The notes below the pieces were generated by a model, which was given only the letters and a program-made list of their open reading frames with translations, ran no database searches and was not told the origin of the DNA. The position numbers were made by a program, and so were the translations under genes. A stretch of 64,000 nucleotides of DNA from NCBI RefSeq assembly GCF_003207825.1, contig NZ_NKTY01000002.1, positions 124,001 through 188,000 on the forward strand, written 5' to 3'. Each line of letters opens with the position of its first letter. Position 1 is the first letter of the stretch. This document shows positions 1 to 64,000 of the stretch, in pieces. The DNA comes from Komagataeibacter saccharivorans (GTDB lineage: Bacteria > Pseudomonadota > Alphaproteobacteria > Acetobacterales > Acetobacteraceae).

Positions 1-236
1 CCCGCGCGACCAGCGTGCAGGCCGTGGCGGAAAAAGACCAGCATCTGGCACAGCCTGTGGCCGACATCATCGCGGCATCGAACGGCAAGGCGACGGCAGG
101 CCCCACATTGCGCGAAGCACTGGCCAGCCTGACCCGTACCGCACCGCCGGACGCACCACCCGCGCGCGTCATCATATGCGGCAGCCTGTATCTGGCGGGT
201 GTCGCCCTGCAGCAGGATGGCTGGCAGGCAGGCTGA
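1..236 (+). CDS. folC: Folylpolyglutamate synthase/dihydrofolate synthase, C-terminal end (partial)
   Basis: The reading frame is open from the left edge and stops at TGA 234-236, so only about the last 77 residues are present. The final segment VIICGSLYLAGVAL matches the C-terminal strand typical of FolC (a GSLYLAG motif), the enzyme that adds glutamate to dihydropteroate and folates in the cytoplasm. The ATP-binding N-terminal domain lies outside the window, so the assignment rests on this C-terminal signature alone. The gene converges on the MFS transporter gene, with a strong hairpin between them. Other Mur-ligase-like proteins end differently, which is why FolC is preferred. Confidence 0.75.
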   Translation, partial: RATSVQAVAEKDQHLAQPVADIIAASNGKATAGPTLREALASLTRTAPPDAPPARVIICGSLYLAGVALQQDGWQAG

Positions 237-244
237 CAGGCACC

Positions 245-271
245 CCGGCAGCCTGCGATGCAGGCTGCCGG
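245..271. terminator. Hairpin between folC and the MFS gene
   Basis: A perfect 12-bp stem (CCGGCAGCCTGC at 245-256 paired with 260-271) with a GAT loop lies between two convergent genes. It probably ends transcription from both sides. There is no long T tract, so this is inferred from symmetry and position. Confidence 0.6.
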
Positions 272-278
272 ACAGATA

Positions 279-1694
279 TTACCGGGAGTCGGGCAACGGA
301 TCGCCCTGCCCGATTTCACGCAGCGGCAGGCCCGCCATCAGGCGCTGTTCGATCTTTTCAAGCGACATGTCGCGTGTTTCGGGAACGAAGCGCCATGTCA
401 CCAGCACGAAAAACAGGTTGAGCCCGGCAAACAGCCAGAAGGTCGGGCCATTGCCCATCCATTGCAGCAGCGACAGGAAGCTGGCCCCCACGATCATGTT
501 GGCGACCCAGTTCGTCAGGGTGGAAATGGAAATGCCAAGGTCACGTCCCTGCAGCGGCTGCACCTCCGAACACAGGACCCACATCAGCGGCCCGGCGGAC
601 ATGGCGAAGCCGGAAATATAGATCAGCAGCATGAAAACCGAGATGATCTGTTCCGTCTGCCCCAGAACGGGACGGTTCAGCATGAGCCCGAGGAAACCCA
701 TCCCGATCGCCATGATAATGAAGCCGGTATACAGGATCGGCTTGCGTCCCCAGCGATCGACCAGGCCAATGGCGATGAACGTGGCCAGCATGTTCACCAG
801 CCCCACCATGGCCGTACACCATAGCTGCGCAGGCCCTACATAACCCGCCAGCGCGAAGATCTTGGGCGCGTAGTACATGACCACGTTCACCCCGGCGAGC
901 TGCTGCATGACCTGCAACGCCATGCCCAGAAAGATGGAGCGGCGGAAATTGCCGTTATGGCGCAGCAGGCTCCAGCCACGCTGCTTCATCTGAAGCTGGC
1001 GGCTGATATTCTGTATTTCCTGCATGGCGACGCTGTGGTCGTCACGCAGGTCTTCAAGCACCTGTAGCGCTTCGCTGCGGCGGCCCCGCATCATGAGCCA
1101 GCGCGGGCTGTAGGGCAGGAACAGCACACCAATCAGGAACAGCACGCCGGGCACGGCGGCAACCGCGAACATGCCGCGCCAGTTGCCGGAATAGCTGAAC
1201 ATGGTGTTGCTGAGAAAGGCTATGAAAATGCCAGCCGTGATCATGAGCTGGTAGGTCGAGATCATGGCGCCACGCGCCTGCTCGCTTGCGATCTCGGACA
1301 GGTAGAGGGGCGCGGTAAAGGCCGCCACCCCGATGGCCAGCCCCATGACCAGCCGCCCCACGATCATGGACGGGATCGACCATGCCAGCGCGCAGGCCAG
1401 CGATCCCGCCACGAATACCAGCGCACCGACCAGCAGCGCATGCTTGCGCCCGATCTGGTGCGACATCCACCCCCCGCACAGCGAGCCTATGGCGGCGCCT
1501 GCCATCATGGAACTGACAATCCATTCCTGCTGCAGGGTAGAGGCGTGGAAAGTCCGCGCCAGCAGGTCCAGCGCACCGGATATGACGCCGATATCCAGTC
1601 CCGCCATAAGCCCCGCCAGCGCGGCGAGGCAGCCGATAATAAGGGTACGCAGTCGCGTGGAATCAGATCCAGTTGTCTCGGATGGATTTCCCAT
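279..1694 (-). CDS. MFS sugar:proton symporter (sugar porter family)
   Basis: This 471-residue protein of about 12 membrane segments belongs to the sugar porter branch of the major facilitator superfamily (GalP/XylE-like) and probably imports hexose or pentose with protons across the inner membrane. Visible signatures are SHQIGRKHALL in the loop after helix 2, PYSPRWLMMRGR after helix 6, the sugar-contacting QQLAGVNVVMYYAP in helix 7, DRWGRKP, and PETRDMSLEKIE near the C-terminus. It lies 45 bp downstream of a gene of unknown function on the same strand and may share its transcript. A second sugar porter lies at 6.3 kb. Substrate cannot be told from sequence. Confidence 0.88.
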   Translation of the reverse strand: MGNPSETTGSDSTRLRTLIIGCLAALAGLMAGLDIGVISGALDLLARTFHASTLQQEWIVSSMMAGAAIGSLCGGWMSHQIGRKHALLVGALVFVAGSLACALAWSIPSMIVGRLVMGLAIGVAAFTAPLYLSEIASEQARGAMISTYQLMITAGIFIAFLSNTMFSYSGNWRGMFAVAAVPGVLFLIGVLFLPYSPRWLMMRGRRSEALQVLEDLRDDHSVAMQEIQNISRQLQMKQRGWSLLRHNGNFRRSIFLGMALQVMQQLAGVNVVMYYAPKIFALAGYVGPAQLWCTAMVGLVNMLATFIAIGLVDRWGRKPILYTGFIIMAIGMGFLGLMLNRPVLGQTEQIISVFMLLIYISGFAMSAGPLMWVLCSEVQPLQGRDLGISISTLTNWVANMIVGASFLSLLQWMGNGPTFWLFAGLNLFFVLVTWRFVPETRDMSLEKIEQRLMAGLPLREIGQGDPLPDSR

Positions 1695-1739
1695 GGGGGC
1701 CGGTCCTGTAATGATTTTTATTGTTGCCGGAAATTATGT

Positions 1740-2276
1740 TCAGTCCTGCCCGGCCACGCCGGTCAGGAGATAGAACGATACACCATAGCGCCGTGTCCGG
1801 TCAGGATCATTTTCCACCAGGCCATCGATGGCAAAGCGTTTCACGCGGAAAATGACCGGCACATCCCCCTGCCCGCCATCGGGTTCCGTGATGTCCATCA
1901 TGTCCGCAAGCCATGCGGGCACGCCATTGCGTTCCGTCAGCACCAGCGGCGCACGGGCCGAGAACAGGACCGTGCCCCGGGCCTGTATCGTTTCCAGCTC
2001 CGTCCGGGTCGTCACATGGTACAGATAGCCATCCGGCCCGTCATCGCCACGCAGGCTGCGCATGTTCACGATCCCCAGCCCGAGACTGACCGTATCAAGG
2101 TAGGTCAGCACGTGCCGTGTGGCGGTACGGGCACCGGTGAACAGGTCGGACTGGGGTATGGACGGACCTATGGTTGGGGAAGCCGGAAGGGACGGAGGGG
2201 GCCTGCGCTGCCGACGTTTGCGCGGCATGGGCGCAAACGGCAGTTCAGCCATCCCGCCTTTTCGCCGTTGCGCCAT
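1740..2276 (-). CDS. Conserved hypothetical protein with a YHVTT segment
   Basis: I do not recognise this 178-residue protein. The N-terminal 30 residues are basic and proline-rich (RKRRQRRPPPS), then the rest looks like a compact soluble domain. Its core includes GYLYHVTTRTELETIQARG, a pattern (aromatic-His-x-Thr, then an acidic helix ending in Gly) that recalls the start of ADP-ribosyltransferase-like folds such as KptA, DarT or DUF952. No complete catalytic set is evident, so this is a resemblance only. An alternative start at 2252 (MAELPF) has AAAAGG upstream. It precedes the sugar transporter gene on the same strand. Confidence 0.6.
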   Translation of the reverse strand: MAQRRKGGMAELPFAPMPRKRRQRRPPPSLPASPTIGPSIPQSDLFTGARTATRHVLTYLDTVSLGLGIVNMRSLRGDDGPDGYLYHVTTRTELETIQARGTVLFSARAPLVLTERNGVPAWLADMMDITEPDGGQGDVPVIFRVKRFAIDGLVENDPDRTRRYGVSFYLLTGVAGQD

Positions 2277-2316
2277 GCCCCTGCCCCATCCATGCCGGTA
2301 AACCGCTCCTACCCGT

Positions 2317-2814
2317 TCAGGCGCAGGCGGCGCATATCCCTTCGGCCTCGATCGTGGTCTGCCGGACCGAAAAACCGCGCGCGCGCGTCACTTCAAGCAG
2401 CGCCCTGACGATATGGGGATCATCCAGTTCCGTAACACGCCCGCACTGGCTGCAGATCAGGAACTGCGCCGCATGCACGTGCCCGTGACAGGCGTGGCCG
2501 GATTCAAGCATGTGCCGGCAGCCGACAAAGGCGGAAAGACGTTCGATCTTGTGGATCAGCCCCTGTTCCAGCAGGAAATCCAGCGCCCGGTACACCGTGG
2601 GCGGGGCGACCGGTCTGCCCCGGCTGATACGGATCTGTTCCAGCAGTTCATAGGCCCCCAGCGGCCGGTCGGACGCCAGCACCAGCCCCAGCGCCAGCCT
2701 GCGTATGTCCGTCAGCCGTACGGAGCGCGCCTGACACAGGGAAGCCGCCTGATCGAGCAGTGCTTCCATCCCCGCCGGGGACGCAGTCCGGGCCATCTGT
2801 TTCGTGCGGGCCAC
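2317..2814 (-). CDS. zur: Zinc uptake regulator, Fur family
   Basis: This 165-residue protein has the Fur-family layout. A winged helix (residues about 20-85, with RPVAPPTVYRALDFLLEQGL as the recognition region) is followed by a dimerisation domain with HACHGHVHAAQFLICSQCG and a C-terminal CAACA. The CxxC pairs hold structural zinc, and the sequence is closer to Zur than to Fur, so it should repress zinc-uptake genes when zinc is plentiful. I chose GTG at 2814 because GGAG lies eight bases upstream; ATG at 2796 or 2769 is possible. The frame stays open upstream to 3063, but that part has no Fur character. A tiny membrane-protein gene precedes it. Confidence 0.85.
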   Translation of the reverse strand: MARTKQMARTASPAGMEALLDQAASLCQARSVRLTDIRRLALGLVLASDRPLGAYELLEQIRISRGRPVAPPTVYRALDFLLEQGLIHKIERLSAFVGCRHMLESGHACHGHVHAAQFLICSQCGRVTELDDPHIVRALLEVTRARGFSVRQTTIEAEGICAACA

Positions 2815-2876
2815 TGCCGATGCTCCTGTGTCCGGTTGCCGGCATATCCGCCCGCACGCCTGTACAGGAGCGGGAA

Positions 2877-3056
2877 TCAGTCCGGCAGGTAATCCACCCA
2901 CATGGCAATCAGTACCACGAAAAGGGCAAGCCCAGCATGTATCCAGATCAGCCTGCGCAGCGTCAAGACAGGAACCCGCCCCGCGCGCATGGTTGTCCTG
3001 TCTGGCGTCCTGTCCATCGTGTCCGTGCTCCCGTTTCGGTCCATCGGACCTTTCAT
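2877..3056 (-). CDS. Candidate small single-span membrane protein upstream of zur
   Basis: A 59-codon frame (starts MKGPMDRNGS, ends AMWVDYLPD) is polar and charged over the first 35 residues and then has one hydrophobic segment, WIHAGLALFVVLIAMWV, long enough for one membrane span. It ends 62 bases before the zur start on the same strand. The second in-frame ATG (M5, 3044) has AAAGG just upstream and may be the true start. I do not recognise the family. The evidence is the hydrophobic profile and the fit in an otherwise unexplained gap. Confidence 0.45.
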   Translation of the reverse strand: MKGPMDRNGSTDTMDRTPDRTTMRAGRVPVLTLRRLIWIHAGLALFVVLIAMWVDYLPD

Positions 3057-3098
3057 GGGGCAAAAGACTGGATTTTTCCTTAACGCGCGGCGCGGTGG

Positions 3099-3593
3099 CT
3101 ATTCTTCCGTCGCGTGGGGCAGCATGTGGTAGGTACGGTTGAAATAGACCAGTCCGCCACGCGGGCCGCTGGTGCGCACGCTTTCCACGGCACCGAACAT
3201 GACGCTGTGGGTGCCGACCTCCACAATGCGTTCAATCCGGCAATCGAGCGACAGGATCGCTTCCTCCAGCACGGGCGCACCGGTCGTAAGCGTGGTCCAG
3301 TGACCGGAACGGAAACGTTCGGCCTGCTCAAGCGGGCTGGCGAATACGCCCGATATGTCCATCTGCTCGGCCGCGAGCACGTTGATGCACATGGCCGCAT
3401 CCACGCGGAAGCGATCCCGCACGCGCGAATTACGGTTCAGGCAGGCCAGTACGGTCGGTGGCGTATCCGTTACCGAACAGACGGCGGAAGCCGTAAAACC
3501 CGCCGGATCATCCAGTGTTCCGGTAGTGACAACATTTACCGCCGCGCCCAGCCGCGCCATGGCGTTACGGAAGGTAAGGGCGTCAACTCCCAT
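3099..3593 (-). CDS. Flavin reductase-like protein (NADH:FMN oxidoreductase family)
   Basis: This 164-residue protein fits the flavin reductase domain of HpaC/RutF/DIM6 proteins throughout: FRNAMARLGAAVNVVTTG, AGFTASAVCSVTDTPPTVLACLNRNSR, and a conserved HSVMFGAVESV strand. Such proteins reduce free FMN or FAD with NAD(P)H for a partner monooxygenase. No monooxygenase gene is adjacent, so the partner is unknown. I prefer ATG 3593 (MGVDALTF) because GAGG lies nine bases upstream. ATG 3620 adds nine residues with poor spacing. The gene diverges from the hydratase-family gene that starts at 3717. Confidence 0.8.
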   Translation of the reverse strand: MGVDALTFRNAMARLGAAVNVVTTGTLDDPAGFTASAVCSVTDTPPTVLACLNRNSRVRDRFRVDAAMCINVLAAEQMDISGVFASPLEQAERFRSGHWTTLTTGAPVLEEAILSLDCRIERIVEVGTHSVMFGAVESVRTSGPRGGLVYFNRTYHMLPHATEE

Positions 3594-3716
3594 GATACTC
3601 TGCCTCAGTCGCTGTTGCATGCCTGTCGGTCCGCACGCAGCCGTGACGCCGGACGGTAGCCGGGGTAGCGCATTCTAGGCCGGTTGAATACCGCAAACCG
3701 CATAAGGAGCCATGGT

Positions 3717-4772
3717 ATGGACCCTGAACTGATCCACATACGCCACACGGGCGGACTGGGGCGCATCACGCTCAACCGGCCGGGCGCACTCAATGCCCTC
3801 AACATCGACATGATCACCCACATCACCGCCCGCCTGCAGGCGTGGCGGCATGATCCCGCCATCACAACCGTACTGCTGGACAGCACCAGCCCCAGGGCCT
3901 TCTGCGCGGGCGGGGATATCCGCGCCATCCTCCACCGCCTTGAAACCGATGGTCCCATGGCGGCAGCCGAGCCATTCTGCCGTACCTACCGGCTGGCATC
4001 CCTTCTGGCGGGGTATCCGAAGCCGGTCGTATCCTTCATGGACGGTATCGCCATGGGCGGCGGGATCGGGCTGGGCGGTCATGCCCGCTACCGGATCGTG
4101 ACCGAACGGTCGTGCCTCGCCATGCCTGAAACCGGCATTGCGCTGACACCTGATGCGGGCGGATCATACCTGCTGTCGCGCGCGCCGGGCCTGAGCGGGC
4201 TACGCCTTGCGCTGACGGGCGGATACATGAACGCCACCGCCGCCCTTGATGCCGGGTTTGCGGACCGTCAGGCCCATTCCGGCATGCTCGATACGCTGGC
4301 TGACGCGCTCATCCACCAGCCCGCGGGCAGGGTAGTGGACAGTCTGCCCCCCTGTCCGGCCCTGCCATCCGCGCCGGATATTGCGGATATCGCAGCGGTC
4401 TATGATGCGCCGGACGTGCCACAAATCATGCGCAGGCTGCACACGCACCCGGCGGAGTGGGCGCAGGCGGACCTGATGGCGCTGAACCGCGCCAGTCCCT
4501 TTTCGCTGTACGTTACCTTTGCGGCGTATCATGCTGCACGCAGGCTGCCCGATCTGGACAGCGTGCTGGAGCAGGAATTCCACCTGATCTACCACCTCCT
4601 GCGCCGTCCCGACTTTGCCGAAGGCGTGCGTGCACGCCTGATTGACAAGGACAATGCCCCACGCTGGACACCCGACAATCCCGCCGCCGTATCCACCCGC
4701 GAAGTGACCGACTGCATGCAGGGCAGGGCGCCCGTTTCGCTCGACCTGCCGCTTTGTGATACGGTTACGTAA
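3717..4772 (+). CDS. Enoyl-CoA hydratase/isomerase family protein, 3-hydroxyisobutyryl-CoA hydrolase-like
   Basis: This 351-residue protein has a crotonase fold: LNRPGALNALN, RAFCAGGDIRAI (oxyanion hole), MDGIAMGGGIGLG, and PETGIALTPDAGGSYLLSR. The extra C-terminal region of about 130 residues and the ETGIALTPDAGG block are typical of 3-hydroxyisobutyryl-CoA hydrolases in valine breakdown rather than of ordinary 260-residue enoyl-CoA hydratases. The start at 3717 has AGGAG seven bases upstream; ATG 3712 is too close to it. No other valine-degradation genes adjoin it. The family is certain and the exact substrate is inferred. Confidence 0.82.
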   Translation: MDPELIHIRHTGGLGRITLNRPGALNALNIDMITHITARLQAWRHDPAITTVLLDSTSPRAFCAGGDIRAILHRLETDGPMAAAEPFCRTYRLASLLAGYPKPVVSFMDGIAMGGGIGLGGHARYRIVTERSCLAMPETGIALTPDAGGSYLLSRAPGLSGLRLALTGGYMNATAALDAGFADRQAHSGMLDTLADALIHQPAGRVVDSLPPCPALPSAPDIADIAAVYDAPDVPQIMRRLHTHPAEWAQADLMALNRASPFSLYVTFAAYHAARRLPDLDSVLEQEFHLIYHLLRRPDFAEGVRARLIDKDNAPRWTPDNPAAVSTREVTDCMQGRAPVSLDLPLCDTVT

Positions 4773-4803
4773 TAATTTATTATCACACATAAAGTATATA
4801 GAA

Positions 4804-6225
4804 ATGCCATTTTCAGACAGATACGCACCCGCCACCCATCACGGCAGGCTGGGCGATGAATTCTACGATGTGGTGAAGGCCGCCGACTTCCCGGCCCATA
4901 TCCTGCGCTACCGCAATGACGACGTATCGCCGCGCATCGGTCTCGATACGCTCGATGATACGGAGTGGACGCGCCATTTCGGATATTTCGACCCGCTGCC
5001 CGGTTCGCTGCCGCACCCGCTGGCGCTGCGCTATCACGGGCACCAGTTCCGTTCCTACAATCCCGATCTGGGAGACGGGCGCGGCTTCCTGTTTGCGCAG
5101 CTTATGGATGCGGTGGATGGCCGCCTTCTCGATATCGGCACCAAGGGCAGCGGCACCACGCCCTGGTCACGCGGCGGCGATGGCCGCCTGACGCTGAAAG
5201 GCGGCATGCGGGAAATCCTGGCCAGTGAGCATCTGGATGCGCTGGGGGTGCGGACTTCCCGCACGCTCAGCGTGATTGAAACCGGCGAACAGCTTCATCG
5301 TGGCGATGAACCTTCGCCCACGCGGTCATGCGTGCTGGCCCGGCTCAGCCATTCCCATATCCGCATCGGCACCTTCCAGCGCCTGATGGCGCAGGATGAC
5401 CGGGCCAGCATGGAACGGCTGGTGGCCTATGTGATCGAGACCTATTACCCCCAACTGACCGGCGCTGCCGACCCTGCTGCGGCCCTGTATGATGCTGCAA
5501 CCCTGCGCATGGCGGAAATGACGGCCCAGTGGATGGCGGCGGGCTTTGTCCATGGCGTGCTCAATACCGATAACATCAATATTACCGGGGAAAGCTTCGA
5601 TTACGGTCCCTGGCGGTTCCTGCCCAGTTTTGATCCCCGTTTTACCGCCGCCTATTTTGATCACTCCGGCCTGTATTCATATGGCCGCCAGCCAGAGGCG
5701 ATGACGTGGAACGTGGCGCGGCTGGGGGAGTGCCTGCTGCCTTTTTCCACGCTTGAGAAGATACAAAGTATTTTTGACAAGTTCTGGGAACGGTATGAAA
5801 GATTCCTTGATATTACAGTCCTTAAAAGATTGGGACTGAAAGAGAGTTCAAGAAAATCCTCCATGGAACTGCGGGAATATCTGTTCTCTTTCATGGATGA
5901 AAGCCAGATTGGATTTGAACTTCCGTTTTTTGACTGGTATGGTGGCCCCGAAAGCCAGAAACGCGCGACAGAAGGGCCGCGTGGAGACTTTTATGCACAG
6001 GACAGTTTCCGGCCGGTGCATGACCGGATCATGCAGCATGAGCCCGCGGCGGGCATCGACCTGTCGCATTCATATTTTGGCAATGCGGCGCCGGCCATGA
6101 TGGCCGTTGAAACGGTGGAAGCCATCTGGCAGCCCATCGCCGCCATGGATGACTGGTCCCGCCTGCATGCGACCCTGGACCGGATCGCCAGCACGAAAGC
6201 CGCCCTGCACACCCCGCCCCGCTAG
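4804..6225 (+). CDS. selO: SelO/YdiU family protein (protein adenylyltransferase)
   Basis: SelO proteins are pseudokinases that transfer AMP to target proteins and are linked to redox stress. Here the N-terminal half is typical: RYHGHQFRSYNPDLGDGRG, DIGTKGSGTTPWSRGGDGRL, KGGMREILASEHL, and HGVLNTDNINITGESFDYGP (metal/ATP site). Length is 473 residues, close to the usual size. The stretch at about 5750-5950 is AT-rich with a different codon style (many AAA, ATT, AGA), and the C-terminus ends in HTPPR without the Cys-containing tail of E. coli SelO. The start ATG 4804 has no obvious Shine-Dalgarno sequence; the upstream 30 bases are AT-rich. GTG 4756 is an in-frame alternative. Confidence 0.85.
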   Translation: MPFSDRYAPATHHGRLGDEFYDVVKAADFPAHILRYRNDDVSPRIGLDTLDDTEWTRHFGYFDPLPGSLPHPLALRYHGHQFRSYNPDLGDGRGFLFAQLMDAVDGRLLDIGTKGSGTTPWSRGGDGRLTLKGGMREILASEHLDALGVRTSRTLSVIETGEQLHRGDEPSPTRSCVLARLSHSHIRIGTFQRLMAQDDRASMERLVAYVIETYYPQLTGAADPAAALYDAATLRMAEMTAQWMAAGFVHGVLNTDNINITGESFDYGPWRFLPSFDPRFTAAYFDHSGLYSYGRQPEAMTWNVARLGECLLPFSTLEKIQSIFDKFWERYERFLDITVLKRLGLKESSRKSSMELREYLFSFMDESQIGFELPFFDWYGGPESQKRATEGPRGDFYAQDSFRPVHDRIMQHEPAAGIDLSHSYFGNAAPAMMAVETVEAIWQPIAAMDDWSRLHATLDRIASTKAALHTPPR

Positions 6226-6296
6226 GGCGGGGCGGCCCCATGCAGGGAACCAGATCGGAACCGAAGCATTTACAACAGGAAGGAGAAGGCACCCGT

Positions 6297-7781
6297 ATGA
6301 ATGACCAAGCCCCGCCAGCCCCACTTGAACAGCAGACCACCGAACCGTTACCCGACCTGTCGCAGATCGAAATCTCGCCCAATGCCCGCAAGACTTTATG
6401 GCTCGCAGCCATCGTGGCCGCCATCTGCGGCGGCCTCTATGGTTACGACACCGGCATCGTATCGGGCGCGCTGCTGCTCATCACCCGCGAATTCCACCTG
6501 AGCAGTTTCTATCAGGAGATGGTGGCCTCCGCCATTCTGGCGGGCGCGGTGATCGGTTCGCTCATGACGGGCTGGCTGTCCGAACGCTTCGGCCGCCGCA
6601 TGTCCGTCATGATCGTGACGGCGGTGTTCGTGCTGGGGGCCATGGCCTGCGCCTTCGCGCCGGATGTCTACATGCTTATCGCCGCGCGCGTGTTCCTGGG
6701 GCTTGCGGTGGGCGGGTCCACGCAGGTGGTGCCCATGTACATCTCGGAACTGGCACCCGCGCACCAGCGCGGCCACATGGTGACGATGTTCAACATCGCG
6801 ATCGGTATCGGCATTTTCGCCGCCAATATCATTGGTTTTACTGCGCGTGACGCGTGGGGCTGGCGGCCCATGGTGGCCATTGCGGCCATTCCCGCCGCCA
6901 TCGTGTTCATCTCCATGTTCTTCCTGCCCAAAAGCCCGCGCTGGGCGGCCGAACACGAAAGCCTTGATTCCGCACTGGAGCAGTTGCAGCGCATCCGCAC
7001 CACCAAGCGTGAGATCCGCCGTGAAATCCGCCACATCCACGCCAATGCGAACGAGGAAACCGACCCCCGTGACATTGGCTGGCGCGGCATCATGCAGCCA
7101 TGGGTGCGCCCCGCGCTGGTCGCGGCCCTTGGCGTGGCGTTCTTCACGCAGGCGGGCGGTCTGGAAATGATGATCTATTATGCCCCGACCTTCCTGTCGG
7201 ATGCGGGGTTTGGCAGTTCATCCGCCCTTATGGCCAGCATCGGCATTTCCATCATCTATCTGGTCATGACCATACTGGGTTCCAACATCGTTGACCGGAT
7301 CGGCCGCCGCCGCCTTGTGCTGGTCATGGGGCCGGGCAGCGTGCTGAGCCTGATCGGCCTTGGCATCATGTTCCTCATGCACCCGCAGCCGGGCAGCATG
7401 GGTAGCTGGCTGATCATTGCCTTCATGCTGCTGTTCATGGTGTTCAACGCGGGCGGCATACAGGTTGTCGGCTGGCTGCTGGGGGCCGAGATGTTCCCGC
7501 TGTCCATGCGCGGCAACGCCACCAGCCTGCATGCCGCCATGCTGTGGGGCAGTGACCTGCTGGTGACCAGCACGGCGCTGACGCTGGTTACCAAGATCAC
7601 GCTGGGTGGCACCATGTGGTTCTATGCCGGGGTCAACCTGCTCTCGGTACTGTTTGTCTTCTTCATGGTGCCCGAAACGCGCGGTGCATCGCTGGAAGAT
7701 ATCGAGGAAGCACTGCGTCAGGGTCGCTTCCGCCCGACGCGGGGCAACACCGCCATCGCGGAAGAAACCGACGACGACTGA
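6297..7781 (+). CDS. MFS sugar:proton symporter (sugar porter family), second copy
   Basis: A 494-residue, 12-helix sugar porter. Visible motifs are GGLYGYDTGIVSGALL in helix 1, SERFGRRMSVM, PMYISELAPAHQRG, LPKSPRWAAEHE, FFTQAGGLEMMIYYAP (helix 7, where the usual QQxxGxN is replaced by QAGGLE), DRIGRRRLV and PETRGASLEDIEEAL. It resembles the transporter at 279-1694 in length and layout, but the helix-7 substrate motif differs, so specificity probably differs as well. The start at ATG 6297 follows AAGGAG. The protein has a polar tail of about 25 residues after helix 12. Confidence 0.88.
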   Translation: MNDQAPPAPLEQQTTEPLPDLSQIEISPNARKTLWLAAIVAAICGGLYGYDTGIVSGALLLITREFHLSSFYQEMVASAILAGAVIGSLMTGWLSERFGRRMSVMIVTAVFVLGAMACAFAPDVYMLIAARVFLGLAVGGSTQVVPMYISELAPAHQRGHMVTMFNIAIGIGIFAANIIGFTARDAWGWRPMVAIAAIPAAIVFISMFFLPKSPRWAAEHESLDSALEQLQRIRTTKREIRREIRHIHANANEETDPRDIGWRGIMQPWVRPALVAALGVAFFTQAGGLEMMIYYAPTFLSDAGFGSSSALMASIGISIIYLVMTILGSNIVDRIGRRRLVLVMGPGSVLSLIGLGIMFLMHPQPGSMGSWLIIAFMLLFMVFNAGGIQVVGWLLGAEMFPLSMRGNATSLHAAMLWGSDLLVTSTALTLVTKITLGGTMWFYAGVNLLSVLFVFFMVPETRGASLEDIEEALRQGRFRPTRGNTAIAEETDDD

Positions 7782-7899
7782 CCACCACGCGGCGGGCGGC
7801 ATATCCGGTCATGGATGCGCCGCCCCCGTGTCATGGGGACCACCCGTTCCTTATGGGAACAGACGACCGGCCCGGCACCGGGATACGTGCCGCAGGGGA

Positions 7900-9891
7900 T
7901 CACCCGCCCTGCAAGGGCGGCACCAGATCGACCGCAAGGGCAGGGGCCACCGGTAATCTCAGCACCTGCTGGTAGAACGCCAGTTCCAGTTCCCACGCCC
8001 TGCAGATGGTCGCTTCCTGACGGAAGCCATGGCCTTCGCCTTCAAATTCATACAGCGCACAGGGCACGCCATCGCCACGCAAGGCCGCGACCATGGACCG
8101 CGCCTGCGCAGGCGGCACCACCCTGTCTTCCAGTCCCTGCAGGAACAGGACCGGCGCATGGATGCGCGCGACCTGCGTAAGGGGCGACCGGGCAAGATAG
8201 ATTGCTTCATCCGCAGGGAAGGGGCCAACCAGCGTATCCAGATAACGCGATTCAAACTTGTGGGTATCCTGCGCCAGCGCACGCAGGTCGGTCACGCCAT
8301 ACAGGCTGGTGCCCGCGGCAAACAGGTCCGATCGCGCCAGCGCCAGCAATACCGTCAGACCACCCGCGCTGCTGCCGCGTATGACGATACGCGCCGGATC
8401 GACCTGCCCGTTCCGGGCCAGATATTCGCATGCGGCGATACAGTCATCCACATCGACCACGCCCCACTGGCGTTCCAGCCGCTGCCGGTAGGCGCGCCCG
8501 AAACCGGTCGAACCACCATAATTGACATCAACCACGGCGAAGCCACGGCTGGTCCACCACTGTACCTTGAACGAAAACGCCGTGCTGGCCCGCCCCGTCG
8601 GCCCACCATGGGCAAGGACCACCAGCGGCGGTTTTTCCCCCACCGGCCCGTCATGACGGGCATTGGCGGGGGCATAGAAAAACGCATGTCCAAGCCCGTC
8701 TCCATCGGGCAGGGGAAAGCGGATGGTGCGGGGCAGGGCGATATCGGCTGTGTCCAGCGGCAGGTCGGCAGCCCGCCGCAATATCCGGGGGGTCTGGTCG
8801 GGCTGTCCACAGACCACCGCCGCCGCCCGGTCGGATGGCGCATCGAGCCATGCAAACCCGCCTCCTTCCAGCGGGGCGGGACAGCCGGAAGGCGCACCAA
8901 GATCCAGCGGTGTCACATTGCCATCATGAATGGACACGATCCGTGCCTCACCCCCGCTGACAACCATCGCCAGAATGCTGCCATCGGTCAGGGGCACATA
9001 GCTGCGCAGGCCAAAAATCCAGTGCGGCTGGCCAATTTCCGCTTCCATCGGGGCCAGTGCCGTCGCTACCCCGGACGTGGTGTCGAAACCATACAGGTTC
9101 CACCATCCGGTACGGTCGGACAGCGCCAGCAGTCGCCCCGCCTTATCCCAGCAGGGTTCGATAACGGATTCCGCCGTTCCATCACCCCCGGCGAGGGTCC
9201 ACGGCGCGGCAAGGCGTGGCGGATCATCACCTTCCTGCAACAGGCTGGCGACACGCAGGCGCGTGGCATCCCATGGCATGGCGGGATGATCCCACTCGAT
9301 CCATGCAAGATACCGGCCATCGGGGGAAGGACGGGGAGAGGACACGAAATCCGGCCCCATCACCAGCGGCGTCCCGCCATTGAACGCGGGATCACCTGCC
9401 GCGTTACAGTCCAGTACCACAAGGGCGGCGGCGGGTTCGCCTTCCGTCACGCGGTGATCTTCACGCACGCAAAACAGGAAACGGCCATCGGGACTGAACG
9501 TCAGGTCGGCATAACGCAGCCCCTCACCGCGCGACAGGCAGCGTGGCGTGTCCGCCTCCATCAGCCACAGGCTGCCATCGCGGCGGTTGCTGAAGGCAAT
9601 GCGCCCGCGCCGTACCGTATAGGCTCCGCCGCCATATTCATGCACCCGGCTGCCGACATCGAAGGGTGGTGGCGTGACATCCGCCACCTGTCCCGCCCGG
9701 GCACGCACCAGCACCCTGCGGCCCCCTTCCGCCGGGCGACCTTCGATCCAGTAAATGTCCCGGCCATCGACCCGCACATCGGACAGGGAAACCGTCTTCC
9801 CCGCCACAAGGGCCGCACTGACGGGGGAAGGCCACGTGCCATACGGACGGGTTTCAGGGCCTGCCTTGCCGCTGGTGCTGGACTGGGTCAT
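7900..9891 (-). CDS. S9 family peptidase (prolyl oligopeptidase/acylaminoacyl peptidase type)
   Basis: This 663-residue protein has an N-terminal beta-propeller region (residues about 40-390, with repeats such as TFSPDGRFLF and PRPSPDGRYLAW) and a C-terminal alpha/beta hydrolase. Catalytic residues are visible: Ser in RGSSAGGLTVL, Asp in GLEDRVVPP and His in GEGHGFR; LAHGGPTGRAS forms the oxyanion region. It should release dipeptides or acyl-amino acids from peptides. No signal peptide is seen, so it is probably cytoplasmic. The start ATG (9891-9889) overlaps, on the opposite strand, the first possible ATG of dedA (9890). Confidence 0.88.
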   Translation of the reverse strand: MTQSSTSGKAGPETRPYGTWPSPVSAALVAGKTVSLSDVRVDGRDIYWIEGRPAEGGRRVLVRARAGQVADVTPPPFDVGSRVHEYGGGAYTVRRGRIAFSNRRDGSLWLMEADTPRCLSRGEGLRYADLTFSPDGRFLFCVREDHRVTEGEPAAALVVLDCNAAGDPAFNGGTPLVMGPDFVSSPRPSPDGRYLAWIEWDHPAMPWDATRLRVASLLQEGDDPPRLAAPWTLAGGDGTAESVIEPCWDKAGRLLALSDRTGWWNLYGFDTTSGVATALAPMEAEIGQPHWIFGLRSYVPLTDGSILAMVVSGGEARIVSIHDGNVTPLDLGAPSGCPAPLEGGGFAWLDAPSDRAAAVVCGQPDQTPRILRRAADLPLDTADIALPRTIRFPLPDGDGLGHAFFYAPANARHDGPVGEKPPLVVLAHGGPTGRASTAFSFKVQWWTSRGFAVVDVNYGGSTGFGRAYRQRLERQWGVVDVDDCIAACEYLARNGQVDPARIVIRGSSAGGLTVLLALARSDLFAAGTSLYGVTDLRALAQDTHKFESRYLDTLVGPFPADEAIYLARSPLTQVARIHAPVLFLQGLEDRVVPPAQARSMVAALRGDGVPCALYEFEGEGHGFRQEATICRAWELELAFYQQVLRLPVAPALAVDLVPPLQGG

Positions 9892-10657
9892 GTTTCTGCT
9901 CCTGCCATTTGTGCGTGACAATGGGATCGGGATTGCGCAAACCGTGCTTCCACGGGCTGGGTCCGTAACCTACATAATCTTTTTCTTTCTGACAGGTAGT
10001 CCGCTGCTTCAGCATCTTGAACATCTTTTCCAGCATTACGGATATGGCGTGATTGGCGTCATCGTCATGCTGGAAAGCATGGGGGCACCCCTTCCGGCGG
10101 AAACCCTGCTCATTTCCGCCGGGATCTACTGTGCGGCGACGCACCGGCTCGACATCGCATGGGTGGCGGTGGCGGGTATCATCGGCGCGATCATGGGCGA
10201 CAATTTCGGCTACCTGATCGGCAGGTGGCTGGGCCATCCGCTGCTGGAACGCAAGGGTACCCGCATCGGCCTGACCCCGCGCCGCCTGCAGACCGGGCGT
10301 TTCCTGTTCAAGCGGTATGGCGGGGTTATCGTGGCTTTCGGGCGCTTCATCGCCTTCCTGCGCATGTTCGTGGCCCTGCTGGCGGGCGCCAATGAAATGC
10401 CGTGGCCCAGTTTCCTGCTGTTCAATGCGATCGGTGGCATATTTTGGGCCGGGGGGTATGCCTATGCCGCCTATTACCTTGGCCATAGCATTTCACGCAT
10501 TTCCGGGCCGGTGGGAATAGCGGTCGCAATCGGTGGGGGGATCATGCTGTTATGTTCCGTCATCTTCCTGCGCCGCCATGAAGCCCGCCTTGCGGCCGAG
10601 GCCGAAGCGGCTGCGGAACGGGAAATGAACCAATCCGGGGAGCAGACTGAAAAATGA
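9890..10657 (+). CDS. DedA family membrane protein
   Basis: DedA proteins are small inner-membrane proteins tied to lipid carrier recycling and proton-motive-force homeostasis. The match is clear: LESMGAPLPAETLLISAG, GDNFGYLIGRWLG, KRYGGVIVAFGRFIAFLRMFVALLAGANEMPW and a final helix followed by an alanine/glutamate-rich tail. The true start is unclear. The family core begins near LLQHLEHLFQHYG, so ATG 9890 gives an extra 35 residues and would abut the S9 peptidase start. GTG 9911 or GTG 9944 would leave room for divergent promoters. The stop overlaps the SDR start by four bases, implying translational coupling. Confidence 0.8.
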   Translation: MFLLLPFVRDNGIGIAQTVLPRAGSVTYIIFFFLTGSPLLQHLEHLFQHYGYGVIGVIVMLESMGAPLPAETLLISAGIYCAATHRLDIAWVAVAGIIGAIMGDNFGYLIGRWLGHPLLERKGTRIGLTPRRLQTGRFLFKRYGGVIVAFGRFIAFLRMFVALLAGANEMPWPSFLLFNAIGGIFWAGGYAYAAYYLGHSISRISGPVGIAVAIGGGIMLLCSVIFLRRHEARLAAEAEAAAEREMNQSGEQTEK

Positions 10658-11595
10658 CCAGACACTGGACAGTCAAACAGGCGCCACGCCTGGACGGGCA
10701 TCTTGCCCTTGTCACGGGGGCGACCGGCGGCCTTGGCTACCAGACCGCCCTTGGTCTTGCATCGCGTGGGGCACGGGTCATGCTGGCGGGGCGCAACTCC
10801 GAAAAGGGGTTCGCCGCCCTTGCGCGGATGCAGACTGAACTGCCGGGGGCGGATGCGTCCTTCCGGCTGGTGGACATGGCCAGCCTGGACTCCATCGCCA
10901 GCTTCGCCCACGATCTGGCGCAGGAAACGGACAGGCTGGACATACTGGTCAACAATGCCGGGGTGATGGGCACCCCGCGCCGGCTGGAAACCGCCGATGG
11001 CTTCGAACTCCAGTTCGGCACCAATTTTCTTGGCCCCTTCGCGCTGACGGCGCGGCTGCGTACGCTGCTCTGCGCGGCCCCGCAGGGCGGGCGGGTTGTG
11101 ACCGTCGCCAGCCTTGCCGCCCTGTCGGGCAGGATCGTATTCGATGACCTGCAGGCCCGCCGCCGCTACGCCCCGTTCCGCGCATATAACCAGAGCAAGC
11201 TGGCCGACCTGATATTCGCGCTGGAACTGGACCGTCAGGCCCGGACACATAACTGGCCGCTGCATTCCATCGCCGCCCATCCGGGCTGGTCCATGACTGA
11301 TATTGCCGCAAGCCGACTGGGTACGAAGCAGGGATTACAGGAACGCCTGACGCGCCTTGGCGCGATCTGGGCCTTCCGGCTGATGGGACAGTCCGCTGCC
11401 GACGGCGCGCTGCCCATTGAATTCGCCGCCATGGCCACCGAAGCCCGCGATGGCGGCTATTATGGCCCTGATGGCTGGGGCGAACGCCGTGGCCATGTAG
11501 CCGAAGCGATCATCCCGCCTGCCGCCCGCGACCTTGCCATCGCACGGCGGCTATGGGCGGTGGCGGAACGGCTGACAGGTACCGCGCTGTCGTAA
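10654..11595 (+). CDS. Short-chain dehydrogenase/reductase (retinol dehydrogenase-like)
   Basis: A 313-residue SDR. The cofactor site is TGATGGLGYQTALGLASRGA followed by LAGRN, which suggests NADP preference because of the Arg. NNAGVMGTP and YNQSKLADLIFALEL (Tyr and Lys of the active site) complete the family set. The length and the FGTNFLGPFALTARL segment resemble retinol dehydrogenase-like SDRs, often annotated simply as oxidoreductases. It is coupled to dedA by an ATGA overlap. The stop codon directly abuts that of the convergent trmB, leaving no intergenic base for a separate terminator. Confidence 0.85.
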   Translation: MTRHWTVKQAPRLDGHLALVTGATGGLGYQTALGLASRGARVMLAGRNSEKGFAALARMQTELPGADASFRLVDMASLDSIASFAHDLAQETDRLDILVNNAGVMGTPRRLETADGFELQFGTNFLGPFALTARLRTLLCAAPQGGRVVTVASLAALSGRIVFDDLQARRRYAPFRAYNQSKLADLIFALELDRQARTHNWPLHSIAAHPGWSMTDIAASRLGTKQGLQERLTRLGAIWAFRLMGQSAADGALPIEFAAMATEARDGGYYGPDGWGERRGHVAEAIIPPAARDLAIARRLWAVAERLTGTALS

Positions 11596-12300
11596 TCAGC
11601 GGCGCACGAACGTCCAGTAGAACGGCTGGCGCCCCGCCTGCAGCGCCTTGGCTTCATATCGCGTGGGCGGCCAGCCCTCGGGGCGCTGCTTTACGGGTGG
11701 CGCGGTCTCGAACAGGTCCTGCGCGCCCATGACTTCCTCCACCCATGCCTGATAGGTGGGATCATCACTCGCCACCCGCCAGACCGCACCGGGACGCAGG
11801 ATGCGCGCGGCCATCTTCACGGTCTCGGGGTGGATGAAACGCCGCTTGGCATGGCGGGATTTGGGCCATGGATCTGGAAACATCAGAAACATGCGGTCAA
11901 TCGACGCATCGGGCAGGCGTTGCAGCAGGATACGGGCGTCCTCATCCCATATGCGCAGCGTGTCCGGCACGGGGGCGGTTTCCTCCCCCCCTTCGGGCAC
12001 CACGCGGGAGAGCAGGGAACACAGTCCGTTCTCGAACACCTCGCAGGCGATGTAACCTACATCGGGATTGGCTGCATGCTGGGCCAGCGAATGTTCGCCA
12101 CCACCAAAGCCGACTTCCAGCCATATCTGTTCCGGCGCGCGCCCGAAGCCCGTTGCCGGGTCCGCAATGGCGGATTCCACAAAACGCAGCCGTGGCAGGG
12201 TCTGGTCCATAAGCCGCTGCTGGCGCGCGCGCAGCGGATGGCCGCGATGGCGCCCGTAAAGCCGGTCTGGAGATGCCTTTACATCCACGGAGGCGGTCAT
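11596..12300 (-). CDS. trmB: tRNA (guanine-N7-)-methyltransferase
   Basis: TrmB methylates N7 of G46 in tRNA using S-adenosylmethionine. This 234-residue protein has the SAM-binding EVGFGGGEHSLAQHA, the catalytic FLMFPDPWPKSRHAKRRFI block, and C-terminal PTRYEAKALQAGR, which is diagnostic (T-x-Y-E motif). ATG 12300 (MTASVDVK) is the natural start; the open frame upstream shows no conservation. It lies downstream of metK, whose product makes its methyl donor, on the same strand but separated by about 195 bases with a hairpin. Confidence 0.92.
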   Translation of the reverse strand: MTASVDVKASPDRLYGRHRGHPLRARQQRLMDQTLPRLRFVESAIADPATGFGRAPEQIWLEVGFGGGEHSLAQHAANPDVGYIACEVFENGLCSLLSRVVPEGGEETAPVPDTLRIWDEDARILLQRLPDASIDRMFLMFPDPWPKSRHAKRRFIHPETVKMAARILRPGAVWRVASDDPTYQAWVEEVMGAQDLFETAPPVKQRPEGWPPTRYEAKALQAGRQPFYWTFVRR

Positions 12301-12461
12301 AGGTCCGAAAATCCTGCTCCTGCTGCCGTAACGGACGGACCGCACGACATGATTACCCCCACGGGGCGGTGATGAAACGCAACAGGGGCCGCCGCGACCC
12401 GCTTGTGAAAGCAGTCATGGCAGGCCCCCGATAGGCCCCGGTCGCATAATGCAACCGAAGC

Positions 12462-12484
12462 GGGCAGGGCATGATGCCCCGCCC
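12462..12484 (-). terminator. Probable metK terminator hairpin
   Basis: An inverted repeat (GGGCAGGGC and GCCCCGCCC with one mismatch and an ATGAT loop) lies 12 bases beyond the metK stop. No T tract follows, so termination strength is uncertain. Confidence 0.4.
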
Positions 12485-12495
12485 CGAATGCGACC

Positions 12496-13683
12496 TTAGC
12501 GGTTGAACGCGCCGCGCAGGGCGTCGACCAGATCGGTCTGCTCCCACGTGAAATCGTCCTTCGCCGCGTCGGGCGTGCGGCCAAAATGGCCATAGGCCGA
12601 GGTCTGCGTGTAGATCGGGCGGTTCAGGCGCAGGTGCTTGCGGATGCCGCGCGGCGTCAGGTCCATGACTTCACGCAGCACGTTGCCCAGCTTTTCCTCA
12701 TCCACGTCCTTGCCGGTGCCATCCAGATCGACATAGACGGACAGCGGGTGCGACACGCCGATGGCGTAGGAAAGCTGCAGCGTGCAGCGGTCGGCCAGAC
12801 CGGCAGCCACGACGTTCTTTGCCAGATAGCGGCAGGCATAGGCAGCCGAACGGTCAACCTTCGTCGGGTCCTTGCCGGAGAATGCGCCGCCGCCATGCGG
12901 GGCCGCGCCACCGTAGGTGTCGACAATGATCTTGCGTCCCGTCAGGCCGCAGTCACCATCGGGACCACCGATGACGAAAATGCCGGTCGGGTTGACGTAG
13001 AATTCGCTTTCCGGCGGCATCCAGCCTTCCGGCAGGACATCACGCACGATGCTGCCCAGTTCCTCACGGATGGTGGCCTGGCTGGCCCCTTCAACGTGCT
13101 GGGTGGAAATCACGACGGAGGTGGCGCCCACGGGCTTGCCATCGACATAGCGCAGGGTGACCTGGCTCTTGGCATCGGGCTGCAGGGCCGCCGCACGCGG
13201 GTCGCCCGCCTTACGCAGGTCACGCACGCGGTGCAGGATGTCATGCGCATAGAACAGCGGCGCGGGCATGAGGCTTTCGGTCTCACGCGTGGCGAAACCG
13301 AACATGATGCCCTGATCGCCTGCGCCTTCGTCCTTGTCACCGGCGCTGTCGACGCCCACGGCGATGTCGGCGGACTGTGCGTGCAGGTAGTATTCGACCT
13401 CGGCGTTGCGCCATGAGAAACCGGCCTGATCGTAGCCGATATCCTTCACCGCGTCGCGCGCGCCCTGAATAAGCTGGTCAGCCGTGACCGAAGACGGACC
13501 ACGAACCTCACCCGCCAGAACGATGCGGTTGGTTGTGACCAGTGTCTCACACGCAACCCGCGATTCACCGTCTGCTGTCAGAAACGCGTCAAGAACAGTG
13601 TCGCTGATCCGGTCGGCGACTTTGTCGGGATGCCCTTCGGATACCGATTCCGATGTAAACAGAAAATCGCCTTTATTACGCAT
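12496..13683 (-). CDS. metK: S-adenosylmethionine synthetase
   Basis: MetK makes S-adenosylmethionine from methionine and ATP. At 395 residues it is full length and carries [16 protein letters not shown] (ATP site), [16 protein letters not shown], the phosphate-binding [19 protein letters not shown] and a C-terminal YGHFGRTP. The start [19 protein letters not shown] is standard. TTGACG lies about 90 bases upstream and is a candidate -35 element. I looked for a SAM riboswitch in the 143-base leader and could not recognise one. The gene lies downstream of dapB on the same strand. Confidence 0.96.
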
Positions 13684-13826
13684 GATGGTCCTGTCTGCCT
13701 TATGTGGAGTAGGAATAACGCCTTATGGATCAACCGGCGAATGATCGCATGCGTTTGGCGTAAACGGAAACGAGCGTCAAGCCATTTCCCTGAATACCAC
13801 CATCCCGCCCCCAGTCGGCCACGCCT

Positions 13827-14618
13827 TCAGGACCCTGCGTTCAGGTCCAGCACATCTTCCATATCATAAAGACCGGCAGGACGCCCCCGGAGCCATTTTG
13901 CCGCCCGCACCGCACCCGTTGCATAGACCCTGCGGTCGAAGGAACGGTGGGTCAGGACGATCTGTTCATGGCCGGAGGTAAAGATGACCGAATGCTCACC
14001 CACAATCTGGCCGCCGCGCAGGGCGGCAAAACCGATCGCGCCATCGGCGCGCGGGCCGGTATGGCCGTCACGACCGCTTTCGATATGATCTTCCAGCCGG
14101 ATACCGCGCCCATCGGCTACGGCGCGCCCCATGGCCAGCGCCGTACCGGACGGGGCATCAACCTTCTGGCGATGATGCATTTCCAGTATTTCGGCGTCGT
14201 AATCGCTGCCCGGCAGTGCTGCCCCCATCTGGCGCGCAAGACGGGTGACGAGTGTTACACCGGGCGAGAAATTGGCCGCCTGCACCACGCCAACCTGACG
14301 TGCCGCCGCATCAACCGCCTGCTGCTGCGCGGGCGACAGGCCGGTAGTGCCCAGCACCCATGCAGTACCCGTTTCAGCCAGAGCCGTGGCATGCGCAGCA
14401 ACCGTGCTGGCATGGGTGAAATCGATCACCACATCGCACTCACGCGCCAGATCGGCAATATGGGCATGAACAGGGCAGTCCAGACCGGCGACCGGCGTGC
14501 CGTCACGCGTTGTGCCACCCGCCAGAACCGCGCCACCCGCGGGCACTTCTTCCGCCAGAAGACGCCCGACACGCCCGTTCAGGCCCGCGATCCCGATACG
14601 CAATGGCTGCGCGTTCAT
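13827..14618 (-). CDS. dapB: 4-hydroxy-tetrahydrodipicolinate reductase
   Basis: DapB catalyses the NAD(P)H-dependent reduction of 4-hydroxy-tetrahydrodipicolinate in lysine and meso-diaminopimelate synthesis. The 263-residue protein has the N-terminal nucleotide motif GIAGLNGRVGRLL, DFTHASTVAAHATAL, the substrate/catalytic EMHHRQKVDAPSGTALAMG and the C-terminal RAAKWLRGRPAGLYDMEDVL. ATG 14618 (MNAQPLRIG) has GGAGAG eight bases upstream. An in-frame ATG at 14645 lies right against the preceding terminator hairpin and is less likely. It follows dnaJ on the same strand after a terminator. Confidence 0.95.
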   Translation of the reverse strand: MNAQPLRIGIAGLNGRVGRLLAEEVPAGGAVLAGGTTRDGTPVAGLDCPVHAHIADLARECDVVIDFTHASTVAAHATALAETGTAWVLGTTGLSPAQQQAVDAAARQVGVVQAANFSPGVTLVTRLARQMGAALPGSDYDAEILEMHHRQKVDAPSGTALAMGRAVADGRGIRLEDHIESGRDGHTGPRADGAIGFAALRGGQIVGEHSVIFTSGHEQIVLTHRSFDRRVYATGAVRAAKWLRGRPAGLYDMEDVLDLNAGS

Positions 14619-14651
14619 GCTGTTTCTCTCCACCAGTGCCGACATGAAAAT

Positions 14652-14679
14652 GGCGGCGCGACCGGGGGATCGCGCCGCC
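14652..14679 (-). terminator. Hairpin with short T run between dnaJ and dapB
   Basis: A perfect 9-bp stem (14652-14660 with 14671-14679, ten-base loop) is followed on the minus strand by ATTTTC. It lies between the dnaJ stop and the dapB start, so it probably ends the chaperone transcript. Confidence 0.6.
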
Positions 14680-14775
14680 TGACTCTACTCATGGTGCGAG
14701 TTGGGGGGATTCACCATGAATAGTGGTCCGACCCTACACCTGAATAATCAGCAATTTCAACTGTCGCCCTGTCAT

Positions 14776-14792
14776 GTCAGCCAAAGGCTGAC
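14776..14792. terminator. Small hairpin just after dnaJ
   Basis: GTCAGCC-AAA-GGCTGAC forms a 7-bp stem with a three-base loop nine bases beyond the dnaJ stop. There is no T run, so it may protect the mRNA 3' end or act with the larger downstream hairpin. Confidence 0.4.
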
Positions 14793-14800
14793 GGACCGGG

Positions 14801-15934
14801 TCAGAGCTTGCCTTCAAAAAAGTCCTTCACCTTGCTGAAAAAGCCGGTGCTTTCGGGACTGCCCTTGGCGTGGCCTGCGGCGTCGTCCTCGAATTCCTCC
14901 AGCAGTTCACGTTGGCGTTTGCTCAGGTGCCGGGGCGTTTCCACCACGACCTGAATATACATGTCACCACGCGCGGAAGACCGCAGGACCGAGAAGCCCT
15001 TGCCACGCAGGCGGAACTGTTCGCCCGTCTGCGTACCCGCCGGGATCTTGACCTTGGTGCGCGATCCATCAACCACCGGCACCTCGATCTCGGTCCCAAG
15101 GGCGGCCTGTCCCATGCGCACGGGCACGCGGCAGTAGATATTGGCGCCATCGCGCTGGAAGATCGGGTGGGATTCCACTGCGACATGCACATACAGATCG
15201 CCCGCCGGAACACCCTTGCCGCCCGCTTCGCCCGCGCCGGAAATACGGATGCGCGTGCCGTCTTCCACGCCCGCGGGAATGGCGACTTCGATGCTGCGGT
15301 TCTTTTCCACCGTGCCGGAACCATGACATTCCTTGCACGGATTGCGGATCAGGCGGCCCGAACCATGGCAGGTGGGGCAGGGGCGTTCGACGAAGAAGAA
15401 GCCCTGCTGCGCACGCACCTTGCCCGCCCCGTGACAGGAAGGGCAGGTTTCGGGCTGCTGGTCCTTGTCGGCGGAACCGGAACCATCACAGCTTTCGCAG
15501 ATGACGCGGGTGGGGACGGTGATCTTCTTTTTGACGCCGGTAAACGCCTCGGCAAAGGTGATCGTGACCTGCACCTGAAGGTCGGCGCCCGAACGGCGGC
15601 TGTCACGACGGTTGCCCATCATGTCCCCGAACATCTGTTCGAAGATGTCACCCAGTCCGCCACCGCCGAAATCGAAGCCACCGGGACCATGTCCCGGCCC
15701 GCCACCCTCGAAGGCGGCATGGCCGAAGCGGTCATAGGCAGCGCGCTTCTGATCGTCCTTCAGGACATCATAGGCTTCGTTGATTTCCTTGAACTTGTTT
15801 TCCGCTTCCGCGTCGCCCTGATTGCGGTCGGGGTGATACTGCATGGCCAGCTTGCGATACGCGCGCTTGATCTCGTCACCACTGGCATCGCGCGAAATTT
15901 CAAGGACTGCGTAATAATCTATCTTGGTGGCCAT
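14801..15934 (-). CDS. dnaJ: Chaperone DnaJ
   Basis: DnaJ is the Hsp40 co-chaperone that stimulates DnaK ATP hydrolysis and delivers substrates. At 377 residues it is a full type I protein: a J domain with MQYHPDRN (HPD motif, residue about 33), a Gly/Phe region ([21 protein letters not shown]), four zinc-binding repeats ([32 protein letters not shown]) and the C-terminal substrate domains. It lies downstream of dnaK on the same strand, but an intrinsic terminator between them suggests partly independent expression. Confidence 0.97.
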
Positions 15935-16016
15935 GGGGGTCCTCTAGCAAACGCGGCCGCCCGACTTATCGCGGCGTCATCCTCGCGTTCCGGATCATGT
16001 CGTTATGCGGAATATG

Positions 16017-16048
16017 AAAAGCGCCCGTCTTCACAGAAGCACGGGCGC
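16017..16048 (-). terminator. Intrinsic terminator after dnaK
   Basis: An 8-bp stem GCGCCCGT/ACGGGCGC (16021-16028 with 16041-16048), whose loop can form a further small stem, is followed on the minus strand by TTTTC. It lies between dnaK and dnaJ and could lower read-through into dnaJ. A second small stem, CGGACC/GGTCCG, sits closer to the dnaK stop at about 16068-16083. Confidence 0.65.
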
Positions 16049-16122
16049 CATCTGGTGAAAGGGTGGGACGGACCCGAAGGTCCGCCCCGCCATTTCGGAG
16101 CCTGTATGACGCCCAGCGTCAA

Positions 16123-18027
16123 TCAGGACTTCTTGGAGTCGTCCACGTCTTCGAAGTCGGCGTCGACTACTTTTTCGTCCTTCGGCGCGCCGCCGGGTGC
16201 GGCACCCGGTGCGGGCTCGCCCTCGCCAGCCTTGTAGACAGCTTCGCCAACCTTCATGGCGGCCTGCGTCAGGCGATCGGTCGCCTTCTTCAGGGCTTCG
16301 CTGTCCGTGCCTTCAAGCGCCTTGCGGACTTCGGCAATCGCCTCTTCCGCTTCGGTCCTGTCAGCCGCCGGAACCTTGTCGCCAGCTTCGCTCAGCGACT
16401 TCTCGACCTGATGGGTCAGACCTTCAGCCTGGTTACGGGCCTCGACCTGTTCCTTCTTGGCCTTGTCCGCCGTGGCGTTGGCCTCGGCATCCTTCACCAT
16501 CTTGTCGATTTCGGACTCGGACAGACCACCGGAAGCCTGGATCTTGATCTGCTGTTCCTTGTTGGTCGCTTTGTCCTTGGCCGAGACGGACACGATACCG
16601 TTGGCGTCGATGTCGAACGTCACCTCGATCTGCGGCACGCCACGCGGGGCGGGAGCGATGCCGGTCAGGTCGAAGTTGCCCAGCAGCTTGTTGTCAGCCG
16701 CCATTTCACGTTCGCCCTGATAGACCTTGATGGTCACGGCGTTCTGGTTGTCTTCCGCAGTCGAGAAGGTCTGGCTCTTCTTGGTCGGGATGGTCGTGTT
16801 GCGGTCGATCAGGCGGGTGAACACGCCACCCAGCGTCTCGATACCCAGCGACAGCGGCGTCACGTCCAGAAGCAGCACGTCCTTCACGTCACCCTGCAGC
16901 ACCGCGCCCTGAACGGCCGCGCCAATGGCGACGACTTCATCGGGGTTCACGTTGCGGGCGGGGTCCTTGCCGAAGAACTGCTTAACGGCCTCGATCACCT
17001 TGGGCATACGGGTCATGCCGCCGACGAGGATGACCTCATCGATTTCGGCCGCGGACACGGCTGCGTCCTTCATGGCCGCACGGCAGGGTTCCAGCGTGCG
17101 CTGGATCAGGTCGTCAACCAGGCTTTCCAGCTTGGCGCGGGTCAGCTTCAGCACAAGGTGCTTCGGGCCGGACGCGTCAGCGGTGATGAACGGCAGGTTG
17201 ATCTCGGTTTCCTTGGAGGAGGAAAGTTCGATCTTCGCCTTTTCCGCCGCTTCCTTCAGGCGCTGCAGGGCCAGCTTGTCCTGACGCAGGTCGATGCCCT
17301 GGTCGCGCTTGAACTCATCGGCGAGGTAGCTGATGATGCGGGCGTCAAAGTCTTCACCGCCGAGGAAAGTGTCACCGTTTGTGGACTTCACCTCGATCAC
17401 GCCATCGGAAATCTCGAGGACGGAAACGTCGAACGTGCCGCCACCAAGGTCATAGACCGCGATGGTGCCGCTGTTCTTCTTCTGCAGACCATAGGCCAGC
17501 GCGGCAGCGGTCGGCTCGTTGATGATACGCAGCACTTCCAGACCGGCGATACGGCCCGCGTCCTTCGTGGCCTGACGCTGGGCGTCATTGAAGTAGGCCG
17601 GAACCGTGATGACGGCCTGCTTGACGGCCTCACCAAGATACGATTCGGCGGTTTCCTTCATCTTGCCAAGGATGAAAGCGGAAATCTGGGCGGGGGCGTA
17701 TTTCTTGCCCTGTGCCTCGACCCACGCATCGCCATTGTCGCCCTTGACGATTTCGTAGGGAACCAGCCCCTTGTCCTTGGCCACGGTCGGGTCATCATAA
17801 CGGCGCCCGATCAGGCGCTTGACCGCATACAGCGTGTTGGACGGGTTGGTGACGGCCTGACGCTTCGCGGCCTGACCGACCAGCATTTCACCGCTGTCGG
17901 TGAAGGCGACCATCGACGGGGTCGTGCGTGCGCCTTCGCTGTTCTCGATCACCCGTGTTTCGTCGCCTTCGCGTACGGCAACGCAGGAATTGGTCGTACC
18001 AAGGTCGATACCGATAACCTTGCTCAT
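16123..18027 (-). CDS. dnaK: Molecular chaperone DnaK (Hsp70)
   Basis: DnaK binds unfolded polypeptides in an ATP-driven cycle with DnaJ and GrpE. At 634 residues it is the normal bacterial length: [13 protein letters not shown] at the N-terminus, [29 protein letters not shown], the interdomain linker [19 protein letters not shown], and a C-terminal lid ending in acidic residues ([13 protein letters not shown]). The leader of about 185 bases after grpE contains a heat-shock-type promoter. The gene order grpE-dnaK-dnaJ on one strand forms a complete chaperone set. Confidence 0.98.
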
Positions 18028-18155
18028 TCAGATACTCTCCTTTTCAGCGGCCTGTCCGGACCCGAAGCATCGGGACAGACCCTTTCTTTCATATCGTCCG
18101 GCACAACAGGGGACTGTCTTTTCCACATCCGCCCGTTCACCGGTGTTACAATCCG

Positions 18156-18184
18156 ATGTAGGCATCCCGCGCGCGGCTTTCAAG
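18156..18184 (-). promoter_or_regulatory. RpoH (sigma-32) type promoter for dnaK
   Basis: On the minus strand CTTGAAA (18184-18178) is separated by 15 bases from CCTACAT (18162-18156), close to the heat-shock consensus CTTGAAA and CCxxAT. It lies about 130 bases before the dnaK start. This is inference from consensus. Confidence 0.6.
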
Positions 18185-18212
18185 GGGAAGGAAGCACGCG
18201 CGGACAGGGATT

Positions 18213-18818
18213 TCACCCCGCCTGCGCCGGTCCCTTAGACACGACAACCATGGCGGGCCGGAGCAGACGCCCATGCAGCGTCCATGCCGGTGTCCAGGCT
18301 TCCATCACCGTGCCCTGCGGGTGTTCGTCGCTGTGCTGTTCCGCCATGGCCTGATGCAGGTTGGCGTCAAAGGGCTTGCCCTTCGCGTCTTCCGCCTTGA
18401 TGCCATTGCGTTCCAGAATGCCGATAAACGACCGTTCGGTGCTTTCGATACCTTCACGCATGCTGGTCAGGATGCTGTCCTCACCTTCGGTGGGCTGGGG
18501 CAGGCTGGCCACCGCGCGCTTCAGGTTCTCGGCCGCCTCGACCACGTCCTTGGCGAATTTCTGCACGGCATACTGCCGGGCGTCTTCCACTTCGCGCTTG
18601 GCGCGGGTGCGCACGTTCTGCATCTCCGCTTCCGCGCGCATCCACTTGTCACGCATTGCGGAGACCTCGGCCTCCAGTTCCGCTATGCGCGGGTTGGATG
18701 CACCCTCGGGCTGCGCGGATGTCTCGGCGTGCGCAGCCTGTTCATCCGGTGCGGGGGCGTGGGTGCCGTCGCCGGGTGCGGCATCGGCAAAGGGGTTGGG
18801 ATCTGTGTTCTCGCTCAT
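18213..18818 (-). CDS. grpE: Nucleotide exchange factor GrpE
   Basis: GrpE releases ADP from DnaK. The 201-residue protein has an acidic, low-complexity N-terminus, a long coiled-coil helix (residues about 50-110, AELEAEVSAMRDKWMRAEAE), and the C-terminal beta domain containing FDANLHQAMAEQHSDEHPQGTVMEAW, which contacts the DnaK nucleotide domain. I chose ATG 18818 (MSENTDPN); the frame remains open to 18854 but that part looks unconserved. It is the first gene of the minus-strand chaperone group and diverges from chvI. Confidence 0.95.
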   Translation of the reverse strand: MSENTDPNPFADAAPGDGTHAPAPDEQAAHAETSAQPEGASNPRIAELEAEVSAMRDKWMRAEAEMQNVRTRAKREVEDARQYAVQKFAKDVVEAAENLKRAVASLPQPTEGEDSILTSMREGIESTERSFIGILERNGIKAEDAKGKPFDANLHQAMAEQHSDEHPQGTVMEAWTPAWTLHGRLLRPAMVVVSKGPAQAG

Positions 18819-18997
18819 GCTCTTACAAGTAGGTAACGACTGGCCGATGGACAAGGCGTTACACGGCGGCAGACATGCCGTTTTTGCGTAACGTCCCTGC
18901 CCCGGGCGGGCAGCCGGAATGTGGGTGACATTCCAGTGAAACAGGATACCCGCATCCCCTCATGACATGCGGATACATATAACGCTATGCTGCCCGC

Positions 18998-19037
18998 GCC
19001 TGTCGGGCAAGATGCCCACGGCCATGCCCGGACAGGC
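18998..19037. other. Inverted repeat in the chvI leader
   Basis: GCCTGTCGGGCA (18998-19009) can pair with TGCCCGGACAGGC (19025-19037) with one bulged G. It sits 23 bases before the chvI start codon, so it could be an mRNA structure or an operator. The role is unknown. Confidence 0.35.
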
Positions 19038-19060
19038 AGCCAAGCAAAAAGAGAGCCCCC

Positions 19061-19771
19061 ATGGAGCCAACGAAACAGACAATCGTGCTGGTTGACGATG
19101 ACAGGAACATCCTGACTTCCGTACAGATGACGCTGGAGGCGGAAGGCTTCATCGTCCAGACCTACACCGATGGCGAAAGCGCGCTGCATGGGCTGTTGTC
19201 CCGACCGGCGGACCTTGCGGTGCTGGATATCAAGATGCCCCGCATGGACGGGATGGAGCTGCTCCAGCGCCTGCGCACGCGCTCGCAGCTACCGGTGATC
19301 TTCCTGTCATCGAAGGATGAGGAGGTGGACCAGCTCATGGGCCTGCGGCTGGGGGCGGATGACTACATCACCAAGCCATTTTCCCAGCGCCTGCTGCTTG
19401 AACGCATCCGCGCGCTGCTGCGCCGCAATGAAGTCAGCCGCAGCGAGGCCGCCGGCATAAGCCCCACCGGCACCATGGTGCGCGGTGCGCTGTCACTGGA
19501 TGAAACCCGCCACCAGTGCCTGTGGCATGGCCGTGACATCCAGCTTACGGTTACGGAATTCCTGCTGGTCAAGGCCCTTGCGGCGCGCCCCGGCCTGGTC
19601 AAGTCGCGCGACCAGCTCATTGACGCCGCGTATGGCGAGAACATTTATGTCGATGACCGGACCATCGACAGCCACATCAAGCGCGTGCGCAAGAAATTCC
19701 GGCAGGTGGACGAGGAGTTCAACCAGATCGAGACGCTGTACGGCATTGGCTACCGCTACAAGGAAGAATGA
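19061..19771 (+). CDS. chvI: Two-component response regulator, ChvI-like
   Basis: A 236-residue OmpR/PhoB-type regulator. The receiver domain (residues about 7-120) has the acidic pair DDD near the N-terminus, phospho-acceptor Asp in [13 protein letters not shown], conserved Thr/Ser in [10 protein letters not shown] and Lys in [10 protein letters not shown] winged-helix DNA-binding domain follows and ends in [16 protein letters not shown]. In alphaproteobacteria ChvG-ChvI senses acid and envelope stress and controls exopolysaccharide and outer membrane genes. It is followed directly by its kinase gene with overlapping context (10-base gap), so the two form an operon. Confidence 0.88.
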
Positions 19772-19780
19772 TCCAGCCGG

Positions 19781-21556
19781 ATGCCGCATCCTGTCCTATC
19801 CTCCCTGCCGTTGCCCGCGCGCCTGCGCCGCCTGATCCCGCGCCGCCGGGGCACGAAAGGCGGCAATGCGGTTGCGGAGTTCATGGAATACCGCACCCGG
19901 CTGGTGTCACCGCTCATGCGGCGCATCCTGCTGGTCAACACCCTGCCGCTGGGCCTGCTGGCGCTGACCCTGCTGTACCTGACGCAGTTCCAGAACAGCC
20001 TGCTGGAAGCGGAGGTCTCGGCGCTGCGTGAACAGGCACGCATCTATGCCGGGGCACTGGGGCAGAGCGCCATCATCGTCTCGCACCGCGATGTAACGCT
20101 GGAACCCGCGCTGGCCCGCCCGCTGCTGGTGCGCCTGACCGAACCCAGCCCGAGCGCCCATGCCCGCCTGTTCGCGCCCGACGGGCACGTGGTGGCCGAC
20201 AGCCGGGTGGAACAGGCCGACCGCCATGCCGAAAATGGCAGGCCCCCGCCACCCGGCGTGGAGGAGGATGAACACCCCCCCTTCCACCCCCCATCGCTCA
20301 ACATGGGCGAACGGCTTTACAACTGGCTTCTGGCGCAGTTGCCCACCCTGTCGGGTGAGCGGATCATGACGCTGGACACCCCTGATTCCGATCCTTCCAT
20401 CCAGCCTGTCACGCAGCCCGATGGCACGCGGATCATGGAAATCCCGCCCTATATCCGCCGCAACGCCAACCACCAGCTTATGGTCACGGTTGCCGAGCCG
20501 GTGATGCATGACGGGCGCACCACCGTCGGCATCATCCAGCTTACGCGTGAGGCGCGGGACGTGGACCGCTCCCTGTTCGCGGTGCGCTCCTCCATCCTGT
20601 CACTGTTCCTCATGGCGCTGGCGCTGACCATCCTGCTGTCATGGTATCTGTCGCTGACCATCGCACGTCCGCTGCTGCGGCTGGCGGCATCGGCCCATAC
20701 CATGCGTGAATCCGCCAACCGGACCGACATGGTGCCCGACCGGCTGCTTGCCCGCCGTGACGAGATCGGGGAGGTCGCCCGCGCCCTGCAGGACAGCGCC
20801 AGCGCGCTATGGGCGCGGATGGACGCGATCGAGCGTTTTGCCGCCGATGTCAGCCATGAGATCAAGAATCCCCTTTCCTCCATCCGGTCGGCCATCGAAA
20901 GCCTGCTGCGGATCGAGGACCCCGAACGCCAGCGCCGCCTCATGTCGATCATCAATGACGACGTGCGCCGCCTTGACCGGCTGATTACCGATATTTCGGA
21001 TGCCAGCCGCGTGGATGCCGAACTGTCCCGCGCGCGCGCCGAACCCGTGGCGATCGTGCCGCTTCTGTCCGTCCTTGCGGAAATACACCAGGCGACACGC
21101 CAGCCCGGACAGCCCTATATGGCAGTGGCCAGCAGCGGTGACAGCGTGGGCCAGAGACTGACCGTTCTGGCGGTGGAAGACCGGCTGGTACAGGTGCTGC
21201 GCAACCTGATCGGCAACGCCATTTCCTTCTCGCCGCCCGATGGCAAGATCCTGCTCAGCGCCGTCCCGTCAGGCGGCATGATTGAAATCGCGGTCAGTGA
21301 TGACGGGCCGGGCATCCCGCAGGCCAAGCTGGACAGCATTTTCGACCGTTTTTATTCCGAACGGCCCAGCAGCGAGAATTTCGGCCAGCATTCGGGACTG
21401 GGCCTGTCGATCAGCAGGCAGATCATCGAAGCCCTGCGTGGCACCATCAGCGCCGAAAACCGCATGGACGCCGAAGGGCACGTGCTGGGGGCACGTTTCG
21501 TAATCTGCCTGCCACGTGTGGAGACGAAAGCCGAGGTCAGCCGACCTCATCCGTAG
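19781..21556 (+). CDS. chvG: Sensor histidine kinase, ChvG-like
   Basis: This 591-residue kinase has an N-terminal membrane segment (about 48-68), a large periplasmic sensor region including a proline-rich stretch (RPPPPGVEEDEHPPFHPP), a second membrane segment near residue 280, a HAMP linker, the phospho-acceptor block FAADVSHEIKNPLSSIRS (His), and ATPase motifs NLIGNAISFSPPDGKI and DDGPGIPQAKLDSIF. It pairs with the upstream ChvI-like regulator. In many relatives chvI-chvG sits beside hprK and rapZ; here those genes are 22 kb away. Its 3' end overlaps the convergent pqqE 3' end by 20 bases. Confidence 0.87.
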   Translation: MPHPVLSSLPLPARLRRLIPRRRGTKGGNAVAEFMEYRTRLVSPLMRRILLVNTLPLGLLALTLLYLTQFQNSLLEAEVSALREQARIYAGALGQSAIIVSHRDVTLEPALARPLLVRLTEPSPSAHARLFAPDGHVVADSRVEQADRHAENGRPPPPGVEEDEHPPFHPPSLNMGERLYNWLLAQLPTLSGERIMTLDTPDSDPSIQPVTQPDGTRIMEIPPYIRRNANHQLMVTVAEPVMHDGRTTVGIIQLTREARDVDRSLFAVRSSILSLFLMALALTILLSWYLSLTIARPLLRLAASAHTMRESANRTDMVPDRLLARRDEIGEVARALQDSASALWARMDAIERFAADVSHEIKNPLSSIRSAIESLLRIEDPERQRRLMSIINDDVRRLDRLITDISDASRVDAELSRARAEPVAIVPLLSVLAEIHQATRQPGQPYMAVASSGDSVGQRLTVLAVEDRLVQVLRNLIGNAISFSPPDGKILLSAVPSGGMIEIAVSDDGPGIPQAKLDSIFDRFYSERPSSENFGQHSGLGLSISRQIIEALRGTISAENRMDAEGHVLGARFVICLPRVETKAEVSRPHP

Positions 21557-22643
21557 CGCGGGTGTAGCGCCGGTACCGGAATGGCGGCGGTTCGGCGGGC
21601 AGGGTTTCCAGCACCTTCACGATCCGGTCGTGATCCGGCGCACGGCTGCAGACCGGGTCGGTCGCGGCCGCATCCCCCGCCAGCGCCAGCGCCTGACAGC
21701 GGCAGCCACCCCAGTCCTTTTCGCGCTGGTCACAGCTACGGCAGGGCTGCGGCATCCAGTCCGTGCCACGGAACATGGTAAACAGCGGGGATTCACGCCA
21801 GATCCATGCCAGCGTATCGTGCCGCACATCGGGGAAGGTGACGTTGGGGATCGTTTCCGCCGCATGACACGGCAGCACGCGACCAGAAGGCGAGATGTTG
21901 ATGAAACGCCGCCCCCATCCCCCCATGCACGGTTTGGGCCGGTCGGCATAATAATCCGGCGTGACGTAATCAATCGTCAGACGGCCCGCATATTTTACCC
22001 GCGCGGCTTCCACCGCCTGCGTTGTCAGTTCAAGCTGGGCAGGCGTAGGCATGAGGGCGTCCCGATTGGCCAGGCCCCAGCCATAATACTGGGTATGGGC
22101 GATCTCGACACGGCGCGCACCCATTTCCACGGCGGCATCGAGCATCTGCGGAACGCGCGCGGCATTTTCGCGGTAAATGACGAAATTCAGCGTCAGGGGC
22201 ATACCATCGGCCGCGATCAGCCGGGCGGCTTCCAGCTTGCGGGCCTGCGCGCCCTTCATGCCGCCGACATGTTCGGCATTGGCCGTATCAATGTCCTGAA
22301 AGGAAAGCTGGACATGATCCAGCCCTGCTTCCACCAGAACGGGAAAAGTCTTCTCGTTCAGCAGCACGCCGGAGGTGATGAGATTGGTATAAAGCCCAAG
22401 CCCCACCGCATGGCGTACCAGTTCGGGCAGGTCAGGGCGGCTCATGGGTTCGCCACCCGAGAAATGGACCTGCAGCACCCCCATTTCCGCCGCCTGATCA
22501 AGCACGCTGATCCATTCGGCCGTGGTCAGCTCGTTCCTGCGCGGTTCCAGCGCCAGCGGATTGGAGCAGTACGGGCACTGCAACGGACAGCGATGCGTCA
22601 GTTCCGCCAGAAGGCTCATGGGGGAGAGAAGGGTGTCTGTCAT
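21537..22643 (-). CDS. pqqE: PQQ biosynthesis radical SAM enzyme PqqE
   Basis: PqqE is the radical S-adenosylmethionine enzyme that links Glu and Tyr side chains in the PqqA peptide, assisted by PqqD. The 368-residue protein carries the cluster-binding HRCPLQCPYCSNP (CxxxCxxC) near the N-terminus, HFSGGEPMSRPDLPEL, and C-terminal SPASM-type cysteines (GRVLPCHAAETI, QPCRSCDQREKDWGGCRCQA). It is the last gene of pqqABCDE and overlaps pqqD by four bases. No pqqF or pqqG protease gene follows; chvG converges on it. Confidence 0.95.
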   Translation of the reverse strand: MTDTLLSPMSLLAELTHRCPLQCPYCSNPLALEPRRNELTTAEWISVLDQAAEMGVLQVHFSGGEPMSRPDLPELVRHAVGLGLYTNLITSGVLLNEKTFPVLVEAGLDHVQLSFQDIDTANAEHVGGMKGAQARKLEAARLIAADGMPLTLNFVIYRENAARVPQMLDAAVEMGARRVEIAHTQYYGWGLANRDALMPTPAQLELTTQAVEAARVKYAGRLTIDYVTPDYYADRPKPCMGGWGRRFINISPSGRVLPCHAAETIPNVTFPDVRHDTLAWIWRESPLFTMFRGTDWMPQPCRSCDQREKDWGGCRCQALALAGDAAATDPVCSRAPDHDRIVKVLETLPAEPPPFRYRRYTRATDEVG

Positions 22644-22921
22644 GCCACCAGCACCTGCCGGTTAATCAGATCGGTGATCATGACATGGACATCACGCCCG
22701 ATCACGTCAACGGGGGCGGCGAAGCGGCTGGCCAGTTCCGCCACGATCTGCCCCAGCGTACGGGTCCCATCAACCAGCTTCAGCACCTCCGCCGCGACGG
22801 GATCGGGAATGAAGGCCCGTTCCGGCGCCTGAATGATCCAGCGTTCGCGCACGCGGTCATGCTGCAACCTGACCCCGCGCGCGAAACGGATGATGCTGTC
22901 TTCTGCCAGACTGGCGGTCAT
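22640..22921 (-). CDS. pqqD: PQQ biosynthesis peptide chaperone PqqD
   Basis: PqqD binds PqqA and presents it to PqqE. The 93-residue protein has the family pattern: RFARGVRLQHDRVRERWIIQAPERAF, followed by VLKLVDGTRTLGQIVAELA, a small winged-helix-like fold. Start and stop overlap its neighbours by four bases each (ATGA arrangement), so translation is probably coupled through pqqC-pqqD-pqqE. Confidence 0.95.
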   Translation of the reverse strand: MTASLAEDSIIRFARGVRLQHDRVRERWIIQAPERAFIPDPVAAEVLKLVDGTRTLGQIVAELASRFAAPVDVIGRDVHVMITDLINRQVLVA

Positions 22922-23655
22922 GCCGCATCCGGGCGGAAGGCACCGGGGGGAATGCGACCGGGGGTTACATAGGCATATTCCAGCTCATCCAGCATCGACC
23001 ACAGCACGGCGCATTTGAATTTGAGCGCGTCCAGCACCGCCTTCTGCTGCTCCGGCGTGCGGGCATGTTCCTTCACATAGGCCAGCGCGAAATCGGAATC
23101 GCGCGGGGCCTGTGTCAGGCGCGGATGGAAATAGGCCAGCGTTTCGGAGTTCACAAAATCATAATGCTGCAACATCCCCGCGACCCGCTCACTGATAATG
23201 GTGGGCGAGAACAGTTCGGTCAGGGAGGAGGCAATCGCTTCCAGAATGGAGCGGTCACGCACGAATGCAACATAGGCATCCACCGCAAAGCGCGTGGCGG
23301 GCAGCAGCCCCTCCAGCGACTCGACATAGCCGCGGTCAAGGCCCAGCCCGTCCGTCAGCTTCAGCCAGCGCGCCACGCCTCCGGTGCCCGGTGCGTCGCC
23401 ATCATGGTCAACAAGCCTGCGCCGCCATTCGCGCCGCAGTTCCGCCGTGGGCAGGCGCGCAAGCAGCGTCGCATCCTTGGCGGGGATGCTGGCCTGATAA
23501 TAATAGCGGTTCAGTGCCCATGCCTGCACCTGCGCACGCGTCAGCCTGCCGTCATGCAGCGCCCGGTGGAAGGGGTGCAGGTTATGGTAGCGTTCCGCCC
23601 CAATGGCCCGCAGGGCCGCCTCAAGTTCATCGGGGGAAAGCAGGTGTCCGCTCAT
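22918..23655 (-). CDS. pqqC: Pyrroloquinoline-quinone synthase PqqC
   Basis: PqqC is the cofactor-free oxidase that performs the last ring-closing, eight-electron oxidation to PQQ. The 245-residue protein contains YHNLHPFHRALHDGRLTRAQVQAWALNRYYYQ, SIPAKDATLLAR, and LTELFSPTIISERVAGMLQHY, all hallmark segments with active-site His, Arg and Tyr residues. It overlaps pqqB and pqqD by four bases each. Confidence 0.96.
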   Translation of the reverse strand: MSGHLLSPDELEAALRAIGAERYHNLHPFHRALHDGRLTRAQVQAWALNRYYYQASIPAKDATLLARLPTAELRREWRRRLVDHDGDAPGTGGVARWLKLTDGLGLDRGYVESLEGLLPATRFAVDAYVAFVRDRSILEAIASSLTELFSPTIISERVAGMLQHYDFVNSETLAYFHPRLTQAPRDSDFALAYVKEHARTPEQQKAVLDALKFKCAVLWSMLDELEYAYVTPGRIPPGAFRPDAA

Positions 23656-24575
23656 GCTGTAATCCTCATCCCGTCATGGGAGACTTCCCACCCTGCGGCC
23701 TCGACCTGGGCGCGTTCAGGGGAATCCGCCAGAAGGACAGGGTTGGAGTTGTTGATGTGTATGAAAATCCTGCGTTTGATCCCGAGGTCACGCAGGGCGG
23801 CGATGGTGCCTTCCATCCCGTTGATGGACATGTGCCCCATGCGGCGGCCAGTCTTTTCACCCAGCCCCGCGCGGATCATCTCATCATCCACCCACAGCGT
23901 GCCGTCGAAGAATACCGCATCCGCCCCACGCAGGCGCACCCGCAGGTTATCGGTCATGCGCGCACAGCCGGGCACGAAACAGACGCGATGCGCGCCGTCC
24001 GATATTTCCAGGCCGATCGTTTCCCCATTTTCGCAGATGGCGGCGGGATCAGGCCCGGCCTCGGCATAAAGCGGCACCTTGCCCGGCACCACAAACGGCA
24101 CGATGGTCAGGCCCGCGGGCGACCCGTCACGCAGGCGCAGGGGCAGCGGCTGGTCAAGCGCCATGGTCTCGCGGGGGACGACCTCGCGGTTCAGGGCTTC
24201 AAATATGGGATTGGCATCCAGCATGGCCAGCACTTCGGTCGTGGCCAGCAGGGTAAAGGGCTCACGCTCACGCAGGGTCAGCAGGCCGGTAATGGTATCG
24301 ACCTCGCCCCCCGTCAGGATCACCCCGGCTATGGGGGTGGAGCGCAGGCCTTCGCGCGGATGTAGCGCGGGGGTCTGGTTTATCTGGGTTCGCAGGTCGG
24401 GGGAGGCATTGACCACGAACCAGTGCCTTCCATCCCCACTGATAGCGATGGAAGCCTGTGTGCGGGGCGGGGCTGCTGGATCGCCGGCCCTTGCCCGCCT
24501 GCAACCGGGAGCGTTTGAATTCCACTGCGGAAATCCACCGCCCGCCGCCGCGCCGAGAACGATAATGTCGATCAT
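23652..24575 (-). CDS. pqqB: PQQ biosynthesis protein PqqB
   Basis: PqqB is a metallo-beta-lactamase-fold protein thought to act as an oxygenase on the PqqA-derived tyrosine intermediate. The 307-residue product begins MIDIIVLGAAAGGGFPQWN, the family signature; it continues with GVILTGGEVDTITGLLTLRE (in place of the canonical metal-binding HxHxDH), FFDGTLWVDDEM, GHMSINGM and FIHINNSNPVL. The start is set by family alignment at ATG 24575, with only 55 bases and a stem-loop separating it from pqqA. Confidence 0.96.
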   Translation of the reverse strand: MIDIIVLGAAAGGGFPQWNSNAPGCRRARAGDPAAPPRTQASIAISGDGRHWFVVNASPDLRTQINQTPALHPREGLRSTPIAGVILTGGEVDTITGLLTLREREPFTLLATTEVLAMLDANPIFEALNREVVPRETMALDQPLPLRLRDGSPAGLTIVPFVVPGKVPLYAEAGPDPAAICENGETIGLEISDGAHRVCFVPGCARMTDNLRVRLRGADAVFFDGTLWVDDEMIRAGLGEKTGRRMGHMSINGMEGTIAALRDLGIKRRIFIHINNSNPVLLADSPERAQVEAAGWEVSHDGMRITA

Positions 24576-24597
24576 GGACGCAGAGTGTAAAAGAAAA

Positions 24598-24624
24598 TCG
24601 CCGCCTGTGCGAGACAGGCGGCGA
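24598..24624 (-). terminator. Hairpin between pqqA and pqqB (attenuator-like)
   Basis: A perfect 11-bp stem (24598-24608 with 24614-24624, loop GCGAG) lies between pqqA and pqqB. It has no T run, so read-through is likely. Such an element would stabilise a short, abundant pqqA message while reducing pqqBCDE, a pattern reported for other pqq operons. Confidence 0.6.
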
Positions 24625-24630
24625 CAATCC

Positions 24631-24711
24631 TTACTTCTTTTCGCCGCACACGTAGCTGTTGATTTCAGCGCCCAGCGGGACTTCAACGATCTTGGGGGTA
24701 TTCCAGGCCAT
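24631..24711 (-). CDS. pqqA: PQQ precursor peptide PqqA
   Basis: This 26-residue peptide is the ribosomal precursor of PQQ. The start MAWNTPKIVEVPLG and the core E-I-N-S-Y supply the conserved Glu and Tyr (spaced E-x3-Y) that PqqE cross-links; the peptide ends VCGEKK. GGAG lies seven bases before the ATG. It heads the pqqABCDE operon. PQQ is the cofactor of the membrane alcohol and glucose dehydrogenases that define acetic acid bacteria. Confidence 0.97.
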   Translation of the reverse strand: MAWNTPKIVEVPLGAEINSYVCGEKK

Positions 24712-24764
24712 GGGACTTCTCCATTGATTGCGATGCCAGAAGGCAGAAGCCTTCCCGTCAGGGT

Positions 24765-24793
24765 ATTTGACCCCTGTCCAATACCGCTTTCAA
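24765..24793 (-). promoter_or_regulatory. Candidate promoter of pqqA
   Basis: On the minus strand TTGAAA (24793-24788) and TCAAAT (24770-24765) are separated by 17 bases, ending about 54 bases before the pqqA start. A small stem (GAAGGC/GCCTTC at 24736-24752) lies in the leader. Inferred from consensus only. Confidence 0.4.
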
Positions 24794-24931
24794 CCCTTGT
24801 TTCCCGCCATATGCAGCCGGAAAATTCACGTTAGCGTGTACGCTGCGCGCGCCTGCAATCCCTGCGTAGCCGGAATGTGCCAAAAACCTTGGCCCCATCC
24901 CCCATATAGGCCCATAAAGGGACGGATTGCC

Positions 24932-24961
24932 GTACCTGCGTACCCACCGGTACGCAGGTAC
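24932..24961. repeat. Perfect GTAC-rich palindrome in the pqqA/AI-2E intergenic region
   Basis: The 308-base gap 24712-25019 holds the pqqA leader and this element. Arms of 13 bases (GTACCTGCGTACC at 24932-24944 and its exact complement at 24949-24961) flank a four-base centre. Four GTAC tetranucleotides fall in the arms, and a fifth is at 24970-24973 after ACATAT. It could be an operator for a dimeric regulator between divergent genes, or a hairpin in either transcript. No known consensus comes to mind. Confidence 0.7.
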
Positions 24962-25019
24962 CTACATATGTACTGCCCCCGCTGTCTGGGCCGCGCCAGC
25001 ACATGCCAGGACCCGATTG

Positions 25020-26300
25020 ATGCCGCCCGAGACACAACCGCCCCCCGAGCCCCCGCACCCGTCCTATGAGCAGATCCAGCAGCGCCGCGCCATCGAGGTC
25101 ATGCGCCACAGCCGGATCGACCTGCGCACGGCCTGCCTGCTGCTGCTCAGCGTGCTGGCGGTTTTCTACACGCTGTATTTCGCATCGGCCATTGTCCTGC
25201 CGATGATCCTGGCGCTGGTGGTCAACCTGCTGCTTTCGACGCCAATGCGTTTCCTGCACTCCCGGCTGCACCTGCCCAAGCCACTGGCGGCACTGTGCCT
25301 GATCCTGTGCGTGTTCGGCATTGTGGGCGCTGTGGGCACCGCCATTTCCGTGCCCGCCACCGGCTGGCTGGAACGCGCGCCCGAAGCGCTGAACACCCTG
25401 CGCGACCGTCTGGCCTTCCTGCGCGGTCCCTTCCAGTTACTGACCAGCGCTTCGGACCGCATCCGCAATTTCATGACGATCGCGGGCAGTCATCTCGACC
25501 ATGCCACGCCCGCCGATACGACGAACGAGCATGTCATTGTCGTGTCCACACCCGGCGGTGGCGGTCTGGACCGGTTCAGTTCGTCCATCCTGCTGGGCAC
25601 GCAGGCCTTCATGGGCCAGTTCTTCACCATGATCCTGATGCTGTTCTTCCTGCTTGCGCAGGGGGACAGCCTGCTCCGGCGGTTTGTGGAGATCATGCCC
25701 ACCTTCGCCGACAAGCGCCGGACCGTGCAGATCGCCTACCAGATCGAACGCAATGTTTCCCTGTATCTGGCCACCATCACCATCATCAACAGCCTGGTCG
25801 GGCTGGCGAACATGGCGCAGTGCTGGCTGCTGGGCATGCCCAATGCCCTGCTGTGGGGGGTGATGGCGTTCCTGCTGAACTACATTCCCATCATCGGCCC
25901 GATGATGGGCATCATCATCTATTTTCTGGTGGGCCTGTTTGTTTACCCGTCCGTGTGGCAGGCGCTTTTGCCGCCCGCCATCTATCTGTGCATTCACCTG
26001 ACGGAAGGCGAGACCATAACCCCCATGGTGCTGGCCCGCCGGTTTACCCTCAATCCGGTTCTGGTGATGGCGTCGCTCATGTTCTGGGACTGGCTATGGG
26101 GAATTTTCGGGGCGTTCCTGTCCGTGCCCCTGCTGGCGGTCTTCAAGATCATCTGCGACCATGTGGAGATCCTGACCCCGATCGGCCATATCGTGGGTGG
26201 CCCTGCGCATACGACGCCGCAGAAACCCCTCTTTTCCGATACGTCGCCCGCCCCTTCCGGCACCGATACGGCGGATAACCTGCCCGGACCGGAGGACTAA
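25020..26300 (+). CDS. AI-2E family transporter (PerM/YdiK type permease)
   Basis: A 426-residue inner-membrane protein of the AI-2E transporter superfamily. It has two N-terminal membrane segments (LRTACLLLLSVLAVFYTLYF, IVLPMILALVVNLLL), a soluble central stretch, and C-terminal helices with MAFLLNYIPIIGPMMGIIIYF and LNPVLVMASLMFWDWLWGIFGAFLSVPLLAVFKI, the family hallmark. Members have been linked to export of signals, ions or unknown solutes; the substrate here is unknown. ATG 25020 has AGGA about nine bases upstream. Its stop overlaps the convergent FNR-family gene by four bases. Confidence 0.85.
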   Translation: MPPETQPPPEPPHPSYEQIQQRRAIEVMRHSRIDLRTACLLLLSVLAVFYTLYFASAIVLPMILALVVNLLLSTPMRFLHSRLHLPKPLAALCLILCVFGIVGAVGTAISVPATGWLERAPEALNTLRDRLAFLRGPFQLLTSASDRIRNFMTIAGSHLDHATPADTTNEHVIVVSTPGGGGLDRFSSSILLGTQAFMGQFFTMILMLFFLLAQGDSLLRRFVEIMPTFADKRRTVQIAYQIERNVSLYLATITIINSLVGLANMAQCWLLGMPNALLWGVMAFLLNYIPIIGPMMGIIIYFLVGLFVYPSVWQALLPPAIYLCIHLTEGETITPMVLARRFTLNPVLVMASLMFWDWLWGIFGAFLSVPLLAVFKIICDHVEILTPIGHIVGGPAHTTPQKPLFSDTSPAPSGTDTADNLPGPED

Positions 26301-27064
26301 CCGTTACCGGAAGCCAGCACATCCAGCCGGGAAACCGACAGCAGGGTAATGGCATAACCCTTGCCGACCTCGATCATGCCCTGACTGCGCATCCAGCTTA
26401 GCGTGCGGCTGACGGTTTCAATGGTAAGGCCAAGGTAGTCGGCAATATCCCCACGCGTCATGGGCAGGTTGAGCCGGCAGGGACCACCATTGCCAGCGGG
26501 CGGCTGACCGATGCGCATCTGGTCAAGCAGGAAACTGGCGACCCGTTCCCGTGCCGTCTTGCGGCCCAGAAGCAGCATCTGGTTCTGGGCCGCGACAAGT
26601 TCGTTGGATGCCTCTTCCAGCAGGCGACGTTCCAGCTTGGGAAAATCATCCAGCAGTTCGGTCATCTTCTCGCGGGAGAAACGGCAGACACGCACCGTAT
26701 CGATGGCTTCCGCCCCGAAAGCATAGCTGTCCGATACCGCCAGCCCCAGAAAATGTCCCGGCGCGGCAAACCCGGTGATCTGGCGCCGCCCGTCGGGCAG
26801 GGCCTTGAACAGTTTGACGGTGCCTGCTGTCACATTGAAAAAATCGGTGGCGGGGGCGCCTTCCTCAATGAAGCCGCGACCGGGGGGAATGATGGTTTCC
26901 ACCGCCGCTTCCGCCAGGCGGGAAATGTCCCCTTCATCAATGACGTTACACACGCTGTTGGGGCGGACGGTGCAGGTGGCGCAGAAATCGGTCTGCAGGC
27001 CGGAAGAGCCCATCATGATACGCCGTGGCCGCGACTCGAACTGACACGAAGGCATATCCGACAT
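26297..27064 (-). CDS. FNR-type transcriptional regulator (Crp/Fnr family)
   Basis: A 255-residue oxygen-sensing regulator. The N-terminus has FCATCTVRPNSVC (C-x2-C-x7-C), and a further Cys occurs in TVRVCRFSREK; together these can ligate a 4Fe-4S cluster as in FnrN/FNR. A cyclic-nucleotide-type beta roll (residues about 50-150) and a Crp helix-turn-helix follow (TRGDIADYLGLTIETVSRTLSWM). The recognition helix E-x-x-S-R matches FNR and predicts TTGAT-N4-ATCAA boxes, two of which lie just to the right. ATG 27064 (MSDMPSCQ) is the best start. One box lies 115 bases upstream and may autoregulate it. Confidence 0.88.
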   Translation of the reverse strand: MSDMPSCQFESRPRRIMMGSSGLQTDFCATCTVRPNSVCNVIDEGDISRLAEAAVETIIPPGRGFIEEGAPATDFFNVTAGTVKLFKALPDGRRQITGFAAPGHFLGLAVSDSYAFGAEAIDTVRVCRFSREKMTELLDDFPKLERRLLEEASNELVAAQNQMLLLGRKTARERVASFLLDQMRIGQPPAGNGGPCRLNLPMTRGDIADYLGLTIETVSRTLSWMRSQGMIEVGKGYAITLLSVSRLDVLASGNG

Positions 27065-27179
27065 AATTATTCCCAATTACTTTCAGGCGCCTGCGTTCCG
27101 GCCACGTGCAACCGGAATCGTCCATGACCCGGAAAATACCGTGGATCATTCGCAATGGACGGCAAGTATGGCCGATGGA

Positions 27180-27193
27180 TTGATGTAAATCAA
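27180..27193. promoter_or_regulatory. FNR box between the regulator and a GNAT-like gene
   Basis: TTGATGTAAATCAA is a perfect match to TTGAT-N4-ATCAA. It lies 43 bases before the rightward gene at 27236 and 115 bases before the leftward regulator gene, so it could control either or both. Confidence 0.8.
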
Positions 27194-27235
27194 TGCGTTG
27201 ATCCATGAAATATTCAGTCATCAGACCAAGCATAA

Positions 27236-27760
27236 ATGGAAATTTTCCACCCCATCCCAAGAAAGATACGACGCGTGCAGGCCGCTCCTCCGCCACTGGT
27301 CAGACGACTGGCCCCTGCCGACATTCCTTTGCTGTATCCCCTTGTACGGATGTCGTTTCCACATATCAGCCTGCAGGAATGGGGGCGCATCGGACGCAGG
27401 CTGTCGCGCCCGGCAAAACATGTGCGCGAAGGGATACTGGTCGCCCATTACGGCACGGCGCGCCCGCCCTGCGCCATGGCGACCTTCCGCCGGGGGTTCG
27501 ACCTGTATTCAGGCGATACGCTGACGGCGGATTACATCATCACGCTGTCCTATGCCCACAAACAGCAGATCATCGACGCCCTGCTGCCCGCCATGGAAGC
27601 GCTGGCCCGTGAACTGGGCTGCACTGCAATCCGTACCTTTTCCTACAGTAACCCGATCACGAACAGGGACATCCCGGTCCCAAAACTGTGTTCAACAAGC
27701 CACATTACCGAACGAACAGTGAGGATCGAGCGCAATAAGGAAATAGATCGCCCCCTTTGA
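27236..27760 (+). CDS. Hypothetical protein, possible GNAT-like fold
   Basis: This 174-residue protein is not one I recognise. PLVRRLAPADIPLLYPLVRMSFPHISLQEW resembles the first strand and helix of GCN5-related acetyltransferases, and a central strand ADYIITLSYAH could be the beta-bulge region, but no clear acetyl-CoA-binding R/QxxGxG/A motif is visible. The start could also be GTG 27275. Its promoter region carries an FNR box, and its stop codon abuts the second FNR box, so it lies in an oxygen-responsive cluster. Function is unknown. Confidence 0.6.
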   Translation: MEIFHPIPRKIRRVQAAPPPLVRRLAPADIPLLYPLVRMSFPHISLQEWGRIGRRLSRPAKHVREGILVAHYGTARPPCAMATFRRGFDLYSGDTLTADYIITLSYAHKQQIIDALLPAMEALARELGCTAIRTFSYSNPITNRDIPVPKLCSTSHITERTVRIERNKEIDRPL

Positions 27761-27774
27761 TTGATTCACATCAA
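27761..27774 (+). promoter_or_regulatory. FNR box upstream of ompW-hemN
   Basis: TTGATTCACATCAA is a perfect FNR box. Its centre is 114 bases before the ompW start, which fits activation from about -41.5 with a leader of about 70 bases. OmpW and HemN are known FNR-regulated functions in other bacteria. Confidence 0.75.
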
Positions 27775-27881
27775 AGCCGAATGTTAGGTGGGCGTGATTT
27801 CTGCACAGATCAAATCACATCGAATATTCTTAACACTCTCCGCTGCTACCCAGTTGAGATCAAAATTAAGGTCTGCCCACG

Positions 27882-28673
27882 ATGAAGAACGTTCGTAACC
27901 TTGCCCTGTCGGCCGTGCTTGGCGCCGCGGCGCTGACCCCGGTCGCGGTCCATGCGCAGACCGCAGCCCCCACCACCTATGTCAACGCACCGCTGGCGGC
28001 CCCTGTCGCACCGGCGCAGCCGAAGGGCCGTTGCGGCATCTTCCAGACCTGCGCCAGCACCAAGATCGGTCTGGGCCGGGGCGACTTCATGATCCGCCTG
28101 TCCGCCGTGGGCGTGCTGCCGGAAGATCGTGACAGCAAGGTCTGGCTGAACGGCGCGTCCCTGAACGGGACCCGCATCAAGACCACCAATCAGGTCATGC
28201 CGGAACTGACGTTCGAATACTTCGTGACCGACAACATCTCGCTGGACCTGATCGCCACCAGCACCCGTCATGAAGTCTCGGCAGAAGGCGGTGCAGTGGG
28301 CCGCAAGCTGGATGTGGGCAGCGCATGGGTCCTGCCGCCGACGGTGACGGTGGCGTGGCATTTCCGCCCGCACAAGCGCCTGAATCCGTATGTGGGCGTT
28401 GGCGGTACCTTCATGTGGTTCCACAACATGAACGCCAGCGGCGCGCTGGGCGGTGCGGTCAGCAAGCTGAACTCCGGCTTCACGGGTGGCCCGTCCATCA
28501 ACGCCGGTGTGGATTACCAGCTGGTTGGCAACTGGTTCTTCAACTTCGACGTGAAGCAGATGTTCGTGCGCATGCATGCATGGGCTGAAAACGACAGCGA
28601 AAGCGTGAAGATCAAAGCCCACGACTCGCTCGACCCGACCGTCGTTTCCGCTGGTATCGCCTACCGGTTCTAA
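27882..28673 (+). CDS. ompW: OmpW family outer membrane protein
   Basis: A 263-residue outer membrane protein with a signal peptide (MKNVRNLALSAVLGAAALTPVAVHA, cleavage after AHA-like VHA). OmpW features are GDFMIRLSAVGVLPEDRDS, LTFEYFVTDNISLDLIAT, TVTVAWHFRPHKRLNPYVGVGG and a final strand ending in Phe (VSAGIAYRF). The family forms eight-stranded barrels that let small hydrophobic molecules through. Only four bases separate its stop from hemN, so they form an operon behind the FNR box at 27761. Confidence 0.9.
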   Translation: MKNVRNLALSAVLGAAALTPVAVHAQTAAPTTYVNAPLAAPVAPAQPKGRCGIFQTCASTKIGLGRGDFMIRLSAVGVLPEDRDSKVWLNGASLNGTRIKTTNQVMPELTFEYFVTDNISLDLIATSTRHEVSAEGGAVGRKLDVGSAWVLPPTVTVAWHFRPHKRLNPYVGVGGTFMWFHNMNASGALGGAVSKLNSGFTGGPSINAGVDYQLVGNWFFNFDVKQMFVRMHAWAENDSESVKIKAHDSLDPTVVSAGIAYRF

Positions 28674-28677
28674 TGAC

Positions 28678-30045
28678 ATGAACGCGGCAGACAGCACCCT
28701 GCTTTCCCGCTACGGGGGCAATCTGCCGCGTTACACCAGCTACCCCACCGCAGCGCAGTTTTCCGATGCGGTGGGCCCGGCGGACAGTCAGGAATGGCTA
28801 TCCGCCCTGCCGGCTACGCAGCCGGTCTCCCTTTATCTACATGTTCCTTTCTGCGACACGCTGTGCCGGTTCTGCGGGTGCAATACCGCCGTGCTGCGCG
28901 ATACGGATGCACGGGCGGCCTACGCGGCCCTGCTGCATGAGGAACTGCGCCGGATACTGAAACTGATCGGCACGGGCCGTCGTGTCACCCACCTGCAATG
29001 GGGTGGCGGCACGCCCACCACGCTGCCCGCAGGCGCCATGCGCCGGGTCATGCAGGTCATCCGCCAGAATTTCACGATCACGCCCGATGCCGAAATCAGC
29101 ATCGAGGTCGATCCCCGTCATCTCCCGCCCGAATATCCCGCCCTGCTGCATGAACTGGGCTTCAATCGCGCCAGCATGGGCGTGCAGGACCTTGACCCGC
29201 AGGTGCAGGATGCGTGCGGCCGGATACAGAGCTGGGAACAGACCCGCGCCTGTCTGGATGCGCTGCGCAATGCCGGGGTGGCATCCATCAATATCGACCT
29301 GATCTATGGTCTGCCGCGGCAGGACACCGACAGCGTCACCCGCACGGCGCAGGCCGTGGCCACGCTGCGCCCCGACCGGCTGGCCGTATTCGGCTACGCC
29401 CATGTGCCATGGAAGCAGAAACGCCAGAACCTGATGCCGGTGGGTGAACTGCCGGATGCGCAGGCCCGCATCGAACAGCGCGCCGCCATCGACGCCGTGC
29501 TGCGCCATGATCACTTCCTGCCCGTCGGGCTGGACCATTATGCCAGCCCCGATGACAGCATGGCCCGCGCCATGCGGGCGGGCACGCTGCACCGCAATTT
29601 CCAGGGCTATACGGTTGATGGCGCCGCCGCGCTGATCGGGGTGGGGGCGTCGGCCATTTCCTCCCTGCCCGGTGGCATGACACAGAATGCGGTGTCATCC
29701 GCCGCCTATGCCCGGCTCATGGCGCAGACAACGGACAGCCTGCCCGTTGTGCGCGGCGTGCGGCTGGAAGATGACGACCGTGTGCGCGCCACAATAATCG
29801 AACAGATCATGTGTACCATGCAGGTCGATGTGGACCAGATCATCCTTGACCATAACCTGCCCACCAGCAGTTTCGATACCGAACTGTCCCGGCTGGCCCC
29901 CATGATGCGCGACGGGCTGGTCAGCATGACCGCGCGGCATGTCCGCGTTACCGAAAAGGGGCGTCCCTTCGTGCGCCATGTCGCCGCCGTGTTCGACCGC
30001 TACCTGTCGCCGCAGACCACGCCACTCCATGCCAGCGCCCTGTAA
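28678..30045 (+). CDS. hemN: Oxygen-independent coproporphyrinogen III oxidase
   Basis: HemN is a radical SAM enzyme that decarboxylates coproporphyrinogen III without oxygen. The 455-residue protein has YLHVPFCDTLCRFCGCNT (CxxxCxxC plus the extra Cys typical of HemN), WGGGTPTTLPAG, EIDVDP-like ISIEVDPRHLPPEY, LGFNRASMGVQDLDPQVQ and a C-terminal HemN domain ending GRPFVRHVAAVFDRYL. It is co-transcribed with ompW. Its control by FNR in a strictly aerobic lineage implies use under oxygen limitation, for example inside cellulose pellicles. Confidence 0.95.
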   Translation: MNAADSTLLSRYGGNLPRYTSYPTAAQFSDAVGPADSQEWLSALPATQPVSLYLHVPFCDTLCRFCGCNTAVLRDTDARAAYAALLHEELRRILKLIGTGRRVTHLQWGGGTPTTLPAGAMRRVMQVIRQNFTITPDAEISIEVDPRHLPPEYPALLHELGFNRASMGVQDLDPQVQDACGRIQSWEQTRACLDALRNAGVASINIDLIYGLPRQDTDSVTRTAQAVATLRPDRLAVFGYAHVPWKQKRQNLMPVGELPDAQARIEQRAAIDAVLRHDHFLPVGLDHYASPDDSMARAMRAGTLHRNFQGYTVDGAAALIGVGASAISSLPGGMTQNAVSSAAYARLMAQTTDSLPVVRGVRLEDDDRVRATIIEQIMCTMQVDVDQIILDHNLPTSSFDTELSRLAPMMRDGLVSMTARHVRVTEKGRPFVRHVAAVFDRYLSPQTTPLHASAL

Positions 30046-30104
30046 GGACGCCTGCCTTCCCTGTCCTGCAACCGCGTAGCATCCAGCAGGTAAAACGTCC
30101 CCCC

Positions 30105-30746
30105 ATGCACCCCAACTGCGTTATTGCGGCCCTTGCCAACAGCCCGGTCCAGCCATGGCCCTTTCCGCACTGGCAGCTTCATGACGTGCTGCCCGCCCCG
30201 GTTGCATCCGCGCTGGTGACATGGATGCCGGACAGTCAGTTCATCGGCGGGAACAGTGGCGGACAGCGGGCCGGGCGCAACGGGCAGCGGCTGTTCATCA
30301 CGCCCGCACGGCGGGCAGCCAGCCCCGCGCTGGACCATCTGGCCCGCCTGTTTGATGACCCGCACACCCGTGCGACATTCACCACGCAGTGCAATGCCCG
30401 GATTGAAGATGCGGCCCTGCGCCTTGAACTCTGTCTGGATGCCGATGGCTTCTGGCTTGAACCCCATACCGATATCGGGGCCAAGCGGCTGACGCTTCTG
30501 GTATCGCTTTCCATGGGGGCGGATGCTCATGACTGGGGCACGGATATCATGACGGCGGAGGGCACGCCCGTAGCGCGTGCATCGGGTGCCTTCAATTCCG
30601 GCCTGCTGTTCATTCCATCGGACCATTCATGGCACGGCTTCGTGCCGCGCGCGCTAAGCGGCGTGCGCCGGACACTGATCGTCAATTATGTTGGCCCCGA
30701 ATGGCAGGCCATGAATGAACTGGCCCGCCCGCCGCGCGTCACATAG
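30105..30746 (+). CDS. 2-oxoglutarate/Fe(II)-dependent oxygenase-like protein
   Basis: This 213-residue protein has the double-stranded beta-helix pattern of 2OG-Fe(II) oxygenases: metal-binding H-x-D in LEPHTDIGAKRLTLLVSL, a distal His in SDHSWHGFVPR, and a following Arg that would bind the 2-oxoglutarate carboxylate (GVRRTLIVNYV). Substrate is unknown; relatives hydroxylate amino acids, proteins or small metabolites. It follows hemN by 59 bases on the same strand and may belong to that transcript. No clear Shine-Dalgarno sequence was found, only AGG about 15 bases before the ATG. Confidence 0.7.
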   Translation: MHPNCVIAALANSPVQPWPFPHWQLHDVLPAPVASALVTWMPDSQFIGGNSGGQRAGRNGQRLFITPARRAASPALDHLARLFDDPHTRATFTTQCNARIEDAALRLELCLDADGFWLEPHTDIGAKRLTLLVSLSMGADAHDWGTDIMTAEGTPVARASGAFNSGLLFIPSDHSWHGFVPRALSGVRRTLIVNYVGPEWQAMNELARPPRVT

Positions 30747-30891
30747 GCGCGGACGGTTGCCTGTCCGTTGCCGGTTCGATACGAAACAAACCTTTATTCC
30801 CCGCCAAAACGGTTCTAGGAAGCGTTTCCACCAAGTGTAATCCCATTCATCCCATGTCATCCCGGTCATGACGCAAGAGGACAACAGAGGC

Positions 30892-32532
30892 ATGAGCGAG
30901 ACTCCGCGCGAGACTATGGAATTCGATGTCGTCATCGTTGGCGGCGGCCCGTCGGGCCTGGCGGCGGCCATCCGGCTGCGCCAGCTTGCCCCCGACGCCA
31001 GCGTATGCCTGATTGAAAAAGGCAGCGAGATTGGCGCCCATATCCTGTCGGGTGCCGTAATCGAACCACGCGCGCTGGCAGAACTCCTGCCCCACTGGCG
31101 GGAAGAGGGCGCCCCGCTGAACACCCCCGTGACAGAGGAGCAGATGCTCTACCTGACACAGGACAACAGCCTTGAAGTCCCGTTCCTTGAACGCGTGATG
31201 CCGCACATGCGCAACCACGGCAATTTCATTGTAAGCCTTGGTGATTTCTGCCGCTGGCTTGCCGGCCGGGCGGAAGAGCTGGGGGTTGAAATCTATCCCG
31301 GCTTTGCCGGTGCCGAAGTGCTGATCGACGATGATGGCCGCGTCGCGGGCGTTGCCACGGGTGACATGGGCGTGGGTCGCGATGGCCAGCCGGGCGACAA
31401 CTATGCCCCCGGCATGGAACTGCGCGCGAAATACACCCTGTTCGCCGAAGGCTGCCGGGGATCGCTGACCAAGCAGGTCATGGCGATGTACAACCTGCGC
31501 AAGGGCGTGGATGACCAGACCTATGGGCTGGGCATCAAGGAACTGTGGGAAATCCCCAAGGAAATGCACCGCCCCGGCATGGTGCAGCACAGCTTCGGCT
31601 GGCCGCTGGATGACCGGACCTATGGCGGCGCGTGGATGTACCATTTTGGCGACAACCTCGTCTCCTACGGGTTCGTGGTCGGTCTGGACTACCCCAATAC
31701 ATGGCTGTCCCCGTTTGACGAGATGCAGCGCGTCAAGCTGCATCCGGCCTTCCGCCCGTATTTTGAAGGTGGCCGTCGCATCGCCTATGGCGCGCGCGCG
31801 CTGTCCGAAGGCGGCATCCAGTCCATTCCCCGCCTGACCTTCCCCGGCGGGGCGCTGATTGGCGATACGGCGGGCTTCCTGAACGTGCCCAAGATCAAAG
31901 GCACCCATACGGCCATGAAATCGGGCATGCTGGCGGCGGAAGCCGTGGCGGAAGCCCTGATCACCAGCCGCGTGGAGCCGGGTTCCTATACCCGCCGCAT
32001 CCGGGATTCGTGGCTGTGGACCGAACTGCGCGCGGTGCGCAACATCCGCCCCGCCTTCGCCAAATTCGGCATGAAGGGCGGCGCGCTGTATTCCGGTATC
32101 GACGCCATGCTGCTGCGCGGTCGCGCGCCGTGGACACTGCATACCCGCCATGGCGATAACGAGACCCTGGAACCGGCAGCCGTCTCCCCGCAGATCCAGT
32201 ATCCCAGGCCGGATGGCAAGATCACGTTCGACCGCCTGTCCTCGGTCTTCCTGTCCGCCACCAATCATGAGGAGGACCAGCCCGTCCACCTGAAGGTGCG
32301 CAACATGTCGCTGTGGAAAACGGTGAACTGGAACATCTTCCGCGCGCCGGAAAGCCGTTACTGCCCCGCGGGCGTGTACGAAGTGGCCGATGAGGATACG
32401 GACCCGCGCCTGCAGATCAACGCGCAGAACTGCGTGCACTGCAAGACCTGTGACATCAAGGACCCGGCCCAGAACATTGACTGGGCCACGCCGGAGGGCG
32501 CAGGCGGCCCCAACTATCCGGGCGGGATGTAA
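30892..32532 (+). CDS. Electron transfer flavoprotein-ubiquinone oxidoreductase
   Basis: ETF-QO passes electrons from reduced ETF to membrane ubiquinone. The 546-residue protein has the FAD motif [20 protein letters not shown], the ubiquinone-region block [21 protein letters not shown], and a C-terminal 4Fe-4S site ([12 protein letters not shown] plus an earlier Cys in YCPAGVYEV). I favour ATG 30892 (MSETPRETM), which has AAGAGGA about nine bases upstream, over ATG 30868. It heads an etf cluster, with etfB and etfA following, so beta-oxidation or amino-acid dehydrogenase electrons can enter the respiratory chain here. Confidence 0.93.
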
Positions 32533-32603
32533 TCCGGCGGCAGGTACGGTATGTATCTGCCAAACACGTTGCCCTTATCCGAAGACAGACAGGCAAATAT
32601 GCA

Positions 32604-33353
32604 ATGAAGGTTCTCGTACCCGTTAAGCGCGTGATCGATTACAACATCAAGCCTCGCGTAAAAGCCGATGGTTCCGGCGTGGAAACCGCTGGCGTCAAGA
32701 TGTCCATCAACCCCTTCGACGAAATTGCGGTCGAAGAAGCCGTGCGCCTGAAGGAAAAAGGCGTTGCGACCGAGATCGTCGCGGTCTCGATCGGGGAAGC
32801 GAAGGCACAGGACACCCTGCGCACCGCCATGGCCATGGGTGCTGACCGCTCCATTCTGGTGGAAACCGATGTGGTGACGGAACCGCTGGCGGTGGCCAAG
32901 GTGCTCAAGGCGCTGGTGGAGAAGGAAAAGCCCGACCTCATCATCCTTGGCAAGCAGGCCATTGACGATGACATGAACGCAACCGGCCAGATGCTGGCGG
33001 GGCTGCTGGACCGCCCGCAGGCGACGTTCGCCTCCAAGGTGGACGTGGCGGATGGCGCCGTGACCGTTACGCGTGAAATCGACGGCGGCCTGCAGACCAT
33101 CAAGCTGGCGCTGCCCGCCATCATCACGACGGACCTGCGGCTGAACGAACCGCGTTACGCCTCGCTGCCCAACATCATGAAGGCGCGCAAGAAGCCGATG
33201 GAAAAGATCACGCCGGCTGATCTGGGCGTGGACATGACCCCGCGCCTGAGCGTGATTTCCGTAGCCGAGCCGCCGGAACGCAAGGCGGGCATCAAGCTCG
33301 ATTCGGCAAGTGAACTGGTTTCGCGTCTGCGCAACGAAGCAAAGGTGATCTGA
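32604..33353 (+). CDS. etfB: Electron transfer flavoprotein beta subunit
   Basis: EtfB forms a heterodimer with EtfA and binds AMP. The 249-residue protein begins [14 protein letters not shown], has [21 protein letters not shown], the signature [24 protein letters not shown], and ends with [11 protein letters not shown], typical of the aerobic group I ETF beta subunit. Two bases separate its stop from the etfA start. It lies 71 bases after the ETF dehydrogenase gene. Confidence 0.96.
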
Positions 33354-33355
33354 TC

Positions 33356-34294
33356 ATGACCGTTCTCGTTTATCTGGATCATGAGGGTGGCGCGATCCGG
33401 CAGGCATCGCGTTCGGCCATTACGGCGGCGGCGAAGCTGGGCGATGTCGATGTGCTGGTAACCGGTGCCGACGCGGCTGGGGCAGCGAAGGCGGCAGCGG
33501 CCATTCCGGGCGTGAAGAAGGTGATCCAGGTTGCTGACAGCACCGGCAACAGCGAACTTGCCGAACCTGTCGCAGCCCTGCTGGCCGATCTGGCGGGTGG
33601 CTATACGCATATCCTCGCCGCGTCGTCCGCATCGGCCAAGAATGCGCTGCCCCGTGCGGCAGCACTTCTGGATGTGCAGCCGATCCCCGATATCGTCGCC
33701 ATCAACGATGCCGATACCTTCGTGCGCCCGATCTATGCGGGCAGCGCGCTGGCGACGGTAAAGTCCGCCGATGCGAAGAAGATCATCACGGTCCGCGCCT
33801 CCTCCTTCGATCCGGCTCCTGCCGAGGGCGGCAGCGCAGTGATCGAGGAAGTCGCCCTGCCTGCGGGTCCGGGGGGATCGACCTTCATCTCGACCGAACT
33901 GTCCAAGTCCGAACGCCCGGAACTGGAATCCGCACGCGTGGTGGTATCCGGTGGACGTGGCATGCAGAACGAGGAGAACTTCAAGCTCCTCAACCCGCTG
34001 GCCGACAAGCTTGGCGCCGCCATTGGCGCCTCCCGCGCGGCGGTGGATGCAGGCTTCGTGCCCAACGAATACCAGGTCGGGCAGACCGGCAAGATCGTGG
34101 CACCGGAACTGTATATCGCCCTTGGCATTTCCGGCGCGATCCAGCATCTCGCGGGGATGAAGGACAGCAAGGTCATTGTCGCGGTGAACAAGGACCCGGA
34201 AGCACCGATCTTCCAGGTGGCGGATTACGGTATCGTGGGCGACCTGTTCACGATCCTGCCGCAGCTTGAAGCGGAACTCGACAAGGCAGGCTGA
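33356..34294 (+). CDS. etfA: Electron transfer flavoprotein alpha subunit
   Basis: EtfA carries the FAD of ETF. In this 312-residue protein the C-terminal FAD domain shows VVSGGRGMQNEENFKLLNPLADKLGAAIGASRAAVDAGF, YQVGQTGKIVAPELYIALGISGAIQHLAGM and NKDPEAPIFQVADYGIVGDL, a nearly textbook sequence. It completes the ETF operon and is followed by a strong terminator. Confidence 0.97.
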   Translation: MTVLVYLDHEGGAIRQASRSAITAAAKLGDVDVLVTGADAAGAAKAAAAIPGVKKVIQVADSTGNSELAEPVAALLADLAGGYTHILAASSASAKNALPRAAALLDVQPIPDIVAINDADTFVRPIYAGSALATVKSADAKKIITVRASSFDPAPAEGGSAVIEEVALPAGPGGSTFISTELSKSERPELESARVVVSGGRGMQNEENFKLLNPLADKLGAAIGASRAAVDAGFVPNEYQVGQTGKIVAPELYIALGISGAIQHLAGMKDSKVIVAVNKDPEAPIFQVADYGIVGDLFTILPQLEAELDKAG

Positions 34295-34314
34295 CCCTTA
34301 GGGTCCATGGCTGC

Positions 34315-34351
34315 AAAAGGGGCGCGGGCTTCATTCCCGCGCCCCTTTTTT
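34315..34351. terminator. Bidirectional intrinsic terminator after etfA
   Basis: GGGGCGCGGG (34319-34328) pairs with CCCGCGCCCC (34336-34345), loop CTTCATT. Six T follow on the plus strand and AAAA precedes, so it also works for the convergent small gene at 34361-34564. Confidence 0.9.
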
Positions 34352-34360
34352 CATGTACGG

Positions 34361-34564
34361 CTATTCGTTTTCCAGCACGGCATGGGCGCGGGCGACCACC
34401 GTGTCATAGTCCTGCTGTGTCAGATCCCCCCGATGCAGCATTTCACTGGCCCGCGCCAGGGCGTCACGCGCATGGGTGGCGTCGGGGATGGGGTAACGTC
34501 GGCCGGGCAGGGCAAAAGCTGAATCCGGCAAGGCATCACGTTCGGCCGCTGTCAGTCTGGACAT
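34361..34564 (-). CDS. Small conserved protein (DUF6582-like)
   Basis: This 67-residue, soluble, acidic-basic mixed protein begins MSRLTAAERDALPDSAFALPGRRYPIPDATHARDALARASEML. Short proteins or domains with a RxALPxSAFAxPGRxYPIxDxxHARNALAR pattern are common in bacteria and phages (annotated DUF6582 or as hypothetical); their role is unknown to me. AGGGAGGA lies eight bases before the ATG. The leader contains a possible GGTTCC/GGAACC stem. It shares the terminator of etfA from the other side. Confidence 0.75.
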   Translation of the reverse strand: MSRLTAAERDALPDSAFALPGRRYPIPDATHARDALARASEMLHRGDLTQQDYDTVVARAHAVLENE

Positions 34565-34685
34565 CGGGTTTTCCTCCCTAAACGAGATGGTTCCCGCAAC
34601 TTCAGGAACCCGTTGCAGGGTAGAGAAAGCCCGCGCGGACAAGATACGTAAAAGACGGATGGCACCCCGCCATTTTCCGCCACAC

Positions 34686-34806
34686 AAAAAAACAGGGTCC
34701 CCACAAGGGGGACCCCGCCAGTAGGACAACCGTGCATTGGCACTGTATCCTGTCCGGCATTTATACCGGCTATTCTTGGTATTTATGGAAGCCAGCAGGC
34801 TTCGTG
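34686..34806 (-). ncRNA. Candidate small RNA with intrinsic terminator
   Basis: In the 515-base gap 34565-35079, the minus strand shows TTGACG (34841-34836), a 17-base spacer and CATACA (34818-34813), predicting a start near 34806. The transcript would contain a GAAGCC/GGCTTC stem (34788-34803), a CCGG/CCGG stem (34754-34769), and a strong terminator: GGGTCCCC (34695-34702) with GGGGACCC (34708-34715), followed on the minus strand by GTTTTTTT after the stem. No open frame with coding character lies inside. The terminator is too far from any minus-strand gene upstream to belong to it. Family unknown. Confidence 0.45.
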
Positions 34807-34874
34807 TGATTATGTATGCCATTCTTATTTTCAAACGTCAACAATAAATATAAATAAAAAAGGAATTTTACTTT

Positions 34875-34917
34875 TTTTGCACTGCACAATTCATATGTTT
34901 ATTTTGCACCGCACAAT
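34875..34917 (+). repeat. Tandem TTTTGCACYGCACAAT sites upstream of the MATE gene
   Basis: TTTTGCACTGCACAAT (34875-34890) and TTTTGCACCGCACAAT (34902-34917) are spaced 27 bases start to start in an AT-rich region. Each contains an imperfect inverted TTGTGC/GCACAA core. They resemble protein-binding sites. TGCA-rich sites are known for the alphaproteobacterial PhaR regulator, but no phasin gene is present here. Confidence 0.5.
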
Positions 34918-35079
34918 CAACCCGAAGTATATGAAGAACAGCGCGTCATCTGTCTCCCGCGCCCCGGAAAACAGGGGCTACAAGGGCCTTGTGCCGACAT
35001 TCATTGCCCCGCATCATACAGGGGACGGATCACCGCAGGCCCGGCCACATCATCCGCCCTGCAGCAGACAGGACACCCG

Positions 35080-36513
35080 ATGGGGGGACAACCCACAACC
35101 CGACCACATGCGACATTCTGCACAGGGAAAATTGTCCGCCACGTCGTTGTCATGGCAGGGACGGGGGCCATTGGCCTCATGGCTGTCTTTGTCGTCGATC
35201 TGCTGAACCTTTTCTACATTTCCTGGCTGGGCGATCCGGCGCTGACCGCGGCAATCGGCTTCGCGGGCGTGGTGAGCTATGTGCAGATCGCGGTCTCCAT
35301 CGGCCTGTCCATCGGGATCGGGGCGATCAGCGGCAGACTGATCGGCGCGGGCCGGATTGAACAGGCCCAGCGGGTTGCATCCTCCTTCGGCATCGTCATG
35401 GTCGGGCTGTGCCTGCTGATCGGCATCGCCACCGCATGGCTGGCGGGTCCGCTGCTGATCCTGCTGGGCGCAAAGGGGGAGGCCGCGCGACAGGCGACGG
35501 TTTTCCTTGAAATCGTCTCCCCCGGCCTGCCGCTGATTGCTGTGGGCATGGGATGTTCGGGCCTGCTGCGTGCTATCGGGGCGGCACGCATTTCCATGAA
35601 CGTGACGCTGATGGGGGCGATCATATCGGCCATTGCCGATCCGGTAATGATTCTTGGGCTGGGTCTCGGGCTGAAAGGGGCCGCCATCAGCACCATCGTG
35701 TCGCGCGCGATCGTGGCTCTGGTCGGCTTTCGCTGCGTGCGTCAGCATGGCCTGTTCGGCAGGCCGGTCCGCACCCATGTGCTGAGCGATACCAGACTGG
35801 TGGCGCAGGTTGCGATGCCCGCCATCCTGACCAATCTTGCAACGCCCGTCGGCAGCGTGTTCGTAACGCATGCGATGGCGGGTTTCGGGCTGGCGGCAGT
35901 GGCCGGGCAGGCGACCATCGAACGCATCGTGCCGGTGGCCTTCGCCTTCGTCTTTGCGCTGACGGGATCGGTTGGTCCCATCATGTCGCAGAATCTGGGG
36001 GCGGGGAAACTCGATCGCGTGCGCGAAACCCTTGTAGCATCGCTATGGCTGGTCGCGGGCTGCGTTGCGCTGACATGGATGATCCTGTTCCTGACACAGG
36101 ATCTGGTGGTGCGCGTATTCTCGGCGCAGGGAACGGCGGCAATGCTGATCCACCTGTTCTGCAACTGGACCATTGCCGGTTATGTCTTCATCGGCATGCT
36201 GTTCGTGGCCAATTCCGCGTTCAACAACCTTGGATGCCCCCTGTATTCGACCCTGTTCAACTGGGGACGGGCGACACTGGGCACCATTCCGTTTGTATGG
36301 GTGGGCATGAAATTCGGGCCTGCGGGCGTGCAGGTAGGGCAGGTTCTGGGCTGCGTGCTGTTCGGCTCATATGCCGTCATGACAGCCTTTGGCGTGGTCC
36401 GGCGGCTCCATCCCGGTGACAGGGCCACCGAACAGGCCATGCCCGTCATTCCCCCACCGCAAAGTGGCGAGGCCGGGATGATCGAACTGGATGAACTGGA
36501 CCATTCAGCGTGA
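35080..36513 (+). CDS. MATE family efflux transporter
   Basis: A 477-residue, 12-helix multidrug and toxic compound extrusion protein of the NorM/DinF type. Membrane helices start at about residue 20 (HVVVMAGTGAIGLMAVFVVDLLNLFYISWLG). The repeated halves include IAVSIGLSIGIGAISGRLIGAG and PVAFAFVFALTGSVGPIMSQNLGAGKLDRV, matching the family's internal twofold repeat. It probably exports cationic compounds in exchange for sodium or protons. AGGA lies six bases before ATG 35080. Its last nine bases overlap the end of the convergent rfbD. Confidence 0.88.
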   Translation: MGGQPTTRPHATFCTGKIVRHVVVMAGTGAIGLMAVFVVDLLNLFYISWLGDPALTAAIGFAGVVSYVQIAVSIGLSIGIGAISGRLIGAGRIEQAQRVASSFGIVMVGLCLLIGIATAWLAGPLLILLGAKGEAARQATVFLEIVSPGLPLIAVGMGCSGLLRAIGAARISMNVTLMGAIISAIADPVMILGLGLGLKGAAISTIVSRAIVALVGFRCVRQHGLFGRPVRTHVLSDTRLVAQVAMPAILTNLATPVGSVFVTHAMAGFGLAAVAGQATIERIVPVAFAFVFALTGSVGPIMSQNLGAGKLDRVRETLVASLWLVAGCVALTWMILFLTQDLVVRVFSAQGTAAMLIHLFCNWTIAGYVFIGMLFVANSAFNNLGCPLYSTLFNWGRATLGTIPFVWVGMKFGPAGVQVGQVLGCVLFGSYAVMTAFGVVRRLHPGDRATEQAMPVIPPPQSGEAGMIELDELDHSA

Positions 36514-37440
36514 AACGGGGGCGGTGACGCCCTGCAGCATCGCACCGATGACAGGGCCGATACTGTCGCGCCAGTGGGGCAGTTCAAGGCCGAATACCTG
36601 CCCCAGCCGCGTGCAGTCGAGCCGCGTATCCACGGGCCGCGTAGCCGGGGTGGGCCACTGCGTGGTGTCAACAGGCAGGACAGGCGGCACGGGGTGGCCA
36701 TGCCGGGCCGCATGATCCAGTGCGGCACAGGCCAGTTCATGCCATGTCGCACTGCCCTGTCCCGCAACATGGAATATGCCCCGGTAACAGGGCTGCCAGC
36801 CCGCTTTGAGTATCCGTCGGGCGATATGCAGCAGGACATGGGCCAGATCCTCCACACAGGTCGGATTACCGCACTGGTCCGCCACCACTTTTAAATGCGG
36901 CCGCTTTCGCGCGGCATGAACGATGGTGTGGACAAAATTCCCTGCCCGCGCCCCGTAAACCCATGCCGTGCGCAACACCATCGCGTGCGCACAGGCATGC
37001 AGGACCGCTCTTTCCCCCTCCGCCTTGGTGTGGCCATAGACATTGCGGGGATCGGGGGCATCTTCTTCCGTATAGGGGTGGCCCTTCAGGCCACTGAAGA
37101 CATAATCGGTGGAAACATGCAGCAGCGGCACGGCCTGCCCCGCGCAGAGCCATGCAAGCAGGGCCGGCCCTTCGGCATTGACCTGCCGGGCCGGGCCGGG
37201 CTGGTCTTCCGCCGCGTCCACCGCCGTCCATGCGGCGGCGTTTATAACAAGGTCAGGCCGGATTTCCTGCATGGTCCGCACGACGGTATCCGGCAGGCTG
37301 AAATCGAAATGCGGGCGCCCCACTACGGTAACCGTAGCCCCCCCGCGCCGCATCAGGGCCGTGGCGAGCTGGCCCGAACCGCCCGTGACCAGAATACGCG
37401 AACCCGAACGGGATACCATGCGCCGGCCCGGTCCGGTCAT
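36505..37440 (-). CDS. rfbD: dTDP-4-dehydrorhamnose reductase
   Basis: RfbD reduces dTDP-4-dehydro-L-rhamnose to dTDP-L-rhamnose. The 311-residue extended SDR protein has ILVTGGSGQLATAL at the N-terminus, DLVINAAAWTAVDAAED, STDYVFSGLKGHPYTEEDAPDPRNVYGHTKAEGE (Tyr-x3-Lys as YGHTK) and a C-terminal RPVDTRLDCTRL. It overlaps rfbC by four bases. The start may be ATG 37440 or the in-frame ATG 37419. The other rhamnose genes, rfbA and rfbB, are not adjacent. Confidence 0.9.
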   Translation of the reverse strand: MTGPGRRMVSRSGSRILVTGGSGQLATALMRRGGATVTVVGRPHFDFSLPDTVVRTMQEIRPDLVINAAAWTAVDAAEDQPGPARQVNAEGPALLAWLCAGQAVPLLHVSTDYVFSGLKGHPYTEEDAPDPRNVYGHTKAEGERAVLHACAHAMVLRTAWVYGARAGNFVHTIVHAARKRPHLKVVADQCGNPTCVEDLAHVLLHIARRILKAGWQPCYRGIFHVAGQGSATWHELACAALDHAARHGHPVPPVLPVDTTQWPTPATRPVDTRLDCTRLGQVFGLELPHWRDSIGPVIGAMLQGVTAPVSR

Positions 37441-37997
37441 GGCAGGACGAACCAGTCAATGACACTGGAAAACGGCAGGGCCTGTTCATCGCGGGGGGAC
37501 ACGATGGCCTGACAGTCGCTGACAGGCCAGTCGATGCCCAGACTCTCGTCATTCCAGCGCACGCTGCGTTCACAGGCGCGGTCCCACAGGTCGGTGCATT
37601 TGTACTGCACCTCCGTATTGTCACCCAGGGTGCAGAAACCATGGAGGAAGCCGGGGGGAATCCAGAACTGGCTGCCGTTTTCCGCACTCAGGGTAACCGC
37701 GGCCCACTGCCCGAAGCTCCGTGATCCCATGCGCACATCAACCGCTACGTCCCAGATTGCACCCCGCGTGCACCGCACCAGCTTGCCCTGCGCACAGGGC
37801 GGAACCTGACAGTGCAACCCCCGCACCACCCCCCTGTGGCGTGAAAGACTGTGATTGTCCTGCACGAAGGGCGCGGTAATACCGATTTCCGCCAGGGTGG
37901 CGGCATTATAGGTCTCGCTGAAAAAACCACGCTCATCTTCAAAACGCGGTGGAGTGAGCAGCAGCAGCCCGTCCAGGGGCAGTGTTTCCACCTTCAT
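37437..37997 (-). CDS. rfbC: dTDP-4-dehydrorhamnose 3,5-epimerase
   Basis: RfbC epimerises C3 and C5 of dTDP-4-dehydro-6-deoxyglucose. The 186-residue cupin protein shows FEDERGFFSETYNAATLAEIGI, FVQDNHSLSRHRGVVRGLHCQ, GAIWDVAVDVRMGSRSFGQW, and PPGFLHGFCTLGDNTEVQYKCTD, all family motifs, including the catalytic His in RGLHCQ. It precedes rfbD with an ATGA overlap. Rhamnose would go to acetan-like exopolysaccharide or LPS in this group. Confidence 0.93.
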   Translation of the reverse strand: MKVETLPLDGLLLLTPPRFEDERGFFSETYNAATLAEIGITAPFVQDNHSLSRHRGVVRGLHCQVPPCAQGKLVRCTRGAIWDVAVDVRMGSRSFGQWAAVTLSAENGSQFWIPPGFLHGFCTLGDNTEVQYKCTDLWDRACERSVRWNDESLGIDWPVSDCQAIVSPRDEQALPFSSVIDWFVLP

Positions 37998-38296
37998 GAT
38001 GCATGCCCCGGCGCATGCCGCTGGCAGTGCCGCGCGTGATCGACTGTCAGGGTAGAAAAGACGCCCTGATCACCCGCCCGTCCAAACTGGGTAAAAATCC
38101 GCATACCGATCCGCTCTTTGCCTGTTCCCCCGTGCGAAAACACCGGGGTTCCATCACGTTGTCCTGAAAAGCAGTCTTAACGCGATACATGTTACGAACT
38201 GATTAAGGCCAAAATGGAACAGGCCCCATACGCGACAGCATAAGGGGCTGAAAAAGAGTGATTTTTATTTGAAGAGGGGGTACCAGATAAGGAATC
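37998..38296. other. Non-coding gap between rfbC and tRNA-Ala
   Basis: No credible gene is visible. The stretch should hold the rfbCD promoter and the trailer of the leftward tRNA. A CAGGG/CCCTG pair (38049-38068) and an imperfect CCCC/GGGG stem followed by A and T runs (38223-38270) may act as a terminator for the tRNA transcript. Nothing else stands out. Confidence 0.4.
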
Positions 38297-38372
38297 TGGT
38301 GGAGCCAAGGGGAGTCGAACCCCTGACCTCCTGAATGCCATTCAGGCGCTCTCCCAACTGAGCTATGGCCCC
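38297..38372 (-). tRNA. tRNA-Ala (anticodon GGC)
   Basis: On the minus strand the gene runs from GGGGCCA at 38372 to an encoded CCA at 38299-38297. The cloverleaf is complete: acceptor GGGGCCA/TGGCTCC (with one G-U pair), D arm GCTC/GAGC, anticodon stem CCTGA/TCAGG around loop ATGGCAT (anticodon GGC), and T arm with GGTTCGACTCC. It reads GCC/GCU alanine codons. Confidence 0.95.
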
Positions 38373-38471
38373 ACTATTCCAACCCGCGTGGCCATTTATT
38401 CTGGCCAACCGTGGTTCGGTTCGCGGGGTATAACCATAAGTTCCGGGCAATGCAACCCCCCGCAAACCGAT

Positions 38472-39116
38472 TTATCGCATGATGATATTATCGGCCCTGA
38501 GCGCATCCAGCAGGGGCAGCAATGGCAGGCCGAGGATGGCGGCGTGATCGCCCTCGATACGGGAAAACAGGTGAATGCCCGGCCCTTCCAGCCGGTAACA
38601 GCCGACACAGGACAGAATCGCATCCCCTTCGATCGCCAGATAACGATCCAGAAAAGAATCGCTGAACGCGCGCATATGCAGCACGGGGCACGCGACATGG
38701 CGCCATGTTTCGCGGCCATCACGCATCATCACCACCGCCGTATGCAGCATATGGGCCTTTCCCCGTAGGGTGCGGAGGTGGCAGCGCGCGACCGAAAGGT
38801 TTTCGGGCTTGTCGAACCATTCCCCCGCGCAGGACAGCATCTGGTCCGCGCCGATCACAACCGCACCCGGATCAGCCCGTGTCGCCCGCGCCTTGGCGCG
38901 GGCGAGTTCGAGGGCGGTCTGGCTGGCATCCATTTCCTGTTCACGGCAATGCTGGCGTATGGCGTGTTCATCCACCTCCGCCGCGCGGCATGTCACCGAA
39001 AGGCCCGCCGATTCCAGCAGGGCGCGGCGGGCGGCTGAACGGCTGGCCAGTACTATCGGGGGCGACTCCGCCTGTAACGGATGCGTCTTTAGTACTAAAT
39101 TCGAGTCGCCCGGCAT
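38472..39116 (-). CDS. maf: Maf family nucleotide pyrophosphatase
   Basis: Maf proteins hydrolyse non-canonical or modified nucleoside triphosphates and are linked to septum control. The 214-residue protein has IVLASRSAARRALLESAGL (phosphate-binding), EVDEHAIR, ELARAKARATRADPGAVVIGADQML (general Asp) and YLAIEGDAILSCVGCYRLEGPGIHLF with HAAILGLPLLPLLDALR. ATG 39116 (MPGDSNLV) has GGAG six bases upstream; the frame remains open far upstream, but across the origin region without coding character. maf beside hemE and oriC is a recurring alphaproteobacterial arrangement. Confidence 0.88.
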   Translation of the reverse strand: MPGDSNLVLKTHPLQAESPPIVLASRSAARRALLESAGLSVTCRAAEVDEHAIRQHCREQEMDASQTALELARAKARATRADPGAVVIGADQMLSCAGEWFDKPENLSVARCHLRTLRGKAHMLHTAVVMMRDGRETWRHVACPVLHMRAFSDSFLDRYLAIEGDAILSCVGCYRLEGPGIHLFSRIEGDHAAILGLPLLPLLDALRADNIIMR

Positions 39117-39522
39117 CACCTTCTCCGTACTGATGAAATGAAACATGAAATTCGACGCGTTCGAGTACTGGGGTACATGGGGACAGTACTCCAAACAGTT
39201 CTGCGCCGTACCGAGTACCGTGGACAACGGGTACACCTGCGGACGCGGTGGGTTGTACACAGGCTTATGTCGGTACAATCTGGATAACTCTCCCGACCCA
39301 CGGGAATCCTTGGAGTCGGAAACTGTACACTCTGTGGGAAAAGTGGGGTACATTTTCGGAAGTGCGGGTACCCCGTCATCCACAGCACTTAAAGCACATC
39401 AAAAATTTTCTTTCTCTTTTCTTTTATTGTTTTGAAAGGAGCACGCGCATCGCGCCTGCCCGCTATCCGTCGGCGGGAAAGTACGAGATAGTCCGGCCAC
39501 AACGAAACAGAACGACGGATCG
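39117..39522. other. Putative chromosomal replication origin (oriC)
   Basis: This 406-base non-coding gap lies between divergent maf and hemE. DnaA-box-like sites (one mismatch from TTWTNCACA) are TTGTACACA 39253-39261, TCTGGATAA 39279-39287 (reverse), TGTGGGAAA 39333-39341 (reverse) and TCATCCACA 39376-39384; a weaker one is CGTGGACAA 39219-39227. An AT-rich tract (about 39388-39437) next to them could be the unwinding element. Two GANTC sites occur at 39304 and 39314. Twelve GTAC tetranucleotides fall in 39127-39371. Known context: in Caulobacter and Rickettsia oriC adjoins hemE. Genes to the right run almost uniformly rightward. Confidence 0.75.
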
Positions 39523-40584
39523 ATGACTGAAACACGCAAACCCCTGCTCGCTACCCTGTTGGGAGAGGCAACATGGCCGCCTCCGGTATGGCTGATGCGA
39601 CAGGCGGGCCGGTTCCTGCCGGAATTCCGGGCCCTGCGTGAAAAAGCGGACTTCCTGACACGCTGCATGACGCCGGACATGGCGGTAGACATCACGCTGC
39701 AGCCCATCCGCCGTTTTGGCATGGATGGCGCGATCCTGTTTTCGGATATCCTGATCCTGCCCTGGGCAATGGGTCAGTCGCTTGATTTCGTGCCCGGTAG
39801 GGGGCCTGTGCTGGGACCGGTGCGTTCACAGGCGGATCTGGAACGGCTTGATCCGGGCCGGGTCACAAAAGCGATCGAGCCGGTCATGGAAACCCTTCAG
39901 CGGCTGCGCAGGATCGTGGACGGGCCGGAAGCAATCGGTCCGGCCAGACCGGGACAGGTCACGCTGATCGGTTTCGCGGGCGCACCGTTCACCGTGGCGT
40001 GCTACATGGTCGAAGGCCATGGCTCGCGGGAGTTCGAGGAAACCCGCAGGCTTGCCTATACCGACCCGGCCTTCTTCGATCGGCTGATCGACCTGCTGAC
40101 CACCGCGACGGCTGACATGCTGTGCGCCCAGATCGAAGCGGGCGCGGAAGCGGTCATGCTGTTCGATAGCTGGTCCGGCCTGCTGCCACCGTCGCAGTTC
40201 CGCAGGCATGTCATCGAACCTGCGCGGCGGATTACCGAAATCATCAGGTCGCGCCATCCCGGCACGCCTGTTATCGGCTTCCCACGTCTTGGCGGGCTTA
40301 TGGCGATTGAATACGGGCATCAGACCGGCGTGAACGCCATGGCGCTCGATACCGGGGCCGATATGAAGGCCGTGGCCGCGCAGGTGCCTGATACGCTGGT
40401 GCTTCAGGGTAATCTCGACCCGATCCGCGTGCTGGCTGGCGGGGAAGGCATGCGCGCCGAAGCCCGCGCCATCCGTGATGCCATGAAGGGCCGGCCGCAT
40501 GTGTTCAACCTTGGCCATGGCGTCATTCCCGCCACCCCGCCCGAGCATGTCGGCGACCTGATCAAGACCATCCGGGATGTGTGA
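39523..40584 (+). CDS. hemE: Uroporphyrinogen decarboxylase
   Basis: HemE removes four carboxyl groups from uroporphyrinogen III to give coproporphyrinogen III in haem synthesis. The 353-residue protein has the signature PPVWLMRQAGRFLPEFRALREKADFL (substrate Arg residues), ILFSDILILPWAMG (catalytic Asp), GFAGAPFTVACYMVEGHGS and VFNLGHGVIPATPPEHV. It lies immediately right of the putative oriC and heads a rightward group with a HAD phosphatase gene and hemJ. Its product feeds HemN, encoded at 28.7 kb. Confidence 0.97.
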   Translation: MTETRKPLLATLLGEATWPPPVWLMRQAGRFLPEFRALREKADFLTRCMTPDMAVDITLQPIRRFGMDGAILFSDILILPWAMGQSLDFVPGRGPVLGPVRSQADLERLDPGRVTKAIEPVMETLQRLRRIVDGPEAIGPARPGQVTLIGFAGAPFTVACYMVEGHGSREFEETRRLAYTDPAFFDRLIDLLTTATADMLCAQIEAGAEAVMLFDSWSGLLPPSQFRRHVIEPARRITEIIRSRHPGTPVIGFPRLGGLMAIEYGHQTGVNAMALDTGADMKAVAAQVPDTLVLQGNLDPIRVLAGGEGMRAEARAIRDAMKGRPHVFNLGHGVIPATPPEHVGDLIKTIRDV

Positions 40585-41301
40585 ATGATGCTGCCTGCCG
40601 CCCTGCGCCCCGATGGCGCGCTCAAGCTGGTCATCTTTGACTGTGACGGTGTCCTGATCGACAGTGAGGGGCCGTCATGCCGGATGATCGCCCGCTCCTT
40701 ACGTGAACACGGGCGCACGATCAGCGACGAGGACGCGGTCCACCGTTTCGCGGGGCATGCGCTGACCGCGCTCAAGCATGAGATCGAACAGGCGGAGGGC
40801 ATTACCCTGCCTGCCGACTGGCCCGCGCAGATGCAGCGCAACCTTGTTTCCCTCATGCGCAATGAGGCTGAAACCATAGAAGGCGCGCCCGCCATGCTGC
40901 GTGGCGTGGCCGCACTTGGCCTGCCCTACCGCATCGGCTCCAACTCCTCGGTGCAGGAAATGGAGGCGAAGTTTGGCCGGACCGGTCTGGATGCCCTGAT
41001 CGTGCCGACGTGCATCCACTCCGCACGCGATATGGGCTGTCCCAAGCCGGACCCGGCGGTCTATCTCGCGGCGGCACAGGCACAGGGCGTGCCACCGGGC
41101 GAATGTATCGTGCTGGAAGATACCGAAACCGGCGCCCGTGCCGCACGTAGCGCCGGCATGGGCTGCGTGCTGCTGCGCTCCGCCGAACTGCCCGCACCGT
41201 CATGGCCGGGTCTGCTGCGTATCGCGCATCTGGATGAATTCGTGCCGCTGCTGCGCCGGATCATGGCCAGCCAGCAGGGGGATGCGAACGGAAATGGCTG
41301 A
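40585..41301 (+). CDS. HAD-IA family phosphatase (phosphoglycolate phosphatase-like)
   Basis: This 238-residue HAD superfamily hydrolase has motif I LVIFDCDGVLIDSEG (two Asp), motif II RIGSNSS (Ser), Lys in GCPKPDPAVYLAAAQ and motif IV VLEDTETGARAARSAGM. The cap domain lies between residues 20 and 85. Members remove phosphate from small sugars or glycolate, and the substrate here is unknown. The ATG directly follows the hemE stop (TGAATGATG), and its own stop overlaps the hemJ start, so the three are translationally linked. Confidence 0.85.
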   Translation: MMLPAALRPDGALKLVIFDCDGVLIDSEGPSCRMIARSLREHGRTISDEDAVHRFAGHALTALKHEIEQAEGITLPADWPAQMQRNLVSLMRNEAETIEGAPAMLRGVAALGLPYRIGSNSSVQEMEAKFGRTGLDALIVPTCIHSARDMGCPKPDPAVYLAAAQAQGVPPGECIVLEDTETGARAARSAGMGCVLLRSAELPAPSWPGLLRIAHLDEFVPLLRRIMASQQGDANGNG

Positions 41302-41743
41302 AGTGCTGATCCCCTTCATGCTGTGGATCAAGGCCTTCCATATCATCTCGCTCATCGCGTGGATGGCGGGCGTGTTCTACCTGCCCCGCCTGTTCGTCTA
41401 TCACTGCCAGGTGGCGGTGGGATCAGCGGAATCCGAACGTTTCAAGGGCATGGAATACCGGCTGCAGCGGTTCATCATGCTGCCCGCCATGATCAGCACC
41501 TTCGTATTCGGTGGCCTGCTGGCAAGCATTCCGGGTCTGGTGGACTGGCATGCTGGCTGGTGGATGACCAAGCTTGCGGCGGTGATCGCACTGGCGGGTT
41601 TCAACGGGGCCTGCGGACGGTGGCGGCGGGATTTCGCCAATGATCGCAATACCCATACCGAACGGTTCTATCGTATCGCCAATGAAGTGCCGACCGTTCT
41701 CATGATGATCATTGTCATCATGGTTGTTGTCCGCCCGTTCTGA
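41294..41743 (+). CDS. hemJ: Protoporphyrinogen oxidase HemJ
   Basis: HemJ is the membrane protoporphyrinogen IX oxidase used by most alphaproteobacteria in place of HemG or HemY. The 149-residue protein has four membrane helices; MLWIKAFHIISLIAWMAGVFYLPRLFVYH contains the essential His, and GWWMTKLAAVIALAG carries the conserved Lys. It follows hemE and a phosphatase gene, making a haem cluster next to the origin, as in Caulobacter and relatives. An alternative start is ATG 41282. Confidence 0.92.
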   Translation: MAEVLIPFMLWIKAFHIISLIAWMAGVFYLPRLFVYHCQVAVGSAESERFKGMEYRLQRFIMLPAMISTFVFGGLLASIPGLVDWHAGWWMTKLAAVIALAGFNGACGRWRRDFANDRNTHTERFYRIANEVPTVLMMIIVIMVVVRPF

Positions 41744-41759
41744 AAACAGGCGGACAACA
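41725..41759. terminator. Hairpin at the end of hemJ
   Basis: TGTTGTCCGCC (41725-41735) pairs perfectly with GGCGGACAACA (41749-41759) around the hemJ stop codon. Lying between convergent genes, it probably serves as a two-way terminator, although T runs are absent. Confidence 0.5.
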
Positions 41760-41770
41760 GCAGCCACGGA

Positions 41771-42223
41771 TCAGAGCAGGGACGAACCCTGCTTCAGGAC
41801 CGCGTTACAGACCTTCGTACTGACCTTCTGCTTGAGGTTCCCGCTGAGCGAGGACAGGGAGAAGGTATTGCCGGTGCCCGTATCCAGAATACCCTTCTGG
41901 CCGTTGGTGTACTGGCTGCCGGTGGTATCCATGCCCGCCTTCTGCTTCAGCGAGGACAGCAGCGTGGTCGGGCTGTTGCCCTGCAGGTAGTTGTTCTGCA
42001 CGCAGTAGCCAAGCAGGCCGGTAACGTTGGAAGGGGCGAGGGAGGAAACGGAGGGAACGTTCAGCCCGCTGCCCGAAAGCAGTCCCGCCGCATTACCCAG
42101 TCCACCCGACGAGCCACCGCCCGCGAGGCCGCCAAAACCCTGCGCATGCGCGGGCGTGCCCGACAGGGCCGCAGCCACCGGCAGGGCGGCGAGCAGGGCC
42201 AGGAAACGGTTTGATGTCTTCAT
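41771..42223 (-). CDS. DUF2501 family exported protein
   Basis: A 150-residue secreted protein. The signal peptide MKTSNRFLALLAALPVAAALSGTPAHA is cleaved after AHA, then comes a Gly/Ser/Leu-rich stretch (FGGLAGGGSSGGLGNAAGLLSG). The DUF2501 core follows, with NVTGLLGYCVQNNYL and a second Cys in TKVCNAVLKQ, suggesting one disulfide. The E. coli member is YjjA. Function is unknown; it should be periplasmic. Confidence 0.85.
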   Translation of the reverse strand: MKTSNRFLALLAALPVAAALSGTPAHAQGFGGLAGGGSSGGLGNAAGLLSGSGLNVPSVSSLAPSNVTGLLGYCVQNNYLQGNSPTTLLSSLKQKAGMDTTGSQYTNGQKGILDTGTGNTFSLSSLSGNLKQKVSTKVCNAVLKQGSSLL

Positions 42224-42319
42224 GTGATATAACTCCTCAGATCACGGTCGCGGGAATAGCAGGGCCGGTATGGTCCTGCCCGTCTTTCCCTACGGGCCGC
42301 GGGAACGGGTCGCGGCGGG

Positions 42320-42640
42320 TCAGGCGACCCCAAGCATCAGCATGCCATAGATTTTGGCCATCACCGGTATCAACACATACTGGATGAGCAGAAGCAGCAC
42401 GAGCGGGCTGAGATCGATGTTGGCCACATTCGGCAGGATATTGCGGATCGGACGCAGCACCGGTTCGGTCATGCGGTACAGGAAATTGGACATCTTCCAG
42501 ACAATCTGGTTGCGCGGGTCCAGAATGCCGAAACCGATGAGAAAGCTGAACAGGCAGGCCAGCAGCACGACCCATGTATAAAGCTGGATAAGTTCAAACA
42601 GCAGCTGAAAGATGATGGAAATCAACGGGCCAACTTTCAT
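42320..42640 (-). CDS. YggT family membrane protein
   Basis: This 106-residue protein has two hydrophobic spans ([20 protein letters not shown] and [20 protein letters not shown]) joined by the YggT signature [27 protein letters not shown]. YggT proteins have been tied to osmotic tolerance, cell division sites and membrane protein assembly, without a settled biochemical role. ATG 42640 (MKVGPLISI) is chosen; upstream residues look unconserved. It is transcribed toward the DUF2501 gene with a 97-base gap. Confidence 0.9.
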
Positions 42641-42783
42641 AGATGACGGGAAATGGAATTTAGTGTCCGTGGCGTGCGCATACAACTGTCATGAAGTCGC
42701 CGGATCGGGCAGAAAACAGGTTCAGGACCAGAAAATGGGCCTTGACTTGCGGGGCAGGGACGGTATTTATCGCGCAAAGATGT

Positions 42784-42859
42784 GGGGCTGTAGCTCAGAT
42801 GGGAGAGCGCCTCGTTCGCAATGAGGAGGTCAGGGGTTCGATTCCCCTCAGCTCCACCA
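42784..42859 (+). tRNA. tRNA-Ala (anticodon CGC)
   Basis: A full cloverleaf with encoded CCA (42857-42859): acceptor GGGGCTG/CAGCTCC, D arm GCTC/GAGC, anticodon stem CCTCG/TGAGG (one G-U) with loop TTCGCAA giving anticodon CGC, and T loop GGTTCGATTCC. It reads the GCG alanine codon, frequent in this genome. Confidence 0.95.
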
Positions 42860-42917
42860 CATCCTTTCCTTAAAAAATATATCGCCTGTCATGACCGCGC
42901 CGGATGGCGGCAGCATT

Positions 42918-43274
42918 TTACGCGTCCGTGGCTTCGTGTTCCGGCAGGGCGATGAGTTCGATTTCCGCAAGCTGGCCGGGCGTGTCGAAATGACTGACCA
43001 GCCGCAGCGTGGTCGCGGGACAGGTACGGCCGAACAGGTCGTGAAGGAGCGGAAAACAGGCGTTGAACCCTTCGGTTTCACTCAGGATGAATACGATACG
43101 GGTTACATCCTGCGCCGTCATGCCCTGTCGGGCCAGGTTGCTGATTCCGACGGAAAGGGCCTGCCGGATCTGGGCGAACACATCGGGCGGAAACTGCCCG
43201 GTCTGGGCGTCGATACCCGTCAGGTGCCGGATCTGTATTTCTGGCGGCGGGCGAAACGGCGTGTTTTCTTGCAT
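42918..43274 (-). CDS. RidA/YjgF family protein, divergent
   Basis: This 118-residue protein has the RidA (YjgF/YER057c) fold pattern: FPPDVFAQIRQALSVGISNLARQGMTAQDVTRIVFIL, FNACFPLLHDLFGRTCPATTLRLV and a C-terminal LAEIELIAL. RidA enzymes hydrolyse reactive enamines and imines. The position normally occupied by the catalytic Arg (PxRT/S) reads PATT here, so classical deaminase activity is doubtful. It runs opposite to the flanking tRNA and hprK genes. The opposite strand is also open, but its product lacks family features. Confidence 0.75.
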   Translation of the reverse strand: MQENTPFRPPPEIQIRHLTGIDAQTGQFPPDVFAQIRQALSVGISNLARQGMTAQDVTRIVFILSETEGFNACFPLLHDLFGRTCPATTLRLVSHFDTPGQLAEIELIALPEHEATDA

Positions 43275-43360
43275 CCCCCATAGAATCACAAAATGGTCAT
43301 CTTTTGTCCATAAAAATTTTTCTTTCCCCGAAACGACGGCTTTCGGATAAGTCTTGATTT

Positions 43361-43804
43361 ATGACCGTTCCGATCCAGATCCATGCTTCATGCGCCGCAC
43401 GGCGCGGGCAGGGTATTCTGCTGACTGGGCCGTCGGGGGCTGGCAAGTCCGACCTGTTGCTGCGCCTTGTCGATGCGGGTTACGATCTGGTGGCGGATGA
43501 CCGTGTCTGCCTGCATGATGGCTGGGCCAGCGCGCCACCGAAACTTGCCGGCCTGCTGGAGGTTCGTGGTATCGGGATCATACGCATGGACTGGCGTGCG
43601 CGGGTGCGGGTGGCTGCGGTCGCGCGACTGGTGGGGGTAGCAGACTATCCACCCCGGCTGCCGGGTCATCCCGGACATGACAGGCTGACGGGCCTGCCGG
43701 AGTTTTTTATTGATCCCGCACTGCCATCCGCCGTGGCCCGGATCGGGCTGGTGCTGGACTGTGCCGCCGGGAACAGGCACCTGCTGGATGAAGGGCAGAT
43801 GTGA
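43361..43804 (+). CDS. hprK: HPr kinase/phosphorylase, short alphaproteobacterial form
   Basis: This 147-residue protein contains only the kinase domain of HprK, as usual in alphaproteobacteria. It has Walker A GPSGAGKSDLLLRL, the DLVADDRV segment and LEVRGIGIIRM. It phosphorylates HPr at a serine and thereby controls the PTS relay. It begins a rightward group with rapZ, EIIA, HPr and EI genes, a complete cytoplasmic phosphorelay. The start ATG 43361 has no strong Shine-Dalgarno sequence (GGATAAGTC upstream). Confidence 0.92.
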   Translation: MTVPIQIHASCAARRGQGILLTGPSGAGKSDLLLRLVDAGYDLVADDRVCLHDGWASAPPKLAGLLEVRGIGIIRMDWRARVRVAAVARLVGVADYPPRLPGHPGHDRLTGLPEFFIDPALPSAVARIGLVLDCAAGNRHLLDEGQM

Positions 43805-43926
43805 TGCTGCCACCACTTTTCATGATTGTCTTTTCAGGGGACAATAAGAATAGGAAAAGGTTTCGATCCCGTCATGATACAGCGATCTGTCATTTGGCAT
43901 ATGGCTGACAGAAGTCAGGATTTTGC

Positions 43927-44910
43927 GTGACTGACACCATGCATGAAGATACGCCTCTCCCGCGTCGTATCCTGCTTGTGACCGGGTTGTCCGGCGCAGG
44001 GAAATCCTCGATTCTCCGCATTCTGGAGGATCTGGGGCATGAGGTGATCGACAATCCTCCGCTGGGCATGCTGGATGAAATCGTGGCCCGTGCCGAACGG
44101 CCCGTGGCGGTGGGGGTGGATTCCCGCACCCGTGGCTTCGATGCTTCCGCCGTGCTTGCCGCCCTTGCCCGGCTGCGCGTCAATCCGGCGCTGAATGCCG
44201 AACTGATCTACGCCACGGCGGAGGAAAGCGTGCTCCTGCGCCGCTATACCGCCACTCGCAGGCGTCACCCGCAGGCAGCCCATGGCACCGTAAAGGAAGG
44301 GATCGAAGCTGAAATCCGGCTGACCTCCCCGCTGCGCGAAGCGGCCGATGTCGTCATTGATACCTCCGACCTGCCACCGCCGGAACTGCGCCAGCTTGTC
44401 GAAGCCCGGTTTGGCGAATGGTCGGCGGGCGGTGTGGACGGGCTGACCGTGGCGCTGATGTCCTTTGCCTTTCCCGCCGGCCTGCCGCGGGAAGCGGACA
44501 TGGTGTTCGATGCCCGTTTCCTGACCAATCCCTATTACGACCCAGCCCTGTCCGCCATGACCGGACTGGATGCGGCGGTTGCGGATTATGTGGCGCGCGA
44601 TCCCGATTATCAGGAATTCCTGGACCGGATGGCGGGGCTTCTGGACCTTGTCCTGCCGCGCTTCGTGCGCGAAGGAAAGAAATACGCGACCATCGCCATC
44701 GGCTGTTCGGGGGGGCGGCACCGTTCCGTCACCCTTGTCGAAGCGCTTGCGCGCAGGCTTGCGCAACGGGCGGAAAATGCCCATTCCCCTGACGCGTGGC
44801 CGGTCGTGGTCATGCATCGTGAACTGGCCCGTCAGGGCCGCAGCAGCTGGCGCTGGGCCAACCGCCCGCGTGGACTGTCAGAGACAACGGAGCGGACAGC
44901 CCACACATGA
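43927..44910 (+). CDS. rapZ: RNase adapter protein RapZ
   Basis: RapZ binds nucleotides and small RNAs; in enteric bacteria it guides RNase E to GlmZ. The 327-residue protein has Walker A VTGLSGAGKSSILRIL, VIDNPPLGMLDEIV, VAVGVDSRTRGFD, and a C-terminal KYATIAIGCSGGRHRSV, the family hallmark. The start may be GTG 43927 (AGGA seven bases upstream) or ATG 43939. The stop overlaps the EIIA start by four bases. Its position between hprK and the PTS genes matches other alphaproteobacteria. Confidence 0.93.
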   Translation: MTDTMHEDTPLPRRILLVTGLSGAGKSSILRILEDLGHEVIDNPPLGMLDEIVARAERPVAVGVDSRTRGFDASAVLAALARLRVNPALNAELIYATAEESVLLRRYTATRRRHPQAAHGTVKEGIEAEIRLTSPLREAADVVIDTSDLPPPELRQLVEARFGEWSAGGVDGLTVALMSFAFPAGLPREADMVFDARFLTNPYYDPALSAMTGLDAAVADYVARDPDYQEFLDRMAGLLDLVLPRFVREGKKYATIAIGCSGGRHRSVTLVEALARRLAQRAENAHSPDAWPVVVMHRELARQGRSSWRWANRPRGLSETTERTAHT

Positions 44911-45365
44911 TCGGTCTTGTGTTTGTCATGCACGGTATTCTGGGTGAGACCCTGAAGGGGGAACTCGAACATGTCGTGGGTCCGCAGGGGCAGGCGACGG
45001 TGTTCAATGTGACCCCTGCGACGTTACCCGGAACCTGTCGCTGTGGGTTGCTGGAAGCCATCGACTCCGTTGATAGCGGGCAGGGGGTCATCCTTTTGAC
45101 CGACATGTTTGGCAGCACGCCATCCAATGTTGCGATATCCGTCCTGCAGAACGATCGGGTGGAAGTGCTGACAGGTGTGAACATGCCCATGCTGGTCAAG
45201 CTTGCGCAGATGCGCGGCCATGCCAGTATGCAGGACTGCCTGAACGGGGCGGAAGAAGCGGGCAGGCGTTACATATCGGTCGCATCGCACCTGCCGCCGG
45301 CCTGCCTGTCCGGTACGGGGGACTGTCTGGGCCAGATCGATGGCGTGGCCGGTCATGGTGGCTGA
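44907..45365 (+). CDS. PTS EIIA component, mannose type
   Basis: This 152-residue protein is a mannose-family EIIA domain. The phospho-acceptor is His in VMHGILGETL (residue about 10); VILLTDMFGSTPSNVAI is the second hallmark. No EIIB or EIIC partner follows, so it probably serves as a regulatory phosphate acceptor rather than a transporter part. It is coupled to rapZ (ATGA) and to the HPr gene, whose start lies within a few bases of its stop. Confidence 0.92.
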   Translation: MIGLVFVMHGILGETLKGELEHVVGPQGQATVFNVTPATLPGTCRCGLLEAIDSVDSGQGVILLTDMFGSTPSNVAISVLQNDRVEVLTGVNMPMLVKLAQMRGHASMQDCLNGAEEAGRRYISVASHLPPACLSGTGDCLGQIDGVAGHGG

Positions 45366-45369
45366 TCGC

Positions 45370-45654
45370 ATGGCGCAGGATACGTCGCACGAAGCACAGG
45401 CCCGTATCGTGAACCAGCGCGGGCTGCATGCGCGCGCCGCCGCGCGGTTTGTGACGGTTGCGGAAAAATTCGACGCTACGGTCGATGTCATCCATGTGGA
45501 CATGACGGTTTCGGGCCATTCCATCATGGGGCTCATGATGCTGGGGGCAGGCAGGGGCGAGACGATCTGCATCCGTACCCAGGGGCCGCAGGGTCCGCAG
45601 GCGCTGTCGGCCCTGCTCAGGCTGGTCCGGGCCGGCTTTGATGAAGACGACTGA
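45370..45654 (+). CDS. Phosphocarrier protein HPr
   Basis: HPr relays phosphate from EI to EIIA. This 94-residue protein has the active His in NQRGLHARAAARFVTVAEKF and the regulatory Ser that HprK modifies in VSGHSIMGLMMLGAGRGETI. The start is ATG 45370 (MAQDTSHEA); ATG 45355 would overlap the EIIA gene. The EI start lies inside the HPr 3' end, which indicates an operon. Confidence 0.94.
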   Translation: MAQDTSHEAQARIVNQRGLHARAAARFVTVAEKFDATVDVIHVDMTVSGHSIMGLMMLGAGRGETICIRTQGPQGPQALSALLRLVRAGFDEDD

Positions 45655-47479
45655 ACGCCGCCCCGCGCGTCGGGGGCGGCCAGGTGAAATCCGGCTTGAA
45701 GGTCAGCCTGTCTCTCCCGGCGTTGCGATCGGTTATGCCGCGATCGCGCATGAACCGGCCCCGCCGCCGGTCGATATGGCACGGCGCGACTGCGATCCGG
45801 CCCATGAACGCACGCGCCTGCATGATGCGATCAGCCGCTCCGTCGCCCAGCTTGGTCGGCTGCATGACCGTCTTGCCCTTCTGCCCGAGGACGGGCAGGT
45901 GGAAATCGGTTCCCTGCTGGAAGTCTACCGGCGCATGCTTGGCCCTTCGCGCCTGCGTCGCGGGATCGAGGGACGACTGGATCAGGGCATGGTGGCCGAA
46001 GCCGCCGTCATGCAGGAAACCGAAGCGCTTGCGGGCTTCATGCTCGCCCCGCCCGGCAGGCCCGCACCGGAAGGGGAAGACGCGGTGGCAGCAAGGCGCC
46101 GCGCGGGGGAGTTTCGGGAAATCGGGCGCAGGCTGATCCGAAACCTAAGCGGCACGCCCTACCGCTCTTTTTCTGCCCTGCCCGATGGGGCCATTCTGGT
46201 TGCCGAACAGCTTCGCCCCGCCGATGCCGCCCTGATCGATCCGTCGCGTATCGCCGCCGTGGTGACGGAAGAAGGGGGCAGCACCGGGCATACCGCCATC
46301 CTGCTGCGCGCGCTGGGTATCCCGGCGGTTCTGGCTGCCCATGGCCTGCTGGCACAGCTTGGGCGGCGGACGCGGCTTGTGGTGGATGGCACGACGGGGC
46401 AGGTCATCGTGCGTCCGTCCACCCGCACCGCCGCTGCCGCGCGGGTCGATGTCGCCGCCTATGCGCGCGAACGCCAGATGCTGGGCCGCCTGCGCAGGCT
46501 TCCGGCCCGGCTTTCCAGCGGGGAGGTCGTGACCCTGCAGGCCAATCTGGAAATCCCGGCCGAACTGCCCATGATCGCGCAGTCCGGCGCCGGGGGGATC
46601 GGACTGCTGCGCAGCGAATTCCTGTTCATGAATGCGGAAACCCTGCCCGATGAACTGCATCAGGAAGCGGTCTACCTGCCCCTGATCGAAGCGATGGCCG
46701 GGGACCCGGTGACGATTCGCGTGGTGGACTGGGGCAGCGAAAAAAACAGCGATGCCCTGTCGCGTGCCGGGATTGGCGAAAGCGGCGATACCAATCCCGC
46801 CCTTGGCGTCCGTGGCATCCGGCTGCTGCTTCAGCATCGCGGCCTGCTGGAAACGCAGTTTGCCGCCATCCTGCGCGCGGCCCGTGCGGGACCGGTGCGG
46901 GTGATGCTGCCGCTGGTCTCATCCGTGGGGGAATTGCGGGCCGCGCGTGACATCTATGCCCGCATCGGACGCAGGCTGCGGCGCAAGGGGGTGGAGATAC
47001 CCGACCCGCTGCCGCCCCTGGGCATCATGATCGAAACGCCAGCCGCCGCCCTTATGGCGGATGTACTGGCGCAGGAAGCGGAATTCCTGGCCATCGGTAC
47101 CAACGACCTGACCATGTACACCCTTGCGGCGGACCGGGCGGCGACGGATGTCGCGGCGCTGTATGATCCGTTCCATCCCGCCGTGCTGCAACTGGTGCGC
47201 ATGACGGCGGATGCGGCCCTGCGACATCGCAGGCCGGTTTCCCTGTGTGGGGAAATGGCATCCGATCCGATAGCGGTGCCCCTGCTGGTCGGGTTGGGAA
47301 TACGGTCCTTTTCCATGCATGCCTCCGCCGTGCCGCGCGTCAAACGCGCGATCCGGGCGCTGGCCATGGATGACTGCCGCCGCATGGCCTGTCGCGCGCT
47401 GGAAGCGGCCGACGGGCGCGAGGTCAGCACCATGCTGATGGATTACGCCGCTGCCGCGCGACAGCCTGCGGATGAATAA
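45641..47479 (+). CDS. ptsI: PTS enzyme I (phosphoenolpyruvate-protein phosphotransferase)
   Basis: Enzyme I takes phosphate from phosphoenolpyruvate and passes it to HPr. The 612-residue protein has an HPr-binding helical part, the phospho-His block GGSTGHTAILLRALGIPAV, NLEIPAELP, GGIGLLRSEFLFMNAETLPDE, and the PEP-binding site with GIMIETPAAALMADVL, AIGTNDLTMYTLAADR and SLCGEMASDP. The ATG (45641) lies inside the HPr gene's last codons. Its own stop overlaps the start of pabB, so the PTS operon may run on into folate genes. Confidence 0.95.
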   Translation: MKTTERRPARRGRPGEIRLEGQPVSPGVAIGYAAIAHEPAPPPVDMARRDCDPAHERTRLHDAISRSVAQLGRLHDRLALLPEDGQVEIGSLLEVYRRMLGPSRLRRGIEGRLDQGMVAEAAVMQETEALAGFMLAPPGRPAPEGEDAVAARRRAGEFREIGRRLIRNLSGTPYRSFSALPDGAILVAEQLRPADAALIDPSRIAAVVTEEGGSTGHTAILLRALGIPAVLAAHGLLAQLGRRTRLVVDGTTGQVIVRPSTRTAAAARVDVAAYARERQMLGRLRRLPARLSSGEVVTLQANLEIPAELPMIAQSGAGGIGLLRSEFLFMNAETLPDELHQEAVYLPLIEAMAGDPVTIRVVDWGSEKNSDALSRAGIGESGDTNPALGVRGIRLLLQHRGLLETQFAAILRAARAGPVRVMLPLVSSVGELRAARDIYARIGRRLRRKGVEIPDPLPPLGIMIETPAAALMADVLAQEAEFLAIGTNDLTMYTLAADRAATDVAALYDPFHPAVLQLVRMTADAALRHRRPVSLCGEMASDPIAVPLLVGLGIRSFSMHASAVPRVKRAIRALAMDDCRRMACRALEAADGREVSTMLMDYAAAARQPADE

Positions 47480-48863
47480 GGCACCGCCGGTTGCATGCCC
47501 CCTGCCATGGCGTGACGTGGACGGGGTACTGGCCGCTTGGGGGCACCAGCCATGGCTGGCCTGTCTGGACAGCGGTGGTGAGGTGGGGCCGCGCGCGCGC
47601 TGGGTGATCGTGTGCCGTGAACCGGTGCATGTGATTGTCCAGCATGCCGGAAGGTGCTGGCTGGATGGTGCGGCCACATCCCATGATCTGGCAACACAAC
47701 TGCGTCTGTGCGTCCCGGCGGGGGACTGTCCGGCGGAGGTTCCGTTTGCTGGTGGGGCCATCGGTTTTATCGGTTATGGCGTGGGCCAGCGGATGGAGGG
47801 CGTTTCCACGCGGCATGAGGGCGAAGCGGGGGAGCCGGAAGCCGCCTTTGGCATTTACGATCATGCCTTCGTTCTGGATCGTGAACGGAAGGAAGCATGG
47901 CTGGCGGCATCAGACCCCACGACCATGCCCGCCGGACGGGTGGCGGACCTCCGCCAGCAATGGGATGCGATCGCACCGGCGGGGGATATGCCTGCGCTGC
48001 CACATCTGGATTTCGTGGCTGATCAGGATGGTGCAGCCTACAGGGCCAGCGTGGCGCGTACGGTTGAACGGATCGCGGCGGGGGAAGTCTTTCAGGTCAA
48101 CATCACAGGGCGCATGCGCGCGGACCGCCCCGCCGGGCTTGCGGCAATTGATGTCTACCGGACCCTGCGTGCCGGGTCTCCCGCGCCTTTCGGGGCGTTT
48201 CTGGGCGGCGATGGTACCTGCGCGCTGCTCAGCGCCTCGCCCGAGCGGTTTTTATCCCTCGATGCGGAAAGGACGATACGCACACGCCCCATCAAGGGCA
48301 CGGCGCCGCGCGGCCTGACCCCGGTAGAAGATGAACGTCTGGCCCGCCACCTGCGCCACGATGCGAAAGAACGGGCCGAAAACCTGATGATCGTTGATCT
48401 CATGCGCAACGATATCGGGCGTGTGGCCGCACTGGGCAGTGTGGGTGTGCCCGAACTGTTCGGGGTGGAGCGTTTTACCCATGTGCATCACCTGGTATCG
48501 GAAGTGACGGGGCAGTTGCGCGGGGGATGCGACGCGTTTGACCTTCTGGACGCGACCCTGCCGCCGGGGTCTGTTACCGGCGCGCCAAAACATCAGGCCA
48601 TGCAGATAATCGACGAACTGGAAGCCTCGGCCCGGGGGGCCTATTGCGGGGCCGTGGTGTGGATCGGGTGTGATGGCGCGATGGACAGTTCTGTCATCAT
48701 CCGTTCGCTGGTCATGACACGGAACCACATTATTGCCGCGGCAGGGGGCGGGATTACGTATGATTCCGATCCGATGCGGGAATACCGCGAAATGCAGCTT
48801 AAAATCGCGGCCCTGCTGGGTATTTTCAGCACCCGGCCCGATGAAGGTGATCCTGCGTCATGA
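47472..48863 (+). CDS. pabB: Aminodeoxychorismate synthase component I
   Basis: PabB converts chorismate with ammonia to 4-amino-4-deoxychorismate for folate synthesis. The 463-residue protein belongs to the anthranilate/PABA synthase component I family: GEVFQVNITGRMRA, TRPIKGTAPRGLTPVEDERLA, AENLMIVDLMRNDIGRVAALGSV, LPPGSVTGAPKHQAMQIIDELE and AGGGITYDSDP. The next gene is pabC, which favours PabB over TrpE. It overlaps ptsI upstream and pabC downstream (ATGA). Confidence 0.87.
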   Translation: MNKAPPVACPLPWRDVDGVLAAWGHQPWLACLDSGGEVGPRARWVIVCREPVHVIVQHAGRCWLDGAATSHDLATQLRLCVPAGDCPAEVPFAGGAIGFIGYGVGQRMEGVSTRHEGEAGEPEAAFGIYDHAFVLDRERKEAWLAASDPTTMPAGRVADLRQQWDAIAPAGDMPALPHLDFVADQDGAAYRASVARTVERIAAGEVFQVNITGRMRADRPAGLAAIDVYRTLRAGSPAPFGAFLGGDGTCALLSASPERFLSLDAERTIRTRPIKGTAPRGLTPVEDERLARHLRHDAKERAENLMIVDLMRNDIGRVAALGSVGVPELFGVERFTHVHHLVSEVTGQLRGGCDAFDLLDATLPPGSVTGAPKHQAMQIIDELEASARGAYCGAVVWIGCDGAMDSSVIIRSLVMTRNHIIAAAGGGITYDSDPMREYREMQLKIAALLGIFSTRPDEGDPAS

Positions 48864-49672
48864 CCGTGCCCACGGCCCTGCCGGTATGGCTGAACGGTCG
48901 CCTTCTGCCAGCGGGTCAGGCGCATATTGATCCGGCGGATCGTGGTTTTCTGCTGGGCGATGGCCTGTTCGAGACCATGCGCGTCGCCAATGGGCAGGTA
49001 AGTCATTTTTCCCGGCATATGGACAGGCTGGCGGACGGTGCGCGTGCCCTCATGCTGGCGCCGCCCGACCGGGAGCGCATTGCGGCAGGCGTGCATGAAA
49101 TGCTGGCGGCCTGCGATCTGACGGCGGGTTCGCTCCGGCTGACCTGCACGCGGGGGACCGGGCCGCGTGGATTGCTGCCACCTGTGGACGGCACCTCCAC
49201 CGTGCTGATCACGGCTTCGGCGGGTGTCGTTCCCCCTACCCCCGTAAAGCTGGTTACGGTGGAATACCGGCGTGACGAGGACAGCGTCCTGTCGCGTATC
49301 AAAAGCCTGAATTACCTGCCTTCCATCCTTGCCCGTATGGCGGCGGCACGGGCGGGGGCCGATGACGCCCTGATGCTCAACCGCGCGGGATATGTGGCGG
49401 AAACCAGTGCCAGCACGCTGCTGGCCTGCATTGACGGCCAGCTTGTCACCCCGCCCGTAACCGATGGGGCACTGCCTGGCACCGCCCGTGGCGTCCTGCT
49501 GGATGCGGGGCTGCTGCATGTCCGCCGCCTGTCGCCCTTGGCGCTGCATCGGGCAACGGCCATCCTTACCGTCAACAGCCTGGGCGTGCGCGGCGTCCAC
49601 ATGCTTGATGGGCGTGACGTGCCCGTCATGCCCGACCTGCTGACGGCCGTGCAGGCATGCGTCTATCCCTGA
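48860..49672 (+). CDS. pabC: Aminodeoxychorismate lyase (class IV aminotransferase fold)
   Basis: A 270-residue PLP enzyme of the branched-chain aminotransferase/ADC lyase family. It has DRGFLLGDGLFETMRVANGQ, the lysine in SRIKSLNYLPSILARMAA, MLNRAGYVAETSASTL and GALPGTARGVLLDAG. Together with PabB it would give p-aminobenzoate. D-amino acid aminotransferases look similar, but coupling to pabB supports this assignment. Confidence 0.83.
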   Translation: MTVPTALPVWLNGRLLPAGQAHIDPADRGFLLGDGLFETMRVANGQVSHFSRHMDRLADGARALMLAPPDRERIAAGVHEMLAACDLTAGSLRLTCTRGTGPRGLLPPVDGTSTVLITASAGVVPPTPVKLVTVEYRRDEDSVLSRIKSLNYLPSILARMAAARAGADDALMLNRAGYVAETSASTLLACIDGQLVTPPVTDGALPGTARGVLLDAGLLHVRRLSPLALHRATAILTVNSLGVRGVHMLDGRDVPVMPDLLTAVQACVYP

Positions 49673-49785
49673 TTTCTGCCCCATAGGGGACAGTCATGGC
49701 ATTTCGCTTATTGCCCCTGACGGCGCGGTTGGACTAATCCACCCGCATTGGCTCATTTCCAGCTTGCGTGAAAGGTCACCCGCTG

Positions 49786-51366
49786 ATGACCCCCCCCAAG
49801 ACCGTGCCGGTTCGGCGTGCCCTGATTTCCGTTTCCGACAAGACCGGCCTGCTTGACCTGGCCCGCGCCCTTGTCGCCCATGGGGCCGAGATCCTCTCCA
49901 CGGGCGGCTCCGCCCGCACCCTGCGTGAGGCCGGTATCGCGGTGCGCGACGTGTCGGAGCATACCGGTTTTCCGGAAATCCTCGATGGTCGCGTCAAGAC
50001 GCTGGTGCCGCAGGTGCATGGCGGCATTCTTGGCCGTCGTGATCTGCCCGCCCATGTCCGCCAGATGGAAGAGCACCAGATCGCGCCAATCGACCTTGTC
50101 GCGGTCAATCTTTACCCGTTCGAGGCCACGGTTGCTTCCGGCGCGGGGGCGGAGGACTGCATCGAGAATATCGATATCGGCGGTCCGGCCCTGATCCGCG
50201 CCGCAGCCAAGAACCACGCCCATGTCGCGATCGTGACCGATCCGGCGCAGTATGCCGATGTCATCACCGCGCTGGAAAATGGCGGCACCACGCTGGACCA
50301 GCGTACGAAGCTGGCCGGGGCGGCCTATGCCCGCACGGCGGCCTATGACGCCGCCATCGCCGCATGGTTCGCTGGACAGGAAGGCGAGATCCTGCCGCCG
50401 CGCATGATTGTTGCGGGCGAGAAGCGCGAAAGCCTGCGCTATGGTGAAAACCCCCACCAGAAGGCCGCTTTCTACACCGATGGCAGCAACCGCCCCGGTG
50501 TCGCCACGGCCCGCCAGATTCAGGGCAAGTCCCTGTCTTACAACAATATCAACGATACCGACGCGGCGTTCGAGGCCGTGGCCGAGTTCGATGAGCCTGC
50601 GGTCGTGATCGTCAAGCACGCCAACCCCTGCGGCGTTGCGACAGCGGCGACACAGGCGCAGGCATGGGACAATGCCCTGCGTTGTGATCCGGTTTCGGCC
50701 TTCGGTGGCATCGTGGCGCTGAACCGCACGCTGGAAGCTGAAGCGGCGGCGCGCATCGCCACCCTGTTTACGGAAGTGATCGTCGCCCCCGACGCAACGG
50801 AGGAAGCCCGCCAGATCCTCGCTCGCAAGAAAAACCTGCGCCTGCTGCTGACGGGGGCCCTGCCCGATCCCGCGCAGGGTGGGGTGGTTGTCCGCTCGGT
50901 AGCCGGTGGGTTCCTGGCCCAGACGCGCGATAGCGGCCGCATCATGCCGGATGCGCTGAAGGTGGTGACGAAGCGTGCGCCGACTCCGGCTGAAATGGCT
51001 GACCTGATCTTCGCCTTCCGTGTGGCCAAGCATGTCAAGTCCAACGCGATCGTCTATGCGAAGGACCAGAGCACGGTTGGCATCGGGGCCGGCCAGATGA
51101 GCCGCGTTGATTCCGCGCGCATCGCCGCGACCAAGAGCGCGGATGCCGCAAACGCAGCCGGTATCGACCATCCGCTGACCCAGGGCAGCGTCGTGGCGTC
51201 GGATGCGTTCTTCCCGTTCGCCGACGGGCTGGAAGCCGCCATCGCCGCCGGTGCAACCGCCGTGATCCAGCCCGGCGGCTCGATCCGGGATGATGAGGTG
51301 ATCGCCGCGGCCGACAGGGCGGGCATTGCCATGGTGTTCACAGGTATGCGCCATTTCCGGCACTGA
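49786..51366 (+). CDS. purH: Bifunctional AICAR formyltransferase/IMP cyclohydrolase
   Basis: PurH performs the last two steps of IMP synthesis. The 526-residue protein has an N-terminal cyclohydrolase domain ([53 protein letters not shown]) and a C-terminal transformylase domain ([93 protein letters not shown]). ATG 49786 (MTPPKTVP) is the chosen start. A small formyl-folate link to the adjacent pab genes is biologically sensible. Confidence 0.97.
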
Positions 51367-51462
51367 TCCGAACACACGGCCCTTGCCTGCATGGCAGGGA
51401 TGGAATGAGATGACACGGTCCGGCCAGATGCCGGTCAGGCTAGATGAGAGACGGGTATCTGC

Positions 51463-52239
51463 ATGGACATTTATCGACATTCCCCCTGCCGCCTTCTTGC
51501 GGGCGTGTTTGTGGCAGCCAGCCTTGTGGGCGGCAGCGCCCATGCAGCCGACAGAAAAGGGGCCGTGCAGCATCCCGCGCCATCCACGCCAGCCGTTGCG
51601 CAGCCCGCACTGGTATTCGATATCGCGCCCCTGCCGGTCACGACGGGTCAGGTCACGCAATATATCCTGACGGCGTCGGGGCAGGTGTCCGGCCTGCTGC
51701 TGGCTGATGGCACGCAGGTTTTCTGTACGCACGAACTGGGCGACAGCCTGCCCGGCATCGTCCGCCCCGGCGAGCAGGTGACGGTAGCCGGGCTGAAGGG
51801 CGTAGGCAGGCCCATCGTGCGCGCCTATGCCGTGACCGGGCCACGCGGGCAGCGTATTGCCGATGTCCGTTCCGCCACGGCTGTCGCACCATCTGATTCC
51901 CCCAGCATCGGGCCGGATGTTCCGGTCGATGGCACGATCCTTGCCCCGCTATATGACATGCAGGGCAAGGTGCAGGGCGTTATCATGCGTGATCACAGCG
52001 TGATTTACGTGGGTGAAACCAATGCCACCCGTCTTGCCGCATGGCTGCGGCCGGGCGCCACGCTGCATGCCATTGGTATCGGTGTTGCCGGTGAGCGCGG
52101 GACGGCCATCAACGCGCGTGAAATCGGCCCGGATATCAGTCAGGCCATCCATATCGAACCCGCTGACGCACCGCCGCCCGGCGCGTTTCCGGGCAGTTCG
52201 GGTTATGATGTCATTCCCGGTGGTTCGACCGCCGAATAA
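51463..52239 (+). CDS. Exported protein of unknown function with an internal repeat
   Basis: I do not recognise this 258-residue protein. A signal peptide (CRLLAGVFVAASLVGGSAHAA) predicts export to the periplasm. Two similar blocks follow: GQVSGLLLADGTQVFCTHEL with a trailing GIVRPGEQVTVAG (residues about 72-111), and GKVQGVIMRDHSVIYVGETN with WLRPGATLHAIG (about 168-205). Each looks like a small beta-barrel (OB-like) unit, so the protein may have arisen by duplication. It lies between purH and the F0 ATP synthase operon on the same strand, probably as a separate gene. Confidence 0.7.
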   Translation: MDIYRHSPCRLLAGVFVAASLVGGSAHAADRKGAVQHPAPSTPAVAQPALVFDIAPLPVTTGQVTQYILTASGQVSGLLLADGTQVFCTHELGDSLPGIVRPGEQVTVAGLKGVGRPIVRAYAVTGPRGQRIADVRSATAVAPSDSPSIGPDVPVDGTILAPLYDMQGKVQGVIMRDHSVIYVGETNATRLAAWLRPGATLHAIGIGVAGERGTAINAREIGPDISQAIHIEPADAPPPGAFPGSSGYDVIPGGSTAE

Positions 52240-52305
52240 GGGGGCGGACAACGCATGCGCGATAAAAAAGATGCGGGGATGGGGCGTTTGTTTGCCGCCC
52301 CTTGC

Positions 52306-52334
52306 TTGACAGGTTATTGCTGCATCGTTAGCTA
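52306..52334 (+). promoter_or_regulatory. Candidate promoter of the F0 ATP synthase operon
   Basis: A perfect -35 TTGACA (52306-52311), 17 bases, then TAGCTA (52329-52334) precede atpI by 30 bases. A GGGGCG/CGCCCC hairpin (52281-52301) just upstream may end transcription of the preceding gene. The -10 match is weak. Confidence 0.45.
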
Positions 52335-52363
52335 GCGCCTGCACCCTATGGGAGGTGCGAGAA

Positions 52364-52705
52364 GTGGATAAGGATAACAGGCCTTCAGGCGAGTCCTTTG
52401 ACCGGCGACTGGAAGCTGCCCGTGAGCGCGTCAAACCGCGCGCGGCAGCCGAACAGGCCACCGGTGGAACGATGTCCGATCTGGGGCTGGTGCTCCGGGC
52501 CGGGACGGAACTCGTATCGGCGCTTGTGGTCGGGGTTGCGATGGGCTGGGGGCTAGACCACTGGCTGCACTCAAAGCCCTGGTTCCTTATCGTGTTCTCG
52601 CTTTTCGGGGGTGTGGCGGGTGTGCTTAATGTCTGGCGTCTTGTCAGGCCCGATGCCATAAACACGAAGGCAGACGGGCCGGATAACGGCTCAGGACGGA
52701 TATAG
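52364..52705 (+). CDS. atpI: ATP synthase protein I
   Basis: AtpI assists assembly of the c ring and magnesium uptake for ATP synthase. The 113-residue protein has a polar N-terminus and two membrane helices (GTELVSALVVGVAMGWGLDHWL and PWFLIVFSLFGGVAGVLNVWRLV), with the GLDHWLHSKPWFLI turn typical of the alphaproteobacterial AtpI/Fo-I family. GTG 52364 has GGGAGG eight bases upstream; GTG 52355 overlaps the Shine-Dalgarno sequence. It heads the F0 operon, in the usual order. Confidence 0.88.
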   Translation: MDKDNRPSGESFDRRLEAARERVKPRAAAEQATGGTMSDLGLVLRAGTELVSALVVGVAMGWGLDHWLHSKPWFLIVFSLFGGVAGVLNVWRLVRPDAINTKADGPDNGSGRI

Positions 52706-52717
52706 GGAAGAACGAAG

Positions 52718-53467
52718 TTGGCGGCCGGATCATCCATCGACGCGCTCGGTCAGTTCGAGCTCCATCCAGTTCTGGGAGTACTTGGTGAATCCCTGCGGTT
52801 CAGCCAGTCCCCCATGATGATGATTGTCGCCTCCATTGTGGTTCTGGCGTTCCTGTATCTGGGCATGCGTCCGGCGGCCGTGGTGCCGGGACGGCTCCAG
52901 GCCGCGGCAGAGATGTGCTACGATTTCATCTACAACATGGCGGTCGATACGATCGGCGCTGAAGGACGGGCGTTTTTCCCGTTCGTGTTCACGCTGTTCT
53001 TCTTCATCCTGGCCGGTAACTACCTCGGCCTGCTGCCTTTCTCCTTCGCCTTCACCAGCCATATCGCCGTGACGCTGGCGCTGGCGCTGATGGTGTTCTG
53101 CCTCTCGATCATCGTATCGCTCAAGGTGCAGGGGGCGAAGTTCTTCGCCCACTTCATGCCCGCCGGCGCGCCCAAGGCGCTTGCCCCGCTGCTGATCCCG
53201 ATCGAGATCCTTTCGTTTCTTTCACGTCCCGTGAGCCTGTCGATCCGTCTGTTTGCAAACATGGTCGCCGGTCACGTGATGTTCGACATGTTTGCCGCCT
53301 TCACGATCATGCTGGCCGGTCTGGGCTTCTTCGGTGATGTGATCGCCGTTGGTCCCGTGGTCATCAATATCGCGCTGATGGCACTCGAATTGCTGGTGGG
53401 TGCCCTGCAGGCCTACGTGTTTGCCATCCTTACCTGCATCTATCTGAGGGAGGCGGTGGCCCACTAA
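52718..53467 (+). CDS. atpB: ATP synthase F0 subunit a
   Basis: Subunit a forms the proton half-channels next to the c ring. The 249-residue membrane protein has [58 protein letters not shown] (containing the essential Arg in SIRLFANM) and a final [17 protein letters not shown]. The start appears to be TTG 52718 after AGGGAAG; no ATG is suitable. F1 genes are not adjacent, as usual in alphaproteobacteria. Confidence 0.95.
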
Positions 53468-53528
53468 CGGGTCGCACGCCGTCTTCCATCGCTTCAATCC
53501 AGAACGTCTGAAACAAGGAAAACAAGAC

Positions 53529-53753
53529 ATGGATATCGCAGCAGCCCGTGAAATTGGTGCCGGTATCGCCGTTATCGCCCTCGCCGGCGTTGGCATTGGC
53601 CTTGGTAACATCTTCTCCACGCTGGTCAGCAGCATCGCGCGCAACCCGTCCGCACGTCCGCACGTGTTCGGTCTCGGCATGCTGGGCTTCGCCCTGACGG
53701 AAGCCGTTGCCCTGTATGCGCTGCTGATCGCGTTCCTGATCCTGTTCGTCTGA
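53529..53753 (+). CDS. atpE: ATP synthase F0 subunit c
   Basis: Subunit c (74 residues) forms the rotating ring. Two helices flank the polar loop ARNPSARP. The essential carboxylate is Glu in [19 protein letters not shown], and helix 1 has the glycine-rich [20 protein letters not shown]. It lies between atpB and the b' gene. AAGGAAAAC lies close upstream of the ATG. Confidence 0.97.
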
Positions 53754-53769
53754 TACGCTGGAGGCGAAC

Positions 53770-54384
53770 ATGGCGCGCGCCGTGGTGTATGAAAACATCC
53801 GAAGGGCGGGGACCTTGCTGGCCTCGTCCGCGCTGGCTCTGCCGCTGATGGCCATGGTCGCCCCTGGCGCGCGCGCCGAGGGCATGCCCCAGCTTGATTT
53901 CGGCAATCCCTATGTCATCGGTCAGGTGGTGTGGGGCGCTGGCATTTTTCTGGTACTCTATCTTCTGCTGAGCCGTTCGGCCCTGCCGAAGGTGGAAAAG
54001 GTCCTGTCGCTGCGTCGCCAGACGATCGAGACGGATCTTGGTATCGCGCACAAGGCCAAGACCCGCGCGGACGAAGCAGTGGCCGAACTGCATACGGCAC
54101 GGCGTAATGCCCTGGCGGAAGCACAGGCCAATGTGGACAAGGTTGTCGAGGAGGCACGTCTTGCCGCCGCCCGGCAGACCGAGGAAATGAATGCACGGCT
54201 GGCTGCGGAAATCCATGATGCCGAAACCCGCATTGCGCAGGCACGCGGAACGGCACTGGCATCCGTGCGTGAGATTTCCACAACGACGGCGGAAACGCTG
54301 ATCCATCAGTTATCCGGCATTGCCGCCCCGGCCGATTTCGTGACGGCAAAGGTCGGTTCTGCTGCGGCAGCACGTGGTCTCTGA
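53770..54384 (+). CDS. atpF': ATP synthase F0 subunit b'
   Basis: This is the b' partner of the stator stalk found in alphaproteobacteria and photosynthetic organisms. The 204-residue protein has an N-terminal hydrophobic segment ending in APGARAEG that looks like a signal or extra span, a membrane helix GQVVWGAGIFLVLYLLLSRSALP, and a long amphipathic helix of stalk type (KVEKVLSLRRQTIETDLG onwards). The N-terminal extension is longer than in the next subunit. Order c-b'-b is standard. Confidence 0.92.
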   Translation: MARAVVYENIRRAGTLLASSALALPLMAMVAPGARAEGMPQLDFGNPYVIGQVVWGAGIFLVLYLLLSRSALPKVEKVLSLRRQTIETDLGIAHKAKTRADEAVAELHTARRNALAEAQANVDKVVEEARLAAARQTEEMNARLAAEIHDAETRIAQARGTALASVREISTTTAETLIHQLSGIAAPADFVTAKVGSAAAARGL

Positions 54385-54416
54385 CCCGCGCTGCCCAAGA
54401 CAGACAGGTCATAATC

Positions 54417-54911
54417 ATGTTTCATGATCCCCGTTTCTGGTCGGCTGTTGCCTTTGTCCTGTTCTTTGTCCTGTTCGGGCGCTCACTGTGGAAGCCCCTG
54501 GTGAGCGCACTGGACGGACGGGCGGAACGCATCCGCGCCGAGCTTGATGAAGCCGCGCGCCTGCGCCGCGAGGCCGAGCAGATGCTTGAGGACGCCACCC
54601 GTGACCGGGAAGCGGCCATTGCCGAGGCCAAGGAACTGGTCGAACATTCCCTGCGGGAAGCCGCCATCATTGCGGAACAGGCCAATAAGAATGCCGCCGC
54701 CGTAGCCGCCCGCTGCGAACAGATGGCAAAGGATCGTATTGCATCGGCTGAACGCTCCGCCCTGCGGGAAGTGCGTGAAATGGCCATTGAAATCGCCATT
54801 CAGGCCACGGGTGAGACGCTGGCCGCCAGCCTGAACGCCGATACCGATGGCAAGATCGTTGACAAGTCGATCAGCGACATGCCGGCAGTCCTTTCCCAGC
54901 GCGCTGCCTGA
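54417..54911 (+). CDS. atpF: ATP synthase F0 subunit b
   Basis: The 164-residue stator subunit b has one N-terminal membrane helix (FWSAVAFVLFFVLFGRSLWKPL) and a long coiled-coil helix rich in Ala, Glu and Arg (LDEAARLRREAEQMLEDATRD), ending with a short C-terminal domain. Together with b' it links F0 to F1. It is the last recognisable atp gene; the glycosyltransferase gene starts 21 bases later. Confidence 0.94.
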   Translation: MFHDPRFWSAVAFVLFFVLFGRSLWKPLVSALDGRAERIRAELDEAARLRREAEQMLEDATRDREAAIAEAKELVEHSLREAAIIAEQANKNAAAVAARCEQMAKDRIASAERSALREVREMAIEIAIQATGETLAASLNADTDGKIVDKSISDMPAVLSQRAA

Positions 54912-54932
54912 CAGCCCTTGCTGACAGCCGCA

Positions 54933-55688
54933 ATGTCGGAAATACGCGATGGGGCGGATGACGCCCCTGTTGTTTCCATCATCGCCGCCGTGCTGGACGA
55001 GGGGGAGAACATCCGCCCCCTCTGTCAGGAAATAGCGGCATCCCTGCACCAGTTGCCTGTAGCCGAGGTCATCTTTGTCGATGACGGCAGCACGGATGAT
55101 ACGGTTGCGGCCCTGAAGGCCGTAAGGGATGACGGTATCCTGCCAGACCTGCGTATCATCAGTCATGACCGGCCCTGTGGTAAATCCGCGGGTCTGCGCA
55201 CCGGCATGGAAGCCGCGCGGGGCGAATGGGTCATCACCCTTGATGGGGATGGTCAGGACAACCCCGCCGATTTCGCACCCATGCTCGACCTGTGCCGTTC
55301 GGCCAGGGGACGTGCCCCGCTTGTGGTGGGGGTGCGCACCAAGCGGCGCGATACCCTGTCGCGCAGGCTGGCGTCGCGTTTCGCCAACGGCCTGCGCAGT
55401 CGCCTGCTGAATGATGGCTGCCCCGATACCGGTGCTTCGCTCAAGGCGTTCCGGCGGGCCGATTTCCTCTGTCTGCCCCAGTTCGAGGGACTGCACCGTT
55501 TCCTGCCTTCCCTTATGGGGCGGCGGGGCGTACCGCTGGTGTGCATGTCGGTCCATCATCGCAACCGGCTGCACGGATCTTCCAAATATACCAATTTCAA
55601 CCGGGCCATCGTAGGCGTCCGGGACATATTGGGTGTCATGTGGCTGAACAGCCGCGCCAGGATACCGAAACGCGTTACCGAACGCTGA
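54933..55688 (+). CDS. Family 2 glycosyltransferase (dolichyl/undecaprenyl-phosphate sugar transferase type)
   Basis: The 251-residue GT-A enzyme has VSIIAAVLDEGENIRPLC, VIFVDDGSTDDTVAAL, GKSAGLRTGMEAARGEWVITLDGDGQDNPADF (metal-binding DGDGQ), DTGASLKAFRRADFL and HHRNRLHGSSKYTNFNR. This is the DPM1/ArnC style, which moves a sugar onto a lipid phosphate at the inner membrane face. Unlike ArnC it has no C-terminal membrane helices. The following gene encodes a GT39-type enzyme that would use such a lipid-linked donor. ATG 54933 (MSEIRDGA) is chosen. Confidence 0.85.
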   Translation: MSEIRDGADDAPVVSIIAAVLDEGENIRPLCQEIAASLHQLPVAEVIFVDDGSTDDTVAALKAVRDDGILPDLRIISHDRPCGKSAGLRTGMEAARGEWVITLDGDGQDNPADFAPMLDLCRSARGRAPLVVGVRTKRRDTLSRRLASRFANGLRSRLLNDGCPDTGASLKAFRRADFLCLPQFEGLHRFLPSLMGRRGVPLVCMSVHHRNRLHGSSKYTNFNRAIVGVRDILGVMWLNSRARIPKRVTER

Positions 55689-55700
55689 AGGGGCCATGCC

Positions 55701-57365
55701 ATGACGCGTCTGACGTTGCGCCACTATATTCTGGTGGCGCTGTCCGTGTTTGTCCTGTTCCTGCCCGGGCGGGCCACGCTGCCGCCGCTGGATCGTGACG
55801 AACCGCGTTACATGGAAGCCACGGCGCAGATGCTGCATGGTGGCGACTATGTCGATGTCCGCTTTCTCGATCAGCCCCGCTACCTGCAGCCTGCTGGCAT
55901 TTACTGGCTGGAAGCGGCTGCCGTCCGCCTGACCGGCATGCAGGACACGCACGCTGTCTGGCCCTACCGCATTCCCTCACTTCTGTCTGTCACCGCTGCC
56001 GCCGTCCTGACCGCGTGGATTGGGGCGGCGCTGTTTGGCCCTGCCTGCGGATTGCTGGCCGCGGCCCTGCTGGCCGTGTCCGTGCTGATGACGGCGGAAG
56101 GGCGGATGGCCACCATTGATACCACGCTGCTGCTATGCGTGCTGCTGGCGCAATGCGGACTGCTGCGGGCCTATCTGGACCGCGAACGTGATCTTGCAAC
56201 GCCTCTGGCTGCAGCGCTGCTTTACTGGACGGCGCTGGGGTGTGGCCTCATGCTTAAGGGGCCGGTCATCCTTATTCCCGGTTTTGGCACGCCGCTGGCC
56301 CTTGCGCTGGTGGAACGGCGCATCGACTGGTGGCGGCGTCTGCGCCCTTCATGGGGATGGCTGCTGATGCTGGCCATTGTCGTGCCATGGTGCGTGGCGA
56401 TTGGTGTCAAAAGCCATGGGGATTTCTTTTCCCGTTCAGTCGGTCGCAATTTCCTTGGCAAGGTGGCGAGCGGGCAGGAAACACACGGTCTGCCGCCGGG
56501 CTATCACCTTGCGGTTTTCGCCCTTGCTTTCTGGCCGGGGTCGCTGTTCGCGGCCATGAGCCTGCCTTTTGTGTGGGCGCGCCGGTTTGAACCGCATGTG
56601 CGCTACCTGCTGTGCTGGATCGTGCCGCACTGGCTGGTGTTCGAAGCCATCGCCACCAAGCTGCCGCATTACGTGCTGCCGACCTATCCCGCCATCGCCA
56701 TCCTGACGGCTGCTGCCGTCGTGTCCTATTCCTCCCGCTGGGAATGGCCGCATGCGATATGGGCGCGGGGTGCGCTTGCGGCCTATGCGGTGCTCTGGTT
56801 CACGCTGGGTTCGGTTCTGGCATTTGCGGGTCCGGTGCTGCTGTGGCGGATGGAAGGCACCTTTTCCCCCGCAGCCATGTTGATCCCGGCCGGTGCGTTA
56901 CCCCTGCTGGTGCTGTCGGGTTATCTGATCGTGCATCGGGATATGCTGCGCGCCGTCATGGCTGCGGTGGCGGCTGCGGTCATTATCCATGTGGGGCTTT
57001 TTTCTACTGTTATTCCACGTTTGCAGACCATCTGGCTCAGCCCCCGCCTTGCCGCCATGGTTGATGATCATCGTCCCTGCGCGCAGACGGTCGTGGCTTC
57101 CATATCGGATTCCGAACCCAGCCTTGTTTTTCTGCTGGGTCAGAATACACGGCTGATGGGCGCCACGGCAGCAGCGGACTTCCTGCAACAGAACCAGAAA
57201 TGCGCTCTGGTGCTGGTCGGCGCACAGGATCTGGTGGCCTTCAGCACCCGCGCCATGCAGGATGGACTGGACCTGCATGAACTGGGACAGCAGCGCGGGT
57301 TGAATTATTCCACCGGCAAATATCTCGATATCGGGCTGTATGGCGTGATCCGCCAGCCGGACTGA
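55701..57365 (+). CDS. GT39/ArnT-like membrane glycosyltransferase
   Basis: A 554-residue polytopic protein with about 12 membrane segments. The first periplasmic loop has LPPLDRDEPRYMEATAQML, the acidic motif of ArnT and protein O-mannosyltransferases, and KGPVILIPGFG occurs in the middle. Such enzymes transfer a sugar from a polyprenyl phosphate to lipid A, protein or another acceptor on the periplasmic side. With the adjacent GT2 it forms a probable two-step envelope glycosylation unit. The acceptor is unknown. No aminoarabinose synthesis genes are nearby. Confidence 0.85.
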   Translation: MTRLTLRHYILVALSVFVLFLPGRATLPPLDRDEPRYMEATAQMLHGGDYVDVRFLDQPRYLQPAGIYWLEAAAVRLTGMQDTHAVWPYRIPSLLSVTAAAVLTAWIGAALFGPACGLLAAALLAVSVLMTAEGRMATIDTTLLLCVLLAQCGLLRAYLDRERDLATPLAAALLYWTALGCGLMLKGPVILIPGFGTPLALALVERRIDWWRRLRPSWGWLLMLAIVVPWCVAIGVKSHGDFFSRSVGRNFLGKVASGQETHGLPPGYHLAVFALAFWPGSLFAAMSLPFVWARRFEPHVRYLLCWIVPHWLVFEAIATKLPHYVLPTYPAIAILTAAAVVSYSSRWEWPHAIWARGALAAYAVLWFTLGSVLAFAGPVLLWRMEGTFSPAAMLIPAGALPLLVLSGYLIVHRDMLRAVMAAVAAAVIIHVGLFSTVIPRLQTIWLSPRLAAMVDDHRPCAQTVVASISDSEPSLVFLLGQNTRLMGATAAADFLQQNQKCALVLVGAQDLVAFSTRAMQDGLDLHELGQQRGLNYSTGKYLDIGLYGVIRQPD

Positions 57366-57371
57366 TCGGCC

Positions 57372-58460
57372 CTAACGTTCCCATACCTGCGCCCACAGGA
57401 CTTTTTCTTCTTCGTTCAGGGGGAGGGAAAGTCTTTTGCCGTCCCGGGCGGATCGTGCGGCGGTTTCCAGCACAGCCATGACGGCAATGGCCTGTATGGG
57501 GGGAACCGGGTTCGCGCGGTGGCCCATGACGGCATCACGAAGCAGCGCATAATAGATCCGCTGGTCGCCCGGTGGAGAGGGCACGGCGCGGGGTGTATCC
57601 GTGCCATCGAATACCAGCATGTCGTCAGGGTCCGCGCCCCAGCCATCGGCACCGGGAACCATGCCCGTGCGAAGCTGGGTTTCCTGCTGGTCCGCTGCGC
57701 GCTTGAGCAGCGTGCCACCTGTGCCATGTACCGCAAAACGTGCGCCGGGCCATGCTGCGAGCATGCTGCAATGCAGGCTGACGCGCATCTGCCCGTAGAG
57801 AAGTATCACCTGCGCCCAGTCATCAATGCTGGCGTCATCGCGCTGGCAGGCAAGCGTGGCCTGTATGGAATCCGGCAGGCCGAACAGTTGCAGGGCCTGG
57901 TCGGCCAGATGGGGGCCAAGGTCGAACCACAGGCCACTGCCGGGCATATCGGCTTCGCGCCAGCGGTCGCGCACCTGCGGACGGAAACGGTCCATACGGG
58001 ATTCAAACGTGGTCACCCGCCCAATCATTCCGGCATTCAGGCCGTTGCGGATTGCCAGAAAATCGCTGTCCCACCGCCTGTTCTGGAAAACGGACAGGAT
58101 TCTGCCACAGCCCTGTGCCTCATCGGCCAGTGCGCGGGCCTGCGCCAGATCAAGGGTGAAGGGCTTGTCCACCACCACATGCAGCCCCGCATGCAGGGCG
58201 GCGCGTGCCAGTGGTGCATGGGTTTCGTTGGGGGAGGCGATCACCACCATATCGAGATCGGGCAGGGCAAAAAGCGCATCGGGCGTATCCACCACCTGAA
58301 CCTGCGGCCAGTCCTGTGCCACGAGGGCGCGCTGCCCCGAACTAATGGCGACCAGCGCCAGACCGGGTGTTGCGTCAATAAGTGGCGCATGGAATGTGCG
58401 CCCGGCGAATCCATAACCGACAATCCCGACCCGTAGTGGCCAGCGTGATGGTGTGGGCAT
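57372..58460 (-). CDS. Gfo/Idh/MocA family oxidoreductase
   Basis: This 362-residue NAD(P)-dependent oxidoreductase has an N-terminal Rossmann motif (RVGIVGYGFAGRTFHAPLI), VIASPNETHAPLARAALHAGLHVVVDKPFTLDLAQA (with the conserved Lys-Pro) and a C-terminal domain containing GLWFDLGPHLADQALQLFG (Asp and His). It resembles the YdgJ-type branch, which acts on cyclic polyols or sugars. The substrate is unknown. It ends seven bases from the convergent GT39 gene, leaving almost no room for a terminator. Confidence 0.87.
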   Translation of the reverse strand: MPTPSRWPLRVGIVGYGFAGRTFHAPLIDATPGLALVAISSGQRALVAQDWPQVQVVDTPDALFALPDLDMVVIASPNETHAPLARAALHAGLHVVVDKPFTLDLAQARALADEAQGCGRILSVFQNRRWDSDFLAIRNGLNAGMIGRVTTFESRMDRFRPQVRDRWREADMPGSGLWFDLGPHLADQALQLFGLPDSIQATLACQRDDASIDDWAQVILLYGQMRVSLHCSMLAAWPGARFAVHGTGGTLLKRAADQQETQLRTGMVPGADGWGADPDDMLVFDGTDTPRAVPSPPGDQRIYYALLRDAVMGHRANPVPPIQAIAVMAVLETAARSARDGKRLSLPLNEEEKVLWAQVWER

Positions 58461-58701
58461 CTGTTGCCTTTCTTCCGGTGCATTACGGCAGGACCCGTTT
58501 TTGCAGCAAACTGCTTCCGGCGGCCAGATGCCCGGACCGGCGACGAACGCGGTCGTTTGATGGCGGTATGGAAGCGGGGAAAGCGGGCCTCGTCTTTACC
58601 CTTTTCCGGCGAACAGTCCCTGTTGCAGCCAGTTTTTATGGCGCGGGGCTGCGCGACCTGTCCAGACTATTCCCATTTTGGAATAACTGATTGATAAATA
58701 A

Positions 58702-58747
58702 AAGTTTTTGGGTGCCACCTTTTTGAAAAAGGCTTCACCAAAAACTT
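58702..58747. repeat. Nested palindrome in the gap before the porin gene
   Basis: The 433-base gap 58461-58893 has no credible gene. It contains nested inverted repeats: outer arms AAGTTTTTGG (58702-58711) and CCAAAAACTT (58738-58747), inner CCTTTTT/AAAAAGG (58718-58732). T runs on both strands would suit a terminator. Similar AAGTTTTTGG-type palindromes are, as I recall, dispersed in Komagataeibacter and Gluconacetobacter genomes. The rest of the gap shows only a short GCATC/GATGC stem near 58829. Confidence 0.55.
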
Positions 58748-58893
58748 CTACGTAATCTGCACGAACACGACCTATGCAAGACTGCTCCGCCACCAGCCGT
58801 CGCAGTGAGGGATAAGGTTAACCCGCATCCCGATGCAGACGGTATGCCCGCCTGCCCCGGTCAGGATGTTCTCGCCCGGATGGCGTTAAACGC

Positions 58894-60651
58894 TCAGAAC
58901 AGCAGGATCATACCGCCGGAAGCACTGTTGTCGCTTTCCTTGTACGGTCCGTGTGCTGCCGAACTGGTATGGGCATATTCCGCCACCAGATTCAGCCAGT
59001 CCGTCATTTTATAGTAGGCGGCGCCCACTTCGGATTCATTGCGGCGGACCAGATCCGGATCATCCTCGCCCGGTGCCTGATACAGGTTACTGACACCATA
59101 GCTGCCCACCAGTTTGAAACGCTTGGTGAAGTTGTACATCATCTGGACATAATAGCCTTCCGATGCACGCTTGCGGCCGTTGCTGGCCACGCCATCAAAG
59201 AACAGGCCGGTCGTGCCCAGCCCGCTGCCACGGTAGTAGTAGCCGACGAACTGCGCGGGTCCGTAGGTCAGCTTCGTGCCGATTTCACCCGCTTCCGCCG
59301 TAACGCCACGCTTCTGGCCCGGATTGACCGCCATATCCGCCGTGGTGGTTGTGGCCATGTTGTAGATCCCGCCACTGGCTTCAAGCAGGGCCGTGTTGAC
59401 GGTTGTGGTCCGGCTTACGGTCAGGTCCTGCTGGTGCTGGGTCAGGAAGCTGGCCCAGATGCGGGCACTCAGGCCGCCGATCTTGAAGTCATAGGTCACC
59501 TTGCCCTGGATCATGGGCGAGCTGTGCTGGGTGGAACTGGCCGAATAGGCATTGCCATTGGCGTCATCGCCCGAGAAATCGAATTCATCCAGCGGCTGCA
59601 GGATGCCGATCGTGCCCTGGAACCCCTTGATGGTGGGCGACTGATAGGAAATCTGCGGAATCCAGTCCGCATACACATAACCCACGCCGATACGGCCCAG
59701 CGAGGTATTGCCCGGCGCCGAGTTGCTGCCTGTTGAACCGACACTCAGCAGCGTGGCGTCATCAAGGATGGCGTCGCCGCCAAAGATGCCAAGGTCACGA
59801 CCAATCTTGAACGTGCCCCATTTCTTGTTGCCCGCCGTCACGTAAACCTGACGAAAATCGATGCCGGCGGTTCCCAGCCCGACCGGGCTACCACCCGTAT
59901 TGGCGTTGAATGCGCCGTTCTTGGCATTGTTGATGCCAGGATACATGCCCATCACGGCGGCAAGGTCGATGCCGTTCTGGGTGGTCTTGAGCTTCAGGAT
60001 CAGGCCCGCGGGCAGCAGGCCGTTACGCAGCGCGGAGGAATCGAACCCGCTCGATCCGGTGGAAACACCGCCTGCAACCGGATGGCCGCCAGCCGGGCTG
60101 TTATAGGTGTAAAAGCCGTTGATGAAGCCGGACAGGTTGATGTCGATCGGCCCTGCCTTGAAGGTCAGGCCGCCACCGGGCACGTATTTGTCCACATGCA
60201 CCAGCGATGAACTGTCCATGGTATGCTGGGCTGCAAGCCATGTGGATTCTGCCGATGCCGCGCTGGCCTGCGCACTGGCCGCCGCCTGCTGGGCCTGCGC
60301 CAGTACATCGTTGGGGTCCATCCCGCCACCGATGTCGATCTGGCCGGGCGGCTGGATTTTCTGGCCCATGGCGGTGCGCATCTGGGTGTGGGTGGATGCG
60401 GGAATGATGGTACGACGCTGGGCAGGCATGTACTGCTGCGCACGTGCGGCGGAGGCCGCTTCGCGCGCATGCTGCATATGATGGGCCAGCAGGCCGCGGT
60501 ATTCGCCCTGTGTCAGGCTGCCCTTCGCCTTCAGGATATCGAGGAGTTCACTGTAATCATCAGCACGCGCGTCTTCAGGGCAGGCAAGGGATGCCCCGCT
60601 ACTTGCCATAACAACTACTGCGCCAATACGCGCCAATTTTCCAGCCGACAT
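58894..60651 (-). CDS. Outer membrane porin
   Basis: A 585-residue outer membrane protein. The signal peptide ends near ACPEDARADDY, and an alpha-helical periplasmic part follows (residues about 35-125, with LLDILKAKGSLTQGEYRGLLAHH and an Ala/Gln-rich stretch). A beta-rich barrel with alternating strands completes the protein, ending in GMILLF with the C-terminal Phe needed for Bam insertion. ATG 60651 has GGGAG nine bases upstream. It probably forms a diffusion channel; specificity is unknown. The long N-terminal helix suggests trimer stalk or peptidoglycan contact, an inference only. Confidence 0.8.
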   Translation of the reverse strand: MSAGKLARIGAVVVMASSGASLACPEDARADDYSELLDILKAKGSLTQGEYRGLLAHHMQHAREAASAARAQQYMPAQRRTIIPASTHTQMRTAMGQKIQPPGQIDIGGGMDPNDVLAQAQQAAASAQASAASAESTWLAAQHTMDSSSLVHVDKYVPGGGLTFKAGPIDINLSGFINGFYTYNSPAGGHPVAGGVSTGSSGFDSSALRNGLLPAGLILKLKTTQNGIDLAAVMGMYPGINNAKNGAFNANTGGSPVGLGTAGIDFRQVYVTAGNKKWGTFKIGRDLGIFGGDAILDDATLLSVGSTGSNSAPGNTSLGRIGVGYVYADWIPQISYQSPTIKGFQGTIGILQPLDEFDFSGDDANGNAYSASSTQHSSPMIQGKVTYDFKIGGLSARIWASFLTQHQQDLTVSRTTTVNTALLEASGGIYNMATTTTADMAVNPGQKRGVTAEAGEIGTKLTYGPAQFVGYYYRGSGLGTTGLFFDGVASNGRKRASEGYYVQMMYNFTKRFKLVGSYGVSNLYQAPGEDDPDLVRRNESEVGAAYYKMTDWLNLVAEYAHTSSAAHGPYKESDNSASGGMILLF

Positions 60652-61097
60652 AGTATTAAACTCCCTGTCCGCATTCCTGTTGTATAAAACCCGGCGGGTC
60701 AATGGGGGCTGGTGGCTGTCCCAGGGCGCGTATGTCGACGGAACCGGGGCATGAGCGTGCAGGGATTCTTCCTTGCACGCGCAGGGGAAAAACAGCGGGT
60801 TTCCGATGGGCGGAAGGAATTTGTTAGCAAATATTCCTTTTTTTTTATGCAAGGTTCAAAAAACAGTCATCCTGAAAAAGCTGTGTGTTTCCCGACCGGT
60901 TCCGTACGATATTGCAGTACGCACCCGCCCGGAACGGAGATGAATGGTCCGGATACGAAACATTGTATCGGATGCATCAAACAATCGTGTGCGCATGAAT
61001 TTCCAGATTCTGTTCAATAAATCAGATGGGGGCAGGGGTTCATCCAACCGGAAATACAGCACACAGCATCACAAAGCTGTGTTTATATTTTATTGAC
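60652..61097. other. Non-coding gap upstream of the porin gene
   Basis: This 446-base region holds the porin promoter and leader. An ACACAGC/GCTGTGT stem (61061-61067 with 61076-61082) is followed by TTATATTTT on the plus strand, a possible terminator for a rightward transcript of unknown origin. A 26-codon frame with three cysteines at 60941-61021 lacks a properly spaced ribosome site and was not accepted. Nothing else is recognisable. Confidence 0.4.
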
Positions 61098-61370
61098 TTA
61101 ATTCTTGACTGTAACCTGCGGGCCTGCCTCACCACCCAGCAGGGCGCGGGCCTGACGCCACGCGGTTTCCAGCGCCTCGACCATCGTGCCCTGCGGGGCG
61201 GTCCAGTCCAGTGCATCATCGCCGGGCAGAGTCACGCGTGCGCGCCAGCAGGTGCCGCCGTTACCGTCGGGTTGCCGGTCGATGTTTACGGACCAGTCGT
61301 CGGGAATGCGGGACAGGACGCGCGTCAGCCGTTTTTCAGGCGTAAGCGGCGTGGCGTAATTATGCGACAT
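61098..61370 (-). CDS. Small conserved hypothetical protein
   Basis: This 90-residue soluble protein begins MSHNYATPLTPEKRLTRVLSRIPDDWSVNI and ends QARALLGGEAGPQVTVKN. It is likely a small alpha/beta protein; the alternation RARVTLPGDDALDWTAPQGTMVEALETAWRQ suggests one sheet and a terminal helix. I do not know the family. GGAGCCACCGTC lies upstream of the ATG with GGAG spaced eight bases. It diverges from the DUF2721 gene. Confidence 0.65.
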   Translation of the reverse strand: MSHNYATPLTPEKRLTRVLSRIPDDWSVNIDRQPDGNGGTCWRARVTLPGDDALDWTAPQGTMVEALETAWRQARALLGGEAGPQVTVKN

Positions 61371-61472
61371 GACGGTGGCTCCTTTCGTGTCTGTATCGAT
61401 CCTGCCCCTTGACGGGGGCAGGGATAAGCCCAAAAAACGCAGGTCCTGACCGCATCCAAGGATATATCTGCA

Positions 61473-62000
61473 GTGTCTGCCTTTCCCGGCCTTATTCCCG
61501 ATGATTCCGTCGATGGCGTTGCCCATCTGATCCAGACAGCCCTGACACCCGTCTTCATGCTGTCCGGCATCGGTACATTGCTGAACATGTTCAACACCCG
61601 GCTTGCCCGCGTCAGTGATCATATCGAGACGGTGCGCGACAAGCTGGAAAATGCGGATGACACCACGGACACCAAGGGAAAGGACAGCACCAGCGTGCTG
61701 CTGCGCCGCCTGACCCACCTGCATTACCGCACGCTGCTGCTGGATGCCGCGATCCTGTTCGCCGGTGTGGGCGGCGCATCCGCCTGCGGGTCAGCTTTCG
61801 CGCTGTTTCTGGGCAGCGTGCGGGATTCCGCCATCGCCTGGTGGCTGGTGCTCATGTTCGGCAATGCGCTGGTCTGCACCGTTATCGCGCTGGCCATGTT
61901 CCTGGGGGACAGCATCGTCGCATGGCACGGCCTGCGGGTAACGACGTTCCTGCCGCACAGGCGCGACATGCTCAATAACATGGCCCTTGAACAGGACTGA
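61473..62000 (+). CDS. DUF2721 family membrane protein
   Basis: This 175-residue protein begins with HLIQTALTPVFMLSGIGTLLNMFNTRLARVSDHIETVRD, the DUF2721 signature, then has two more membrane helices (LLLDAAILFAGVGGASACGSAFALFL and WWLVLMFGNALVCTVIALAMFLG). Members are inner-membrane proteins of unknown role. GTG 61473 is used with AAGGA about ten bases upstream. It converges on the THI5-like gene, with a 19-base gap. Confidence 0.85.
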   Translation: MSAFPGLIPDDSVDGVAHLIQTALTPVFMLSGIGTLLNMFNTRLARVSDHIETVRDKLENADDTTDTKGKDSTSVLLRRLTHLHYRTLLLDAAILFAGVGGASACGSAFALFLGSVRDSAIAWWLVLMFGNALVCTVIALAMFLGDSIVAWHGLRVTTFLPHRRDMLNNMALEQD

Positions 62001-62019
62001 TCGCCGCACGGGGCTGGTT

Positions 62020-62988
62020 TCAGGGGGCGGGATCAAGGCTGAACGGGTCAACCGCATACTGTTCCAGCGCAATGTCGCGGGTCATCATGCCGTGGGCATG
62101 CAGGAAGGCGGCAAAGGCCCGGTAGCGCGGTATGTTCAGCAGCGCGGGCTGTTTGCACAGCCGCGACAGCGTCGCCTGCCACGCCGCATGGTTCAGCGGG
62201 GTGTCGAGTTCCGGGTGATCGTGGATCGCCTGCGCCAGAATGGTGTCGGGGTGGTTGATAAGCGTATTCGTTCCTTCCGCCAGTGCATCCATGAAGGCGC
62301 GTATCCATGCCTCACGCACATGATCCCGTCCCACCAGCAGGACCAGTTCATCGGACATGGGCACGCCGTGCTCCTCGGGGAAGAAGGCTGAAACCCTGAC
62401 GCCTTTCTGTTGCAGGTCGATCAGTTCATAGGTCCGCACGGCCCCGATCACCGCATCCACCGCATGGCTTATGATTGCCTGTTCAAGCTGGAAATTGACA
62501 TTGACCTGATGCACGTCGGCAAGGCCAAGCCCCGTCGAATGCAGCATCGCGTCCAGCGCCGCATCATCCACCCCCGGCATGGAAATGCCGACCGTCCTGC
62601 CCTTCAGGTCCGCAATGGTATGGATGGTGTCACTGGCGATCAGGACGTTGAGCGGCGTGTCAATCAGCGTGCCCACGCGCATCAGCGGAATGGACTGATC
62701 GGCCAGCATGCCCAGTTGTGTCTGGTAGGAAACGGCCATATCCGCCTGTCCCGCCGCGACCAGACGGGCGGGCGATCCGGGATCGGCAGGCGCGATCAGC
62801 CTGACATCAAGTCCATGGCGGGTGAAGGCGCCGCTATACTGCGCGGCCAGCAGGCTGGCATGATCGGCATTGAGGAACCAGTCCAGCACCACGGTCACCT
62901 GCCGGTCGGCGGCGCGCACGGGTGTCGTCACGACCATGCAGGCCAGCAGCCCCAGCAGGGCGAAAAGATGATGGACAAGGGTGCGCAT
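62020..62988 (-). CDS. NMT1/THI5-like periplasmic binding protein for a thiamine precursor
   Basis: This 322-residue protein has a signal peptide (ALLGLLACMVVTTPVRA) and the NMT1/THI5 start VTVVLDWFLNADHASLLAAQYSGAF. It is followed by DVRLIAPADPGSPARLVAAGQADMAVSYQTQL and LKGRTVGISMPGVDDAALD, as in ThiY-like substrate-binding proteins for formyl-aminopyrimidine. A TPP riboswitch lies upstream, so expression should fall when thiamine is ample. No ABC permease or ATPase genes adjoin it: the next gene downstream is convergent. It may borrow a transporter encoded elsewhere. ATG 62988 has GGAAGGAAGG upstream. Confidence 0.9.
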   Translation of the reverse strand: MRTLVHHLFALLGLLACMVVTTPVRAADRQVTVVLDWFLNADHASLLAAQYSGAFTRHGLDVRLIAPADPGSPARLVAAGQADMAVSYQTQLGMLADQSIPLMRVGTLIDTPLNVLIASDTIHTIADLKGRTVGISMPGVDDAALDAMLHSTGLGLADVHQVNVNFQLEQAIISHAVDAVIGAVRTYELIDLQQKGVRVSAFFPEEHGVPMSDELVLLVGRDHVREAWIRAFMDALAEGTNTLINHPDTILAQAIHDHPELDTPLNHAAWQATLSRLCKQPALLNIPRYRAFAAFLHAHGMMTRDIALEQYAVDPFSLDPAP

Positions 62989-63058
62989 GTGCCTTCCTTC
63001 CAGCGTATCAGCGACGGATGGCAGGCAGGGCGCAGGCCCGGTGGGCCATGGCAGGACG

Positions 63059-63141
63059 CCTCCCTTCGCTGGCATGACCCAGATCAGGTTCAACGGGTGT
63101 GATCTCAGCCCGGCACTTCTGTTGCAGGGCACCCCGGTCGG
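63059..63141 (-). ncRNA. TPP riboswitch (THI element)
   Basis: On the minus strand the conserved parts appear in order: CCGGGGTGCC (63137-63128), GGGCTGAGATCACACCC (63112-63096) with the CTGAGA pyrimidine-sensing loop, and ACCTGATCTGGGTCATGCCA followed by GCGAAGGGA (to about 63060). This is the complete TPP aptamer. A GGCCC/GGGCC stem (63035-63047) in the downstream leader may belong to the expression platform. It controls the THI5-like gene at 62988. Confidence 0.96.
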
Positions 63142-63208
63142 GCAGAGAGTGTGTGAAGGCGGCGTCGCCCGTCAAGTCACGGCTTGCGGACCGTGCGCGA
63201 TGGCAGGT

Positions 63209-64000
63209 TCAGCCTGCCGTGCCGCGCATTTCCCGCCGTGCGCACAGGGGCAGCAGCACAAGGAAGTAGCTGAAATAATACAGTGTCGCGATCCGGCCCA
63301 CGATCATCCAGCCCCCTTCGGCATGGTGGCGTCCAACCAGCCCCATCAGCACGAAAGCCGCCACCAGCCCCGCCATGCCAGCCCGGCACAGCGGACGCGA
63401 GCGGGCCGAACGGATGGAGGATCGGTCAAGCCATGGCACCGCGAACAGGATCGCGATTGATCCCCCCGCCGCAAGCAGGCCGCCGAATTTTGACGGAACA
63501 GACTGCAGCATCCCGTAAAAAGGCAGGAAATACCATTCCGGTTCGATATCGGCGGGCGTGTGCAGGGGGTTGGCGGGACGGTAGTTTTCCGGTTCGGACA
63601 GCAGGTCGGGCCACAGGAAGGCGAGGGCTACGAACACCAGTGCGAATACCACCAGCCCGGTCAGGTCCTTGGTGGTGTAGTACGGATGGAAAGGGACGGT
63701 GTCGCGCGCATTCACGGGTTTGCCGGTCGGGTTGTTCGGCCCCGGCACATGCAGGGCCGCGACATGCAGCCCGACAATGGCGACGATGGCGAAGGCCATG
63801 ACAAAATGCAGCACGAAAAAGCGGTGGATGAAAATATCCCCCAACTGGTCGCTGCCTTCCATGATGTGTTCAAGCGTGGGGCCGATAACCGGCACGGCCC
63901 CCACCGCCTTGCCCGCAACATCCGCCCCCCAGTAGGACATCTGCCCCCATGGCAGGACATAGCCCGCAAAGGCGGTGACCATGACCATGACCAGCAGCCC
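63209..64000 (-). CDS. petB: Cytochrome b of the bc1 complex (partial, runs off the window)
   Basis: The last 263 residues of ubiquinol-cytochrome c reductase cytochrome b are present. [14 protein letters not shown] marks the Qo region, the haem ligands are in [25 protein letters not shown] (two His 14 apart), and [12 protein letters not shown] is the diagnostic PEWY motif. Four C-terminal membrane helices follow. The N-terminal part lies beyond the right edge. No cytochrome c1 gene follows downstream; the TPP riboswitch begins 68 bases after the stop, so petB ends its operon or petC lies upstream. Confidence 0.93.

Follow-up and report, generated by a model that had tools for sequence, protein, structure and literature searches.

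The 64-kb window analysed here, meaning the whole stretch of DNA examined (C44:124001-188000), belongs to a 3.35-Mb draft assembly of 107 contigs, and the nearest hemE relatives found are from Komagataeibacter, with 90-93% identity. In this window maf and hemE lie on opposite strands and are separated by an intergenic gap with a G+C content of 52%, as compared to 59-68% across the 2-kb bins of the window. An Rfam scan of 34-44 kb at gathering thresholds revealed nothing beyond two tRNAs. The genes and elements at this locus, in window coordinates and with the strand where one applies, are the following:

38472-39101, minus strand: maf (PF02545), from Pfam
39050-39484: GTAC array of 15 sites, at 39050, 39092, 39127, 39165, 39173, 39186, 39208, 39215, 39231, 39255, 39273, 39325, 39348, 39368 and 39481, from motif count, conserved spacing and shuffles
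39102-39522: proposed oriC, the maf-hemE intergenic gap, from sequence, Pfam neighbours and skew
39173-39371: conserved core of the array; seven of its GTACs (39173, 39208, 39215, 39255, 39325, 39348 and 39368) are retained in 20 or more of 25 genomes
39219-39227, minus strand: weak DnaA-like site TTGTCCACG, two mismatches from TTATCCACA, adjoining a GTAC
39253-39261, plus strand: DnaA-like site TTGTACACA, one mismatch from TTWTNCACA, with a GTAC inside
39279-39287, minus strand: DnaA-like site TTATCCAGA, one mismatch from TTWTNCACA
39304-39317: two GANTC (CcrM-type) sites, at 39304 and 39313, from motif match
39333-39341, minus strand: DnaA-like site TTTCCCACA, one mismatch from TTWTNCACA
39376-39384, plus strand: DnaA-like site TCATCCACA, one mismatch from TTWTNCACA, beside the T-rich tract
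39388-39437: T-rich tract, a probable unwinding element, visible in the sequence and with similar tracts in aligned relatives
39523-40584, plus strand: hemE (PF01208), from Pfam

A preliminary description of this DNA had proposed a chromosomal replication origin between maf and hemE on the basis of four DnaA-box-like sites, an adjacent AT-rich tract and a pair of GANTC sites. All four DnaA-like sites are found where it placed them and their number is above chance, as dinucleotide shuffles of the gap contain 0.63 on average and at most three (500 shuffles), and as only 0.35 of the 55 such sites in the window would be expected in the gap by length. The AT-rich tract is likewise visible and is T-rich, while of the GANTC pair the site at 39304 was correctly located and the second, given as 39314, begins at 39313; further GANTC sites lie to the left of this pair at 39010, 39064 and 39103. 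The 9-mer TTGTACACA is found in 24 of 25 array genomes (the window and 24 others). A scan of the gap with an IHF consensus gave no match within one mismatch, and GATC is missing from the list of 4-mers enriched there.

Origin identity was further addressed using GC skew, parS sites and gene order. Over 228 kb of C44, skew is negative in all 20 of the 8-kb bins to the left of C44:160001 and positive in eight of the nine to the right. The cumulative minimum falls at window position 31218, just 22 counts under the value at 39300, and hence the turn forms a broad trough between 31 and 39 kb. The hand counts given in the preliminary description (45 C and 29 G on the left, 35 C and 44 G on the right) are exact and too small to carry weight, and the statement that genes from 39.5 to 57 kb are nearly all rightward is loosely right by eye, apart from leftward ORFs at about 41.8-43.3 kb, the longest-ORF tiling being too crude to decide it. 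In the congener G061, sampled as 20 stretches of 20 kb on a 3.0-Mb contig, all eight stretches between 0.68 and 1.82 Mb show negative skew and all six between 1.967 and 2.74 Mb show positive skew. In between, the value is near zero (+0.003) at 1.90 Mb and negative immediately to the left of the gap, while the four stretches that lie below 0.53 Mb are positive or about zero. The turn thus coincides with hemE of that genome at 1.9656-1.9667 Mb. The skew of Gluconacetobacter diazotrophicus is noisy, being negative in nine of ten stretches from 0.44 to 2.14 Mb and mixed in the other ten, six of which are positive. Two perfect parS sites, the only ones detected (C44:112084 and C44:114424), lie about 50 kb from the gap on the same contig, and dnaA sits on a contig other than C44.

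In four more distant family members, the gene located opposite hemE falls into a kinase/pyrophosphorylase (PF03618) sequence cluster, of which one member was Pfam-tested. We take the PF03618 gene to be COG1806/DUF299, and these members therefore exhibit the Caulobacter arrangement. The published Caulobacter origin (Cori) lies between hemE and COG1806, in agreement with the placement of oriC beside hemE given in the preliminary description, and the present gap resembles it in its position beside hemE, its DnaA boxes and its AT-rich region (PMC1914354). It differs from Cori in that maf replaces COG1806 opposite hemE, in its GTAC array and in the absence from the gap of the TTAA-N7-TTAA CtrA site, which is described for Caulobacter and Rickettsiales origins (PMC1914354) and which in our judgement need not be required of every alphaproteobacterial oriC. 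Taken together, the contig skew, the skew turn in the congener, the parS sites, the conserved DnaA-like sites with the T-rich tract and the position beside hemE make it very probable that the maf-hemE gap is the chromosomal oriC. This interpretation of the preliminary description is hence supported, although the GTAC array, which is the most unusual feature of the gap, had been overlooked in it.

The 406-bp gap contains 13 GTAC, as compared to 0.62 expected from the density in the window, and shuffles of the gap contain a mean of 1.98 and a maximum of seven (2000 shuffles). Among 80 hemE loci, the array recurs upstream of hemE in Komagataeibacter, Novacetimonas, Gluconacetobacter, Acetobacter, Ameyamaea and Gluconobacter. 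Part of the sites follow the spacing 8, 13, 22, 7, 40, 70, 23 and 20 in both Komagataeibacter and Acetobacter, and in Gluconobacter a spacing that agrees with it to within a base. Thinner arrays of 6-9 GTAC occur at L045, L052, L069 and L081, and the array is absent (0-3 GTAC) at ten of the 80 loci, which comprise Bombella/Parasaccharibacter records and L055. The G+C content of the upstream region ranges from 27 to 67% across genomes, and the array is retained even at 27% (G041, 11 GTAC). When the window was aligned with 24 array genomes having at least six GTAC in 400 bp, GTAC was, by a wide margin, the conserved 4-mer that recurred most often, with seven occurrences as compared to three for the next. 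Three further array genomes (G078, G018 and G034) were left out of this alignment and of the PF01555 and PF02086 surveys. At six of the ten array-less Bombella-type loci (L057, L058, L060, L062, L072 and L074) one TCATCCACA is located 316-342 bp upstream of hemE. Another arrangement is observed at L192 (G067, 2.0 Mb, without P0001), where 450 bp upstream of hemE contain 11 perfect TTATCCACA boxes and no GTAC, and the origin of this genome is built differently.

A candidate for the enzyme acting on these sites is P0001, a solitary methyltransferase (C82:66145-67029) with a TSPPY motif, which we take to place it in the beta class. Its two best matches among solved structures are cytosine-N4 enzymes and lower-ranked ones include adenine enzymes, so that m4C is a likely, not a certain, product. 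A close homologue is present in 56 of 120 family genomes (E 2e-98 or better, the next match being 6e-22), and among 385 class genomes four matches reached E 1e-50 or better, each of them labelled as its own or the same family. Genes of this type have housekeeping neighbours in the order Tim44-MltA-MTase-Smr, and by ORF clustering of 13 loci an MltA-type neighbour is found in ten, Tim44 in eight and Smr in seven. In G011, G068, G110 and G065 the P0001-type gene lies 5-8 kb from hemE. The matches in G057 and G026, two of the 24 strongest array genomes, have one in-frame stop, in neither case inside the PF01555 part.

Two other enzymes were considered and rejected as the GTAC methyltransferase. 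CcrM constitutes a separate family, and P0001 reaches 68.6 bits with its model, for which the cut-off is 830; the CcrM-type gene of the same genome, P0002, scores 622 bits and is likewise under this cut-off. A D12-class gene downstream of ccrM was dismissed, as PF02086 is found in just ten of 24 array genomes. Such a gene is seen at L088 (1-1149), where ccrM is directly followed by a second ORF that has a DPPY motif and is D12-like by eye, and in G061 and G074 a PF02086 match adjoins that of CcrM type. The methyltransferase survey covered the PF01555 and PF02086 families.

The relation between array and enzyme was examined in the 120 family genomes, among which hemE is found in 117 (no match in G032, G042 and G051) and 116 upstream stretches were obtained; 113 were usable, with the own genome excluded and with upstream DNA too short in G083, G081 and G106. 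An array of at least four GTAC within 400 bp is present in 27 of 53 MTase-positive and in none of 60 MTase-negative genomes, and thus occurs in this sample only where the methyltransferase is present (Fisher p ~1e-11 with kinship ignored; array and MTase are both clade-linked, so that the 2x2 test counts few independent events). Against a strict link weigh one GTAC that persists in an MTase-negative genome (G044) and the 26 of 53 MTase-positive genomes without an array, which include G119, G033 and G102, all three among the 15 of 116 genomes ranked highest for hemE similarity. In Bombella-type genomes the MTase is kept and the array is absent. All 24 of the strongest array genomes carry a CcrM-type gene (by score) and a P0001-type gene, and nine of these 24 (1.9-4.8 Mb) have no PF01555 match besides these two.

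The specificity of P0001 can be approached through its phage relatives. M.RsaI of Rhodobacter blasticus makes m4C at GTAC (PMC6256690). In the cyanophages Syn19 and ACG-2014j, relatives of P0001 each overlap a gene annotated by the depositor as R.RsaI endonuclease, the equivalent gene in Syn2 being labelled hypothetical, and this association emerged from the phage search after the array had already suggested GTAC. P0001 shares 42-44% identity along its length with the two R.RsaI-linked phage enzymes, M.RsaI itself lying outside this comparison. Slightly closer phage relatives (an unannotated uncultured phage and ACG-2014f) and two relatives on Paracoccus plasmids have no annotated R.RsaI neighbour. 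A connection of P0001 to RsaI restriction-modification (PMC6256690) would run through these relatives, whose neighbours in two cyanophage species carry the R.RsaI annotation; P0001 differs in that its context is housekeeping and that its own genome has no match to the phage R.RsaI-annotated endonuclease used as query. The same query gave five weak matches among the 120 family genomes, one of them in G042; no R.RsaI homologue was found on plasmids or in any of 385 class genomes, the latter search being uninformative. In G042 (L321, 384-2019) a P0001 homologue is followed by an ORF weakly like the phage endonuclease (E 9.6e-4 for one genome) and unmatched by a second phage endonuclease, and by sequence this pair may constitute a GTAC restriction-modification system within the family; an RsaI-like match in G034 is on another contig. 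With G042 as a possible exception, the methyltransferase is conserved in the family without a partner endonuclease.

These features can be combined in a model in which DnaA would bind the cluster of degenerate boxes and open the T-rich tract next to hemE, and P0001, encoded elsewhere in the genome, would methylate GTAC, probably as N4-methylcytosine. Passage of the fork would leave a dozen GTACs hemimethylated together, and hemimethylation could lower the binding of DnaA, a GTAC being located inside a conserved DnaA-like site, or could recruit a putative reader, such that re-initiation would be delayed until the GTACs are re-methylated. This reading as a whole, that is an oriC under GTAC methylation by the orphan P0001 which acts as an epigenetic clock, is considered fairly probable. 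With somewhat more reserve, we lean towards its general form, in which acetic acid bacteria would time replication by GTAC methylation, probably as N4-methylcytosine, through a solitary RsaI-type enzyme and a GTAC-rich oriC, with a putative reader of hemimethylated GTAC and a clock that evolved independently of Dam/SeqA and operates beside CcrM.

In E. coli oriC, GATC palindromes are interspersed among DnaA boxes and are used by the Dam/SeqA system. The present gap similarly has some twelve palindromes of methylation type interspersed with DnaA boxes, but the motif is GTAC instead of GATC and the enzyme is a beta-class SPPY protein, and by analogy the likeliest reading is that the proposed system works like Dam/GATC at oriC, with no assignment to the Dam or CcrM family. 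Four clusters of orphan-MTase motifs at origins were reported by Blow et al. 2016, namely of GATC, CTCGAG, TTAA and an m4C motif of haloarchaea, which is given as CATG in one place and as CTAG in another, and GTAC does not appear in the main text (PMC4752239). The GTAC array is like these clusters as described there in that a short palindrome is densely clustered in non-coding DNA at an origin and the cluster co-occurs with a conserved solitary MTase, and at the level of sequence it shares their enrichment, orthologous position, orphan MTase and co-occurrence; it is unlike them in its motif, in its MTase family and in its hemE-type alphaproteobacterial origin, which also has a CcrM-type enzyme (PMC4752239). 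The persistent orphan MTases HG10 and HG18 are reported for GTAC (m4C) and are comparable with P0001, for which GTAC is proposed, by description and not by sequence; they are archaeal, however, and in the portion of that source available it is CTAG (HG1), not GTAC, that is tied to an origin (PMC10609329).

In the 25-genome alignment, mean information is 1.41 bits for GTAC, 1.19 bits for the three bases adjoining it to either side and 0.73 bits elsewhere, and since the flanks stand above the rest, some GTACs may belong to longer protein sites. GTACs with conserved flanks are found at GGGGTACATGGGGA, TTGTACACAG and GGGTACCCC, which favours an alternative in which the gap is oriC, the GTACs are cores of longer sites for DnaA and another origin-binding protein, and the MTase co-occurs by shared ancestry. 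GGGTACCCC, which precedes the last DnaA-like site, occurs in several of the more distant members as well, and likewise in the MTase-negative G044, implying that this GTAC is older than, or independent of, a methylation role, and its persistence without the MTase fits this alternative, as does retention of the MTase without the array in Bombella-type genomes. However, no flanking base is common to all GTAC sites, the conserved ones being preceded by A, C, G or T and followed by A, C or T, and the connection between the MTase and RsaI emerged without use of the array; we regard such longer sites as an unlikely explanation, albeit one to be taken seriously. G044 was also considered as a natural case of MTase loss and set aside, as it resembles the more distant hemE-upstream type and provides no clean test.

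An ordinary oriC with inherited GTACs of no present function would accord with the general conservation of oriC sequences and with the Bombella-type genomes living without the array, but is improbable, as the array holds across genera in which other bases of the gap have diverged (0.73 as against 1.41 bits) and across upstream regions of 27-67% G+C. That the gap is a regulatory region and the origin lies near dnaA, where Ori-Finder put oriC of Acetobacter pasteurianus 386B (PMC3751514), is hardly credible despite the exact skew minimum of the contig being 8 kb to the left of the gap, given that skew turns at this gap in G061, that parS sites lie about 50 kb from it and that the position beside hemE is Cori-like (PMC1914354).

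No paper linking GTAC, a methyltransferase and Acetobacteraceae was found, and none was recognised as describing this array in literature searched mostly below full-text level, PMC3037559 included. If the gap is oriC as proposed, the origin of cellulose and vinegar producers is thereby located. If GTAC methylation does time replication from it, this would add one more independent system of origin methylation, one that operates in bacteria of industrial use and coexists with a CcrM-type enzyme, and a cytosine-methylation counterpart to Dam/SeqA, and the question of why unrelated lineages place methylation clocks on origins would become directly testable. Elsewhere in the window, a second GTAC cluster, whose five GTAC in 42 bp form a palindrome, is observed at 24932-24973, between a leftward ORF that is pqqB-like by eye (23652-24686) and a transporter-like ORF directed rightward (24927-26300).
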